From positions 138,501 through 202,500 of the forward strand of contig JABMCL010002141.1 in the NCBI GenBank assembly GCA_018857735.1: a stretch of DNA of 64,000 nt, in the 5' to 3' direction. The stretch is from Alviniconcha marisindica (lineage: Eukaryota; Mollusca; Gastropoda; Provannidae). The notes beneath the pieces are model-generated. The model was given only the letters and a program-made list of their open reading frames with translations, did not search any database and had not been told where the DNA came from. How positions within the stretch are numbered: the stretch's first letter is position 1; each line of letters starts with the position of its first letter. Below are positions 1 to 64,000 of this stretch, piece after piece. A program made the position numbers and the translations under genes.

Positions 1-2535
1 CTGTTGATGAAATGGTGTCAATTTGATTGACCAGTTAAGTGGAGGTGGTACTTGGCAGGGATCACAATCCAAGGAAACAGGAGGAGGGTGGGTGGGCTAA
101 CTAGCACAAGTATCACATCCAGAATTATTCCTGCATCAGGTAAGCCAGTTTATGTGGTTAGGCTACGTATCATTCTCTATTGTTCTCTCCCCCCACCCTC
201 CTTTCCTCCCCAAAGAGTGCCCCCTTTTCAGTGTCTTTCGCCAAATGGATTACCTCTTATGATCAATTTATGCTACAATACTTCCCACAAAAGGTCTAAT
301 CAACTCACATTCACAACCACTTTAAAATGGTGGTTGTTTCATTTACTGACAAATTTTAACTTGTGAACTTTGCATAAACGCATGTGCAATGAGTATCTTT
401 CAGCACGTCAACTATGAATCTGATGTTATCATTATCATAATTCTTTTATTTAATAATGCTTTGTTTTCGAAAATGGTATGCACTGAATAATCACTGTGTC
501 ACTAATGAACAAATGTATTAGATCAAAATGATGCCATCAGTTGTATGTTTTCCCCCACTCTTGTACCAAATAAAGTCTAAACCCTTAAAGTGGCTGAGAC
601 ATCAAGATTACTTCTCAATAGAGGGTTTGGGGGTGCCAATCACTCAAGCAGCTTCAGTCAGTCAAAAAGTTAGAATACTCCACGCAAATAGCACAATGAG
701 TGGCCACCACACTTGCCTCACAAATTAAAACATAGCAACATTGCAAATGACTGGCTGATTCTGAACAAAATCTTCAAAGTAATGGTGCACATAAACTGAC
801 AATGTCAGATAACTGCTGCAATCAAATCAGGAAAATTGTGATTGTTTAAACACTGGATTTAGACTCTGGTCATACATTCTTTCACCGCCTGAGCATCTGA
901 TAATTTTTGGCATGAATGGCAAGATGGATAAGGTGCCTGACCTAATAATGCCGATGGCAAAGCACTACATTTTCAGATTTGGTTGTTCAAATGCTACATC
1001 AAATGTTACTTGTTTTTCAAAAAAAAGCTAGGAAAAGAGCAGCTATACACAAAGGCATCTGGTCACTAAAGGCAAACCTAACTGTATTTTTCACTATAGT
1101 CCCCATACTTCCTGATAATCAGTGACAACAATGTATAACTGTAGGGTACCCAGAGAGTTGCTTACAAGAAAATGTGTGTGTGGGTGGGAGAAATAGTTTT
1201 TAACACAAGCATGTACGTACTGAGCTGAATAGATGTGTTAACTGCAATGTTTGTGTGCATATTCAGATACTGTCTGCAATACTGTTTCTGTGTGGGGGAC
1301 CAAAAAAAATAAAACATTGTGAAAGATTGCATTTACACAACTAAGGAATGTGTATTGCTGGTAAACAATAGGACAGTCATCTATTGCTTAAATATGGCAA
1401 CAAACTAGTGAACAGTTAAATTTTGAAAGATGCTAGAAGTGTTGAAGCAAAAGCAAAAGTGAAAAAGTACACAATGGCAACCGTGTACCTTGTGCCAACA
1501 ATAAAAACAGCAACAAAAGTAGGTCTAAATTTCTGGGAAATGATATGGGTGAGGATAAAATTCTTTTGAAACATCTTGATGCATTTAATTCTGTTGGCCT
1601 GAAGATATTATTCAGTGTCTGCTTTTTAATGCCTCCTTCAGAACTGACTTTCATAGTCTGGCTTGAGACTTGAATTGTGAGAAAATCTAAGTACATGTGC
1701 ATAAAATTTAAAGTATAGCAATAACAGCTATATAGTGTATAAACAGAGACTGACAAACAAAAATCAAACCCTTATGTTTCAAAACCAGCTTGCACAAAGC
1801 TCACATACATGTTAGTGCAACCACATATATATACTAGCACACTCACTGACGAACTATTTTTTCTTTTTTTCTAAATGATTTTTTTTTTCTTTCTTTCTTT
1901 TTAGCATTGTTGTGCATCTGTTGTATTATGGAACAAATATTATGACTTCATCTATCTTCTCTTCCCTCAGAAACTGATAAAAAGATTTCTGAGGGCAGTT
2001 ATAGCAAGATTCTTAGTCAACTTTTTTTCCACCTTCATCACTGGCTTTTATGGTGTCACTCTCGCTCTCACTTCACAAATTCCTCAAAGCCATTCTTGAC
2101 AGTGGCCACATATGTACGGTGCAAGTGAAATAACTTTTCTTTCCACCTTGTTTGTCATTATTATGCACTGCTCAAAAGATCTTGTTCATATGTTCTTGGA
2201 GAAAAAGCTCATGCTATAATGGAACAGATCTAGGAAAATGTACTCACTAATAAGACAAAAAACAGGGAACCAATAACACACAAGCGTTTTTCGACGATTA
2301 GTCTTCTTCACCTAAAGAAGACAAATCATCAAATGCGCTTATGTGTTATTGTTTCTATCTTCTTCACCTGAAGAAGACAAATCATGTTATTTTTTTCCCC
2401 TGTTTTTCATCTCATTTTCCTTGATCTGTCCATTTTATCAACCTCACCAGCAGTTGTTCGCTCATTCCTCAAAGCTCATGCTATAGTTTTTGCGAAGGTT
2501 AATTTCATGGATGTGCTGATCTGTCGTTTCTCTTC
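1..2535. other. Region downstream of MARCHF5, no gene recognised
   Basis: AT-rich sequence with only short unconvincing frames. It may hold the MARCHF5 3' UTR and poly(A) site. At 2269-2390 there is a foldback: the CAATAACACA..AAGCG block recurs inverted at about 2333-2353, and two near-palindromes of the form TCTTCTTCACC(T)GAAGAAGA lie about 57 bp apart. No other structure was recognised. Confidence 0.5.
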
Positions 2536-2539
2536 TCAC

Positions 2540-2735
2540 TGTACCAACCCATCACCAGTTATGCAAGTATTTGTAGTGTGTGTGTGTGTGTGTGTGTGTG
2601 AGTGTGCGCATGCTTGCACGCATGCACATGTGTGTGTGATGAAATGAGCATATCCTTATGACTCTGTAAGCACTCTGGGCTCTTATGAGGTGGGGCACCA
2701 TAAATAATTTATTATTATTATTATTATTATGGCTG
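2540..2735 (+). mobile_element. LINE 3'-UTR fragment with GT repeat and ATT tail
   Basis: This matches, in opposite orientation, the 3' end of the LINE at 50440-52170. Shared blocks are CCATCACCAGT.ATGCA, a GT microsatellite, GATGAAATGAG..ATCCTTATG, AAGCACTCTGGGCTCTTA and a final (ATT)n run. No coding part is retained. It is therefore a dead, strongly 5'-truncated copy. Confidence 0.7.
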
Positions 2736-2963
2736 GATGCTCCCACCATTACACAGACTCGCATGATTTTTAACCAAAAGAGGAAACTTTTCACTGAAAT
2801 ATTAAGACCATACTTTAAAGGAATTTTTTTCAGATTGAAAAAATAATTACACATTTTACTTTTTAGCCAATTTAGAAGACTCTTCAGAAGATATCCTTAA
2901 GTGTCTCATTAGTTTTCCCAACCCAAAGTAATAAACTGACACCAGTAAACTAACTGGAAAATA

Positions 2964-3116
2964 TCACTGAGAAGCCACAGAGGAACTGGAGATACTGGAC
3001 GCAGGGGTTCGATCCTCCTCAAAGTCAAGAATGACACGGTTGGCCTGTCGGTGATATTGGCTCTGTTTGTAATAGATCTTCAGCACACCCTTGATGGCAA
3101 TAAAAGCTATACCACC
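2964..3116 (-). CDS. MARCHF5: MARCHF5 exon 6: fourth TM segment, C-terminus and stop
   Basis: After the acceptor GTTGCAG the exon reads GGIAFIAIKGVLKIYYKQSQ, matching the human GGIAFVAIKGAFKVYFKQQQ, then YHRQANRVILDFEEDR. It ends with a serine-rich tail (SSISSSSVASQ) and TGA at 2966-2964. The tail is longer than the vertebrate PEQEEA ending and the serine run is lineage-specific. The 3' UTR must lie below 2963. The first minus-strand AATAAA there is near 2708-2713, inside an ATT repeat of a LINE tail, so the true poly(A) site is not settled. Confidence 0.92.
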   Translation of the reverse strand, partial: GGIAFIAIKGVLKIYYKQSQYHRQANRVILDFEEDRTPASSISSSSVASQ

Positions 3117-5054
3117 CTGCAACACAGCAGATTTATAATTGTTAGAATAGCTGCATTATGCTAAACAAGAGAATGACAAAACAAAGCAAATAAGTCTTCA
3201 CATAAAATGTACTACACACAACCTGTCAAAGGCTGTTACTATCAGGGGTTCCACCATCAAACTGCAACGAGGGTAGGGGCAGGAGGTCATTTACAGACTG
3301 GTACAATGTAGTCGTTGGCTGGCCAGATGAAGCTGGAATGGCCACATTTTATAACACACTCATCTCCCTTATATCACTGAAACATGTGTCGCATTAGAAC
3401 AGTTGTAGCGGAACAGTAGAAGACTGCAAAAGCATATAATGGTTGTAAACTACAGCAAAGTTGCTCCTATTATCTACCACTCCTATACTACTACCTAAAG
3501 GTGAAATGTCTGGTGTTACTTCTCTCTGTAAAGCTTTGGAAAGTGTTATGGATCATGAGGATGTATGATGCTCACATGTTATATTACTCATAATGGGCTA
3601 CCACCTGGCAAACAGCAATCTGTTGCTAGTAGTACCAGTTATTAACAGGACTGCTGACAAGCTTGAAATTTCAATAATTAAAATTTAAGTATTTATGCAG
3701 AGCAAAATCTTGTCTTATTCTAAGTGCGTATATGCACACACATACATGAGGAAGTATACTGACTATACACAACCTAATTTACAGCCAACATAAACAAATA
3801 ACAGGGCTTTGAGGCAGAGGAGGATAGCAGCATAAGGATCCCCATTCCCCATCAAGTCTTTATGCAGAGTTCAAAAATCATTTAGCTTCTCCTGCAACAT
3901 ATCCAATCATTTATACTGGCAAACATCACAATATACTTTCAGGTGTATCAAATTATGAGAGGAAAAAAACATGGCTAAGCCTTAGGGCCCTTTGTTAAGG
4001 AAAGCAGACTTTCTTCGTGGGCAGCTGAAGCCTGGAGTTGACTGGGCTTCCCTGTCAATAGGAGAACAGCAACCCAACAGCTGGATGCAGTCTTAACAAT
4101 ACAAGGGTGTGTGGGAGTGCAATCAGACATAAATCTTATTCTGCTGGTGTTAAGTTGGCAAATTTGGTCCTCTTCTACTAGTGCTGTAAAAGTAGCAACC
4201 ACAAACCACTGAACAATAATGACATTTTGACAATCATTTCCTCTTTAAAAACACTATTATTCAATCTGGTTGTGGTGCCCCCCCCCCCCCCCCCCCCCCC
4301 CTAAATACAGTCACACAAAGAATGACTTACAAGTTAAAAACTACAATTGTTTTTATTGAGAAAAAAAAATGAGAAGAAGAAGAAAAGAACATGTTAATGT
4401 GACCATCGCAAGAAGCAATTAATAATATTACATAATTCATTAAAAGTATAAACAAAGGACCATTTTCAACGGAGGTAACTATACCCTCTGGACCACTAGC
4501 TGCCCTTGAAAATAAGTTTAATTTGTTGAAAAGGCATACACTATGCAGTTCATAACTGACTGCTCTAAACACTGTGACAGATCCCACTCAAATGTTATAA
4601 GCCCACACAAATGTTGCGGGTGCTAGGTGTGAACTCATAAGTTTAGCTGGACACAGTCTGGTGCACCATTCAGTGGCTTGACTGTCTTGTGATGGAGTAC
4701 CATGGATTGAGAAATTCAGGTCCCCTCTGCTGAAAATCCTCAAAAGTACACCTTTTAAGTACCAGTATCTCAGAGTAGGTCAGCTTTGCATGTTCCATTT
4801 CCTGACAGGAGATTTGCCTTTCAAATTTCAACCTTCACTCAGCTGTATCTGCCACTCCCCTCCTTTAACTTTTCTTCCAAAATAATGTTAAATGTGTCAT
4901 GAACAGTGAATGTGACTTTTGCTTGTGATTTACTGAAGTCTGTTTTGCCCTGAACCTTCTCTGTTGGCCTGGCATGCAAAATCAAGTCATCAACTCCATA
5001 AAACTGATTGAAAAGGAAGCCCCTGGTTGAGAGCAGTGTGGGTGACTGACATAC
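3117..5054 (-). other. Last MARCHF5 intron
   Basis: This intron carries a 24-bp C run at 4278-4301 and a stretch near 4600-4800 that shares a block (AGGTCCCCTCTGCTGA) with 49990-50110, hinting at a decayed dispersed repeat. No convincing coding sequence was seen. Confidence 0.6.
4278..4301. repeat. Poly(C) tract, 24 nt
   Basis: Uninterrupted C run in an intron. The opposite strand could form a G-quadruplex. Confidence 0.95.
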
Positions 5055-5218
5055 CAGAAGTGTCCTCTGGAAGTTGGACTGTACTGAACCGAACATAAGC
5101 TTTCCCACGATGGTAGCAATGGTGGGCAGGATGAGGGCACCACAGAGAACTCTTGTTGCAGAGATTGGGTCAGACAGAGGCACCGTCTCTGCAGGAATGC
5201 GTGATGACCTTGAATATT
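5055..5218 (-). CDS. MARCHF5: MARCHF5 exon 5: third transmembrane segment
   Basis: The acceptor is TTTGTTTCAG at 5219-5228. The first two bases complete a glutamate codon, giving EYSRSSRIPAETVPLSDP and then ISATRVLCGALILPTIATIV, equivalent to the human RIPAEANPLADHVSATRIL region. It runs through GKLMFGSVQSNFQRTLL to a GTATGT donor in phase 0. The 164-nt length fits exactly between exon 4 (phase 1) and exon 6. Frames open further downstream are intron. Confidence 0.93.
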
Positions 5219-5704
5219 CTGAAACAAATTTATGAGTATGACTCCAGTGGGAATGGAGGATTATGACTTCATTCCCCTTCCAGAATGATTTTACACTAAC
5301 ATGTCAAAATGTGTAGTATTATATGACAGAAGAACTAACATTCATTCCATATTACATTAAACAGAACTGAGTCAGTTGACTTACAAAGTCACATTCATAC
5401 ATCAAAACAAACAAGGTTTGTCACCTTGCACTGGAAAATACCCCCATTGTGTGCCTGGTGATATAATTGCAGTGCTGCTTGCATTTGGTCTGGTAACAGT
5501 AACAATACATCAATACACCTAGTATGATTGCAAAAGGATCATTAGTTAAAAGATATATCAGAAACAGTCATATTTTTGTAGCAATGATAAATGATTGTAT
5601 GGGATGTTTATTTTGTGAGACTTAATATTTTCAGATGTCATGCTGACATTAAGTGTGAGATTTATCGTACCATAAATTTTACTTTGAGATTTCTGTATAC
5701 ATAC

Positions 5705-6057
5705 CCAGTAAACGTGCTGGATCCAATCTGGAAGCATTTTGGATATGGCCAGTTATAGCATGCAGACAGAATTGGGCCGGATCATATATGCCTGATCTGA
5801 CTTCCTGCATCTGATTCAGTTCCAGAAATCATCAGCCCCAGTTTCTGGCAGGATGCAACCAGCCCACTACCAGTTTCCCACTTTAGACTTGGTTGCAAAA
5901 CCAGCCCTGATCTGATTTAGTTCTGGCTGACTGTGTCAGGTTTTGGCCACACCGATCCAGTCTGGAAGCAAGCCAATGTGCAAGAATCATCCAGCCCACT
6001 TCTGGCCAATGCTTCAGAGTCAGCTCTGGCAAATAAGATCTGGCACGTTTACTAGGT
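5705..6057. mobile_element. 353-bp MITE with 6-bp target duplication
   Basis: The ends are inverted repeats: CCAGTAAACGTGC on the left and GCACGTTTACTAGGT on the right, with the similarity continuing through GATC. ACATAC flanks both sides (5699-5704 and 6058-6063) as the apparent target duplication. The interior is rich in CCAG/CTGG words and has no coding capacity. The superfamily was not recognised. Confidence 0.8.
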
Positions 6058-6743
6058 ACATACATTTTGCTTAATGTCCTCAGATGCTAAAAAGCATATT
6101 TAAAAATTAAATTATGGACAACATGTAGAACAGTCTTGTCTTGAATATCAAATGAGATTGGTATAATTGGTATCATTTTGATTAGACGTATGTTTGGTCA
6201 GGAATCAAGTCTGGATAATTAATTGTATTTAATATGCTGTTTTATTGGATTTTCTCATTAGGATTTAGATGCAGTCTTGGTTTATTTATGCATCCATTAA
6301 TGACAAACGCTGATTCAAAATGAGTGGGTGGAGTTTGTTGATTTAATGTAATAATTATAATGTTTGGTATTATATAGTAGTAAGGTGACAAGTTCTTAGT
6401 TTATTTTCTTGCAGCAAGTGCAAGTAGAGAAAAGCATGCATGTCCAGTGGGTTCTAGAAGTTCTGAGTTCATAGCTCACTATGATTCAGTGACAGGTTTA
6501 GTTGTGTCAGTTGCAGAATGTATTTACTGTTAGAAGGAAGCAGCCCAGGGTGATATAGACCTTTGTCAAACTGATAAGGTATAGGAATATATGTATATCC
6601 ATTTGTTGTAATACTGATATTTCTGGTATGGTATCTCACATATTTAAATTCATGACTCATTCACTTGTCTTTGTATTATGTACTTATTCTATTATTTTGT
6701 CATTTCATTTATTTATGGGTTATATGGTTTGTGTAATGGTGAA

Positions 6744-8011
6744 GTGTATTTTGTGTACAAAAGTCTGGTGGAGAGCATTTTAACTTTTAACATTGTTGTC
6801 TGGTATGAAAACCTGGGTGTGAAGGGGAAGGCAAAACTGGCACGTATTGTCGGGGTGGCAAAAAAGATTATTGGTGCAAAACAAGACCACCTAAGTGATC
6901 TCTACTTTACAGCAGTTGAATGGGAAACAGCATGGATCTTAGATGACACAAAGCATCCCCTTTTTTCTCAGTTTTGGAAACTCTGGTCAGGCCGATGATA
7001 CAAATTGCCAATTGCCAGGAAGAACGCGTACAATTTTAAAAAAAATCACAAGTGCTATTTCTGTTTTAAATTCTAGACCTACTTAATATGTTGGCCCTGT
7101 GGGTTTCAAGGATCAGCCTTACTCACTCTGTGATAGTGCTGATCTGATGGATGTTTAAGTTACGCTTTTAGTTCACTGGCAAAATAACTCAGTATGCTTC
7201 AGGTTTATGACATTTACCAGCATAACTGTCTTAACTCTAAGTTAACTAATAATAATAATTGTGTGCAGTATTTGCCCATGACAGTTTATTTTGTGTGCAG
7301 GCATGGGAGTGCGTGTGAGCGTGTGTGCGCTCCCTGTTTGTTTGTTTGTTTGTGTGTGTGTGTGGGGGGGGGGGGGGGGGGGTTGTGTGTGTGTTTGTGT
7401 GTGCGAAAATTATATACTGCCTGGATTTAATATGTTGCTCCATAAATGCTGCCTATAATCTATATGTTGCGGTTGATTTTAGTGTTTTGATTTCAACATT
7501 TTGATGTTTAAGGAATGTTTGTTTAATTGTAATATTTATTAAATGTTTTAAGTTGGTAAGCCAGAAGAAGAATAGGTGTGTGTGTGGTGTGTGTATGTGT
7601 GTGTGTGTGTGTGTGTGTGCGCGTGTGTGAAAATTATATTCTGCCCGGATTTAATATGTTGCTCCATAAATGCTGCCTATATATGTTGCAGTTATTTTAG
7701 TGTTTTCAATTTCAGGGTTTTGATGTTTAAGGAATGTTTGTTTTATTGTAATATTTACTCAATGTTTTAAGTGATTGGTGAGCCTGAATAATAATGCATG
7801 TGTATGCATGCATGTGTGCGTGCGTGGGTGGGCGGGTGCATGCATGCATGTGTACATATGTGTATGTATCCACACATTTAGCTTTTGCATTTGAGCAACT
7901 TTTACTCTGTGTTTTATTGAATTGTTGTTGTTTTATTGTAAAATCTATTGAGTGTTTTATGTAAATGATGAGCCAGAAGGCAAATTTCTCCAGAGACAAT
8001 AAAGTTGTATT
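6744..8011 (+). mobile_element. Rex1-like LINE, 3' part
   Basis: The coding part (about 6744-7060) encodes the C-terminus of a Rex1-type reverse transcriptase: ESILTFNIVVWY, GKAKLARIVGVAKKIIG and PLFSQFWKLWSGRRYKLP. A frameshift after WSGR lets the pattern continue as ISVLN. The 3' UTR holds two diverged tandem units (7406-7575 and 7629-7785) separated by GT microsatellites and a 19-nt G run. The tail reads GAGCCAGAAGGCAAATTTCT then GACAATAAAGTTGTATT. The same tail is at 14431-14490 and the same UTR units at 17362-17620. 5' truncated and inactive. Confidence 0.75.
7364..7382. repeat. Poly(G) tract, 19 nt
   Basis: G run embedded in GT repeats of the LINE 3' UTR. Confidence 0.95.
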
Positions 8012-8099
8012 ACTGTATTCATACTAGTCAATATTTCTTTTTTGTTTTGGACAGTGTCAGGGTTGAAGTACAAAAACAGATAAATGGTTTAGCTCTCCA

Positions 8100-8156
8100 G
8101 TGGTTGTCCCTAATATGTCAACCCGACATCCGAGGACATGAAGCCCCACATCATCA
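8100..8156 (+). mobile_element. 57-bp insertion of the hairpin retroelement tail
   Basis: Only the tail of the U2-SINE/LINE family is present: TTGTCCCTAATATGTC, ACCC, GACATCCGAGGACAT, then an ATC-type end. It is flanked by perfect 10-bp duplications, TAGCTCTCCA at 8090-8099 and 8157-8166. This shows a real target-primed insertion truncated to the 3' hairpin. Confidence 0.85.
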
Positions 8157-8215
8157 TAGCTCTCCATCTCAGTTTTCACAGTTTTCACTGTTTAACTGTT
8201 GTTTATGTGTCATTT

Positions 8216-8315
8216 GTAGCTTGATAAAGGGGATTACCCCAAACATTTGCATGTTGTGTTTTCTAATAAATACTGTTCTTTTTAACCTTTTATTTGTTTG
8301 GACCTTGTTTTAGAA
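8216..8315 (+). mobile_element. Possible Penelope-like element remnant
   Basis: GATAAAGGGGATTACCCC forms a short hairpin followed by AAACATTTGCATG and AATAAATACTGTTC. This resembles the GGxxCC-hairpin plus CGAAACGTT-type ends of Penelope-like retroelements. It is judged from motif resemblance only, and no reverse transcriptase remains nearby. Confidence 0.35.
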
Positions 8316-9915
8316 TGCTAGCAGACTGTTTCAGACTTTTTAAAGTTTAACAACAATAAAATTATTATATTATAATTATAATTACACCATAAATGATGTG
8401 AAGAACATGTCATACATGACAAGAGAGTCCACCCCCACCCCCTTCCCAAGTCTCTTTTTCAACCATTCTGACCATGCAGTGAATAGAGTAAGTAGTACAT
8501 TAGTAACTGACTCTATTCCTCCCAGCTCATAGTTTCATCTATTTCTCTGTAACAATATTACACATAGTTTGTATCAGGTCAGCCCAAAAAATGGTGAGAA
8601 AACTGATTTTTTCCTAAGTATTTCTGATGCTACTGTGAAACTGACATTTGAGTACATCTGACAAAACTGGTATGACAATGCAGTTAAATGTAAGTTATTA
8701 ATATTATCATGCCAAGTGTGAACAGACCTGCTTAAACAGTCTTCAAGAATAATCCCACAATAAAAACTTTCTCCCAAACCATGATAATTATGTTCACTAT
8801 CACTCTTACAGATAAGTCAGACTCACAAACAGCACTGCGGGTGAGCTTGTTTATGCATTTAACTACAATAAAAAGAAGATTAAACTGGATTGGATAAGCA
8901 TTTACTGAAAAAATATGGTTGGCATTTTTTCTGAACCCTGGCAATTTGGGTTTGTTTGCTTTATTCACCAAGGCTGGCTGGACAAACACTGAAGATTATA
9001 TTTTGCCTGTCTAAAATCAACCAAAAACTGAAAGCAGTCCTCATACAAAGGTCAAAGTGGAGACATTTCATCTAAAATAGTAAAAGGCACTCAAAATGCA
9101 ATCTAGCCCCCAACTCCCAAAAGCAGTAAAACAAAGCAGGAGTTGCAGCTGAAATGCAAATGAGCTCATGATAATAATAAAAGAACAATCTAAGTTTGTG
9201 ACGCCATGAACAATCATTGGCACAGGACACAATGTTCTGCACTGAGATTTTTAGGCATATAATGATATATGCAAAGCAAAGCCTTTCGCCCTTCATTTTG
9301 GGGAACTTTATCTTTTGTTTGCTGCTTATAAGATTAAGAAGGCATCTCTGCTGCCAGTTTGTATACTGTGGGGGTCTGACATACTAAAGTGTTCTTTCTT
9401 GCCTTTTTGTGTGTTCTGACCTGAATGCATAAAGTAGCTGGCAGGTTTGTCCATATAGGTCTATTACATGTCACTGCACATTTCGCCAGCAGGGGATGGA
9501 GTGGAAAGATGATATCATCGAAACCTCAGTTTTTAGATTTATAAAGAGTGTGTAGGCGTTAAGCGGCGTTCAGACAATATTGAGTTTGTGTGAGACAATA
9601 GGAGAAGCAACTTGGCATCCCCTCAGAGAAACAGCAGGTGTGAAAGTGATTAGATGAGAAACCTGATGCCTGTAATCTCCTTTCAACCCAGGGCCTTGGG
9701 CTATGCAATTGACTTCTCACCACACTCTGACTGACAGATGAGCTCACACCAGTCAGCATGTGAGTACAAACAGTGAACACACCTCCTTACACAAGCCCAC
9801 AGGCTGAAGTACCAGTGTAATGTAAACAAAGCATGTGCCCATGCTGTTTTCAAAAACAATGATCAACAGCACTGAGTCTGTGCAGTCTGAAGCACAAGTT
9901 TGAACATGAGTTATG
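8316..9915. other. Intronic sequence, nothing recognised
   Basis: Only short unrelated frames and AT-rich sequence were seen. No match to the repeats described elsewhere in the window was noticed. Confidence 0.5.
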
Positions 9916-9919
9916 TTTA

Positions 9920-10915
9920 ATAATTATAATAATAATAATGGATACTTAAGAGCGCCTAGAATGCACTGGCCTTAAGCGCTTACACATTCTTTAAATGTGC
10001 AGATTTTCATAATTCAACACGTGCGCATGTGCACACACATACACACACACATAAGGCAATGGGACTGAAGAAAAGATTTTTTAAAAGAGAAAGATTTTCA
10101 AGGAAGATTTGAAAGAACTGACAGAGGTAGATGATGGACAGAAACAGGGAACTGGTTCCAGATAACCGGAGCCTGGTAAGAGAAGGAGCACTGACCACTG
10201 GGCTTTGTTTGGAAGGATGGTATTCTGAACACTCAGAGTTCGCAGATGAGCAGAGCTGCTGAGATGGAGTGTAAAGGTGAAGAAGTTCTCAAAGGTACAT
10301 GGGAGCCTGATGAGAAATGATCTTAAAGCAAAGCAAAGACAACTTGCATTTGATCCTCTGCTCAGTAGGTAGCCAGTGAAGAGAATAAAGCATAGGAGTG
10401 ATGAGGGTGGATCTGTTTGTTCTGAAAATGAGTCTTGCAGTATTCTTGCATGCTTTTTGAAGTTTAGAAAGAAGATACTTAGGACAGCCCGCCACAAGCA
10501 AGTTGCAATAATCTAGTCTTGAAAGAACAAACGCACACAACAATTTTTTGGTGACATCTTCGGACAGACAGTGGCATATTGCACTAATCTGATGATGTTC
10601 CAGATAGCATATATACAACAAACAGAGATTTGCTGTTGGAAATAGAGAGAGTAGGATCAAGACAGACACCTAGGTTGCGAACTGTGTTGGCAAGTTTGAT
10701 GTCAGAACCCTCCAGGTTTATGGACTGTGGAACAGAGTCAGAGTTGAGAATCATCTTCGAAGCAGTCAGAATAATTTCCATTTTATGATTGTTATCTGCA
10801 GTTAATTATTTGTCATCCAAGGTTTTACATCAGAAATACAAGACTGAGTTGAATGAATGATTTCAAGAAGTTTACTCCTCTTTTCTATGTTGGGGGAGGT
10901 ATCTGGTTAAAAGCG
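9920..10915 (-). mobile_element. Jockey/CR1-group LINE, 3' part
   Basis: Read on the minus strand, broken frames give CISDVKPW, NLGVCLDPTLS, LSRLDYCNLLVAGCPKYLL, LHWLPTEQRIKCKL and, after frameshifts, SFKSSLKIFL. These are the thumb and C-terminal blocks of a Jockey/CR1-type reverse transcriptase. The 3' UTR carries CA repeats and the 3' end an (ATT)n run near 9925-9945. The same family recurs at 57225-57900. Several stops and frameshifts make it dead. Confidence 0.8.
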
Positions 10916-13060
10916 AGTGGTCAGTTAGACGCTGACAACAGCCCCTTCCTCGTGACATGTTAAACACACATGTAAACTGAACAGAATAAAGTTTGAAAAA
11001 AAATGTATTTCGGGCAAAAATGTATTTACCACAACAAAGGAACACATTACCACTGAATCACTGCCATTGGCCATTTTTCTTTTCAAAACAATGGTCACAA
11101 GTTATTAAAATCTAGTCTACGTGTTTCTGATGTAAAAGATGATCTGGCTTACATCCATCTGGACTTCAAAAGATGGAGAAAAAAGCAAAGAAAAAAAGCA
11201 AACAAACAATAAAACAATGCAGAGTCCAAAAAAATAACATCCATCCATCTACCCAAAAGATTTAGTTTCTTCCTCAGACCACTTTCCCGAGAGCTGTTAA
11301 TTTCTCTAGCCTGTTACTACAATGTCCACTGAAATCTACACTACATGTCCATTGCAGTCCACAGTGTACTTTCTGGTGTCATGATTCAAATCAGTATTCC
11401 AAAGTCCATCACATTATATGAATGGGTGTAAAACACCAAGTTTAGATACTAAATCACAATATAAATTTTATACAAAATAAGCAAACAGCTAATTAACTAA
11501 CATTTGCCAAAAACAGCCACCTGGCAGGATACATGTTCTTCCAGAGATATTTCACAAAAAGTCATCTGTGTAGATTATATCAGCGTGATTACAGACTGTT
11601 GGTCTTAACAGCTCTGTTAACCGCGCAGATTTTTTTTTTAAAAGGGCATCAGGGCGAAACACATGGTGAAAACATCTGTAACATATTTTGTTCAAATACT
11701 ACAAAAATCAACACAAAACAAAAGCCCAACAAGGTCACAATGCCCCTGCCTAAAACAAAGCATGCCTTGACCAGAAACTCAATTATAATTTATTGAAAGA
11801 TACAAGATGAAAGAAAATCACACCACTAGTGTAGGCTGATTCACTCTTCCTGTTACTCATCCCTTTATACTGGAAGAAGCAGGGGAGGTTGGGGGGCAAA
11901 GCTGTATTAAACAAAACCACTAAAGTCAGGAAAGCTGAACTGCTGGAAGTAGGCATAAGCAATACTGTGACCAACCACAGGCTCAAAAGAGGGAAAGTTG
12001 GCTAGCGCTTGAAGGGGGCCTTGGCACATGGTCTGCATCCACAGTACCCTATCGCCGGATGCTCATCAGTAGTAACAGCTTCGGATTTAACATGTTTATC
12101 AACAAAAAGAAAGAAAACTAAATGGCATGTGTAGGCAGAATGTGATGAACAGAAATTTTAGAGACAGAAAAAGAAAAAAGAAAAAAATTAAGTCTTTTGT
12201 GTATAACATATATTCGAGTATATATTGTTTCCTGTGTGTTTTCCTTGTATAAACCTACACACAATTCTAAGCTGAACAGGCTATTGATGGAAACACCACA
12301 TAAGTAACAGGCTAATTCACATTCTCCAGCAAAATGCACACTGACCTATTCGACAGTGACATTTCCCTGGGGTGATGTAGCGTGAGATACACTCACTGAT
12401 TAATACTGTATAACTTAGCCAGGAGGTAATCATGCTGTATAATTCTGGCCCCCGGTCCTAACACAAAGCGCGAACACTCGCTGCGTGGTTTACACTCACT
12501 ACAATGCTCCGCAGCAATTAAAGGGAAAGGTTATACTGGACTGCCGTGTTTCTATGAAGTCACTCTCCTGCGCTGTGTAAGCTGCAAGAAGTGAACAGAC
12601 GTCTGTTTATTTGAACACCGCAGACAGAGATGCAAAAGGCTTTGCAAACAAAGGCTGTCACCTTGCGCAGCAAGATTTCCCACCTCTCGCCCTTACCCGC
12701 TGCTATGTGTCCACTTAAACCGCTGCCAGCACCCACACACCTTTTTCGCGGCACGTCGTCTCACCGAGTATAATGCGCCAGTACAGTGTTAGCGATCGCA
12801 AAAGTGTCAGCGGTTTACAAAATACAAAAAGCCCGACCCACAAATATCATGCAAGTGTCTAACCACCCACTATGCCAGCATAACATCTGCATAACATTCA
12901 GCCTGGCAATGACGCGCACACACATGCCAAGCTTGGCCGCTAAACGTCCGCGGCTCAGTAGACACACGATGCACAAACCGCCCTTCGGGGACTCGAACCC
13001 GTGTTATGAACCTGACTCAACAGCCAGAACTCAAAAGGTTGCAATGACCAGCGGATTTGA
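10916..13060. other. Intronic sequence, no gene recognised
   Basis: CpG density rises from about 12.4 kb onward. The frame open at 12786-13316 overlaps a repeat module and is not credible as a gene. On the minus strand near 12975-13065 there are two B-box-like blocks (GGGTTCGAGTCCCC and GGTTCAAATCC) without a foldable tRNA, possibly a decayed tRNA-derived repeat. Confidence 0.45.
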
Positions 13061-13069
13061 ACCTCATTA

Positions 13070-13180
13070 CGACCTTGACCTGGGTATCAGCAACCCAAAT
13101 GTTTCGCATGACTCTCTGCTGCTAACGTATCAGAATGCCAGGTTTGGTCGTAAGGGGTTCAGCGGTTCAAAAACTCAGAG
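13070..13180 (+). repeat. Single copy of the TGACCTTGA / GTTTGGTTACAAA module
   Basis: The order GACCTTGACCT, AGCAACCCA, TTCGCATGACTCTCTG, CAGGTTTGGTCGTAA, GGGTTCAGCGGTTCA matches the unit of the tandem array at 37200-38080. A further partial copy lies at 17656-17715. Confidence 0.65.
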
Positions 13181-14430
13181 ACAGACACCTGTTCTTTTTA
13201 GAATCGAAACTCTTGTTCGAATCGAATCCTCTATTTGTCAATACCATCCTAGGCTCTCTACACCTTACCCTGTAATGATACACAGATATACATCATGTTA
13301 CGTGTACCACGTTTAGAAACAATTGGTTGTACGTTTAATAAACAAACTGTTACAAACAATAATTTGCAACGTTCCTCCTGGTGTATCTGAAGAAGCTACT
13401 GAAAATATCGTACGCCAGCTGCATCTAGCTTTACGTATAGTACACGCTCGTGTCCCTCTAATTAAGCCGTTCGAAACACGAGTGAAAATTATATTGTTGC
13501 CGCAATTGAATAAAATATGCCTCCCAATTAGCGGGTTGTTGGAGCTTTGGTCGCGGGCCACTTGTTGAAAAGGAACTAACGATGTTGGCTGCAGCAATTA
13601 CCACAGCCACATAAATGTATATATAACCACTGCATGCCAATGCCATTTTGCAGCAGGTACACACATTAGCCCAGACACTGGTGCCACTGCTGGCCTGCAA
13701 TGGACAAGCGGTAATGATGGTGAAAACAGAGGTTGAACTTGCTCTGGCGGTTTGATCACACTCACTCTCTCTTTCGCGCGGATGCAGACCCGACTGCATG
13801 AAACATGGCATTGAAAACATGGCACTGAAAGTGGAGCGGCAAATCCAAAGCCGAAGCAGTAAGTTTAAACGGAAACAAAAAGCGAAGACGCAAACTGGCC
13901 AGAAAAAGCAGAAAATGTGCAAATATATTCACCTGCAGGCTTAATTTGCTTGTTTAATATTCATACAGAAAGAAATTTTATCTCATTTTTTGCTTTGAAT
14001 TTGAGCTCCTCATGGGCGCAGTTCGCTCTTTACAATTGAAATGCAGAAAAGCTTTCGCTTGGTACTTTTGCCACATGTTCCGGCCTTGTTCATAATATAA
14101 CTGATGCTGATTGCTGGACCAAAACAAAGCAAAAAACTTATCATTAAATTGATAGTGAGCAAGAAAATCCCAACGTTAAAGTTTTCGCCACGCTGGCCTG
14201 CCGATCTGATGGTCCACACATTTCATTATGAGTGAACAAATATTAACGTATTACTATCAGTGAAGTTGTCATCTCCGGTAACTATCAAACTGTACACAGT
14301 AACAAAACAACAGACACGCACATCTCCCTCAAGACAGCGCTGACGGTGTTTGCATTATACTTGCTTACTGGAAAATAATAACCCTGGCCTGCCGTATCTG
14401 TGGAGTCTGCCTCTCAAAATCAACCAACTA
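13181..14430. other. CpG-rich intronic sequence, nothing recognised
   Basis: Frames on both strands overlap one another without family resemblance. No repeat described here was recognised. Confidence 0.45.
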
Positions 14431-14490
14431 ATACAATACAATACAACTTTATTGTCTCTGTGTTGAGAAATTTGCCTTCTGGCTCGTCAT
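14431..14490 (-). mobile_element. Tail of the Rex1-like LINE
   Basis: The reverse complement reads GAGCCAGAAGGCAAATTTCT, then AGAGACAATAAAGTTGTATT and a repeated TTGTA end, the same tail as at 7966-8011. Only the 3' terminus is present. Confidence 0.75.
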
Positions 14491-14589
14491 TTACACAAAA
14501 CATTTAACACATTTAACAATAAAACATCAACAACTCAATGAAACACGGAGCTAAAAACCGCTCAAACTAGATACAAGGAAAATACTTAA

Positions 14590-17298
14590 AGGGCTTGTAA
14601 AGGCAGTTTTTGTTTGCAACGGAACGTTGAAAATCGACCCAATTATGAAAGTCTAGTGCATAACATGACCTTTAAATCTAATAAAATGTCAATGCCATGA
14701 AAGTAAGTATGTTTACGAAGGAAGAAATGCATGCCGATCAGGCCGAATTTCGTCTGCTTGTTTTAATCTCGAAATACGCGCGAGATCCGCGACGTAGGTC
14801 TCTGACGTCACAAACAGACCACTTAGGCGAATGGCGAATGAGGCGCGTTTTCACCATCAATCGGTCCACAACGAAAATGCCACGCCGAATGTGCGGCCGT
14901 GGGATGCGCAGAGCTGCAGACCAAAGTGTCGTTGTTTTCCTTTCACACCTTCCCGAAAGATAGCAGTCGAAGGAAGCTTCATCCTTGGAGATTCGAACTG
15001 GAAACTGTTCCAAGTCGGTTACCCTGTGGACACCCACACAGACATGATTTTTTTACTAAAGGGTATCGGTCACACATCGCCCGGCTTTCGCTAGGTTGAT
15101 CCTTGGTAGATGTATGAAACCTCCGTCCTTGCCAATTCAACAAGGAATATATCCAGACCGACCAAAGGACTCTGAAATACATTTTGACACCTTGGCACCC
15201 AGTGCAAAGATTAAAATTAAAAAAGGGGAAAAACCTTTTTCACAAGAAACCCTCCAGAAAAAGAAAGGGAAATCAACAAAAGAGGCAAATGAACACACAA
15301 ATCCTAAGCAAGAATGAACTCGTAATAAATGCAGAAGAAGAAGAAAGGAGAGAAAGAAAACAAACAAAAACAAAAGGACATGGTAAACACGGAGAAAAGA
15401 AAGGAAAAACAGGAGGTACAACTATTGAACTACCAACAAATACCCCTGCCTTGTCTAAGAAACAAAACAAAAGCGAGGCAAAAACATCAATGAAAACAAC
15501 CGAGAGAAAAGTAAAAGCCGAAAGGTAAACAGAAACTCGGCTGGCCTGTGCACCAACGAATAGTACAGGGCTTAGGGAAAAATAGCGGCACTCTCACGGG
15601 GCCGCGCCGAAGCCACGGCACCATTCGGTCGACATAGCAGTTTGTCCCTAATATGCTCTTTAGCATCTGAGAACATTAAGAAAGAAAGAAGGCAAAGACA
15701 GTAAGTCTAGCACGAATGCCTACAGCAGAAAGGCCGTGTAAGAAGAAAAAGCCGTGACAAAAAAAGAAAAGAAAAAGAACAGACAAAAATGCCTAGGCAA
15801 AGAAAGAAAGACCAAACCACAAATGTTGACGGCAAAACGAAAAATGGCTGCCCTAATCACGCAAGCAAACAGCTGACACCAAATGAAACAAACAAAACAG
15901 CTGAAACCACCTCAAAATCCAAACGGTGGCCTACCTGCAAACATAAGGTGGAAAAAAAACCCACCAAATCACAACAGTCTAATAGACTACTGTCTGCAAC
16001 AAATGAGTGGACGACTACATTGACTACATTTGGTGCAGCCATAAGAGCATAGAGCAAAAATAACTGTGCGACAAACAGATGGAAAGCCAAATTAACCATA
16101 ACTAACATGAATCTTAACTAACTCTAACTAATCCCTCACTAACCCGGCTTCCATCTAGAAAAATAAAGGCTGCAGACTGATAAAACAAATCGCTAATCAG
16201 GACTACCGATGACAATGCATCGGGATGTAAACAAATGCGGACGAAAAGAGAAAGCGGGTACGAAATGGCCAATAAACCTGAGATAAAAAATAAAAAAAGA
16301 TGAAGAAAGAACGCATGGTGGAAAAGAAGAGGAAAAGAGAGAAAAACAAAACAACAACACTTTCTGAAAAGAAAGGGGAGGCAAGAAATGTCAGCGAGCA
16401 ACAAGACAAAGGCTGGACACACGTAATCCGTGTACACAATACAATCCATTCAGCCGACAACAACACGGCAGGGCAACAGACGCTCACGAACTACCCCACA
16501 CAAAGAAAGAATGAGCGGTTCGTTAAACATCGAGACTACCCCCTCACTCGTACATCGCGAATGAACGATATAACTCGAGAAACAAAAAGGGGAAGCCATG
16601 AGAAAAAAACAGTGAATGGCAAGATCCGGCAACTAGCCCAACCCCAAACCCTAACCCAGGGAGGCCACGGAATCGCTAGTCTATTGAACTAGAACGAACA
16701 AACCTTTTTCATCGTTACATAATGATAAACAAGGCTAAACTGGGAAAATAAAATAAAACACCCAAATAAAAGGCAGGCTCCCTGATAAGGTCCAGCCTGT
16801 AGTGAAAGCTAGAGTAAACACAACGAAAACGACCGAAACGCCACGCACCTAACAAGGCTCGAGAAAGATGAAATAACAAGGGGGAATAAACAAAGGCCCA
16901 ACTACTGAAAAGGAGTTTCATCCCTATATGTTGTTTTGAAATCCTCTTTATATTATTTGAACTAGACATTTTTCCAAGCCGGTTGCCCTGTGGACACTCA
17001 CACAGACCCGACTTCCACGTTTGGTTGCTGGTCTGTTTGTGACGTCACTGCCCGACCGTTGACCTTTAGCTCTCGCGGATCTCGCATTCAAAATGCGCTG
17101 GTTTTGAAACGTTCAGTTGACCGTATTTTCCGACCTTTTTGCTAAAATAAACGCATTACAACCTAGTCGAGGCCTGAAAAAGTTTTAAACATGTGAGTAA
17201 TAGACTGTTTCTTATCTTCGAACGTTAGTACGGACCTATATGTTGTTTTGAAACGATTTGGAGTCATTTTGTGTCCCGAAACTGCGTTTACAGGCCCT
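14590..17298 (+). mobile_element. 2.7-kb Kolobok-like transposon (TTAA, THAP-like)
   Basis: TTAA flanks both ends (14586-14589 and 17299-17302). The termini are inverted repeats: AGGGCTTGTAAAGGCAGTTT on the left and, reversed, AGGGCCTGTAAACGCAGTTT on the right. A THAP-like N-terminus begins near 14878, with MPRR, GCAEL and KVSLFSFHTFPKD in different frames, so it is frameshifted. TTAA duplications plus a THAP domain point to the Kolobok superfamily. The middle (about 15190-16690) is purine-rich and codes for lysine-rich frames that I do not recognise. A 30-bp-class direct repeat (CGGTTACCCTGTGGACACC) at 15017 and, diverged, at 16981 brackets this middle part. Confidence 0.7.
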
Positions 17299-17336
17299 TT
17301 AACAATAACAATGTACACACACACGCACGCACGCAT

Positions 17337-17344
17337 CCCCCCCC

Positions 17345-17361
<17 letters not shown>
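17337..17361. repeat. Poly(C) tract, 25 nt
   Basis: C run between CA-type repeats, just outside the transposon end. Confidence 0.95.
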
Positions 17362-17375
<14 letters not shown>

Positions 17376-17620
17376 ATTATTCTTCTGGCTCACCAATAAC
17401 TTAAAACATTCAATAAATTTCAATAAAACTAAATTCCTTAAACAACAAAACACTAAAATCGAAACACTCAATCGACCGCAACATATAATTATAGGCAGCA
17501 TTTATGAAGCAACATATTAAATCCAGGCAGTATATAATTCCTCTCACGCACGCACGCACACATTATTCTTCTGGCTCACAAATAACTTAAAACACTCAGT
17601 AAATATTACAAAATATAAAC
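17362..17620 (-). mobile_element. Rex1-like LINE 3'-UTR fragment, two tandem units
   Basis: The reverse complement repeats GGATTTAATATGTTGC.TCATAAATGCTGCC and GTGAGCCAGAAGAATAATG twice, the same units as at 7406-7785. A CA/GT microsatellite sits at the same relative position. No coding part. Confidence 0.7.
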
Positions 17621-18280
17621 GAACTAACAGCACTCGACAGACGTCACACGAATAACATGGGACACATGCACCACCATACGACGTTCGGCTACAAAAGATT
17701 CAGCGGCTCATCAGATTATTGTCTGAAAAAAACCCCGGATACACGGACAAGTGACTCCACAGTGCTTCCCCGCCCTGGGGTGCGAGGGGTATACAAAGAA
17801 AAAGCTACAGCCTTGATCCCGACTTCCTGTATTTCAAAACCGAGTTAGGACGAAGGAAAGAAAGGAGAGTGTTTGTGAGGCCAGAGAGTGAGAACTAACA
17901 AATCCTTCAACAAGTGGGTCCCAGCACAACCCGTTTTTGTCGTTGCGAGGCCGTCTGCAGACCCCTTGCTCCCTGGAGGGTTTCACCACAAAACGCATTA
18001 ACACGCTGAGGCCTGAGGGCTGTAGAACGTACCGAACACTACTCACACATCAGTTAGTGGTAATGTCGACCTCATTTAAATCATCCGCTAAAAGAATTCC
18101 CGAAGGTTACAGCTACAAATTTGACTCTTCTGTTTTGTTGACAATTGTACAATTTAACACCACCGTTCCCCTGCCCCTTTTTGTCTTTCGTTGTCTTTCA
18201 TTTGTAAAAACAGTAGCGAAACCCGTTTGCAAAAGAGAATGGATCGCAATAAACAGTGTAATACTGATACGCGCATAGTG

Positions 18281-18481
18281 ATCGCTTCTCGGCCTTTTGG
18301 CTAAGATCATAGTTCAGGATCTGTGTGAGAGTCGAGGTGGCCGTCCTGGGCTGTCTGTCCTAACGAGCTTTCTGGCTTCTGTGGACGTAAAGATTTATTG
18401 AATCATGCTTCGGCATTGGTCACAGCTTGTCCCTAACATGTCAGCCGACATCTGAGGACTAAACATCACTTCATCATCATC
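18281..18481 (+). mobile_element. SINE with a U2 snRNA 5' head
   Basis: The element begins ATCGCTTCTCGGCCTTTTGG, then CTAAGATCA. These 29 bases equal the 5' end of metazoan U2 snRNA from its first nucleotide. The next 15 bases still match U2 at 11 positions when aligned. A unique body (GAGAGTCGAGGTGGCCGTCC, GTGGACGTAAAG) follows, then the hairpin tail TTGTCCCTAACATGTC/GACATCTGAGGAC and an ATC repeat. CGCGCATAG flanks it at 18270-18278 and 18482-18490, a perfect 9-bp target duplication. The U2 gene itself is not present, because the Sm site and 3' stem-loops are missing. Two headless copies occur at 24996 and 57546. Confidence 0.85.
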
Positions 18482-18490
18482 CGCGCATAG

Positions 18491-20176
18491 CAGTCCATGC
18501 CTATCTCCTACCCCACCCCCTTCCCCGCACCCAGTGGAGGACCAAAACCTACAAGAGATGGCGCCTTTCAAAGTGAGGCTTTCCCGTTTTACCCACCTTC
18601 ACTTTTACCCAGGTCCTTTCCATTATAAAGTGATAAGTGTCACAATTAACGGATCAGAGTTGACTTGTGACCTGATGTCTTGTTTCGCCTTGACCTTTCC
18701 AGCTGAGTAGGCATTAGGCATCAGTTACATAGCCATGTATCAATGCACAGACCATGACGGTGCTAACGATGATGTGTTCCAGAATTCTGCACGGCGGAGA
18801 CAAAGGTCAATAATGTCAGGCTTGTTTTTTTTCCCCCACCTCGACGGACACTGAGGTCATGCAGGAAGCTTTCCTCACGGCCGGGCTAGTGCCGGTACCA
18901 AGGAAGGTCTGCTAGAGCCGACGTTATAGCACAGACGTTATTTCTTTGCTACCCAATTTGGCTCGTGGGGACTGATGCCGTCTGGGCCACTGGCCGAAGT
19001 TTTCCATCAGCCTCACCACACCAGGCGTGGTGGTTTTAGTAACCTCACACATGTGTTAGCCAGCCTAAAACTGATCTCCACACACACACAACAACAAATA
19101 AAAAATTAATAAATAATAATAATAAAAATCGTATACTTTCATCGCACAAGTTTCGATATTTTCATGCTAGTCAAAACAAAACACTGCCTATCCACATTTG
19201 GGATAAGGTTACACAAGACTGAACAAAAATAAAACGATTGCAACACTACTGCGGAGCGGGGTGCGACAAAGAGCAGACGATGATCTTTACCAAACAGCAA
19301 ATCTATAAATACATATTCGACCAGTCAGACACATCACAATGAGACGCAACTGAAACTAATAATGAATTAACTGTGAAGTCATTCATCTTTGTTGTCAGTC
19401 AACAATGAGACCTACTTAAGGTCAGTAGAAAATTTACTGCAACTTCATCTTAACTGCTATACAACCAACAATGTGCTCTCTGTAGTGAAAGCACTGCCCT
19501 ATGTTTCTTTGTTTGATTCGTGCTGCTAACCTATAATATAGATTTAAATGCAAAAAGCATGCGTTACTACTTTCGGAAACTTGAGTAAAAAAACACCACA
19601 CTGGATACTACATAACACTGTACCGTGATGAACATCGGCTGCCTGATCAAACCAAGCACTGGCCATTGTGATCAAACATTAAACCGGTGCTGTCTTCAGG
19701 AAGAATGATTTGGATGTCTACTCATGTCAACCCACTTCGCAAGGAGCCACTAACACTCACCACCTCTCCCTCCCTCGGGATAAGCTAAAGGGGAGGGCAG
19801 ACGGTACAAAGCATGTTTCGTTTGTTGTATCCAAACTCATTTCCGTGGGAACGCTTGTCGGGGGAGCCGGGACAGGGGCAAAGAAAAACAACAATGGGTC
19901 AAAAGACCAAATAAGCTCTATCTGTCCCCTTAAAGAGGACCGTAGGCTGCATTAAAGCGCATACCGATGGAAGGAAAATTGTTTCGAACGAGGATAAAAT
20001 TCACATGTTTTGAACGCAGGTAAGCTAAAACGACACACCAGTTCGAGCACCAGAAGAGAAACCGTCTAGACCTGAATCCGGTACCGCTGTAGCGAAGCCT
20101 TAACGAAAATGTATTTGTTTTGTCTAACCCTAATCATGAAACTTTTTTCCACACGTGAACACTCAAAATGAAGACG

Positions 20177-20247
<71 letters not shown>

Positions 20248-20630
20248 GTAGCTTAGCAAGGGCTAGTTGTTAAGACATATTTGGACTGAACCTAAACCAC
20301 AATCCTTGTAAAATAAAGTTTTCGAGTTCGAGTTCTCGTTTTGAGACTGAAGACTGCAACTGTGGACAGGAGCGTGCCATCGTGGCAGTTTTGCTTGTGA
20401 TTGTAATTTAGGCAAAGACGAAGATTTTTTTCTTCTCCTGATTTTCTTCAATCCAGTCAAATTCGTATGAAACAAAACGTATGATTTAACCATTTTTCTG
20501 ACAGCTGGTAAACATCTCTCCGGCTTCAAAACAAATAACCAATGACGTCTGCTTCTTCAAAAAGAATTCGGTAAACTTCACAAACCTTTTCAATCACTGT
20601 CACCGGTGTAGCATCACACCTTCACGTTGC
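18491..20630. other. CpG-rich intronic sequence with a CT microsatellite
   Basis: Apart from the (CT)n run at 20180-20246 and a possible LINE-like AATAAAGTTTTCGAG end near 20310, no element or gene was recognised. Confidence 0.45.
20180..20246. repeat. (CT)n microsatellite
   Basis: About 33 uninterrupted CT dinucleotides. Confidence 0.95.
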
Positions 20631-20635
20631 ATGTC

Positions 20636-20885
20636 CAGATGGAGGTGGGGAAGAGGGAGATTATATTGTACCTATCGCTACACTGTCACCACCAGAATGA
20701 TTCCTGCATTGGGATGGGCAGTGATGAGAGACATTTTAATCTTTCTTTAATTGTGAAGGACAAAGTCACAAGACAGTGTCCACAAACCACAACCTTTTTG
20801 GGGAGAAAGGTGAGCCGAAGCGGTATTGAACCGAGGTTCTTCTGCTTACCAGCCTAACGCCTTACCGCTTGGCCAAACCGGTTCA
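20636..20885 (-). mobile_element. tRNA-Leu/Ser-like SINE, copy 1
   Basis: On the minus strand a tRNA-like head reads TGGCCAAGCGGTAAGGCG (A box) and CGGTTCAATACCG (B box). A body shared with the copy at 61838-62183 follows, with blocks GTGGTTTGTGGACAC.GTCTTG and CAGGAATCATTCTGGTGGTG. The head is not a functional tRNA because it cannot form the full cloverleaf. Confidence 0.75.
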
Positions 20886-21489
20886 CAAAACATTTCTGGA
20901 CTTAAATAGACCCAACCAACTCAAAATTTCAAATACTAAGTGTGTGGCACTGGACTAGTAGTGATAATACACCTAAATGCCAAGTTAATGAGTGGATAAT
21001 TAGTGAGTTTGAAATTGAAGGTATGGAATATTGGAATTGAAGGCATGTAATATGTATCGGTTTTCAACCTTAAAATGTCATCTGGAATGCATGTGATTGT
21101 GAAGGCTGTATTAGTTATCACTTACCTTTTATGACAGCTGTTCTTTATGTGTTATACCTCCTTCTGTTTTTAATATGTTTAAATTAATGTAACTACATTA
21201 TTTAATGTGGCAGAGATGGTGTGAGCGAAGATAATTTCCTGTTTAATTGTTATAATTGCAACGGAAAATAAAGTATTCTGAACTGAATTTGAATTGAGTT
21301 TAGTAGAAAAACGTCAAGTGGTTCAGAAGATGTTGGATGGATAAACACAGTGAATTCGAAGCCTCATTTTCACTTGATGTTGAAGAAAACTTGTCTACAC
21401 TTTCTGTACAAGACTGTCTTGTAATAATGCACAACTATACCGATTACCTCGCACTGCTGCATGACTAGATTTGCCCATCGTTTCTCTCT

Positions 21490-21507
21490 CCCCCCCCCCC
21501 CCCCCCC
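21490..21507. repeat. Poly(C) tract, 18 nt
   Basis: C run between CT and CA repeats. Confidence 0.95.
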
Positions 21508-23823
21508 TTACACACACACACAAGGTTCAGAGATGCATCGGGCGGTGATGTTATTAAGTGCTAAGCACGCACACATGGGCGCGCGCGAGCACACACACAC
21601 AAACACACAAGCGCGCGCGCGCGCTCACGGCTACTGCTGAGATTATGCTTTCTGCTTTGTGTAAAGAAATAGATGTGCGTGCGTGCGTGCGTGCTAGTTC
21701 CACAAGCAAAGATGTAATACGAGTTGCATCACGCTTGTTTGATGGGCGAGTACTGATTATTAATTATCGCAGACATGGCATTAAAACCAGTCATCAATCC
21801 TCCTCCGTTGGCTGATAACATCGAGTTTTCATCACTTTTAACCTCTAATGAAACTACCGTCCCCTTCCGGTCTGCGGCGCTTTTGGGCTGCTGCTGGTTG
21901 CAAAACTAAAAGAAAGTGGGTGGAGCTGCCAGTCGTAAGGAGCCGTCTACTATCACAGTGGCTACCGCAAGTACTACCCCCTCCCCTCCGTTCCCCCACC
22001 CCCGCCCTTCCAGCCAGCAACACGTTTGTTTCCTTCTTTGTTTCCTTGTTCCTATCTTGTTTTTGTTCTTCCTTCCCTTTCTCTCCCGTCTCAGCATTTT
22101 TCAGCCCCGATGTGACCTTTCGTTTAACGTTTTGTCAATACACGATACTGGCAGTGCATTCAGAAACAAACAACAACAAACAATGAAAAACTAGTAATCG
22201 CCAACACCACTCTCTGTGTCTGTTCCCGTTCACAACGTTCATGTGAAATACCACACGACCATTCGAGACGTGAAACACTAAACATGACTCGTGGACAGAA
22301 ACTCTTCCCATGAAGTTCCATGTTCACAGCATTGTTGACCAACACAACACATTGATGACCCGACAACGTCTGTAACTTGGTAAACTGAGCCAGGACAAAC
22401 CGCACCTACACCGTCACTGGTGAAGGGAGGTGGTGAGAGGAGAAGGCGATACAAGTGAACCAAATTGTAAAACAGCAACAAGACACGGAACGATTGGTAC
22501 AAAACTCCAGCGAACAAGGGCAACCTAGATAAAAAGCCTCTGATTCAAATGGACAGCGCAAAAAATACTCCCCCCCCCCCCGGCAAAACAACAACAACAA
22601 ACGAACAGACAAAAACAAATTCTAGATACCCTCATGAGCAGCGAGAATATCTCTAAAAATCGCTGAACTGTAATGCTCAAGCTGCTCATGTGTTTGCTAC
22701 TGCTAAGTAGTGGAGAGAGAGAGACAGAGAGAAGCTTTAATTAACTGTTCAAATTTTGCTGTTGGCTTCTGTCTTATACAGCAGTTCCGTGGCTGAATTT
22801 TTTGACAGCATTTTTTCTTGCGCGTGCGTGCGTGTGTGCGTGCGTGTGTGTGTATGTTTTAAAAAAAGGCTAACGTTGAATCTTCCAGGCCCGAGCCAAC
22901 CGATCCATCAGTCACCCTTTCCTAACCCGTCGATGGGAGAAAGAAAGAAATTATTTGTAGTACAATAAGTAAGTAAAGAATATATATTCAGTTAAGCTAT
23001 GGCGGTCAAGCATGTGGCAGAAAAAGTCCAAGAACGCCGATTTTGGGGTCTGTTCATATTCCGGGGGCTCTGAACACGCAGCGTCACCTAGTTTATTCCG
23101 CGGGCCAACACGGGAATCTGCTTTAGTCTTACCCACAGACACAGAAGACTATTCTCTATCTGTGGTCTTACCCGACGCTAGGAAAACGAGGAGAGAAGAT
23201 TTGGAAAGAATGACTCTGAATGGACCTGGGCGGCAGAGTAGGTGAAAGGGATTCAATGCGAAAAGTGGGTCATCTGAACTCGCCTTTAATCAAGTTCTTG
23301 CGGTTCCAGCAGCACAGAAACGAACTGTATATTTTTTTAATTTATTTTTTTAACAATAAAATCTCTAGCTGGTTTCCACTCCAGTGACAACGATTGCAGG
23401 CATCAATCAAAACGTGGGGATCACCCAAAATCCAATATCTGCAGCTCCAGATTTCTTGCCTTTCTCGCGTGCTTCCGCTCAATATGGTCATCACCACTCA
23501 GGACGTAAAAATACGGAATCTCTCCCTACCAAATATTCTCTACATTATGAAATTCGGCAGTCAAAATTGGTGCTCTCGGCTGTGATGTATTGCGTTTGTG
23601 ATTTTGCCTTAATGCGTTATGCGTGGTAGGCGGGGGAAAGGAAGGTAGTCAGAAGACACAACCTGATTCTGACTACATAAAAGCTTGATCTATTTCAACT
23701 GCACCAATAATAAACGACTTTAACAACACCGGTGGCAAAGCAAACATACAAACCATGGGAAAAGACAAACCAGCAGGATGATAGTCTTCAGAATGGTCGC
23801 ATTTAGATACATTTCCATTCAGT

Positions 23824-23848
23824 CCCCCCCCCCCCCCCCCCCCCCCCC
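23824..23848. repeat. Poly(C) tract, 25 nt
   Basis: Uninterrupted C run, with a few more C-rich bases downstream. Confidence 0.95.
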
Positions 23849-24995
23849 ACCACCCCTTCTGGCGTTTTATATATATACATTTGTTTCTACCTTCTCTTTT
23901 AAATTTCAAGCAGCACAATCGATATCTTGTATTTGTACATTCACCCCTTTGAGTGTTTTGCACCACAGAATAATTGCGCCTCCTTATATAACAAGCCATC
24001 CAAATGCCTCGTATCCGGAGGCTAAACAGGCTATTTAAGGCTCCGTCCCTTCCACTCCATAATATCAATAATGAATAATAGAGAAAGATAAACAGGCCGT
24101 CAGCTTGGACATGTCCCAGCACCCAAGAAGCCCGATACTTCAGCTCTCACGCCTGGAGATTGGCTGGTTGTCGGGCGGAACATGCCAATGTTACTTTGCA
24201 CAAGAGAGGCACAAAATCAATGCAATTTGTGGGGTAAACCGGAACTCCAACGCCAATGCTTGGAGCAGAGGAGAAGTAACGAAATGTGTCAACCATAAAA
24301 CAAAACCTGACTGCACAACAATTTCCTACCCTCATTACGAAACTGCCCGCAGAACCTGCAAGAAGGAGAGGAACTCTGCTGACAAAACTTAAATACAAGT
24401 CTCGGAAAATACAACACTGTAATGAAATCCGAGAGGCGGCTAGCAAATGGTGCAAGCATTATAATCATAAATTCAAACATGAACTAGACCTGTCGCCAAG
24501 TCGCGACAAATACGCTACTGGGGCTTACACCTGGTCAATATCATTAATTATGCACAAGTTTCAGTATTTTCCCACTGAGTTTGCAATTACTCTTTTATAC
24601 ATTTTAGAAATCTGGCTTATGACAGACAGTGAACAAGAAGAGCAAACGCTCAGTCGATTTCACTTTCGTAATAGGAAAATTCAAACCATCCTTTTTATTT
24701 TCTGCTTCTTGTTCCTCACTCCTTCTTCTTCTTCGGTAACTTTCCTGTGGTCCTGAAAATGGACGACAGTCATTCGACATATAATTCGTTATTAACTCCT
24801 AGTCGATTAAGTATGAACGCATAGAGTCAATTCCGATACAAATTACCGTCACACAGAATTTCAAGTATCTATATCTCGCTTAACAACACCCAAGACGGAT
24901 AAAATAGCCATAATAAAGCTTTTGTCATGACAGGACACCTGTAAATTATTTCCCATAAGTAATAATAATAGGGTATTTATAGAGAGACACAAAGC

Positions 24996-25173
24996 TCATA
25001 GTTCAGGAGCTGTGTGAGAGTCGAGGTGGCCGTCCTGGGCTGTCCGTCCTAACGAGCCTTCTGGTTTCCGTGGACGTAAAGCTATATTGAACCATGCTTC
25101 GGCAATGGTCTCAGCTTGTCCCTAATATGTCAACCGACATCCGAGGACATTAAGCAACACTACCTACCTACCT
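24996..25173 (+). mobile_element. U2-family SINE, copy lacking the first 26 nt of U2
   Basis: It starts at TCATAGTTCAGGAGCTGTG, the point where the 18281 copy passes from the exact U2 match into the body. It keeps the whole body and the hairpin tail (TTGTCCCTAATATGTC, AACC, GACATCCGAGGACATTAAG) and ends in CTACCTACCTACCT. Perfect 11-bp duplications AGACACAAAGC lie at 24985-24995 and 25174-25184, so this is a clean insertion. Confidence 0.88.
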
Positions 25174-25304
25174 AGACACAAAGCGCTTTACAACTTGACT
25201 GAAGGAAAACATGTAACGGGTAAATACTCACACACCAATCAATGGCATAAAAATACATTTATAAGCACACTTATTCATACACAGTATAATGAAACATATG
25301 CACA

Positions 25305-25318
25305 AATGTGCATGCGCG

Positions 25319-25351
<33 letters not shown>
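25305..25351. repeat. (GC)n/(CA)n microsatellite
   Basis: Run of GC dinucleotides followed by CA dinucleotides. Confidence 0.9.
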
Positions 25352-26195
25352 CGATGTGGAGCCACTGAGGAGCCATCTCGAAGAAGCCAGCAAGATATCC
25401 ACTGAAATTAGACTGGTTGAACAAGATGAGATCCCCTTGTAAACAGGAGAACGCGCACATCATAGACCGTAGCTGTACTACGATTGGTAGGAAGGCTGAG
25501 GGGCGGTGAGAGGTGAATACAAAATCCAATAATATAAACTCAATGCTTTGTAAGCGCCCCGCGAAGGACATCAAAAAAGACGCGATACTGGTTTGAAAAG
25601 GTAAGTTTATGTTCATCTTATTTAAATCATTAGCACCATCATCATCACACCCGATCGAAGATAAAATTTTCAGGGAAACACAAACTAAGTAAGAGTAATA
25701 ATATCTTTCATTTCTACAGCGCTCTTTCCTCATAAAAATCGACTTTATGGCCGTTTCCAAAAACAAGGAATATGCAAGTTAACATGCAAAGTTCTTTCAG
25801 TTTCATCTGTCTGACGATGCCTGACCTTGAATTTTGATCTAGGCCACCGAAGCGACTACAGAAATTGTTATCATGAAAATGCAAAAAGGTTTTCTTAATA
25901 GTCTCCAAGAAAAGGTCCAACGTTAAAGTTTCTGCCGAGTCTGGAAACGCGACAATTATGCACCTTATACACAAATCATTTTTGTTCGCAATTATGTCTA
26001 TATCTGTAATAATCACACATAGAGTGAACGTGATCCGACCAAAACGTACCTAGCAAGCACAACTGGCTCTTTTAAGCCTTTGTGACTTTGAAATAAAATA
26101 ATGTCATCAAACTGATACAAAAGTGTAAAGCTTACTTTACAATACAAAATGTAAAATATTTTATTCGACCGTCTCGGAGAAAAGTCAACCGTTAA

Positions 26196-26994
26196 AGGAC
26201 AAGTCCAAGGTTAGAGGTGATTTTTGAAACGCTTTCTGTTAAAGCTCGCTGAGAACGATGATGTAGGTGAAACTGTGATCTGAGGGTTATAAAAGCACGA
26301 AAAAAGACATTTTCTGTCGTACCGAAAGCGTCGCCATGACGCCCAAATCACGTGACCATATGCCTACTACGTCACTCTGGGAGTCGCTGCAAAATGGCCA
26401 ACTCGAGCTCCGAAGACGAAACTGATACATTGCCCGAGAGACCCACAAGGATACAGCCGTATCAGTTTGAGCCTGTCAGGCAGGATTTTGAAAGAGTATG
26501 CGGTATTCCAAGGGGTTTGCAAAATCTCACTCACTGAAGTGCTCGCTACACAAATGGGCGTGATGCGGCGCAGCAAGAAAGTCAGCTCGTTTGAATTGTA
26601 TAAATTTAATCCACTTTCGTCTCACTGCGGGTCGATTGTGCGCGAGCTCGTGCATTGTTATACCTGGGGTCGTCTGCGAATTGTTACAGTTCGCGGCAAC
26701 ACAGTAGGCCGGCATAGTTAACTTTTTTGTCGACCACATGCATACACAGTTTACTGAAGAATCTAAGATGGCAACCGCACTGACTCTCCAGACTGACGTC
26801 ACCTCCGGGAAAGTCACGTGACTGATGGAGAACCCGAGACTGTAGTCTCGGCCAGCCTACAGAAAATAAAATCGATTAAAAACCCAATTAAACATTTTAA
26901 TTTTAATTTTATTTCATTAAATCTGAAACTAGTGTCTCATTTGTCAATCATTTCGATGGTCATTTTGCATACTTAAAAACCTTGGACTTTTACT
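26196..26994. mobile_element. 799-bp Kolobok-like element with THAP exon, copy 1
   Basis: TTAA flanks both sides (26192-26195 and 26995-26998). Inverted termini are AGGACAAGTCCAAGGTT and, reversed, AGTAAAAGTCCAAGGTT. On the minus strand an ATG at 26715 opens MPAYCVAANCNNSQ, continuing to RKWIKF and LCSEHF, a THAP zinc finger with C-x4-C and C-x2-H ligands. It stops at a good donor (CACTTCA/GTGAGT). On the plus strand a second first-exon-like frame starts at 26395 with MANSSSEDETDTLPERP and PYQFEP. This is probably an internally deleted derivative. A second copy is at 42181. Confidence 0.85.
26527..26715 (-). pseudogene. THAP-domain exon of the Kolobok-like element
   Basis: About 60 codons encode the start of a THAP DNA-binding domain (C at positions 5 and 10, a conserved tryptophan in RKWIKF, CSEH as the second ligand pair). 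The same frame is open in the second copy at 42538-42726, so it was conserved when the two copies arose. No transposase catalytic region remains in the element, so by itself it cannot transpose. Confidence 0.75.
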
Positions 26995-27292
26995 TTAAGT
27001 TTTTGCCAGTTCCTGAACGAACATGGATTGATAACTGATTTTTAATATTTAACGCCCAATCAACTGCGAAGGTCCAATCAGGGCGAAACACAATTCACCG
27101 AATCACAAAAGTATCATTCAGTGTACATGCCATATATAATTTTATCTTGGATGTAGGCAACTTGGTGTTTTACGCCCAGTCAACCAGTACGGTTATATCA
27201 GGGCGAATTATCTTGAAAGACGATCGAGGAAAAAATCAATAATCCGGCTAAAAGAACCGGAAAGGTATAAGGACATCTCGGGAGACGATTGG

Positions 27293-27295
<3 letters not shown>

Positions 27296-27328
<33 letters not shown>
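27296..27328. repeat. Poly(G) tract, 33 nt
   Basis: Uninterrupted G run. Confidence 0.95.
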
Positions 27329-29639
27329 CTGAATGAACCAGAGAGATATAAAGAATTTAAAATAAGTATGATTTCTGGCAGTAGGCAAAGCATGCATTTT
27401 GTTTGTTTGTTGGTGCTTTGAGCCCAGTCAACCACATATGGTTATACCAGGGCTATGCGAAGCATGCTTATAGCTATATTCGTTTTTACTCTCGGTTGTT
27501 GCTTTCTTCATCCGCGGGGACGAACACTGGCAGAGTCACAGCATGACTTTTTACATGAGCCAGGTTCATAATAATAAAGTGTAACATTCCGTTTACAAAC
27601 AAAGAGGATACAGACTTACCAGATCATCATTTCTTCTAAACCTAATGTCATCAGATCTCAAGTAAAAGTCAGATTCACTTATGTTTTTTTTGTTGCTGTA
27701 AGAAATATGGCACAAAATGAAGCTGAATGAAACCTGAAAGGCAGAAATGAGAGAGAATCCCAGGAAGCATATAAAGCTATATTCTGATCTGTTCGCGACT
27801 TAAAGTGGGCACCTTCGACAGTTCTGGAGGGATGGGGGGGGGGGGGCAGAAGATACACCATGGTGAGCGAGCGAGGGGAGGGGGGGGGGCTGAGAGGGGG
27901 GAGGGATGAGGGGGGGGGGGGGAGAGAGAGAAAACTAGGAGAATGGACCATTAGCAGAAAATGACAAGACGGAAAGAGCAAGAGGACTAAGCAAAAAATA
28001 AAAAATAAAAAAATGGACCATTAGCAGAAAAATGACAAGACGGAAAAAGCAAGAGGACTAGGCAACAACAACCAAAAAAACCACAACAAAACCACACACA
28101 CAAAACAAACAAAAAACAAGAGAGGAGATAGGAAAGGGGAATCAAATGACAGCCCGAGATTCCGGACAGGATGAAGACATAAGACATCACCGGCATACCT
28201 CAGAGGAGTGTGAGATAAAAGCTAACATGAACTGAAACCGAAGAAAAAAAATCTCATCTTAATAGTAGCATCACAAAATACGACAGATCACTAGTACAGA
28301 AGCAGACGCGGCTCTCACTCCCCAGTTCAGCTCAAGCCATATCGATCGATGGGGCAAGTGAACATGCCGATAACTGGGTTAAAATATTCCTTCCAACTTC
28401 CAACACGCCCTCATCTCTCTCTCCCTTTTTCTCTCTCACTCGCGCGCGCGTGATGTCGGCGGGTGTGATGAGGTTTAACACTGAAAGGAGACGGCAAGTT
28501 CCAAAGGAAACAAGAAAAGCTGGATTTTTCTTATCTGCTCTTTTCTCTTTCTCAGGAGACGTGACGAGGGAGAGAGGGGTTAAGAGGCCTGGCGAAAAGC
28601 GCCTAGCCTTAACACACTAGACTATATCTGATGATGCACCAACATTAAAAAATCAGTCCCCAATGTAAAGTCAATCCCTGTGACACTGAATTGGATTCGT
28701 AACAGACTGTAAATTTTCCGTGAAAAAAATCAGCAGAATCTGCAGTTTTCTCAAAGAGACTTAACGCTTAACGGGTTGGCTGCAAATCTGTAGAATTCAA
28801 AATACTCAATCCACAGATCCTTGTGCTCCTGTGTCAACTGACCTCCAGAGTGCAAGTCAAACGCAGTACATGCGGGCGCACAGCATTCTGGACATGTCGT
28901 GGAGTCAAGCCGATGTGTGATTCCAGTTACAAACACCAATTTGCCTCTACGTTTGTTACGAAAGATCCGAAAGAAAAAAGAAAAATCATAAGTGCACTGG
29001 TTCTTTCCAAAGACGCTTTTATGAAAAACTGGAAGCCGTTTTCATTCTCGTTCAAAAGAGTTTCCAACCAATCAAATAACGTCTATGTTTCGAATTAGGC
29101 TTTTAAATGTGCAAAATTCTGAAACAAGAATGACTGCTAGTGTTCTAAAACAAGATCTAAACACATAAAAGGTTCAAAAGAACGCTATTTATTAGGTCAA
29201 AAACGCGATACTTTTTTCCTGGCGCTGAAATATTTCTGAATATAATAAAATAATTGAAGAACGCTATTTATTAGGACAAAAATGCAATGCTTCCCCTTGA
29301 ACAATCTTTGATTAATTCGAATCTGGGCGCGTGTCTGAAGGATCATGCTGGCGATGACACGATGACAGTGTAGGTTATACAGTTATATTGCTCCCCCCCA
29401 ACCCACCCCCACCTCCCTTTCCTGGGATCTCAGTCGCTGCCAGTTTCGTTACGGAGATAACTCGGTGTTAAACAAACATAACAACAATCCCTTTGAAGGA
29501 AAGAGATCATGCAGTTTCTCGTGTAACCTGCACCTTTCGTATGCTGGAGTGGGAGGGGGTGTCTGGCGATACTCGTGGCAAATTACTACAACTTATATCA
29601 ACTGAAATGAGTTAACGAACGATAGGTTCACTGGCAAAG

Positions 29640-29673
<34 letters not shown>
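29640..29673. repeat. Poly(C) tract, 34 nt
   Basis: Longest homopolymer in the window. Confidence 0.95.
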
Positions 29674-29675
<2 letters not shown>

Positions 29676-30975
29676 TCTGAGGGCAAGTGCAGACCTATAT
29701 GAAGGCCTCACACAGCTGGATCAATATCCATGTCCGCCTTTCTGTCATCATTCCCCTCTCTTTCCTCCCGACACTCTTCTCCAAACTGAACTGGTGTCAA
29801 GCGCGCATCCAGATGTCCGCTGTAGCTGGCTGGCCATTTAAAGCATGGAAGTCCAGCTGCTGAGAATTGGCGATACCGACTTCACAAACACAAACCACGT
29901 TTACCCCTGGCGACCACTGGTTAGAGAAACTGGCCCCAAAGCCGTTGGGAACTTCAAAGTAAATTCTGAAACTGCCACGACAAAGTCTCCAGTGCCGATC
30001 AACAGATGTACTGTGCCGTCTGAAGGAACTTGAAATCAATAAGAAAAATGATGGAACTGTGCGCTTTAAAGAAGCGTTCACATCTGAAATAAACTGATGT
30101 GGAAAAACAATTCGAGATATTTTACGGTCTCTAATTCTAAATCTGGAAAGGTAACGTCGCAGGAATCATCAATGATTATTCTCGCGACGGGAGTGGGTCG
30201 TGAGTGGGGGGGGGGGGGCTCTGAAACTGACTGATTCTTCCGACTGCGGATGTAAAGGCGTCGGCAGATGGAACACTGACAACTGCTACGCTGAGTTAAT
30301 TCCAGTCACATACTATCTGGATCATAGTCCGGAAGATAATAGTAAAAACAGTCATAATCTATTTGATCATAGTTGAAAAGCGGGTTGGAAAATACTGACT
30401 AAACAAATCCAGCAAGCACGACGTGTAGACATACGGACAGACGGGCACAAGGACAAGCGATTTTACCATACCTCCCTTAACTTCGATACGGAGGGTAGAT
30501 AAAAGGTCTAAGAAGTCATAGTCTGCGGAGTTGTCTAATTGTGACGTGTGTTGACAGTTTCCTTCTGTGGTCACACATGCGCATGCCACACAGACAGACA
30601 GACAGACAGACAGAGGGGTGGGGGGTGGGGGTGCGAGGATAGAAACGGAGAAGATTTTGTCTACACACATATGAACACTTCTTTACACCAGTAATGTATG
30701 TCAAAAGTATTACCACTGATAAATTCTCAGGAATACCAACATTTAATCAGGAAAATAAATGGAATTCACTATCACATATATTTGAATGTTTTCCTCTTTT
30801 CCAAAATGATGCACATTTCCGCCTGATTTCCAATTATTTACCTTAAATATATACCACAGTTAACAAGCTCTTAATGCATAATATTCATAATGATGGTGTC
30901 CAGTTATATAAATACCATACAGAGCAAAACTGAGAAATTGGAGAAAAAAATACAAACTTTCATCTTCATTTTCAT

Positions 30976-31370
30976 GGGGAGCAGGGACAGCTCGGTGGTT
31001 AGAGCGCCGGACTCATGATTCAAAGGTCGCGGGTTCAATTCACTGTGTGAGCGGCAGGAGAATTTAGTTTTCCGGGGCCAACTTTCTGTGCTGACTCTTA
31101 TTTTGGTACCTGTTTCACCTCCGTGTTACCGCAGTACCAGATAAAAGATCCCGGTCATTCTGCCAAAAGTGCAGGTGGCAGATTACACAGAATGCACCAA
31201 GATGGCAGCAGTTTCATGTGGCACTAGCCGTGTCAGCATTGTAAGTACACCACTTTGGTGGATATAAAAAAAAATGCACTATAAAATGCTAGTCACTCAT
31301 GCAGAATCACATGCAAGCGCAGTGAGTCTGCTTGAAAACAAGCAGATAAGCACACTTTTTCAAACCAGCC
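30976..31370 (+). mobile_element. tRNA-derived SINE (CAT anticodon-like head)
   Basis: The head reads CAGCTCGGTGGTTAGAGCGC (A box), an anticodon-like CTCATGA and CGGGTTCAATTC (B box), resembling initiator/elongator tRNA-Met. A body follows with AAAAGATCCCGGTCATTCTG and CACAGAATGCACCAAGATGG. The body recurs at 32848. I could not place it in a named central-domain SINE superfamily. A functional tRNA is excluded because the acceptor stem does not pair. Confidence 0.75.
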
Positions 31371-32324
31371 TTTGCATTCACCAGAGCTAACACTGTCAGG
31401 GCCAGGTATTTTTTGTTTGGGTTTATACATAAGAAATACTTGACATCACTTGCAATCAACATGACAACATACAGTCATGCAATACTACTACTACTAGTAA
31501 CTGACAGAGCTTGTTATATTTATCATCACACTGAAAAAAAGCCTACAATAGCATTCACATCAAGCAACTATATATAGCCTCTTTTTGGCTCTCACTGGCT
31601 TCAATGTAAGAAGTCTTGGAGAGCTGAACCAAATCACACCATCTAATTAATAATCATGATCATTGCAATTTTATTCTCATCATTTAATTCATTCTATCAT
31701 CTGCCACCATCAAAATTTCTAGATTACATATCACTGTCATAAGAAAGATCAGATTGCAAACTAATCAATCAAACGCCCTACACCTTAAAGATTAAACATC
31801 CATTTGTACACGCACAAATATTTCACATAGCTCACGAAACATGTTTCCTGTACAGCCCCATTCATCACACATTCAGTGATTTCTGGTTTTTGTTTGGTCT
31901 CATTTCATGTGTATAAAAAGAACTCCAGAACTTGGCAGATGTTCAGTATGTCGAATTATTGTGCATGAACAGGAGTTCAGTAATATGTCTCCCGGGTACA
32001 AATCAAAGTTAAGCAACAGATCACAACCACTGATTTGATGTCAGCCTCTTCCAGAAACACTAAGGCTGGATGAGTGCTGGAAAAGATGGAAGGGTGTGTG
32101 GGTGATGTGGCAAGCAGCTGTGGGGGGAGGGGAGGGGGGAATCAATCATTGTGAGAAAACATTTGATTTCTTCGCCTCTCAACCAGATACCAGTTGTATT
32201 TGGAGAGGCCAGCATTTGTGGTCCTGTTGCCCCAAAGCCTCACACCCTCCATCATCTTGGACAGTCCCTACGGGGACCTGGGTGTGCCTATGTACATGCT
32301 CACTGTTTCTCCACAGGGCCTGCT

Positions 32325-32364
<40 letters not shown>

Positions 32365-32847
32365 GGTGGGTGGGTGTGTACACACATATGTACGTGTGCA
32401 TGCATGACCATGGGGGAATCTCAACTCCTTCCATCATCCATTTGTCTGTGAGTCTGTGAGTCTCTTTTCTAAGTATGTTGACAACTCTGATCCCCAATAC
32501 CTCTCCTCTTGCAATCTGTAAGCCCCCAGCCCCCCCTCCCCCCCCCCACCCCACACACACACCCAAACACACACACACACCTTACCTGGCATTATTGTGC
32601 TTTTACTTAATACACTGGACATACCTTCTGAGAAAAATAACACAATCCATGATTTGTCTTTCTACAGCAAAGTCTGCAATCCCAAATTTTGTCAAATCTG
32701 AACCAAGACTGAATTATTATTTTTTTGACATCACAGTCTTAAAGCTGTATGGGACCAAGTGTTATTCAGTTACAAAGGTAACTTTCAAACCTCAGCCACA
32801 CCAGTTCTTTACAGTAATCAAAAGATAATAGTCACAAAAATGTGCAC
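31371..32847. other. Intronic sequence, nothing recognised
   Basis: AT-rich, with GT repeats at about 32328-32375 and C/CA runs near 32535-32580. No element boundaries seen. Confidence 0.45.
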
Positions 32848-33030
32848 AGAATACACAGAATGCGCCAAGATAGCTGCAGTTTCAAGTCGCACCAGGCATG
32901 CAAGAGCCAAACAGCTCTGCAACTACACCTCTAGGGTGGATATTCAAAGTGCACTGCAAAAAAGCTACAGTCATTCATTTAGAGTCACATGCGACAAGAG
33001 CATGGTGAAGCTGCTTGCAAGTGGAGAATA
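32848..33030 (+). mobile_element. SINE body fragment, same family as 30976
   Basis: It shares CACAGAATGCGCCAAGAT, GCTGCAGTTTCA, GGTGGATATTCAAAGTGCACT and AGTCACATGCGA with the 3' half of the SINE at 30976. The tRNA-like head is absent. Confidence 0.6.
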
Positions 33031-34270
33031 ATGCTATATATATATAAAAGCAATCACAACAACTCCAAACCTTTCCAGTCACCTAATTATACCTTTAGAT
33101 TTTCTGATGTTTTTCAATCTACACTCATGCCTGTTCACCCAGTTACTGATCTACATGCAGTCATTCATTAACCACACTTTCAGTTCTAAAACTTTGATTT
33201 TCAGCTGTCAAGTTCCTGTGCACTCATCTACTGATCTATATACTCAGGGACATACCAGGTCATTAACCTTCCTGTCCATTTCACACATGCTAATCATTGT
33301 TACCTGCTTAGCTGTTCATTCACCAGCTGGTGTCTATACTAGTAAAGCAAAGTGTTAAATAATCATCTTTCCATGTTTATATGATTACACTACATCTTCA
33401 TGTTGAAGTTTTCTTTGTGGCTAACTGCTCAGCAACCGTTCTAAATATATCCACAGATTGACCTGTCCATCAGCCTACCTGTCCCATTTATTTTCCTTCC
33501 AGCTTAACAAACACTTATCTGTCAACATATTTACTAGTTTACATACACACAGACCAACCCAAAATAAATCGACCTGTTTATTAAAATGCTTTCCTTCTGG
33601 CTAACCACAAAGACCTACTTGCTGACTCAACTATTCATCTACATGCCTATAGATGCACCTGTTCATCTACCTACCTGTTCATTTTCATACTTTAACTCTG
33701 ACTAACCACTAAGGTCTACCCGTCCACCTTGCTACTGCTCCACATGTAAGCAGATCTACCTATTCATTTTAATCTTACCTTCTGGCATAACATGCACAAT
33801 TACCTCTCAACTCACCTGTACTGGTCTACATATCCACAGACATACCCAAAAGTAAACCAACCTGTTTATCTTAATGCATTTCTTCCAGCTAACCACAAAG
33901 ACCTACCTGTCACCTCAACTACTCATCTACACACCAACAGATTCACCTGTTCATCAACCTACCTGTTCTTTTTGATACTTCCATTCCAACAAACTGCTAA
34001 TACTTACCTGTCCTCTCACCTGTTGTTCTACATATCCACGGAACTACCCATTCATTCAACTACCCATTCATCAACCTACCTGGTCAATTCAATTATTTTT
34101 TTCCATCTGGCTTAACATGCACACTTATCTGTCATCTGCTGGTCTGCGTATTGACAGACCCATTTGAAAATGAGTCTACCTGTTGATTTATATGCATTCA
34201 TTCTGGCTAACAGTGCAGATTTACATGTCCACTCACCTGTTGTTCTGTATATCCATAGCTGTACCTGTTA

Positions 34271-35045
34271 AGCCCCAGTCACACCGAGTTTGTGACCAAG
34301 TTATGAGCTAGGTACAACCGAGTGAGGAGGGAATCGTAGAAAGAGCATACGACTGATTGCAGAGGTCGTGGGTAGTCACTAGAGGCAAATTAGTCGCAGC
34401 AAGGTTGACAGTCATGTTCAAAACTCAGGCTCGGTGATTCCAAATCGCCGGAGGTAGCAGACAACCAATCATGCCACCAGCTGTGGTGCAACCAGTTGCA
34501 CAACTTTATGACTAGTTGCGACCAGTTTTCCCTCGTATATAAAAAGGCATCAGTATTCTATTAACTTCCTGACAGAGCAGTGCTGAAAAAATGCTGCCCA
34601 AGAAAGGCAAGGGAGGGGTGAAGAGGTCACATCCAGATGCAGAAGAAGTGGCTGCTGGAAGGCAAGTGAATGTACATGTTGATATCCACCCGAGTCCTCC
34701 TGAAGAGGACATGCCAGCAGAGGCCATGCAACCCCCAGCAGAGACCATGCCACCCCCAAAGAGCTGTGATTGGTCATGCAACCAGTCATGGCAATCTGTG
34801 ACTGGTCGTGCAACCAGTCATGGCAATTTGTAATTGGTCATGCAACCAGTCATGGCGATCTGCAATTGATCATACAATCAGTCACAGCAATCTGTGAATG
34901 GTAGTGCAACTACTAATGACTTCTCTTGTGATTAATCTATGGAATTGCACCACCAATTGTGCAACCAGTCATAAAAGCAACCGTAGTGTGTGACTGCAAT
35001 GGCAGGTTGTAGAAAAACTTGTTATGCTCCAGCGTGACTGTGGCT
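34271..35045 (+). mobile_element. 775-bp PIF/Harbinger-like element inside the tandem array
   Basis: TTA is duplicated at 34268-34270 and 35046-35048. The ends are inverted: AGCCCCAGTCACACCGAG and, reversed, AGCCACAGTCACGCTGGAG. A TATA-like TATATAAAAA at 34536 precedes an ATG at 34591 encoding a basic start (MLPKKGKGGVKRSHPDAEE) of about 60 residues that runs into 32-bp repeats. No transposase is present. Removing the element and one TTA restores the host-repeat consensus across the junction (CACCTGTT.ATCAACCTA). Confidence 0.8.
34766..34920 (+). repeat. Five 32-bp tandem repeats in the Harbinger-like element
   Basis: Consensus GTGATTGGTCATGCAACCAG then TCATGGCAATCT, degenerating rightward. 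Contains CCAAT-type (ATTGG) and palindromic words. Confidence 0.85.
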
Positions 35046-35299
35046 TTAATCAACCTAACTGTCCATTTGGACTTTTCTCTCCTGAATTAACACTTACCTG
35101 TCAACTTATTTGCTGGTCTACACACCCACAGACCCACCTGAAAATAAATCTGCCTGTCCATCTTGATGCTTTACTTCTGACTTACCACAAAGACCTACCA
35201 GCCAAACAAACTACTAGTCTACATATCCATAGATGTACCTGTTCACCAAACCTACCTGTTAATTTTGATGCATTCATTCTGACTGACCTCTGACAGATC

Positions 35300-35300
<1 letters not shown>

Positions 35301-35344
<44 letters not shown>
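35301..35344. repeat. (TA)n microsatellite
   Basis: TA dinucleotide run after GTGTGTG. Confidence 0.95.
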
Positions 35345-35346
<2 letters not shown>

Positions 35347-35919
35347 TGATGCTTTCCTTCCAGCTAACCATGAAGACCTACCTGTTAACTCAACTACTCC
35401 TTTACATGCCAACAGATGCACCTGTTCATCAGCCTACCTGTTTATTTGATATTTTCATTCCAACTAACTGCTATTACTCACCTTTGTTCTACACATCCAC
35501 AGATCTACCCATTTATGAACCCACAAGTTCAGTTTATTAATTTCCTTCCAGCTTAGCATGCACACTTATCTGTCAATTCACCTGCTAGTCTATGTACCCA
35601 CAGACCCACCTGAAAATAAATCTACCTGTTTGTCTTGATGCTTTTTCCTTCCAGCTAACCATGAAGACTCAGCTACCTGGACTACATGCCAACAGATACA
35701 CCCATTTATCAACCTACTTGTTCATTTTGATGCTTTCATTCCAGCTAACCACAAATATCTAATGGTTTGCGTATCTACCCATTCATCAATTTCCCTTATT
35801 ATTTCTGTGCTTTGTTTTCTGCTAACAATTTGTTCCAGTTCTTTACAACACAGTGTGGTATGATGGAAAAAAATGACAAATAAATTAAAATGGATATGGA
35901 ATGAATAGATTAATTTTCC

Positions 35920-37080
35920 ATCTTTCATCTTGTGTCATTATTATATTTTTATGTGCTGCCATTATTTAATACCAACCCATTTTTCTGATGTAGGCAGAAA
36001 AATCTAACGTTGGGCCAAAAACTACATGTCTTTTACAACTATGCAACACAGAAAAGTGTGGTCAAACCGCAAGCAAATGAATCAATCCAGTATACGGAAC
36101 TGATAGAAAAATCACCTCTTGGTTTATTTTCACTTTGGTGTGCTATAGATTTAACAGTTAGCCAATTTATTCAGGTACCTTCTATTGAGAACTTTGCAAC
36201 TTTCCCAAACTGGCTGTTCATCACAGAAGTTTGCAACATGGCATCGTGTGGTCACATTAAACACAGAATAATATAAACCAGATATGAAACATAAAGACCA
36301 ATCTTTCATCTTTCTGGTGGTACCATTCTCCTAATTTTCAGTGCCCTAGTTATTTAGCAGTAAGCCCATTTTTGACACAAGTGATGAGAAAAGGTTGCAG
36401 AAGTATATAACTTTTGGGGTCAAGTTAAAAATGTCACGACCCCATCATGGGGATCTGCATCATGATGCAGTGTGCTAAAACTAAAAGCAAGTCAACAAAC
36501 ATATGCACCTGACAGGAAATTATCTTGTCTTTCACATGGTACTATTATCTTTACTTTTGATTGTGTAGTTATTAAGCAAAAGGCCCTAAAACAAAAACAC
36601 CATCTGATAAAGTAGTTTGCAACTTTTCCAGTTTGGCTGTTTGTCATGGAAGTTTGCAAATGGTTACATGTGGTTCAAACTAAACATAACATAAATTTTC
36701 AAATATAAGGAACACACAGAGCAATATTTCCTGTTTCATGAAGTGTCACTCTTTTAATTTTTCATGTTCTGGTTATCTAACAATAAGCACATTTCTGACA
36801 CAAATAACTTCAAAAAGTTGCAGAAGTATGCAACTTTTGAGGCTGATTTTTTTTTTTTTTTTTTTTTAATGCTGTTGCAGAAGTTTGCAACAAATCATGG
36901 TGTTGTCAAATAAACAAAATGTAATGAAATCAGGGTATGGGATAGACAGAAGAATCTTTCATCTGTTACATGGTGAGGTTGTTTTCAACATATGTGCCAT
37001 GGGTTTTCAACAGTAACTTGATTTCTGACATTAGGGTAGGCAACACATAATAATACATTTTCTGGAAAAGTTGCAGACTT
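35920..37080 (+). repeat. Degenerate tandem array, about 200-230-bp unit
   Basis: The block AATCTTTCATCTT...TTATTTA.CA.TAAGCCCATTTTTGAC recurs starting near 35925, 36302, 36528, 36725 and 36952, accompanied by GTTGCAGAAGTATGCAACTTTTG. Spacings after the first are 226, 197 and 227 bp, so units vary through indels. No coding potential is claimed. Confidence 0.65.
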
Positions 37081-37199
37081 CTGTGATCCTGTGAATAAAT
37101 TAGTGTTATTAGCCTTGTACTGTAAATACATGTTCAGTTTGTTTGCACACTAATAGTACATACACACACCTGGTTTGGTCGCAAAGATATCACTAGTAC

Positions 37200-38080
37200 A
37201 GAAAAAGAGAACTGACAAACATTCATTGAAGTTCTGAACCATCATTAAGACCTAGACTTTGAACACAGCAATCCGGTCTTTTCACAAGTCATTCCAGATT
37301 ACGATAATGTACCATTAAGCTAAGCTTGGTTGAAAAGGGATCAGCAGCTCTGAAGATAAAGAAGGAACAATCATATTTTGATTATATAAGCCTCCACTGT
37401 GACAATGACCTTGATGGTAACATAACATTAACAATCCTTTCACAAGACATTCTGGCTCATTGATGATACACCACAATATTAAGTTTGGCTACAAAAAATT
37501 AAATCATTTAGAAGATATCATCCAGAAAACATGTAATGAAGTTTCGAATCTTTGCTGTGACCACAGCAAAGCAGATTTTTTCAAAGACATTCCAGCTTGT
37601 GATCATGTACCATCAAACAAAGTTTGGTAGTAAATAGATCAGAAATTCAGGAGATATAACAGAATCAGTCATATTTTGATTATATAAGCTTTGTGACCTT
37701 GAAGATAGCAACCCATTTTTTTTTTCTTTCTTTTTTTTCTTTTGGCATGACACCATGGCTTATGATGATGTACCATCATACCAAGTTTGGTTACAAAGGG
37801 TTCAGGCAAATGTTAATTCAAATTTGTAATGTTCTCTGTGACCTTGACCAGAGCAATCCAATATATTCACTGGACAATTTGGCTTATGATAATCTACCAT
37901 CAGACTAAGTTTGGTTGTAAAAGTATTATTAGTTCACTAGCTATAGTAGTAATAGTCATATTTTGATTAAATAAGCCCTCACTGTGACCTCAAGCTTAAG
38001 GATAGCAACCCATTTTTCGCAAGACACTCAGTGTTATGATGATGTTTGGTTACAAAAGATTCAGCAGTTTAGAAGATAGG
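37200..38080 (+). repeat. Tandem array of the TGACCTTGA / GTTTGGTTACAAA module
   Basis: AAGTTTGGTTACAAA-like blocks occur near 37322, 37481, 37620, 37783, 37907 and 38042, spaced 124-163 bp. Each unit carries GTGACCTTGACC, an AGCAATCC word, CTTATGATGATGTACCATCA, the TTTGGTTACAAA block and TCAGCAGTTCAGAAGATAT. Other copies are at 13070, 17656, 48790 (same strand) and 43960, 53640 (opposite strand). Confidence 0.75.
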
Positions 38081-38583
38081 AACAAATAGGATTATTTTAC
38101 ATTGCTGATATAAATTCAACTTCATGACAGATAATCACATACCACTGATTAGGGTGAAACATATGAAAAAAATTGAACACAGCTTAAAGGATTTTTTTAA
38201 CATGAAACAAAAGTCTAATAAGTAAACAATGCCCCCACTCTTCCTGTGTTTACATTAACTTTTCAAAATCAATGGGAAGAAATCCCAACAACAATAACAG
38301 AAGAAACTAGCAAATGTTCAGACCACTAGTACTGAAACTGGGGAAATATAACTTATTGCCTTCCATCTAAGTACAGACAGCTATATCTTGGCCTCTTTTT
38401 CTTTTTTTAACACTAACAAAAATTCACACAAAATAAACAGCACTTCACATGATTTAAGACACACATTTGACACAAACAAACCATTATACACACTAAAAAA
38501 CAACAACAACAGTCATTTCATTTTTAAACCATATTATACATTTAAACCTTACATGTATACATAATAAATGAAGTCATCACTGT

Positions 38584-38637
<54 letters not shown>

Positions 38638-39983
38638 AATCTTTTTCTTTCTCTCAGTGACTCTTTCACATCTCTCTTTCATGCATTCTGGCCATTCAGC
38701 AAAAACAACAGAAAATATTTAGAATGTTTTCCAACCTGCTATCGGTTTTGTCTATGATAGTCTAAACTAGATCAGACAAGAGCATGCTCAGCAAAATAAA
38801 TTTCAGTTCAATCTTCCCCATGTTGTTGTAACATTTGTTTAAGATTGATCATTGTATGGCCAAACATTTTTCATGTGAATCAAAAAAGGGAGGGAAAACA
38901 TTTAAGACTAATTCCAAAGGCATGAGAATTAAAATAGACACAATTCTCATGAATAATCAACCTGAACTTTGAAAGAAATTATCGCAACATCTGTCACCTA
39001 ATCTAAAACTGGCTTTAAAAAAATAATTAAATACACAACATAAACTACCCATTGGCACATGCTGAAGTAACTAAACAAACAAGGCTTTTGAATACCCCAG
39101 TTATGTGCCTAGTTTACTGGTCATACTGGTGTAATGATGCACTGGTATACTAAGTGTGATCATGAACAGTTCAGAAGTTCACAATTCTGTGGTGGTTTAA
39201 ACCTTCTCTACAACCTTTATCACAGAAAAAGTATGCCCAACATTTTAAACAGAACTTCACCCAGTAATCACGCACAGACGTAATAATATATAACACTGGA
39301 AGCAAAAGGTTCAGAACATAAAACACACAAACATTCTTTCAGGGATCTAGCCACCATCTGAACTCTTGATCAGATAAGAAATTACCAAGAAATCTAAAAC
39401 TTTTGGTTTTAAATGTTTGATTTTGCTGTAACCTTGAAATTGTTATGTCAAGGTCACTGAAGGTGGGTAGGAATGGTGTAAAACTAAGTAAGCACTACTG
39501 CAGTTTAACATTAATTTATGACATTTATATAATAATGTTTAAAAAACATGCATACACAGAAACACAGTGCAATGAATGCTATGATGTGTCATGGCTGGCT
39601 GGCTATAGTACCACTTTAAATTACATGCTGAAATATTTTCTTGCAGAGACAAAAATGTCACCTGAGTGAAGGTCAAGGTTGGATATAATTTCAATTTTAT
39701 AACAGGAACACAGTCAATACTTCCAACTTCTAAGTAGCATCACTGATGACACATAATACACCCCCCCTCCGTGTCTGTCTAATCTCCTTCAACTGTACAC
39801 TCCAACAAGACAATTACAATCTGCATCAGTGCATCTGTGCATGCATGCATGTTGCTAGTGTTAATGAAAAGTGCCCTGCGCTCCCACCTTGTGTGGTAGA
39901 TATATAGGCACTGTAGAAATCCCCTTTATTATTATTATTATAGCAGCAGGAATATGTATGCAAAGAGGCAAGGACAGTGTTAC
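38081..39983. other. Intronic sequence, little recognised
   Basis: A CT microsatellite lies at 38583-38637. CpG is very scarce. No coding sequence beyond the adjacent exon 4 was seen. Confidence 0.5.
38583..38637. repeat. Interrupted (CT)n microsatellite
   Basis: CT runs broken by CC at regular points. Confidence 0.9.
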
Positions 39984-40170
39984 CATCTGGCCAGAGGTAG
40001 TTGACAAGTGGCAGTTTGGCAGAGTGTTTACGCCACAATCGCAAGACGTAGTCTTCCCATCGAACCATCTTGCCAAGAATGAGCATGACAGGGATTGTAG
40101 GAAGGCCAATCAGCAGGAAAAGGGGGTCAGCACGCTCCATCACATTAAGGCCTTCTTTGTGACCCAACAC
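39984..40170 (-). CDS. MARCHF5: MARCHF5 exon 4: second transmembrane segment
   Basis: After a TTTACAG acceptor the exon reads VLGHKEGLNVMERADPL, then the hydrophobic FLLIGLPTIPVMLILGK, then WEDYVLRLWRKHS. All three parts are near-identical to the human protein. It ends at a GTAACA donor in phase 1 after PD; open frame beyond this point is intron. The segment after the RLWRK motif is less conserved than the rest, as in other species. The following intron is 34.8 kb, the largest in the window, and contains most of the mobile elements described here. Confidence 0.93.
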
Positions 40171-40249
40171 CTGTAAAAAATATTTAAAAAATAAAGTAAA
40201 AGCAACAAATGATTAATCTAGGGATCAACTAGGAAGGTGAAAGCTCAGA

Positions 40250-41204
40250 GAGAGAATTTTATTCTTAATGTCCTCGGATGTCCTGGAGACATATTAGGGA
40301 CAAACTGTATGAATCTCTTAATTCTAACTTGTGAGCAAAACTGGTTGGCTATAAGACGGTTTAGTTTGGATGAGTCCACCTCTGTCGAGGGGACCCATGT
40401 CAGGACCTAGGAGGAAAGTTAAAATTTTGAAATTTGGTGCCCTAGTGGCCTTAAAATTTGTATTTTATTTTCCTCAAAAGTTAAAATTTACATTAAAATG
40501 CGAATAAAAACCTTCCTAGGACCAGTTTAAAAGCAACTATTTCTAACAATAACTTAACTTTTTTTTAAAAGACTGTTTGTTAAGAAATAGCTATCAGCAC
40601 AAGTTATATTTTATTTTAAGACAGTTGGTTAAAAATCAACTACAGTTGTACCTAATTAGGTTAAAAAGTTTCAGTATTTACAGCTAATTTGTTTACATTT
40701 GTCCAAAGTTAGCGCCTTTGTCTTTATGTTTCTTCCCTCCTCTCTTCTTTTTCTTTGCCATTTCAAACGGCACTGGCGGCTCGGTGGCCTCAGCTTGGTG
40801 GGGGGGCGAGTCTGGCTTACTATATGGTTGGTGGGGGGGCGAGTCTGGCTTACTATATGGTCTTGCTAAAGCACACAAGCGCGCCAAGATGGTAGTGACG
40901 TTTTCCTGCTGATTCATTGGCTGTTCGATGTCAGGTTCGGAGACCCATCCATCGTCTAGCTGTACTGTTTGGGTGGCAACTGACACCTTTTTCTCTAAGT
41001 TTACCTGCACCTCTACCTCTACAGTTTTGGTTGCTGCTGCCCGAGGGCTTTCAGTTTGTGTTGCCACTGTGGCAGTAAGACGTTGTTTAACATTATTGAC
41101 TACTTTTTCTGTGGCTCTTTCGATCAGTTTCTGCTCCAGCCTACTGAGGCGGAGCGTTTCTATGTTGGTTTGTATTTGATTTTTCTGGGCTTTAGTTTTA
41201 GTTA
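40250..41204 (-). mobile_element. 955-bp 5'-truncated LINE with 13-bp target duplication
   Basis: GTGAAAGCTCAGA flanks both ends (40237-40249 and 41205-41217), a perfect 13-bp duplication. On the minus strand an open frame of about 170 codons contains VATQTE and VATQTV repeats, a doubled PYSKPDSPPHQ (33-bp tandem duplication) and a basic end KKKKRGGKKHKDKGANFGQM before a stop at 40693-40695. A 3' UTR of about 430 nt follows, ending in the hairpin tail TTTGTCCCTAATATGTC, TCCAG, GACATCCGAGGACATTAAG. No reverse transcriptase is included. The intact frame suggests a young insertion. Assignment as a LINE rests on the truncation, target duplication and tail. Confidence 0.75.
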
Positions 41205-41258
41205 GTGAAAGCTCAGATGACTCACAGGGATTATGTAGTTCGGGGTGGGGGGTGGGGT

Positions 41259-41280
41259 GGGGGGGGGGGGGGGGGGGGGG
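41259..41280. repeat. Poly(G) tract, 22 nt
   Basis: G run beside the LINE insertion. It makes the adjacent open frame look proline-rich on the minus strand. Confidence 0.95.
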
Positions 41281-42180
41281 CTGCCTCCACAATATACAAA
41301 TAGCTTAAGTAGATATACTCAAAGAAAATCTGAAGCGACAAACAGCCTGTAAGTACACATGTGTTAAAAGGACTGATAAATTTCAGTGGACTCACAATTC
41401 TTCCCCAGTTAAAAACAATCCAAAGAAAATTAAACAGTACCATCAATGAATATTGGTAAAAAAAAAAATCCTGAATTTTATTATCCGTTAAGAACAATCT
41501 GAACAAAATCAAAAGTACTGGCAGAATATTGCTAAAGAAATACTTATTTCATTCCATATGATTGTATTTCGGTGATTTTTTCTTCTTTTTCATCAATTTA
41601 TAGAAATCATACAAGACTCATTCCACTTCTTTTTTTCTGTCTTCTTTTTTCCAATTTTTCTGTTATAAACATCTATACATTCATATCCACTTTAGCCACT
41701 TAGTAGACAGCTAGCACTGGTACGCGTGCGCGCGCACACACACACACACACACACGTTTACACCACAACCCCCTCATGGGAACATCTGACAAGCCTTATC
41801 GTTCTCTGCATACATACAAACATAATACGAGTCATTCTCCTGAAAACTGGTCAAAACTGTGACATAGAGGGTAAAAATTCGAAGTGTGAATTCTTTTACG
41901 TTATTATTTGGAAATGAAAGCTTGACACCTCTTGTGTTCATAAATATAAGGCATAAATTGACAGGGTGATAGAAACTTGGCTACTTGTGCATTATGTTAT
42001 GTCATAGGTCAGTCTCTCACATGTCACAGAAGACACCAGAAATGCATGAATAGAGTCAGCTCAGAGGCCAGTTTGCCTTTTTCCTTATACCATATTTCCT
42101 AATTAATGAAGGAATATCTGTTACTTCTTACATTAAAAAAAAAAATCAACTTTCCTGCCTCTTGAACGATTTTGCTTTAA

Positions 42181-42963
42181 AGGACAAGTCCAAGGTTTGG
42201 GGTGATTTTCGACACGATTTCCGTTAAAGCTCGCTGAGAATGATGATGTAGGTGAAACTGTGATCTGAGGGATATAAATGCACAAAAAAAGGCATTTTCT
42301 GTTGTACCGAAAGCGTCGCCATGATGCCCAAATCACGTGACCATATGCCTACTATGTCACTCTGGGGAGTCACTGCAAAATGGCCAACTTGAGCTACGAA
42401 GACGAAACTGATACTTTGCCGAGAGACCCACAAGGATACAGCCGTATTAGTTTGAGCCTGTCAGGCAGGATTTTGAAAGAGTACCGGAACATCGTGTCAG
42501 CAAACCCCATGCGGTATTCCATGGAGGTTGTGAAATCTCACTCACCGAAGTGCTCGCTACACAAATGGGCATGATGCGGCGCAGCAAGAAAGTCAGCTCG
42601 TTTGAATTGTATAAATTTAATCCACTTTCGCCTCATTGCGGGTCGATTGCATGGGAGCTTGTGCATTGTTATACCTGGGGTCGTCTGCGAATTGTTACAG
42701 TTCGCGGCAACACAGTAGGCCAGCATAGTTAACTTTTTTGTCGACCACACGCATACACAGTTTACTGAAGAATCTAAGATGGCAACCACACTGACTCCCC
42801 AGACTGACGTCACTTCCGGGAAAGTCTACAGAAAATAAAATCAATTAAAAACCCAATTAAACATTTTTTTTATTTTTTTTATTTCATTAAATCTGAAACT
42901 AGTGACTCATTTGTCAATCATTTCGATGGTCATTTTGCATACTTAAAATCTTTGGATTTTACT
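42181..42963. mobile_element. 783-bp Kolobok-like element with THAP exon, copy 2
   Basis: TTAA is duplicated at 42177-42180 and 42964-42967. Termini and interior match the 26196 copy closely over their whole length. The minus-strand THAP exon is open again (MLAYCVAANCNNSQ, LCSEHF) and ends at CACTTCG/GTGAGT. The plus-strand frame starting at 42380 is shifted by an indel relative to copy 1 but retains DETDTLP. The insertion sits inside the TIR element of locus 1, and locus 2 at about 54905 has the empty site. Confidence 0.88.
42538..42726 (-). pseudogene. THAP-domain exon of the Kolobok-like element, copy 2
   Basis: Same THAP start as at 26527-26715, with C-x4-C, RKWIKF and CSEHF retained and only a few substitutions (for example HELAHN to HKLPCN). 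Transposase catalytic residues are absent from the element. Confidence 0.75.
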
Positions 42964-44611
42964 TTAAAATGTCTCTTTCGAAGTACAGACATGCATGAAA
43001 TAGATCACCCATTTCTTTTCCCTAGTTTTCTTTTCTTTTGCAAAGTAATTTGGAGGAGGGTGGGGTGGGGTGGGGGTGGGGGTGGGGGTGGGTGGGGGGG
43101 AGGTGGGGGGAGGATATGTTCAGCTACTTGTTCTGAACCGTATATATATATATATAATATATATATATGGGTCATTCTCCTGAAAACTGGACCAAAGAGG
43201 GTGCCACTTTCCCTATGAAATAAAAACTAAATTAAAATATAAAACTTTTTAAACTACCACTATATTTCTGATGTAATGTGTTTGGAGAAATAAGGGAAAT
43301 GTCACAGTGTGTAAATGCATCATTATTTCTTGTGTTGTGAGTCTTTTTTGGTAAAAATCGCAACATTTTCATGGCCGCCAGTTGTGACATGGCTAAGGAA
43401 AGGTTAGCTGATCGCAGATATTTCCTTGAAATTGTTCGTGGTTCAATAAAAACAGATTTCATGAGAAAGAAGGTGGCTTGTTGTTACATACAAATGATAT
43501 TTATTGTGTGCTGCTTTCTACTAACAGGTCCAAACAAAGAAATGATCATCAGTGTCTCCTGTGTTACTGATGGTATCTTCTGAGTGTGTATAACGTTATC
43601 GTGACTATCGAAACTAAAGAACTTTCTTTTTTTCCATCTGCTTGGTAGATAACCACATTTCATCTTATTTTTAATGCTTGTTTGATGACATAAGAGTAGA
43701 TACAAAATAAATTACAGTCATTTCTTCAGCAGTGGTTGACATGGTGTCTTAAAATGGTGTAATGTGCGAGCACACAAAAGAACTACTTCTGTTAATACCA
43801 TAGACTTTCGACCTACCCTAATGTATCAGTCCACATCAGCTGACTTGCAGCAGCAACATTTGACCTTTTTCCTTGTTGTGTAAAGTGTATTATTTGACTA
43901 CAAAAGGGAAAGCACTGTGGTGTCTTCGGGGGTGAGGGATGTATCGCTTGTGACAAATATTTGTTCCCAGTTGGCTGAGTGTACGCAACCTTTTGTAACC
44001 AAACTTGGTATTATGGTGCACCACCATGAACTGGAATGTCATGTGAAAAAAAGGGGATTCTAAGTTCAAGGTCACGGTCACAGTGTGGGCTTATATAATC
44101 AAAATATGATGGTTTCTACTATATCTTTTATTAGTTCTAAACCAATGAGTCTTTTGCAATCAAACTCAATTTGATGGTAGATCATCATAAGCAAACAAGT
44201 GTCCACTGAAAATATTGGATTGCTGTGTTCGGGGATCAATGTCACAGCCAAGGTTAAATGTTTCAACTGATGTTAGTTTGGATATCTCATAAATAGCTGA
44301 ACCTTTTTTCTCATTAAATCTGTTTTTATTCAATCATGAACAATTTCAAGGAAATATCTGCAATCAGCTAACCTTCCCATAGCCATGTCACAAATGACAG
44401 CCATGAAATGTTCCGATTTTTACCCCAAAAGACCCAGAGCACAAGAAATAATGATGCATTCATATATTGAAGCATTTCCCTTATTTCTCTAAACACATTA
44501 CATCACAAATATAGTGGTAATTTCATGTTTTAATTTTTAAAAATTCAACAAAAAAGCGGCACCCTCTTTGGTCCAGTTTTCAGGAGAATGACCCATATCA
44601 TTATATGTCAT

Positions 44612-45020
44612 GGGTACAGATCAAAATCTAGTAGGATTTCAAATTTCACCAGTTAAAATTAAAACTGGGATTTCTCCTGGTTGGACTGCATTCAAATTTT
44701 CAGTGATAAAACTTTAAATCAGGTCAGCTGAAACCAGCGCAAGAGAAGAGACAAGGTGAGAGTTAATATATGTATATATGGATAGATATGGTTTATTATG
44801 CATCCTTGTACTACCTTCACTCCCAACCTCCAAATCTGACACAGACATACGCCTAGTTCAAAAACCATTTGTTTGTTCTGGCGAAATCAACACTGTGACA
44901 TATGCTGGCATGATTTAAAATCCTACTAGAAGATCACAATTTTGAATTCTCCCAGAAGAAATGCCATTTTTAATTTCTACCAGTAGAATCTGAAATCCTA
45001 CCAGATTTTGATTTACACCC
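44612..45020. mobile_element. 409-bp foldback MITE
   Basis: Arms of about 110 bp are imperfect inverted repeats: GGGTACAGATCAAAATCTAG with TAGGATTTC on the left and, reversed, GGGTGTAAATCAAAATCTGG with TAGGATTTC on the right. The similarity continues through GGCATTTCTTCTGG-like blocks. No clear target duplication and no coding capacity. Confidence 0.7.
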
Positions 45021-45089
45021 TAACATACACATATATTACAACAAATTAGAAACAGAATTTTACAACAGTCACAAATAAGGTACGACAAA

Positions 45090-45330
45090 CCTATTTCATC
45101 ATAATTAGATACATTCAGTCAACCACTATTTAAAACCACTCTGAAGACCCATCTTTAAAACTCATATTACTACTACTGCTAGCATATTCTCTAGACCCCC
45201 ACCCCACCCCCTCCTCCCACCTTGCTCCTTATTTTCAGTTGACTGATGTGCTGTGTGTGTATGTGTGTGCATGCATGCATGCGCACATGCATGTGCAGGT
45301 GTGTGTGAACACACAGGCATGCGTTCAACA
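45090..45330 (+). mobile_element. LINE 3' end fragment
   Basis: Codes for the terminal LFKTTLKTHLFKT motif of Jockey/CR1-type ORF2, then a C-rich stretch and a GT/GCAT microsatellite, the same layout as at 56340-56690. Confidence 0.55.
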
Positions 45331-45448
45331 ACATGTGTGCAAGTTTGTGCGCAGAATATAGGTCTTGCCTGTTTACTTGGTTGTGATTTTAATTGCTTGT
45401 AGTTATTGATGTTTTTCAGTTGAGGTGTCTCAACATATATGTAGTCTA

Positions 45449-46016
45449 TTGGGCGATTCAGGCAGGGTTGTTAACTCCCTTGACTTTTGCCCAGCATCGC
45501 TTAAGTCCCTTGGCTGCTTTTACTTCCAGTGCGTACTTTCTTCACAATAGTGAATTTGCGAATTTTACACTGCCAACTTTAAAGGCATTTTTGGAGGCCC
45601 ATAGTCATAATGTGTCTGGCAATAAGCAATAACTTGTTGCTCGTGCTATAGGATGCCCCAAAATGCATTTTTTCTACGCACTCAAGATCTTCTGGTCAGC
45701 CAAAAATCGACGAAAAGACACTTTTTTTCCACCCTCCATCCCTTTCCACGGTAATTTTTGCAACTACTACTACTTGGTTCTTAATGTCCTCGGATGTCAG
45801 ATGACATATGAGGGACAAGTAAATTTTGCAACTGCAACAGTATTGGCATTTGTGCTGCTTCGCAATTCTAGGTTCAACTTCTACTGTTATACACAGCGTG
45901 AAGCTATGCCTACTCAGAAATCAGCCCAGAAGTGCGCTGCGACCTCTCGCGACTTCTTGCATGAAAGATTACAAAGTGCATTCACTCTAGCAAACCAGCT
46001 TCACTGAATCGCCCAA
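45449..46016. mobile_element. 568-bp TA-flanked TIR element (MITE)
   Basis: Perfect 13-bp terminal inverted repeats TTGGGCGATTCAG, with TA on both sides (45447-45448 and 46017-46018). That is consistent with a Tc1/mariner-type target duplication. No transposase. It carries the 54-bp retro-tail insertion described next. Confidence 0.78.
45766..45819 (-). mobile_element. 54-bp insertion of the hairpin retroelement tail
   Basis: The minus strand reads TTGTCCCTCATATGTCATCT, GACATCCGAGGACATTAAG and an AGT repeat. It is flanked by 14-bp duplications with one mismatch (TAATTTTTGCAACT at 45752-45765 and TAAATTTTGCAACT at 45820-45833). Nothing upstream of the hairpin was copied. Confidence 0.85.
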
Positions 46017-46112
46017 TATTTAACTTTTGCTCAGTGCCAAGCTCTGTTTTTATGTTAGAGGTTCACATTTTATAAATATTTCATTATTATTATTATTAAT
46101 ACACCAACTGAC

Positions 46113-46243
46113 CTGCATGACAGTGACAGCCCCGTAAGTGACCGCTGTCCAGTATACAGAGCCAATGAACATCCCACCAGCTACAAAAGGGCAAGTCTTG
46201 TAAATTATCTTGTCAGCTATGTCCATCAGATACACCACAGGCC
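46113..46243 (-). CDS. MARCHF5: MARCHF5 exon 3: first transmembrane segment
   Basis: The exon opens after TTTCAG, completes the split glycine of FPKLG and reads PVVYLMDIADKI, closely matching vertebrate MARCHF5. It continues through a hydrophobic stretch with the motif SVYWTAVTYGAVTVMQ, the first membrane pass. It ends after CAG at a GTCAGT donor in phase 0. The length (131 nt) restores the frame exactly between the neighbouring exons. The downstream intron is 5.9 kb and holds two MITEs, a TIR element and a LINE insertion. Confidence 0.92.
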
Positions 46244-47364
46244 CTGAAAGTGGACAACACAGTTGGCATGAAACACATAACAGCAGTGCTCAGTGAATTT
46301 TGCGAAAGTATAAACACACACGTAAAATGGTACTACTCAAATAGTTATGGCAGCAACCAGCTATTACATGTTAAGGCAACCAGAAGCTGGTATGCCATTA
46401 GAAACAATAATCCAATATAATCAAATCAGTTCACATCATGAAGTATAATTTAACAACTAAGACTACATTTAAAATTAACTGTCTACTTGTAAAACTAGCT
46501 ATCCCCCCCCGGACACATTTAGTTAACTGGATAATTAACTGAGTATACCCAAATTACATTAGTTACAATATAAAAATATGTTGCTATTATATATAAAATG
46601 ATGTTATATGTATATATATAATACCAATAATACTGAACATAAAATATGAACAAAAATTTAAACAAGCACACACGCACATGCACCTCCCTATCTCCACACC
46701 ACTCAAATACGTAATTAACAAAATGTAACAAACACAACAATATACTGCAAAAAGCTTAGAAACTGGTCTAAAAATAAACCAGTTTCAAAGCATACCCCTG
46801 CACTTTTCCTCCAGCACTTTGTGTGATGCTGACATCACATCAGTATTAATTTGGATGGTACCATAAAAGCAAAGTTGTAAGTGTGTTTTTTGTTTGTTTT
46901 TGTTTTTCCTTCTATTTTTCTTGTTTTATTTTTACTTTAAGGGGGAGGGGCTGGGGGGAGGGGGGAGACAGAGGGGGTGTTTGAGCTATGTTTCCTGTAC
47001 CTGCACCGTGGAAACATCATGGGAACAACCACAAGCTTTGCATTGTGGCATATCTAAGAGTGCATGACATCCACACTTCTGACATTATGAGCCAAACACA
47101 TAAAAGGTTAAAAGGAACAATAATTTAATATCACAACGTAAAATGTGGGAATTTTTAATGTAAGCCACTTTTTCAAGTAAAGTGGCTCCCTTAGTTTCAT
47201 AACAAAAAATAGACTGCATTTGATCATTTGTTATGATTTTTGTACAAAAATATGTGAGAAAACTAGACAAACCTTAGGAACAAGATCATATTGCTAATAC
47301 TCAACACAACAATGCAACAAGGTGAACAACTTTTTCAGTAAGTGTACGACAGTCTCGGACTCAC
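46244..47364 (-). other. Second MARCHF5 intron (between exons 2 and 3)
   Basis: AT-rich intron with a G-rich stretch near 46940-46978. No element recognised. Confidence 0.6.
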
Positions 47365-47570
47365 CCAGCTTTGGAAAGATGATGATGTATTCAGTGTTAC
47401 ACTGTGGACATGCCACTTTGGCTGTGCTGTTTCCTTTTTGCTTCTCATCCACCCAACGTTGTAAGCAGCTCTGATGGACCCACTTGGTTGTACCACGACA
47501 ACGACATGGTCGTACCCATGCTGCTTCTGTGTCATCTTCTTCTGTGGCGAAACACACCCAACAAGACTGC
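47365..47570 (-). CDS. MARCHF5: MARCHF5 exon 2: RING-CH zinc finger
   Basis: This exon encodes the E2-binding RING-CH domain. The zinc ligands are visible in order as CWVC, RPCRC, WVHQSC and ACPQC, giving the C4HC3 pattern. The stretches STAKVACPQCN and FPKLG are nearly identical to vertebrate MARCHF5. The donor follows CTGG and reads GTGAGT, leaving phase 1. The preferred acceptor is the CCCCAG ending at 47571, preceded by branch-like TTAAT. The reading frame also stays open upstream to an ATG at 47596, which would add MLRTLMLPRQ. That could be a real start if exon 1 is non-coding, but the CCCCAG acceptor directly before conserved sequence argues that it is read-through of intron. The next exon lies 1.1 kb away. 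Confidence 0.92.
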
Positions 47571-48780
47571 CTGGGGAGCATTAAAGTGCGTAGCATTAGT
47601 CATGATAAGGATGAATTCAACAAGTCTTGTACATTGTAGCTAAAATGTCATGGTCTTGTGGTCTAGGATGCTGAAGTAAATTGATGAAAGCATGAAGCAG
47701 CCAGTGTGGGCTGATCCCAAAATGAAGACAGACTTTTTTACCTTCCATCAGACATGGCCTAACAGCAGACCTGGTATAATTCGTAGCCAACAAAGTCAGT
47801 TACTCAAAATTTAAGGTTTTCTTTGGTCTACACATCTAGAAAAAGTTACCATCTTGAACATAACATTAACACTACAGTGACTTCTTTATTGTAATGAAAC
47901 TGAAAATGTTTGCAATATGTCAAATATTACACACAGCAGAGCTAGTTGTTGGCCATTCTGTGATCTCCTTTCATAGACTGTTGGCCTATAGACAACACAT
48001 GAAAACCCCCATTGAAGTTCAGGAAAAGGCCTGTCATTCCTGAAGGCTGTGGTTGCAATTAGTATTGAACTATACCACCTCTTTCTGCTGTGTATCACTA
48101 TCAATGTGTCAGTCTGTTACAATGTAGGTAGCCATCACTACAATGCCACAGACTGATCTGCTCTTTACTAGACAGAGTGCTACTAGGTAATGAGAATCAT
48201 AGCAGGCATAGCAGATTCAGAGACCAAACTCCTCATGAAAATGGTAACTCGCCTGATCTCATTGTCACAGTGTACACAGCTGATTGCTTGTCACCTAAGA
48301 CCAGGGATGGTGGGGCTTCACTGTGAAACAAAGTGTGACCACCATCCATGAAGACTGTGCATCCTATAAAAGTATAAGGTCTGAATCTCCAGACTGACTA
48401 TGGAAATGGAAGAAGTCACACATGCTCTCTACTAGATTGTCTTGAGAGGTGATGGTCAGACCGCACAGGCCATCATCCTCACTTTACAGGCTTGTTAGAA
48501 AAGAAAAAAAGAAGAAACGGGAGGCCCAGACTGACATGGAACAACGTTTGACATCTATCCTTGAAGGCTTCTGTGGATGCACTGTCCTGGATGAACTAAA
48601 GTCAATGAAAACCAAATCTGTTGCCTTGTGCAGCAAAATACATCCCACTGTGTAGTAATACTGGATGTCAGGTTGGTCAGTATAAACTGTAGTTATATGC
48701 CCATTTTGCTTGCACTGGGTCTGGTTATTAGGACATCAACAAACATAATTTGGTTGGAAAGACATCGATGGTACAGAAAA
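47571..48780. other. Intronic sequence upstream of exon 2, nothing recognised
   Basis: Only short frames without domains. Probably the first intron of MARCHF5 if exon 1 is near 63.5 kb. Confidence 0.45.
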
Positions 48781-48789
48781 TATAGGATT

Positions 48790-49165
48790 CCACAAAGTTC
48801 TGAATCTTTGCTGTGGCCTTGACGTGATCTTTTCACAGAACAATCATCATCATGATGTACCATCAAACTAAGTTTGGTTGCAAAAAGATTAGCAGTTCAA
48901 TAGTTATGGTAGCAACAGTCATACTCAAACGTTTTGATTATACAAGCCTTAGCTGTGACCTTGACCTTGAAGACTGCAAATCGGTCTTCTTGAATGCTAC
49001 TCTGGTTCACAAAGATGCATCACTACAGAAAGTTTGGTTACAAAAGGTTTTGCAGTTCAGAGGATATCATTCGGACAAACATTCATTCAAATCATTAACC
49101 TTTCCTGTGACTTTGACCGTGAACACAGCAATCCAATCTTTTCATTGGACACTTTTGGCTTACGA
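48790..49165 (+). repeat. TGACCTTGA / GTTTGGTTACAAA module, about two units
   Basis: AAGTTTGGTTGCAAAAAG near 48869 and AAAGTTTGGTTACAAAAGG near 49028, each preceded by a GTGACCTTGACC-type block. A 151-codon frame at 48852-49307 runs through the repeat by periodicity and is not a gene. Confidence 0.7.
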
Positions 49166-50430
49166 TAATTACACACACCAACCTAAGTACAAAGCCCTCA
49201 TCAAGACCAACAAGAACCTACCATTCCAGTACAGACTGCTCCTGTCCATGAGTGGCACAATCATTCCTATTCTAAACTTTTGCAAAGTGGTGCAAAGTGA
49301 TTTGTAATTATATTGCATGAAGAACCCTAAACATCACTGCACAATGGCTGTAGGACAGCAAACCATATTATAATAACTGAGAAACATAATGATCATCAGG
49401 ACTTAGGTGTTACATTTCATAGAAAGTATGTCAAAATGCTACAGGAAGGACTAACAAAGAATAATCAAAATATTCACCATTAGTTTATATATTATTATAA
49501 GGCCTTGGTTAGACCTCACCTAGAGTACTGGAATTACATGGTTCCATCATCTCAAGAGGAAATTAACAGACAGGAAATGATCAGATCTGTCTTAATTTAA
49601 GTAAGACTGAGCAAAGACTGAGGGTATTAATTAACCCTTACCAAATATCTGTTTCCCACCAGATATTTCTGTACATCATGGGTAAAAAATATGTTAAAAA
49701 AGACAAGAAAAAAAAAGACCCATACAATGCAAATAACAAAACTGTTCCTCTCCACATATCATGGGTAAAAAAAGCAACCCCAAGAACCCTTGAAGTGTCA
49801 ACATTATACACAAGAGAAAAGCTGTTCACCTGACCCAGACCCACCCTGGGTCATCTGGCTGTCTAGCTGCATCTACTCAAGCATTGCAAAGCTGTCATTT
49901 TTGTGGAATCCTCAGGCAAAGTGGTAAGAATCCCCTCCCCTTAAAAAGATCCATTCTGTAGGGCAGTTTAGAGCATCAGCTTTCCTCTGCTCCCCTACTG
50001 ACCTATTGACCAATACACAATGGGGTACAATGGACACAAAAATTAAGGTCCCCTCTGCTGACAACCCAAAGCTGACAAAATGTTCTCCCTTTAACTCCTG
50101 GAGCAGGTCTGAATACAACCATGCACGTTTTACCCACTGCCAGCAAATTCTTCTTTGTCCTAAAAAAGCGTAATTCCATCTTCCTGATCCATTCCCCTTC
50201 ATTTTTTCCAACCCCTCTCTCTACTTTTTAACTGTGCTAGTTTTGACTAATGCAGTTTCTTGTGTTGACCCACAAAATAAAATCAGTCATCACCCTTCTC
50301 ATTGGTACAACAGATTAATGCAGGCTCCAAAAGTCTGATGCTGAGTGGCCAGGGAATACAAAAAGGCTCCAAATATGTGAGATTCTGTAGTGTAACACTA
50401 ACAGTGAATCAGGTGTGTGTCTGTGGTTTT
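49166..50430. other. Intronic sequence, possible LINE debris
   Basis: Near 49500-49560 the translation LVRPHLEYW resembles a reverse transcriptase C-terminal block (plus strand). The rest is unrecognised apart from the block shared with about 4700 (AGGTCCCCTCTGCTGA). Confidence 0.4.
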
Positions 50431-50439
50431 AATAATAAT

Positions 50440-50551
50440 AATAATAGATTATTTATGGCACTCCATCTTGTAAGAGCCCAGAGTGCTTACAAAGACATAA
50501 GGATACACTCATTTCATCACACACTCACACACACCAAGACACATGCCCCCC

Positions 50552-50582
<31 letters not shown>

Positions 50583-52170
50583 CACCCACACACACAAATA
50601 CATGCATTACTGGTGATGGATTGGTAAAATGAAAGATCAGTATGCAGAGGAGAAGAGATGGGTTTTCAGTTTTGACTTAAAAGAAGAGAGTGAAGACGAA
50701 TGCCTGACAGAGACAGGAAGGGAGTTCCAGAGTACAGGTCCAATGTATTGAAAGGATCTCTTCCCCAGGGTCCTTCTTAGGAACATGAAAGATGCAATAT
50801 CCACTGCTGAATGAAGACAGCAGAAGGAGAGTAGAGATGAAGTAACTCAGAGAGGTATGGAGGAGCTGTACCAGAAACAATGTGGAAGCAGATGAGAGCT
50901 ATTTTGTATTGAATCCAGCTGCTGACTGGTAGCCAGTGGAGATCGTAGAGAAAAGGAGTGATGTGGGCATGTTTAGGAATTTTGAAAATGAGGTGAGCTG
51001 AGCAGTTGATCACTCTTTGAATTTTATCAAGGAGAACCTGAGAGAGAGCAAGGGGAGAATTACAGAATCAAGCCTGGAGAGAACAAGAGCGGAAACAAGA
51101 GTTTTGGTGGCTTCAAAAGAAAGATACTGTCAGACTGAACTGATCTGCCTGATCTCCAGGTATGCAAGTTGACAGAGTTTGTTCACCTGTTCCTTCAAAG
51201 CAAGCTGGCTGTCAAAAATGACACCAAGGTTACAAGCTGCATTGGAAAATGGGATGTCACTGTGACCCACACATAGTGAAGAAGGAAGATCAATTCCAAG
51301 AGCAGAGCCTATAAGAAGAATCTCTGTTTTGTGGTCATTTAATTGAAATTTATTCTGAACAACCCAGACCTTCACATCTGAAATGCAGGATTCAGCAGTC
51401 CATGCAAGAGTGAATGCTCCAGAAGGAGAATCAGATTTGTACAGTTCAGTATCATCCCCAAACATGTGATGAGACAGAGTGGTGACTAATTACATCAGAA
51501 AGAGGCTGAGTATACAAAATAAAAAGTCACAAGTCAGAAGCAAAGGAGAGGATTTTACTTTATTTACAGTTGCTACTTGTGTCCTACCTTGCTGGTAAGA
51601 ACTGAAGATTAGAATGACCAAGCAAGATCACAGACACCAAAAGCATTTTTGAGGCAAATCAGAAGAATGCTATGATCGATAGTGCCAAAAGCAGTGCAAG
51701 AAGCGTCAGAATGGAGATAGAGCCAGAGTCTGAAGCGGTCAGGAGGTCATTAAAAACTCAAAGGAGAGCTGTCTCAGTACTGTGTTTTGGGTGATAAGCT
51801 GACTGGACGATGTGCCAAAGATTGTCTTGATCAAGATGACAAAGAAGCTCATCAAGAACAATTTTCTCAATAAGTTTGGACACAATAGACAGATTTGAAA
51901 CAGGCCTAAAGTTTGTTTGTTTTTTAGCACATTTGGGTCAAGAGAGGTCTTTTTCAAAAGGGATTTGACTATGGCTGCTTTCATACAGGAAGGAAAAAAT
52001 GCCGGTCGACAAGGACTGGTTTACAATGGCAGTGAGCAGAGGAACAATCTCATTAGAACATTCAAACACTAAGGACATTGGAATTAGGTCTAGAACACAT
52101 GTTTTAGGAGACATTTGTTTCATGAACTTCAACACAGTTTCATTGGTGACTCTCTCAAATCCACACACGG
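50440..52170 (-). mobile_element. Jockey/CR1-group LINE, reverse transcriptase and 3' UTR
   Basis: Minus-strand frames in order: SPKTCVLDLIPMSL (52.1 kb), a segment ending in a degenerate NDLLTASDSGSISILTLL (51.7 kb), the catalytic-box region FGDDTELYKS (51.45 kb; the usual box is FADD/YADD), CISDVKVWVVQNKFQLNDHK, NLGVIFDSQL and LHWLPVSSWIQYKIALICF. The 3' UTR has a CA/C repeat (50553-50592) and an (ATT)n end at about 50435. Frameshifts and an internal loss near 51.5-51.66 kb make it inactive. The fragment at 2540 is the same family. Confidence 0.82.
50553..50581. repeat. Poly(C) tract, 29 nt
   Basis: C run inside the LINE 3' UTR next to CA repeats. Confidence 0.95.
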
Positions 52171-52489
52171 GTGTACCAGAGAAAAGATAATTTTAAAATC
52201 TTATATATATTGTGATAAAAAGTAATCATTGTAACTGTTAGCAGAATACAACAGTGTGATGGAAGACCAGGCACAGATAAAAATGAAAGCAACAGGCCTT
52301 GTAAAGCTTAGCAACCAAATGACTTTTAAACATAGAAATACTGGAAATTCTTTCACTTATAATCACAAATCTAAAACAGAGCGAGGCCCAGAATGCTCAT
52401 AGAAAATCAACACACAAGGGAGTTAATTAGTGCTTGAAAGTCATCACACAAGCACAACAACAAAGACCTAAGTTGCGTACAATAACTCT

Positions 52490-52640
52490 CACCTGGCATG
52501 CATGTAAATACAAGGTACATAAACTCAACCAGAGGTACACTGGTAACTCTCACCTGGCATGTGTTTAAATACAAGGTACATCCTCTGAGGATGTACCTCT
52601 GGTGGAGTTCATGTACCTTGTATAAATTTACATGCATCCC
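52490..52640. repeat. Short local repeat, direct and inverted
   Basis: TAACTCTCACCTGGCATG and AATACAAGGTACAT occur twice about 58 bp apart. GAGGTACAC / GTACCTCTGGT and TACAAGGTACAT / ATGTACCTTGTA also appear inverted, so the region can fold back. Confidence 0.65.
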
Positions 52641-53639
52641 AGGTGGGAGTTACCATAGGTGACTGAGGTATTTTTGTTGTTGTGCTTGTGTGATGACTTC
52701 CGAGCGCTAATTAACTCCCTTGTGTGTTGACTTGCAATCACAGCATGGCAAACACATTCACAATGAATGTCATAATGTTGTCATTAATTATGACTGCATG
52801 GGTCTACCCATGATGTATGAAGAGGAACATCTGTCTGCTGCCCTATGTAAAGTACATATGGGTCATTCTCTTGATGAAATAAAAATTAAATTAAAACATG
52901 AAACTTTTTAAACTACTGCTATATTTCTGATGTAATGTGTTTGGAGAAATAAGGAAAATGCCTCAATGTGTGAATGCATCGTTATTTCTTATGCTGTGAG
53001 TCTTTTTTGGTAAAAATTGCAACATTTTCATGGCTGTCATTTGGGAGGGGAAGGGAAGGTTAGCTGATCGCAGATACTTCCTTGAAATCATTCATGATTG
53101 AATAAAAACAGATTTCATGAGAAATAAGGTGGCTAGTTCTTACATGTATACAAACGATATTTATTGTGTGTTGCTTCCTACTAACACTGTAACAGCTCCA
53201 AACAAAGAAAAGATAATCAATGTCCCAGTACATTACCAATGGTGTCTTCTGAGTGTGTATCATGATACTGTAACTTGTTCACAAAAGAAACTAAAGAACT
53301 TTCTTTTTTTCATCTGCTTGGTAGAAAACCACATTTCACCTGATTTTATGCTTGTTTGATGACATGAGAGTAGATATGAAATAAATTACAGTCATTTCTT
53401 CAGAGGCAGTTGACATGGTGTCTTAAAATGGTGTAAAATGCGAGCACACAAAAGAACTATTTCTGTTAGTACCATTGACTTTTGACCTACCCTAACGTTT
53501 GAGTCCACATCAGCTGACTTGCTGCAGCAACATATGACCTCTTTTTGCACTGTGTATGATGTATTATTTGACTACAAAAGGGAAAGCACTGTGGTGTCTT
53601 CAGGGGTCAGGGCTGTAAATTGTAATGCTTGTGACAAAT

Positions 53640-54400
53640 ATTGGTTCTCAGTCGGCTGACTGTTTGTATACAAACTTTTGTAACCAAACTTGGTATTGTG
53701 GTGCACCACCATGAGCTAATGTCAACCACACAAAAGAACTGGGATTCCATCTTCAAGATGAAAGTCACAGTGTGGGCTTTTATAAACAAAATATTATGGT
53801 TTCTACAATATCTTTTATTAGTTTTAAACCAATGAGTCTTTTGCAACCAAACTCACTTTGATGGTAGATCATCATAAGCAAAGAAGAGTCCAGTGAAAAA
53901 AAGTTTTAATTAGTTTGTATAATATGAACCGTTGAACCTTTTGTAACCAAACCCAGTATGGTGATACATCATTATAAGCCAGAGTGTCATGCGCGAAAAA
54001 TGGGTTGCAATCTTCAGCGTCAAGGTCACAGTAACTGAGTTTGGGCTCATACAATGAAATCATGACTATTTCTACTATATGTTCTGAACTACTGATTTTT
54101 TTTTCGGTGACCAGCTTAGTTTGGCAGTGCATGTTCATAAGCTGGAGTGTCTTGTGAAAAGGCTGCCTTGCTGTATTGAAGGTCAAACTCACAGTGAAGA
54201 TTCTGAACTTCAGTGAATGCTTGCCCAGACAATATCTCTGACCAATCAAACTTAGTATGGTGATACATCATCATCAGCCAGAGTATTATACAGAAATATC
54301 ATTTTGCTATGTTCAAGGTCAAAACCACAATCGTTTCTACCAGATCTTCAGAAATACTGAAACTTTTGCAAAACCCAAATTAGTTTGATGGCACATCATC
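53640..54400 (-). repeat. Tandem array of the TGACCTTGA / GTTTGGTTACAAA module
   Basis: TTTTGTAACCAAACTTGGTA-like blocks recur near 53675, 53838, 53940, 54105, 54240 and 54355, with ATGGTGCA/TACATCATCATAAGC and CAAGGTCA words in each. Minus-strand frames such as 53872-54249 are repeat-derived. Confidence 0.7.
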
Positions 54401-54787
54401 ACAAGACAGGGAAAGACACTGTGAAAAGATTTTCTTGCTTTTACACAGGGCGTGAGACAGAGAATATGGCTTGGGCGACTGTGGACTAGATTGCTGCCAC
54501 TCTTGGCCATCCCAGTATTTAAAGCAGGGGTCAATACCAGTTCCAATCAAGAAAATGCGGAAAGAACATTGCTTTGTAATGAATATACTTGTTTATTAAG
54601 TTTTTTTGGGTAAACCATTCAAGTGTGTTATATATCCTTTTGTACTTGTGATGATGTTTGCATAACATATGAGACAGATTACTAATTAAGTGTGATTGGT
54701 TATTAACTTTAGAAAGCAAGAAACAAATATCCCTAGGTCATGCATATATATATATATCTATATAAGGTTTAGAACAAGTTAGTACAA

Positions 54788-54807
54788 CCCCCCCCCCCCC
54801 CCCCCCC
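54788..54807. repeat. Poly(C) tract, 20 nt
   Basis: Corresponds to the G-rich stretch near 43060-43110 in the other copy of the TIR element, in opposite orientation. Confidence 0.95.
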
Positions 54808-55271
54808 TTCAAATTACTTTGCAAAAGAAAAGAAACTAAGTAAAAGAAATGTCTGATCTATTTCATGCATGTCTGCACTTCGAAGAAGACGTTTTAAAGC
54901 AAAATCGTTATAGAGGCAGGAAAGTATATAAAAAATAAAAATAATATATATATATAATTTTTTTTTACAAAGTGACAAATATTCCTTGATTAATTAGAAA
55001 ATATAGTATACTCAAAAATAAATAAAAAAAGGCACTGAGCCAATTCTATTCATGCATTTCTGGTGTCTTCTGTAACATGAGACACTGACCTATGATATAA
55101 CATAATGCACAATTAACCAAGTTCCTGTCACCCTGTCAATTTATGTCTTATATATAAAATGTGCACAAGAGATGTCAAGCTTTCATTTCCAAATAATAAC
55201 ATTAAAATATTCACACTCTGTATTTTTACCCACTCTGCCACAGTTTTGACCAGTTTTCAGGAGAATGACCC

Positions 55272-56335
55272 ATATATAAATTATAACCAGTATTTTTCTA
55301 CCCGTAATGTACAAAGTCAAAGCTAAAAAACAACAACACACAAACAAAAAAACATTAAATAAAATAAACTGTTAACCATTTTATTTAATCTTTAACTGAC
55401 TGAAGTACATGGATAAAGGCATTAAACTATTCAAAGGTTGTTCATACAAGTTTCAGTGAAATATTTCTACACTCTACAGACAATGGAGTTACACTTAGAT
55501 TAGTTACAGATAAAAATGTGATGATCTGTGCAATATCTTACCCATGTTTTATGGTGAGGATTAGAATTAACAGTTAATTAGTACTAAAATGTAGAACTAG
55601 AAAATTAACATTAAAGGAAAGACACAATGCAGACTAGGAAGAACAATATCAAATCTTGATGATTTTGACACTCTTCTTCAAGTTAACACAAGCTTGACAA
55701 AACAAGAAATGTACTGACAAAATTGTCTTTTAATTTATAGCCATACTAACATCAGGAAATTCTCATTCAGTAGCTAGGTTACATCCTGACACTCTGACAC
55801 AAACTGATAAAATGTTAACATGAGCACAAAATATTTACTTTCAAGAATCTTTTTCAAAAAGAACCGAGCAGTTCTATATTTCTGATGATTGAAACTCTTG
55901 CTCTTGAGTATGCTTTTGCTGATGCACAGCAATCATGTTAATGCATGTTTTATGCATATTTTTTTGGCAGTTCTGAATGCCACATATGCATATATTTAAA
56001 AGTGTGATGCATAATGTATATATATACATTTGTACAGAGAACATAGAACAACAGTCCAAGCATGTCCTGGTTCTACAGAAATTTTTAATCCAAATTTTCA
56101 CCCAGTCTTTGTCAAGGCATGGCTGGTTGGCTGGATTTCTACTCCTATATATTATTAAATTATATGTGCACAAACATCAAAGGGCTGCTTTCCTGACCAG
56201 CCACCAATATGAATAAATCTGGAATAAATCTAGCAGGGCTACAGTCTAGTCACAGCAGTGCCTGTGCCTTGCTCTGCTTGAACTGTCCTCCCTCCTTGCC
56301 CCAGTTTTCAACAGCTGAAAGTACATAATTATATA
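55272..56335. other. AT-rich intronic sequence, nothing recognised
   Basis: No repeats or domains recognised. Confidence 0.45.
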
Positions 56336-56339
56336 TTAT

Positions 56340-56616
56340 ATTAATTATTATCAGGCCAACACTGTTTCTCCCACTGTGTTCCAAAGCAATGGAATAAGCT
56401 CCCTTCTGACATCCATTACATTCAATCCTCCCATACCTTCAAAACTGTGTTAAAAACTCACCCCTACAATTACAAACAAATCAACAAATGATTACAAATT
56501 ATGTCTTCTTACTTCCCCCTCCCCCTTAGCCTCTCACTCCTTGTTACATTCCTTCTGTGTACCCATGTGTGTGTGCACATGCATGTGTGTGTGTGTGTGT
56601 GTGCATGCACATGCTC

Positions 56617-56676
<60 letters not shown>

Positions 56677-56680
56677 CAAG
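56340..56680 (+). mobile_element. LINE 3' end with long GT repeat
   Basis: The translation reads FSHCVPKQWNKLPSDIHYIQ, then SSHTFKTVLKTH, the canonical C-terminus of Jockey/CR1-type ORF2, followed by a GT microsatellite (56583-56674). Confidence 0.7.
56583..56674. repeat. (GT)n microsatellite, interrupted
   Basis: Two GT runs separated by GCATGCACATGCTCACA, within a LINE 3' UTR. Confidence 0.92.
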
Positions 56681-57224
56681 GTTCATGTGAACCAGTAATT
56701 TCTTTTTACTGGTTAAGAATAACATCAGCATATACTGGGGGAAAAAAAATCAGCAATCAGTCAGACATACCGGACCAGAGGAAAAAATCAGCAATCAGTC
56801 AGACATACCAGTTGTTAGTTTGTTTGACCAGTTCTCAAAAAAAGAAAAAAAGAAATAAATACAGCACAGCAAAAGAGTGCATGTAGCATGTGGGTGCGCG
56901 CATTTACTACTGAATTACTAAATGTGGCAGCAGGCTGCAATATTTTCTCTTCTTTTCTTTTCTCTCTCTCTCTCAAATGTATATCATTGATATAATATAC
57001 AGTCAAATATGATTTAGTCCAGTGTGCTGGGGAATTACTTTTTTCTTCAAGTTATCCATTTTTTAACTTATCCGTTGACAACAGATAAGTCGAACCTTGC
57101 AGAAAGTACTTCAACTTAAGTGTTGTTGTTTTTTGTTTTTTTGTTTTCATCCAACTTTTCTTTGGAAGCTGATGCTCCTGATATTGATGATAATGGGCCA
57201 TTGTTTGGGTGTTGTTGTTTTTTG

Positions 57225-57900
57225 TTGGGGGGGGGGGGGTGTCTTCTTTTTCTCTTTACACTTCCTGGCAGCTCTGCTCTTCTTCAGATACCCGAGTGTT
57301 CAGAATACCATCCTTCCAAACAAAGTCCTGTGGTTGGCGCTCTTTCTCTTACCAGGCTCCAGTTATCTGGAACCAACTCCCTGTTTCTGTCCAGCATTCT
57401 ACCTCTCTCAGGTCTTTTAAATCTTCCTTGAAAACCTTTCTCTTTTTAAAAATCTTTTCTTCAGTCCCATTGCCCTGATATGTGGCTGGTGTGTGTGTGT
57501 GTGTGGTGTGTGTGTGTGTGTGTGTGTGTTGTGTGTGTGTGTGTTTAGGTAGGTAGTGTTGCTTAATGTCCTCAGATGTCCGTTGACATATTAGGGACAA
57601 GCTCAGACCAATGCTGAAGCATGGTTCAAGTTTTACGTCCACAGAAACCAGAAGGCTCGTTAGGACGGACAGCCCAGGACGGCCACCTTGACTCTCACAC
57701 AGCTCCTGAACTATGTGTGTGTGTGTGTATGTGTATGTGTGTCTGTGTGAGTGTGTGGGTGGGTCTGTGTGTGTGTGCATGTGTGTGTGTGTGTGTTCAT
57801 GTTGTATGTGTTGAATTTCGACAATATGTTCTTGTAAAGAATGTGTAAGCACTTAGGGCCTGTGCGGGTTAGGCACTCTAAGTATTCATTATTATTTCTT
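57225..57900 (+). mobile_element. Jockey/CR1-group LINE 3' end, interrupted by a SINE
   Basis: Codes for VFRIPSFQTK, FSYQAPVIWNQLPVSV and SFKSSLKTFLFLK, matching the 10081-10250 copy. The GT-rich 3' UTR is split by the U2-family SINE at 57546-57714 and resumes to AAGCACTTAGGGCCTG and a TTATTATT end. Confidence 0.75.
57546..57714 (-). mobile_element. U2-family SINE, third copy
   Basis: The minus strand starts ATAGTTCAGGAGCTGTGTGA, has the full body and hairpin tail (TTGTCCCTAATATGTC, AACG, GACATCTGAGGACATTAAG) and ends in ACTACCTACCTA. It inserted into a GT repeat, so the target duplication is hidden. Like the 24996 copy it lacks the exact U2 head. Confidence 0.85.
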
Positions 57901-58551
57901 TCTGACACAATCATTGGAGCACTCGCACTTCAATTGTTGATTGCTTCAAAAAGAAATTAAATTATGTTTTCCTTTGGAAAAGCTACATTGTCGATAATGC
58001 AATAACAGTATCTGTGATACATGATGGCAGTGCTCAGTCTTGACCTCCAGCCATGGTAGAGCATTTTTGATTGTGTGAGGTATAAGAGCACTTTTCCATT
58101 GGCATTGTTTTCTGATAATGCACACGTCACACAAGGTGGCCATCGCACAAAGCTCAAGTTTGTGTGTGTGTTCTATGGTGTCATATGTGATTTGGTATTA
58201 TAGATCTGTTATAACTTATTATACACACTGTACTGTATTAATTGCAGATCACCTTCATCCATCCATGCATGTGCACATACATGTGAGCATGCATGCGTTT
58301 TCTGGTACTATACAGTATAATTGTATCATGTATGCCTACTTTTATATTATACACACCCTACCTTTTATACATACATGTACACTCTACCACATTAATCAGA
58401 GATCAGCTCCGTCCATATGTGTGTCTGCACACCCTTCCTCTGTGAAACAAACAAATACTGAAGAGAGAAAGTTCTTCTGTGAGAATTAAAACAAACATTG
58501 CTTGTTCATACTGGGGATGGGAGGATTCTCTCCATCTAATGTCAGCAGAGT

Positions 58552-58620
58552 GGGGATAGCTCAGTGTGAGAGCATCAGACTCATGACTGAAACTAACAAC
58601 AGGTCCTGGGTTAGAGTCCC
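58552..58620 (+). mobile_element. tRNA-like SINE head followed by (CA)n
   Basis: GGGGATAGCTCAGTGTGAGA (A box), CTCATGA anticodon-like and TGGGTTAGAGTCCC (altered B box). The arms do not pair as a tRNA and an extra insert follows the anticodon region. A CA run starts immediately after. Confidence 0.55.

Positions 58621-58671
<51 letters not shown>
58621..58671. repeat. (CA)n microsatellite
   Basis: About 24 CA dinucleotides directly after the tRNA-like head. Confidence 0.95.
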
Positions 58672-58672
<1 letters not shown>

Positions 58673-59273
58673 ACAGCCTCCTCTAGACTGTTGAGAATAT
58701 CATTATGCCAACACGTGGTATCACTAATAATATTTAAAAAATCAGGCACCAACCCTCAGTCAGCCAGTAGTCAACATTACCTAGGCCCTATAATAATAAT
58801 GTGCCCAGGTTCCCCCACCCCATCCCCATCCACCCCCATAACAGAGGTCAGGCCTTTTCCTCTGTTTAAAATAAAATATCTGTTCATCACTCCAGTTTCC
58901 ACCCTAACACACAGCATGGTCTGCAAAACAAAGGGCATGCATGTCAATAGGGTCTTCATGCCTGTGCCAGGGAAAATCTGTCATCCAAGAATTGTTGTAC
59001 TCCTTTATCTTCTGTTGCTTAACAGCTGGTGGTTTGATGGTTTTTCTCAGCCATTTGAAGGGTTTCTTTGTTTGAAGCAGATGACGATACAGATGATTCC
59101 ATTGGCAATGGTGCTGGGCAAGAAAAAAAAATGTACGCTTCCTTGTGCCATACTCATACTGATGCACTTATATGCACTTAGATCTTGAATGAAAGCAGAG
59201 CAGGAAAAATCACACAGCAAAGTTCATAAAATTTACCCAAACTGAAATGGAACAAAATAACAATAAACAATAT

Positions 59274-60600
59274 ACTTTATTAATCCCAGTGGGAAATTAA
59301 AGCTGTCATTCAATTGCACAACGAAGAACATATCTCAATAATTCTAAGTCATGAACCATACACACATACACACTCTTAGACATATGCCCCCTTTCTCTCA
59401 ATCTGCATACACTAATAGCAAACCCCAAATTACCTGGAACAATGCTTTCTCTGTGTCAAACCAAAACGTAAAAACTCCGAAACAAAAATCATTAGGTTCA
59501 CACATCCCCAACCCTCTGTTAGAAAGTTATCATCCTCAACAGAAGTCTTGACGCATGCGCACACTCAGTTAATGACTGGTATAATTTTCATTAAAAACTG
59601 ACAGAGCCGAGGGTAAAAACGAGGCTTTATAACAGTTTGTATTTGTTCTCAGAAGTAAAAATCTTCCACTCCTGTTGCTATGTCTGCTATCAAAGTAGTG
59701 TCTCATTGGGTGTGTAGGGTCGTTTAATATTTGTATTAGTTTTCTGTACAGTCTCTTTTCATGTAAAGTCTTAAAACTGTCCAGTGGCTTTCCCATAACA
59801 AGGTGTGTTTTTTACAATCTTTTCCAACCTCCCTCTATCTAATTTTGAAAGATTCCCACCCCAACAGGCAGAACCAAACATAATAATACTACATATGTCA
59901 TATTACAGCATTATAAAAAGTTACTAGCATCTGAATTTACTCCAAATGATCTCAGCTTTCTCATACAATACATTCTCGAGTTCACTTTTTTCAGCACAGA
60001 GTTGATGTTCTCTTTCCAGTTCAATTTACTATCAAAAACCACACCTAAGTACTTATAATATATATAAAAATTATATATAATGTAGATCTACTCTCTCCAC
60101 TGCTTCTCCTTTAATGTAGACTGGTTTGGGGCATCTTTGATTCTTCCTAAAATCAATGCACATGTATCTGTTTCGTTTTGGAAACATTCAAATACAAGTA
60201 ATTTTTATCACACTAATTCACAGTTTTCAATCTGCTTGTGGTATTATATTGCATCTTCATCATTACTATTTTTTCCAACCAGTTCTGTATCATCTGCAAA
60301 TTTTACTACAGGACATGACTCATCAGTGCTTCTACAGTCAGTTGTATACAGCGCAAACAAAAAGGGTGCTAAAACTCTACCTTGAGGTACACCAGTGTTT
60401 GTTCTAATAGCAGGTGACAGTAATCCATTTACTGATTTAGCCTTACATGTACTGAAGTCTACTTGAAAGATAGTCAAAGATCCATGAAATAACGGATGAC
60501 GGCAGTTTCATGTTTAAAAGTTTTTTAACAAGTAAATGTGGCTGTATTGTGTTGAAGGCACTGGAAAAATCGAAGAACATAAGTCTTACACAGTTACAGT
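59274..60600 (-). mobile_element. Rex1-like LINE
   Basis: The minus strand encodes NTGVPQG.VLAPFLFALYTTD and VVKFADDTELVG (the catalytic FADD box) at 60.3 kb, a frameshifted middle, and a C-terminus at 59.6-59.8 kb reading ILNDPTHPMRHYFDS, RSGRFLLLRTNT and ASFLPSALSVFN. The end (59274-59300) is TTTATTAATCCCAGTGGGAA on the plus strand, a common tail of this group. Stops and frameshifts make it inactive. Confidence 0.82.
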
Positions 60601-61111
60601 ACTTCCTGTTTTCTCTAAATGCGAGTATATAATATATATATATTCTAAACTGTATAAAACCGCATGATCAGTACTCCTGTTTTTCCTGTAAGCAAACTGT
60701 AATTGATCGATGTAATCTTTTACTAACTTTTCCAATTTACAGAGGACCACAGTCCTCTTTACAATTTACAGTCCATTTACAGTCCATTTACAGTCCAGTA
60801 TCTTGCAGTCAGTACTCATACTTTCAGACCTGTCTATTTGAGGAGGGGGTGGGGAGGAGGAGGGTGCTGGCAGTGAAAGCTTGCATGATGTTGATCTGTG
60901 TATTATTAGTTTTTGCTTCTAGCATGTGATGTATACAGCATCTGGTGTGATGGGAAAATACCAGTCAAACAAAATAACAGCCAGTACTTCTGACCAATTG
61001 CTGACTGCTTTTCCAGTATGCTAATCTCAGTTGGTAAAAAAAAAAAAAATGCCAATTAATGCAAACACACAGAATCAGCACACATGTATGACTTTGCAGA
61101 AGTCCTAGCAC

Positions 61112-61168
<57 letters not shown>

Positions 61169-61837
61169 CAACATTTAGAATTGCTTGAAATTTGAGACCA
61201 GATGATAACATTTAACATTCATATAAATCATAATCATATTATCAGCTTGGAAGAAAAATTAACATGTCTGTTGCAGAGTATCACTTTAGAAAAATAACAT
61301 AAACCATTAAGTATTATTAACTTCAGTCTTATTTCTTTATTTCTAACCAGCAATTTAATTTTTTTTTATTGCTAACAAACAACACTGCCATTAAATGCTT
61401 AATTTAAACTTAAAGTTGAACTTTAAAGTTTAAGACTAAGTTTCATGCATGTGTGAAACTGAAAGGGGCTTCAGTTAACAACAACAAATATTAACATTGG
61501 CAGAATTTAATCAAGACCAGCAGATCTAGACTGAGGGACCAACACTACTGATGGCAGACCCTTGTGTAGGGGACAGCAGCAGGTCATTTACTATTTAGAC
61601 ACAAACATTATTGACCTATACACATATTATATCATCTATAATAATAATATTTATATATATATATGCTCTTTTTTTTTAACACGTTCGCGTATGCTGTACG
61701 CACTTTTTATGAAACCTGGATGCAGACTTCAAATGAAAAAAATGAAAATAAAACAGGACTACAAACTGTGCAATCAAAGTGCATAGAATGATAGATAGAT
61801 ATATTGACCCTATCTGCATCTTCATCCATAAAGGTGG
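60601..61837. other. AT-rich intronic sequence
   Basis: Short local repeats of TTTACAGTCCA at 60765-60800 and a TA microsatellite at 61115-61157. LINE-like coding (a reverse transcriptase upstream part) may extend to about 60760. Nothing else recognised. Confidence 0.45.
61115..61157. repeat. (AT)n microsatellite
   Basis: AT run followed by GTGTGTGT. Confidence 0.95.
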
Positions 61838-62183
61838 TAAGCAAGTAAGTAAACATGGTGCTTAACGTCCACAAAAACCATAAGGCTTATTAGGTACGGG
61901 GAGAATGGGGGGAAGGGGGTATGGAGGTGTGGGAAGAGGGAGAGTATATATATTATATACCTATCGCTACACAGTCACCACCAGAATGACCTGCATTAAG
62001 ATGGGCAGCGATGAGAGCCATTTTAATATTTCATTAATTGTGAGGGACCAAGTCACAAGACCGTGTCCGCAAACCACAACTTTTGAAGAGAAAGGAGAGC
62101 CAAGCAGTATCGAACCGAAGTCCTTCCACTTAATACTAATACCAGCCTACCGCCTTAATTACCACTAGGCCAAACCGGCTCTC
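61838..62183 (-). mobile_element. tRNA-Leu/Ser-like SINE, copy 2
   Basis: Minus strand: AGCCGGTTTGGCCTAGTGGT head, B-box-like CGGTTCGATACTG, the body shared with 20636-20885, and a tail ending GGACGTTAAGCACCATGTTT with CTTACTTACTTG-like repeats. This copy is longer at its 3' end than copy 1 and shows the family's terminal repeat. Confidence 0.75.
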
Positions 62184-62189
62184 AATCAG

Positions 62190-63510
62190 GCCATTAAAAA
62201 TGCTCACTGATTACACTGAGAGGTGACAAATGCTGCAGCTGTGATTCTAAAATACCCATTGGTGTTTCCAGGTGTCTGACTAGTTCTCCACAGTTTGCAA
62301 TTGCTTGGCACTGTTGAGGGACAAACCTTCACACACATCCTCCTACTGGCCCCAGTCATCATTGACAGTGACACTGAGCCTACAATTAGATGGGGGAGGG
62401 TAGTTAACTGCTAATAAGCACTCTTGAAGCAAAGCTGCCAGACACATTGTTCTCTGGCAGTGGCAGCTCATTCCAATCCTTGATTTTTGGCAGAAATGAA
62501 GACATCCATTATTGGGGCACTGGATCAGGGAAAATTGCTTGTGTAGCCTCTCCTTTGGCAGGTTACTACTAGCACTAGCTTTGATCTGTCCATCTTCATG
62601 CTGTCATGCTGCATTTTGTAGACAGTGTGGTTAGTTTTCTGGCATGATGTAGGCGGGACACCCAAACACTGTTCTGACGCTTTATCTGCCGTCAAGATTG
62701 ATGTAATCTGCCTCTGTTGAAGCGTTTTAGTGTTGAGATTTTAACACAATAGCAGAAACATTGGAATGTTATTAACTTTGCTGAAAGAGTGTCATCCAAC
62801 AAAATTATGTGGGACAATGGGTACACCATTATGAGTTATGGAATAAAGGGGTTCTGCCTTAAAAATACTAAATCTAAATGAAATAAAAACATAAGAAGAA
62901 ATTTTTTCCAGACCATACCGTTCACTCTCATCTCTCTGTCTACTGTGAGACATAATGTAGAAATTTGGTTGAGGAACTTGCCAGTCTGTCAAGACTAAAT
63001 GAAAGTGCACATAAACCTTTTGGAAAAAGACGAAGTTGTTTCAAGCGTGTCCCAAACAGTGAAGCACATGAACATCCAATGTCACACAAACGGAAGTCTT
63101 GTTTCAGAATTCATCTTCAAAATACCACAGTCGACGGAGAACCAGGCATTGTGTATTACTTCACACTTTCTTGGGCCAAAACGTTTGGTCGCAGATGACA
63201 ACTGTCATCAAGCTGTCATTTTTTTAATGTCCGCAAACCAAAAGTTATCACAGCATAACTCACGATAACACACCGGAAGTGACACAACAAACGGCCTTGA
63301 TCAAAGGGAAGTTCGTATTTTCTCTTTCGTGACTTGCTTTAGGCCTAGCGAAGCGCAGTCGAAATTATGAGCACTCGCATTATATAAAATGGAGAGGGCA
63401 AGTCTGCTGATTACATGGTTGTAAAAATGTGATTACCTTTACCCAAATCGAAAGTTCGAGTTTTATAGGTCTTTTTCTCCTCGACAAACAGTGAGTGCAT
63501 GCTGTTTCGT
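62190..63510. other. Intronic or 5'-flanking sequence, CpG rising toward the right
   Basis: No repeat of the window recognised. Plus-strand frames at 62965-63268 have no recognisable domain. An ETS-like CCGGAAGTGAC sits near 63273. Confidence 0.4.
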
Positions 63511-63516
63511 CTTTAC

Positions 63517-63530
63517 CGCAGCACTGTCAT
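63517..63530 (-). CDS. MARCHF5: Candidate MARCHF5 exon 1 (start codon, 14 nt coding)
   Basis: On the minus strand an ATG is followed by ACA GTG CTG CG and then a GTAAAG donor. The exon would end in phase 2, exactly the phase needed by the exon 2 acceptor at 47571, giving MTVLRQSCWVCF. The position coincides with the rise in CpG density at the right end of the window and with ETS/NRF1-like sites upstream. Against it: the Kozak context is weak (TAC before ATG), the N-terminus is shorter than in vertebrates, and so short a match can arise by chance. The true exon could also lie beyond 64000. Confidence 0.22.
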
Positions 63531-63780
63531 GTACGTAAAAGATAGCGAATGCCTAGAAATCAAATGTGAATATTGTAGCTGTTCTAATTTCAGATTGTTA
63601 ATGAGAAGGCGAAGAAAAAAGCGACAAGACTAAAACAAACTTGAGAGTAATCCTACTTTTACGTTGCACAATGTTGACAACTGTGGTTCGCTGGTTATAC
63701 CTGCTTCCGGGCGACCACAAACATTCCTGGCAAACATCCGCTGCGCCGAACTGCGCACATGCTAGCCTGTGCAAGCTGAA
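63531..63780 (-). promoter_or_regulatory. Candidate MARCHF5 promoter region
   Basis: Compared with the 31-62 kb interval this stretch is CpG-richer. It contains an ETS-like site in reverse (GCTTCCGGG near 63702) and an NRF1-like TGCGCACATGC near 63753. Another ETS core (CCGGAAGTGAC) sits near 63273. ETS and NRF1 sites are typical of promoters of nuclear genes for mitochondrial proteins. No TATA box was identified. The assignment depends on the tentative exon 1. Confidence 0.25.
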
Positions 63781-64000
63781 CTGGGCCCCAGTGATAAGAT
63801 ATATTATAATATGATTCTCAGATTAAACGCTTAGAATAAAAACCTCTATATCATATCGTTGCCAGCCCAAAACTGTGGCAGCTACACTGCCTTGGAGTTT
63901 TTGTTTAATTTTTATGTCGGTGGCTATTTATATATCTTTGGACAACTCGTGGCGTGGACGTTAGCCGTTGCTACTGGGCCCATCAGAGGTGTCACTGAAA

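Follow-up and report, generated by a model that had tools for sequence, protein, structure and literature searches.

How does a SINE in a gastropod genome come to begin with the exact 5' end of U2 snRNA, and does it stand for a family of U2-headed elements or for a single accident? The locus lies in a 64,000-nucleotide stretch of the Alviniconcha marisindica assembly (contig JABMCL010002141.1), hereafter the window, in whose numbering all coordinates are given. The first-pass annotation had proposed two readings, a U2-headed family or a one-off chimera, and both are still live after our analysis, yet the evidence does not bear equally on them.

The element in question, copy A, shows identity to U2 over 29 bases (18281-18309, + strand), its first matching base, 18281, being U2 nt 1. 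A match of this length has a chance expectation of 4e-13 (64 kb, both strands). The reference for this identity is what we take to be the metazoan U2 start sequence, from which the Rfam U2 consensus departs only at base 3 (a lower-case a there), leaving 28 of 29 bases in agreement. The Rfam U2 model also matches here, with 35 bits and E 1.1e-5 in a search of 301 bases; the gathering score of this model is 46, and a whole-window Rfam scan at gathering scores lists nothing. Elsewhere in the window, no 12-mer from U2 nt 1-68 occurs.

The U2 piece is in sense orientation and is joined directly, without filler, to the SINE body downstream. The resulting 201-bp unit (18281-18481) is bracketed by perfect 9-bp target-site duplications with the sequence CGCGCATAG, at 18270-18278 and 18482-18490 (+), which are its only occurrences in the window; a 9-bp match as near both ends was found in 43 of 62,900 random placements of the same spacing. 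Since a single duplication surrounds the whole unit, the U2 piece and the SINE body were inserted together. A 29-base U2 head from nt 1 and one insertion unit with a perfect 9-bp duplication, both claimed in the first-pass annotation, are hence borne out. U2 nt 1 does not directly abut the 5' duplication: TG (18279-18280, +) is interposed, two bases that are possibly non-templated, the G next to U2 nt 1 being perhaps a copy of the cap. The flanks of copy A match nothing else in the window.

To see where U2 ends and the SINE begins, the body must be compared with that of its relatives. Aligned to two other long copies, the body of copy A (18307-18481, +) is full length from its TCATAG start, and it ends in a short (ATC)n-like repeat tail (18466-18481, +). 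Copy B (24996-25173, +) carries no U2, begins with TCATAG directly after its 11-bp target duplication AGACACAAAGC (24985-24995 and 25174-25184) and ends in an (ACCT)n tail. Copy C (about 57546-57715, -), also without U2 and with an (ACCT)n tail, lies within a CA repeat, so that its exact start (TAG, ATAG or CATAG) is blurred. Both copies had been described earlier as starting within 3 bases of the U2/body junction. They are real and start at the junction, B exactly and C within the blur of the CA repeat, but position 57546, taken for the start of copy C, is its 3' end, and its 5' end lies near 57715. As neither of these copies extends past the junction into U2, the SINE normally begins with TCATAG, and U2 lies outside it. 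The head is thus found in one of the three long copies in the window, and neither B nor C is matched by the Rfam U2 model at E up to 10. At the junction of copy A there is a 3-base overlap: TCA (18307-18309) fits both U2 nt 27-29 and the SINE start, so the position of the junction is ambiguous by three bases.

A conventional head for this SINE was rejected: ARAGORN found no tRNA in the window, and Rfam, run at E up to 10 on 301-base stretches around A, B and C, found no tRNA, 5S or 7SL. Weak Rfam hits near the copies (sR41, sR30, TtnuCD11, HOTTIP_2, NPPA-AS1_3, mir-3149, t44 and TtnuCD16) were far under their gathering scores and were discarded.

The reading we consider probable is that copy A is the product of a single event, in which a LINE reverse transcriptase would have jumped from the 5' end of the SINE RNA to U2 RNA. 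We infer an order of events in which the enzyme, recognising a two-stem hairpin at the 3' end of the SINE RNA, would prime on it at the nicked target and copy it to its 5' end (TCATAG...). The cDNA end complementary to TCA would then jump, at the RNA level and on this one occasion, to U2 snRNA at nt 27-29; U2 would be copied through to nt 1, two bases would perhaps be added, and integration of the whole cDNA would generate the 9-bp duplication. This chimera is favoured by the duplication around the unit, by the start of B and C at the junction without U2, by the 3-base overlap, and by the inclusion of U2 nt 1 itself, as would be expected for a copied RNA end. There is also a precedent, in the chimeras of U6 with SINEs mobilised by L2. 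On the other side, by our own estimate a 3-base overlap would be found by chance at about 1 junction in 20.

The age of the different parts of copy A gives a further hint. Pairwise identities, with gap columns excluded, are 148/163 for A and B, 143/159 for A and C, and 153/161 for B and C; in 159 columns (6 gap columns excluded) we counted 11 private differences in A, 3 in B and 5 in C. There are no changes in the 29 U2 bases and none in the 18 bases of the duplications. Had the changes in the body occurred after insertion, the probability of a clean head would be 0.125, and that of a clean head together with a clean duplication 0.034. A clean head and duplication next to a diverged body are mild evidence that the body had probably diverged before insertion and that the U2 sequence is newer. 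This mildly favours a fresh capture of U2, which would suit a one-off chimera as well as a headed subfamily of very recent origin.

The proposed scheme needs a LINE that recognises the SINE, and the 3' end of the element is informative in this respect. Just ahead of the terminal repeats, ~45 bases fold into two stems of 5 bp each, one outer and one inner (TTGTCCCTAATATGTC...GACATCCGAGGACATTAAG); in copy A this tail hairpin is at 18423-18465 (+) and scores 58.0 bits with R1, a covariance model of seven copies (A to G), copy A among them. Copy H, which has an insertion in the hairpin, was excluded from the alignment. The consensus fold of the seven copies has 10 pairs, of which 2 show two-sided changes, both in copy G: these are two compensatory changes in its inner stem (ATGCT/AGCAT). 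One outer-stem pair is broken in copy G, and copy A has lost its outermost pair through a 2-base deletion. R1 recovers its seven source copies by construction, and finds copy H with 31.0 bits and E 2.8e-6; of five further, weaker hits (E 0.0037 to 0.87), three fall in the inner stretches of copies A, B and C. Folded as single tails, copies A, B, C and D have z-scores of -1.24, -3.28, -0.75 and -1.38. In the fold of the whole element the tail hairpin is present for copy B (z -1.42). For the whole U2-joined copy A, it is missing from the minimum-energy structure, where the region pairs elsewhere, and the fold is no better than that of shuffles (z -0.83), a difference between A and B that counts against the chimera.

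The 3' end of this SINE thus consists of a conserved hairpin with short repeats after it. Tails built from a conserved hairpin and variable short repeats are used by stringent LINEs such as L2 (PMC4476161). On this likeness, a partner LINE probably recognises the SINE by its tail hairpin. A search for that partner in the window did not find it: reverse-transcriptase-like ORF pieces at 10081-10669 (-) were recognised by eye only, the piece at 10292-10669 (-) gave no Pfam family, and the 381 bases after the stop of the ORF do not contain the tail hairpin.

Five of the eight copies with a hairpin are bare tails of ~50 bases. Copy D (8100-8156, +) is flanked by an exact 10-bp target duplication, TAGCTCTCCA (8090-8099 and 8157-8166), and copy E (45778-45822, -) by an imperfect one of 15 bp, with 14/15 matching. 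There is no clear duplication around copies F (40262-40307, -) and G (15638-15682, +), and no convincing one around copy H (6068-6125, -), so that among the hairpin copies duplications are found for A, B, D and, imperfectly, E. The bare tails are perhaps cases of extreme 5' truncation, with the reverse transcriptase stopping at the hairpin.

The body holds a second hairpin. The inner hairpin region of copy A (18359-18392, +) has a relative in the terminal part of a different repeat (61851-61899, -), with a local alignment score of 40; the scores are 53 for copy B (25044-25099) and 57 for copy C. As a control, none of 4000 random stretches did as well, the best reaching 34. In copy B, the stretch 25044-25099 folds into a similar two-stem hairpin. 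That the inner hairpin simply duplicates the one in the tail was considered and found to be unsupported: 160 of 4000 random stretches equal the likeness between them, and with the tail model the inner stretches reach no better than E 0.16, 0.27 and 0.87. The SINE body seems instead to be a mosaic with two LINE-tail-like hairpins, one inner and one terminal. Their presence in one body suggests that pieces had been joined before in this lineage, and that piecewise joining would be a habit of it.

The main rival to the chimera is a U2-headed SINE subfamily similar to SINEU, of which A would be one of many members, B and C belonging to a headless subfamily. We regard it as unlikely, yet as the alternative to be taken most seriously. 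Copy A is further from B and C than these are from each other, with its 11 private body differences, and has its own (ATC)n tail repeat, so a separate headed subfamily is possible. U2-like bases beyond the junction (see below) would also fit. SINEU elements have been reported, by Kojima in 2015, as U1/U2-headed SINEs of crocodilians, and recurrent gain of U1/U2 heads is said to have occurred in SINEU-1. Tx1-Mar mobilises them, and a Mariner element is their site of insertion. As in SINEU, the 5' sequence of U2 heads a SINE here, for copy A only; unlike SINEU, copies B and C have no snRNA head and a repeated family is not seen in the window. SINEU families are likewise given as U1- or U2-headed in PMC8143547, where the term occurs, and a paper on Daphnia methylation (PMC11963560) applies, among its repeat classes, the label SINE_U to repeats of the crustacean Daphnia magna.

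Against a headed subfamily, the head is present in only one of the three long copies, it has none of its 29 bases changed despite the diverged body, and B and C start at the junction and not at scattered truncation points. There were also no matches in viral_contigs (body 20-mer, tail pattern and junction 28-mer) or in genome_contigs (body 26-mer); neither collection is expected to contain this animal, its own records are perhaps absent from both, and these scans say little about an animal genome. The SINE family with a U2 head put forward in the first-pass annotation therefore finds no support within the window, given one headed copy in three and a pristine head on a diverged body.

A more specific version holds that this is a non-vertebrate SINE family or subfamily whose RNA starts with U2 nt 1-29 and whose body start, TCATAGTTCAGGAKCTGT, is an older, decayed U2 segment. 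We deem this doubtful. The case had been made from 11 of 15 bases matching U2 after base 29, a count that used U2 base 29 twice. Compared with U2 30-44 without gaps, the 15 bases have 2 matches; with one inserted base, as in the Rfam alignment, 11 of 14 match. In a fixed register, 0.055% of 20,000 random 15-mers equalled copy A and 1.3% equalled the form of B and C (0.045% and 0.55% for an 18-mer including TCA). This likeness of the body start to U2 30-43, nearly in register (P 0.00055 in copy A and 0.013 in the B/C form), is a point against the chimera. When the 18-mer is free to match anywhere in U2, P rises to 0.03 for A and 0.31 for B/C, and a 60-base stretch against U2 30-68 gives 0.28. 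Derivation of the head from U2 past the 29 bases is consequently a weak claim, as it needs a gap and fades in the free search. The likeness may have served as a guide for the jump, or may reflect a faint older U2 ancestry. Ancestry of the whole body from U2 was rejected, local alignments being no better than those of shuffles for A (P 0.76) and C (P 0.17). Copy B gave P 0.012 through a 14-base stretch of its tail, 25139-25152 (+), which matches the stem IIa region of U2 at 13/14 bases. This match is probably due to chance: among ~3190 random stretches of that length, 9 share an 11-mer with U2, as copy B does.

Alternatively, the fusion could have arisen in DNA, by insertion of the SINE into a U2 gene or pseudogene at nt 27-29 followed by retroposition of a transcript made from the U2 promoter and starting at nt 1. 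This would account for the start at nt 1 and for the divergence of the source copy from B and C, and non-LTR elements that target U2 genes do exist, Utopia and Keno being those named in PMC4640811. It requires two events, though; the target here is not U2, the flanks have no other match in the window, and no U2 bases follow the SINE tail of copy A, all of which make a fusion in DNA quite improbable. An assembly or cloning artefact, or plain chance, for which nothing speaks except the single copy, is the least credible origin of all, given the 4e-13 expectation for the 29-mer and a duplication that brackets the whole unit.

If copy A is a template-jump chimera, it joins a group of known systems with some differences. 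The U6 snRNA chimeras treated in PMC4476161 involve LINEs and two L2-mobilised SINEs, Mon-1 (platypus) and AnolisSINE2 (lizard). As in those described there, a sense snRNA lies 5' of a retroelement piece with one duplication around the whole, and the element would be mobilised by a LINE through a recognised 3' end. Unlike them, copy A has U2, with an intact 5' end and nothing past nt 29, which denotes an internal landing, and its SINE is full length at the 5' end; almost all platypus U6-L2 chimeras in that account have a 5'-truncated U6. Internal jumps are reported in the same text for 3'-truncated U5 segments. A point against the chimera comes from its human survey, where the U2/L1 chimera is inverted and ascribed to twin priming, and from its suggestion that template switching is perhaps limited to U6 and U6atac. 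In Magnaporthe, the WEIRD/Mg-SINE/MGL chimeras, 33 bipartite elements according to PMC2104539, similarly place an abundant RNA upstream of a SINE by LINE template jump, with duplications, although the RNA and the kingdom are different. Utopia and Keno resemble our case in that a LINE-type element is joined to U2 sequence, but U2 is their target as presented in PMC4640811, while in copy A it lies inside the duplication.

Other genes and repeats in the window were recorded along the way. A coding piece at 47297-47599 (-) has a RINGv domain and resembles the ubiquitin ligase MARCH5; among the best 120 of 131 matches, the two highest are at 98 and 97%, the best named one is from Mytilus galloprovincialis (77% over 80%), and matches from fish, insects and mammals are nearly as good. 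The matches are those of an animal genome, for which a mollusc is a plausible source. By eye only, 39829-40212 (-) looks like the C-terminal part of a MARCH5-like gene. Also by eye, the ORF pieces at 26530-26856 (-), with a THAP domain, and 42541-42825 (-) are similar and are probably copies of one transposon-related gene. The open frames at 48828-49304 (+) and 53875-54267 (-) are likewise similar by eye; the former has no Pfam match and 10 relatives in public assemblies.

Taken together, copy A is real and well bounded, and in all likelihood arose as one chimera of a type already known, in which the partner RNA is unusual. It offers a clean snapshot of how a head can be gained, with U2 from base 1, a full-length SINE and one duplication. 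Our literature searches found no U2-headed mollusc SINE, which is no proof of absence. The bivalve SINE library of PMC10294476 kept, by the selection it describes, only elements with a tRNA-related head, so snRNA-headed elements would have been passed over there. Should copy A belong to a family, snRNA-headed SINEs would be more widespread than the crocodilian cases, a distant animal lineage would have acquired such heads on its own, and searches requiring tRNA heads would have missed these SINEs. If it is single, template jumping to snRNA would extend to U2 and to a SINE whose tail is of the stringent type.
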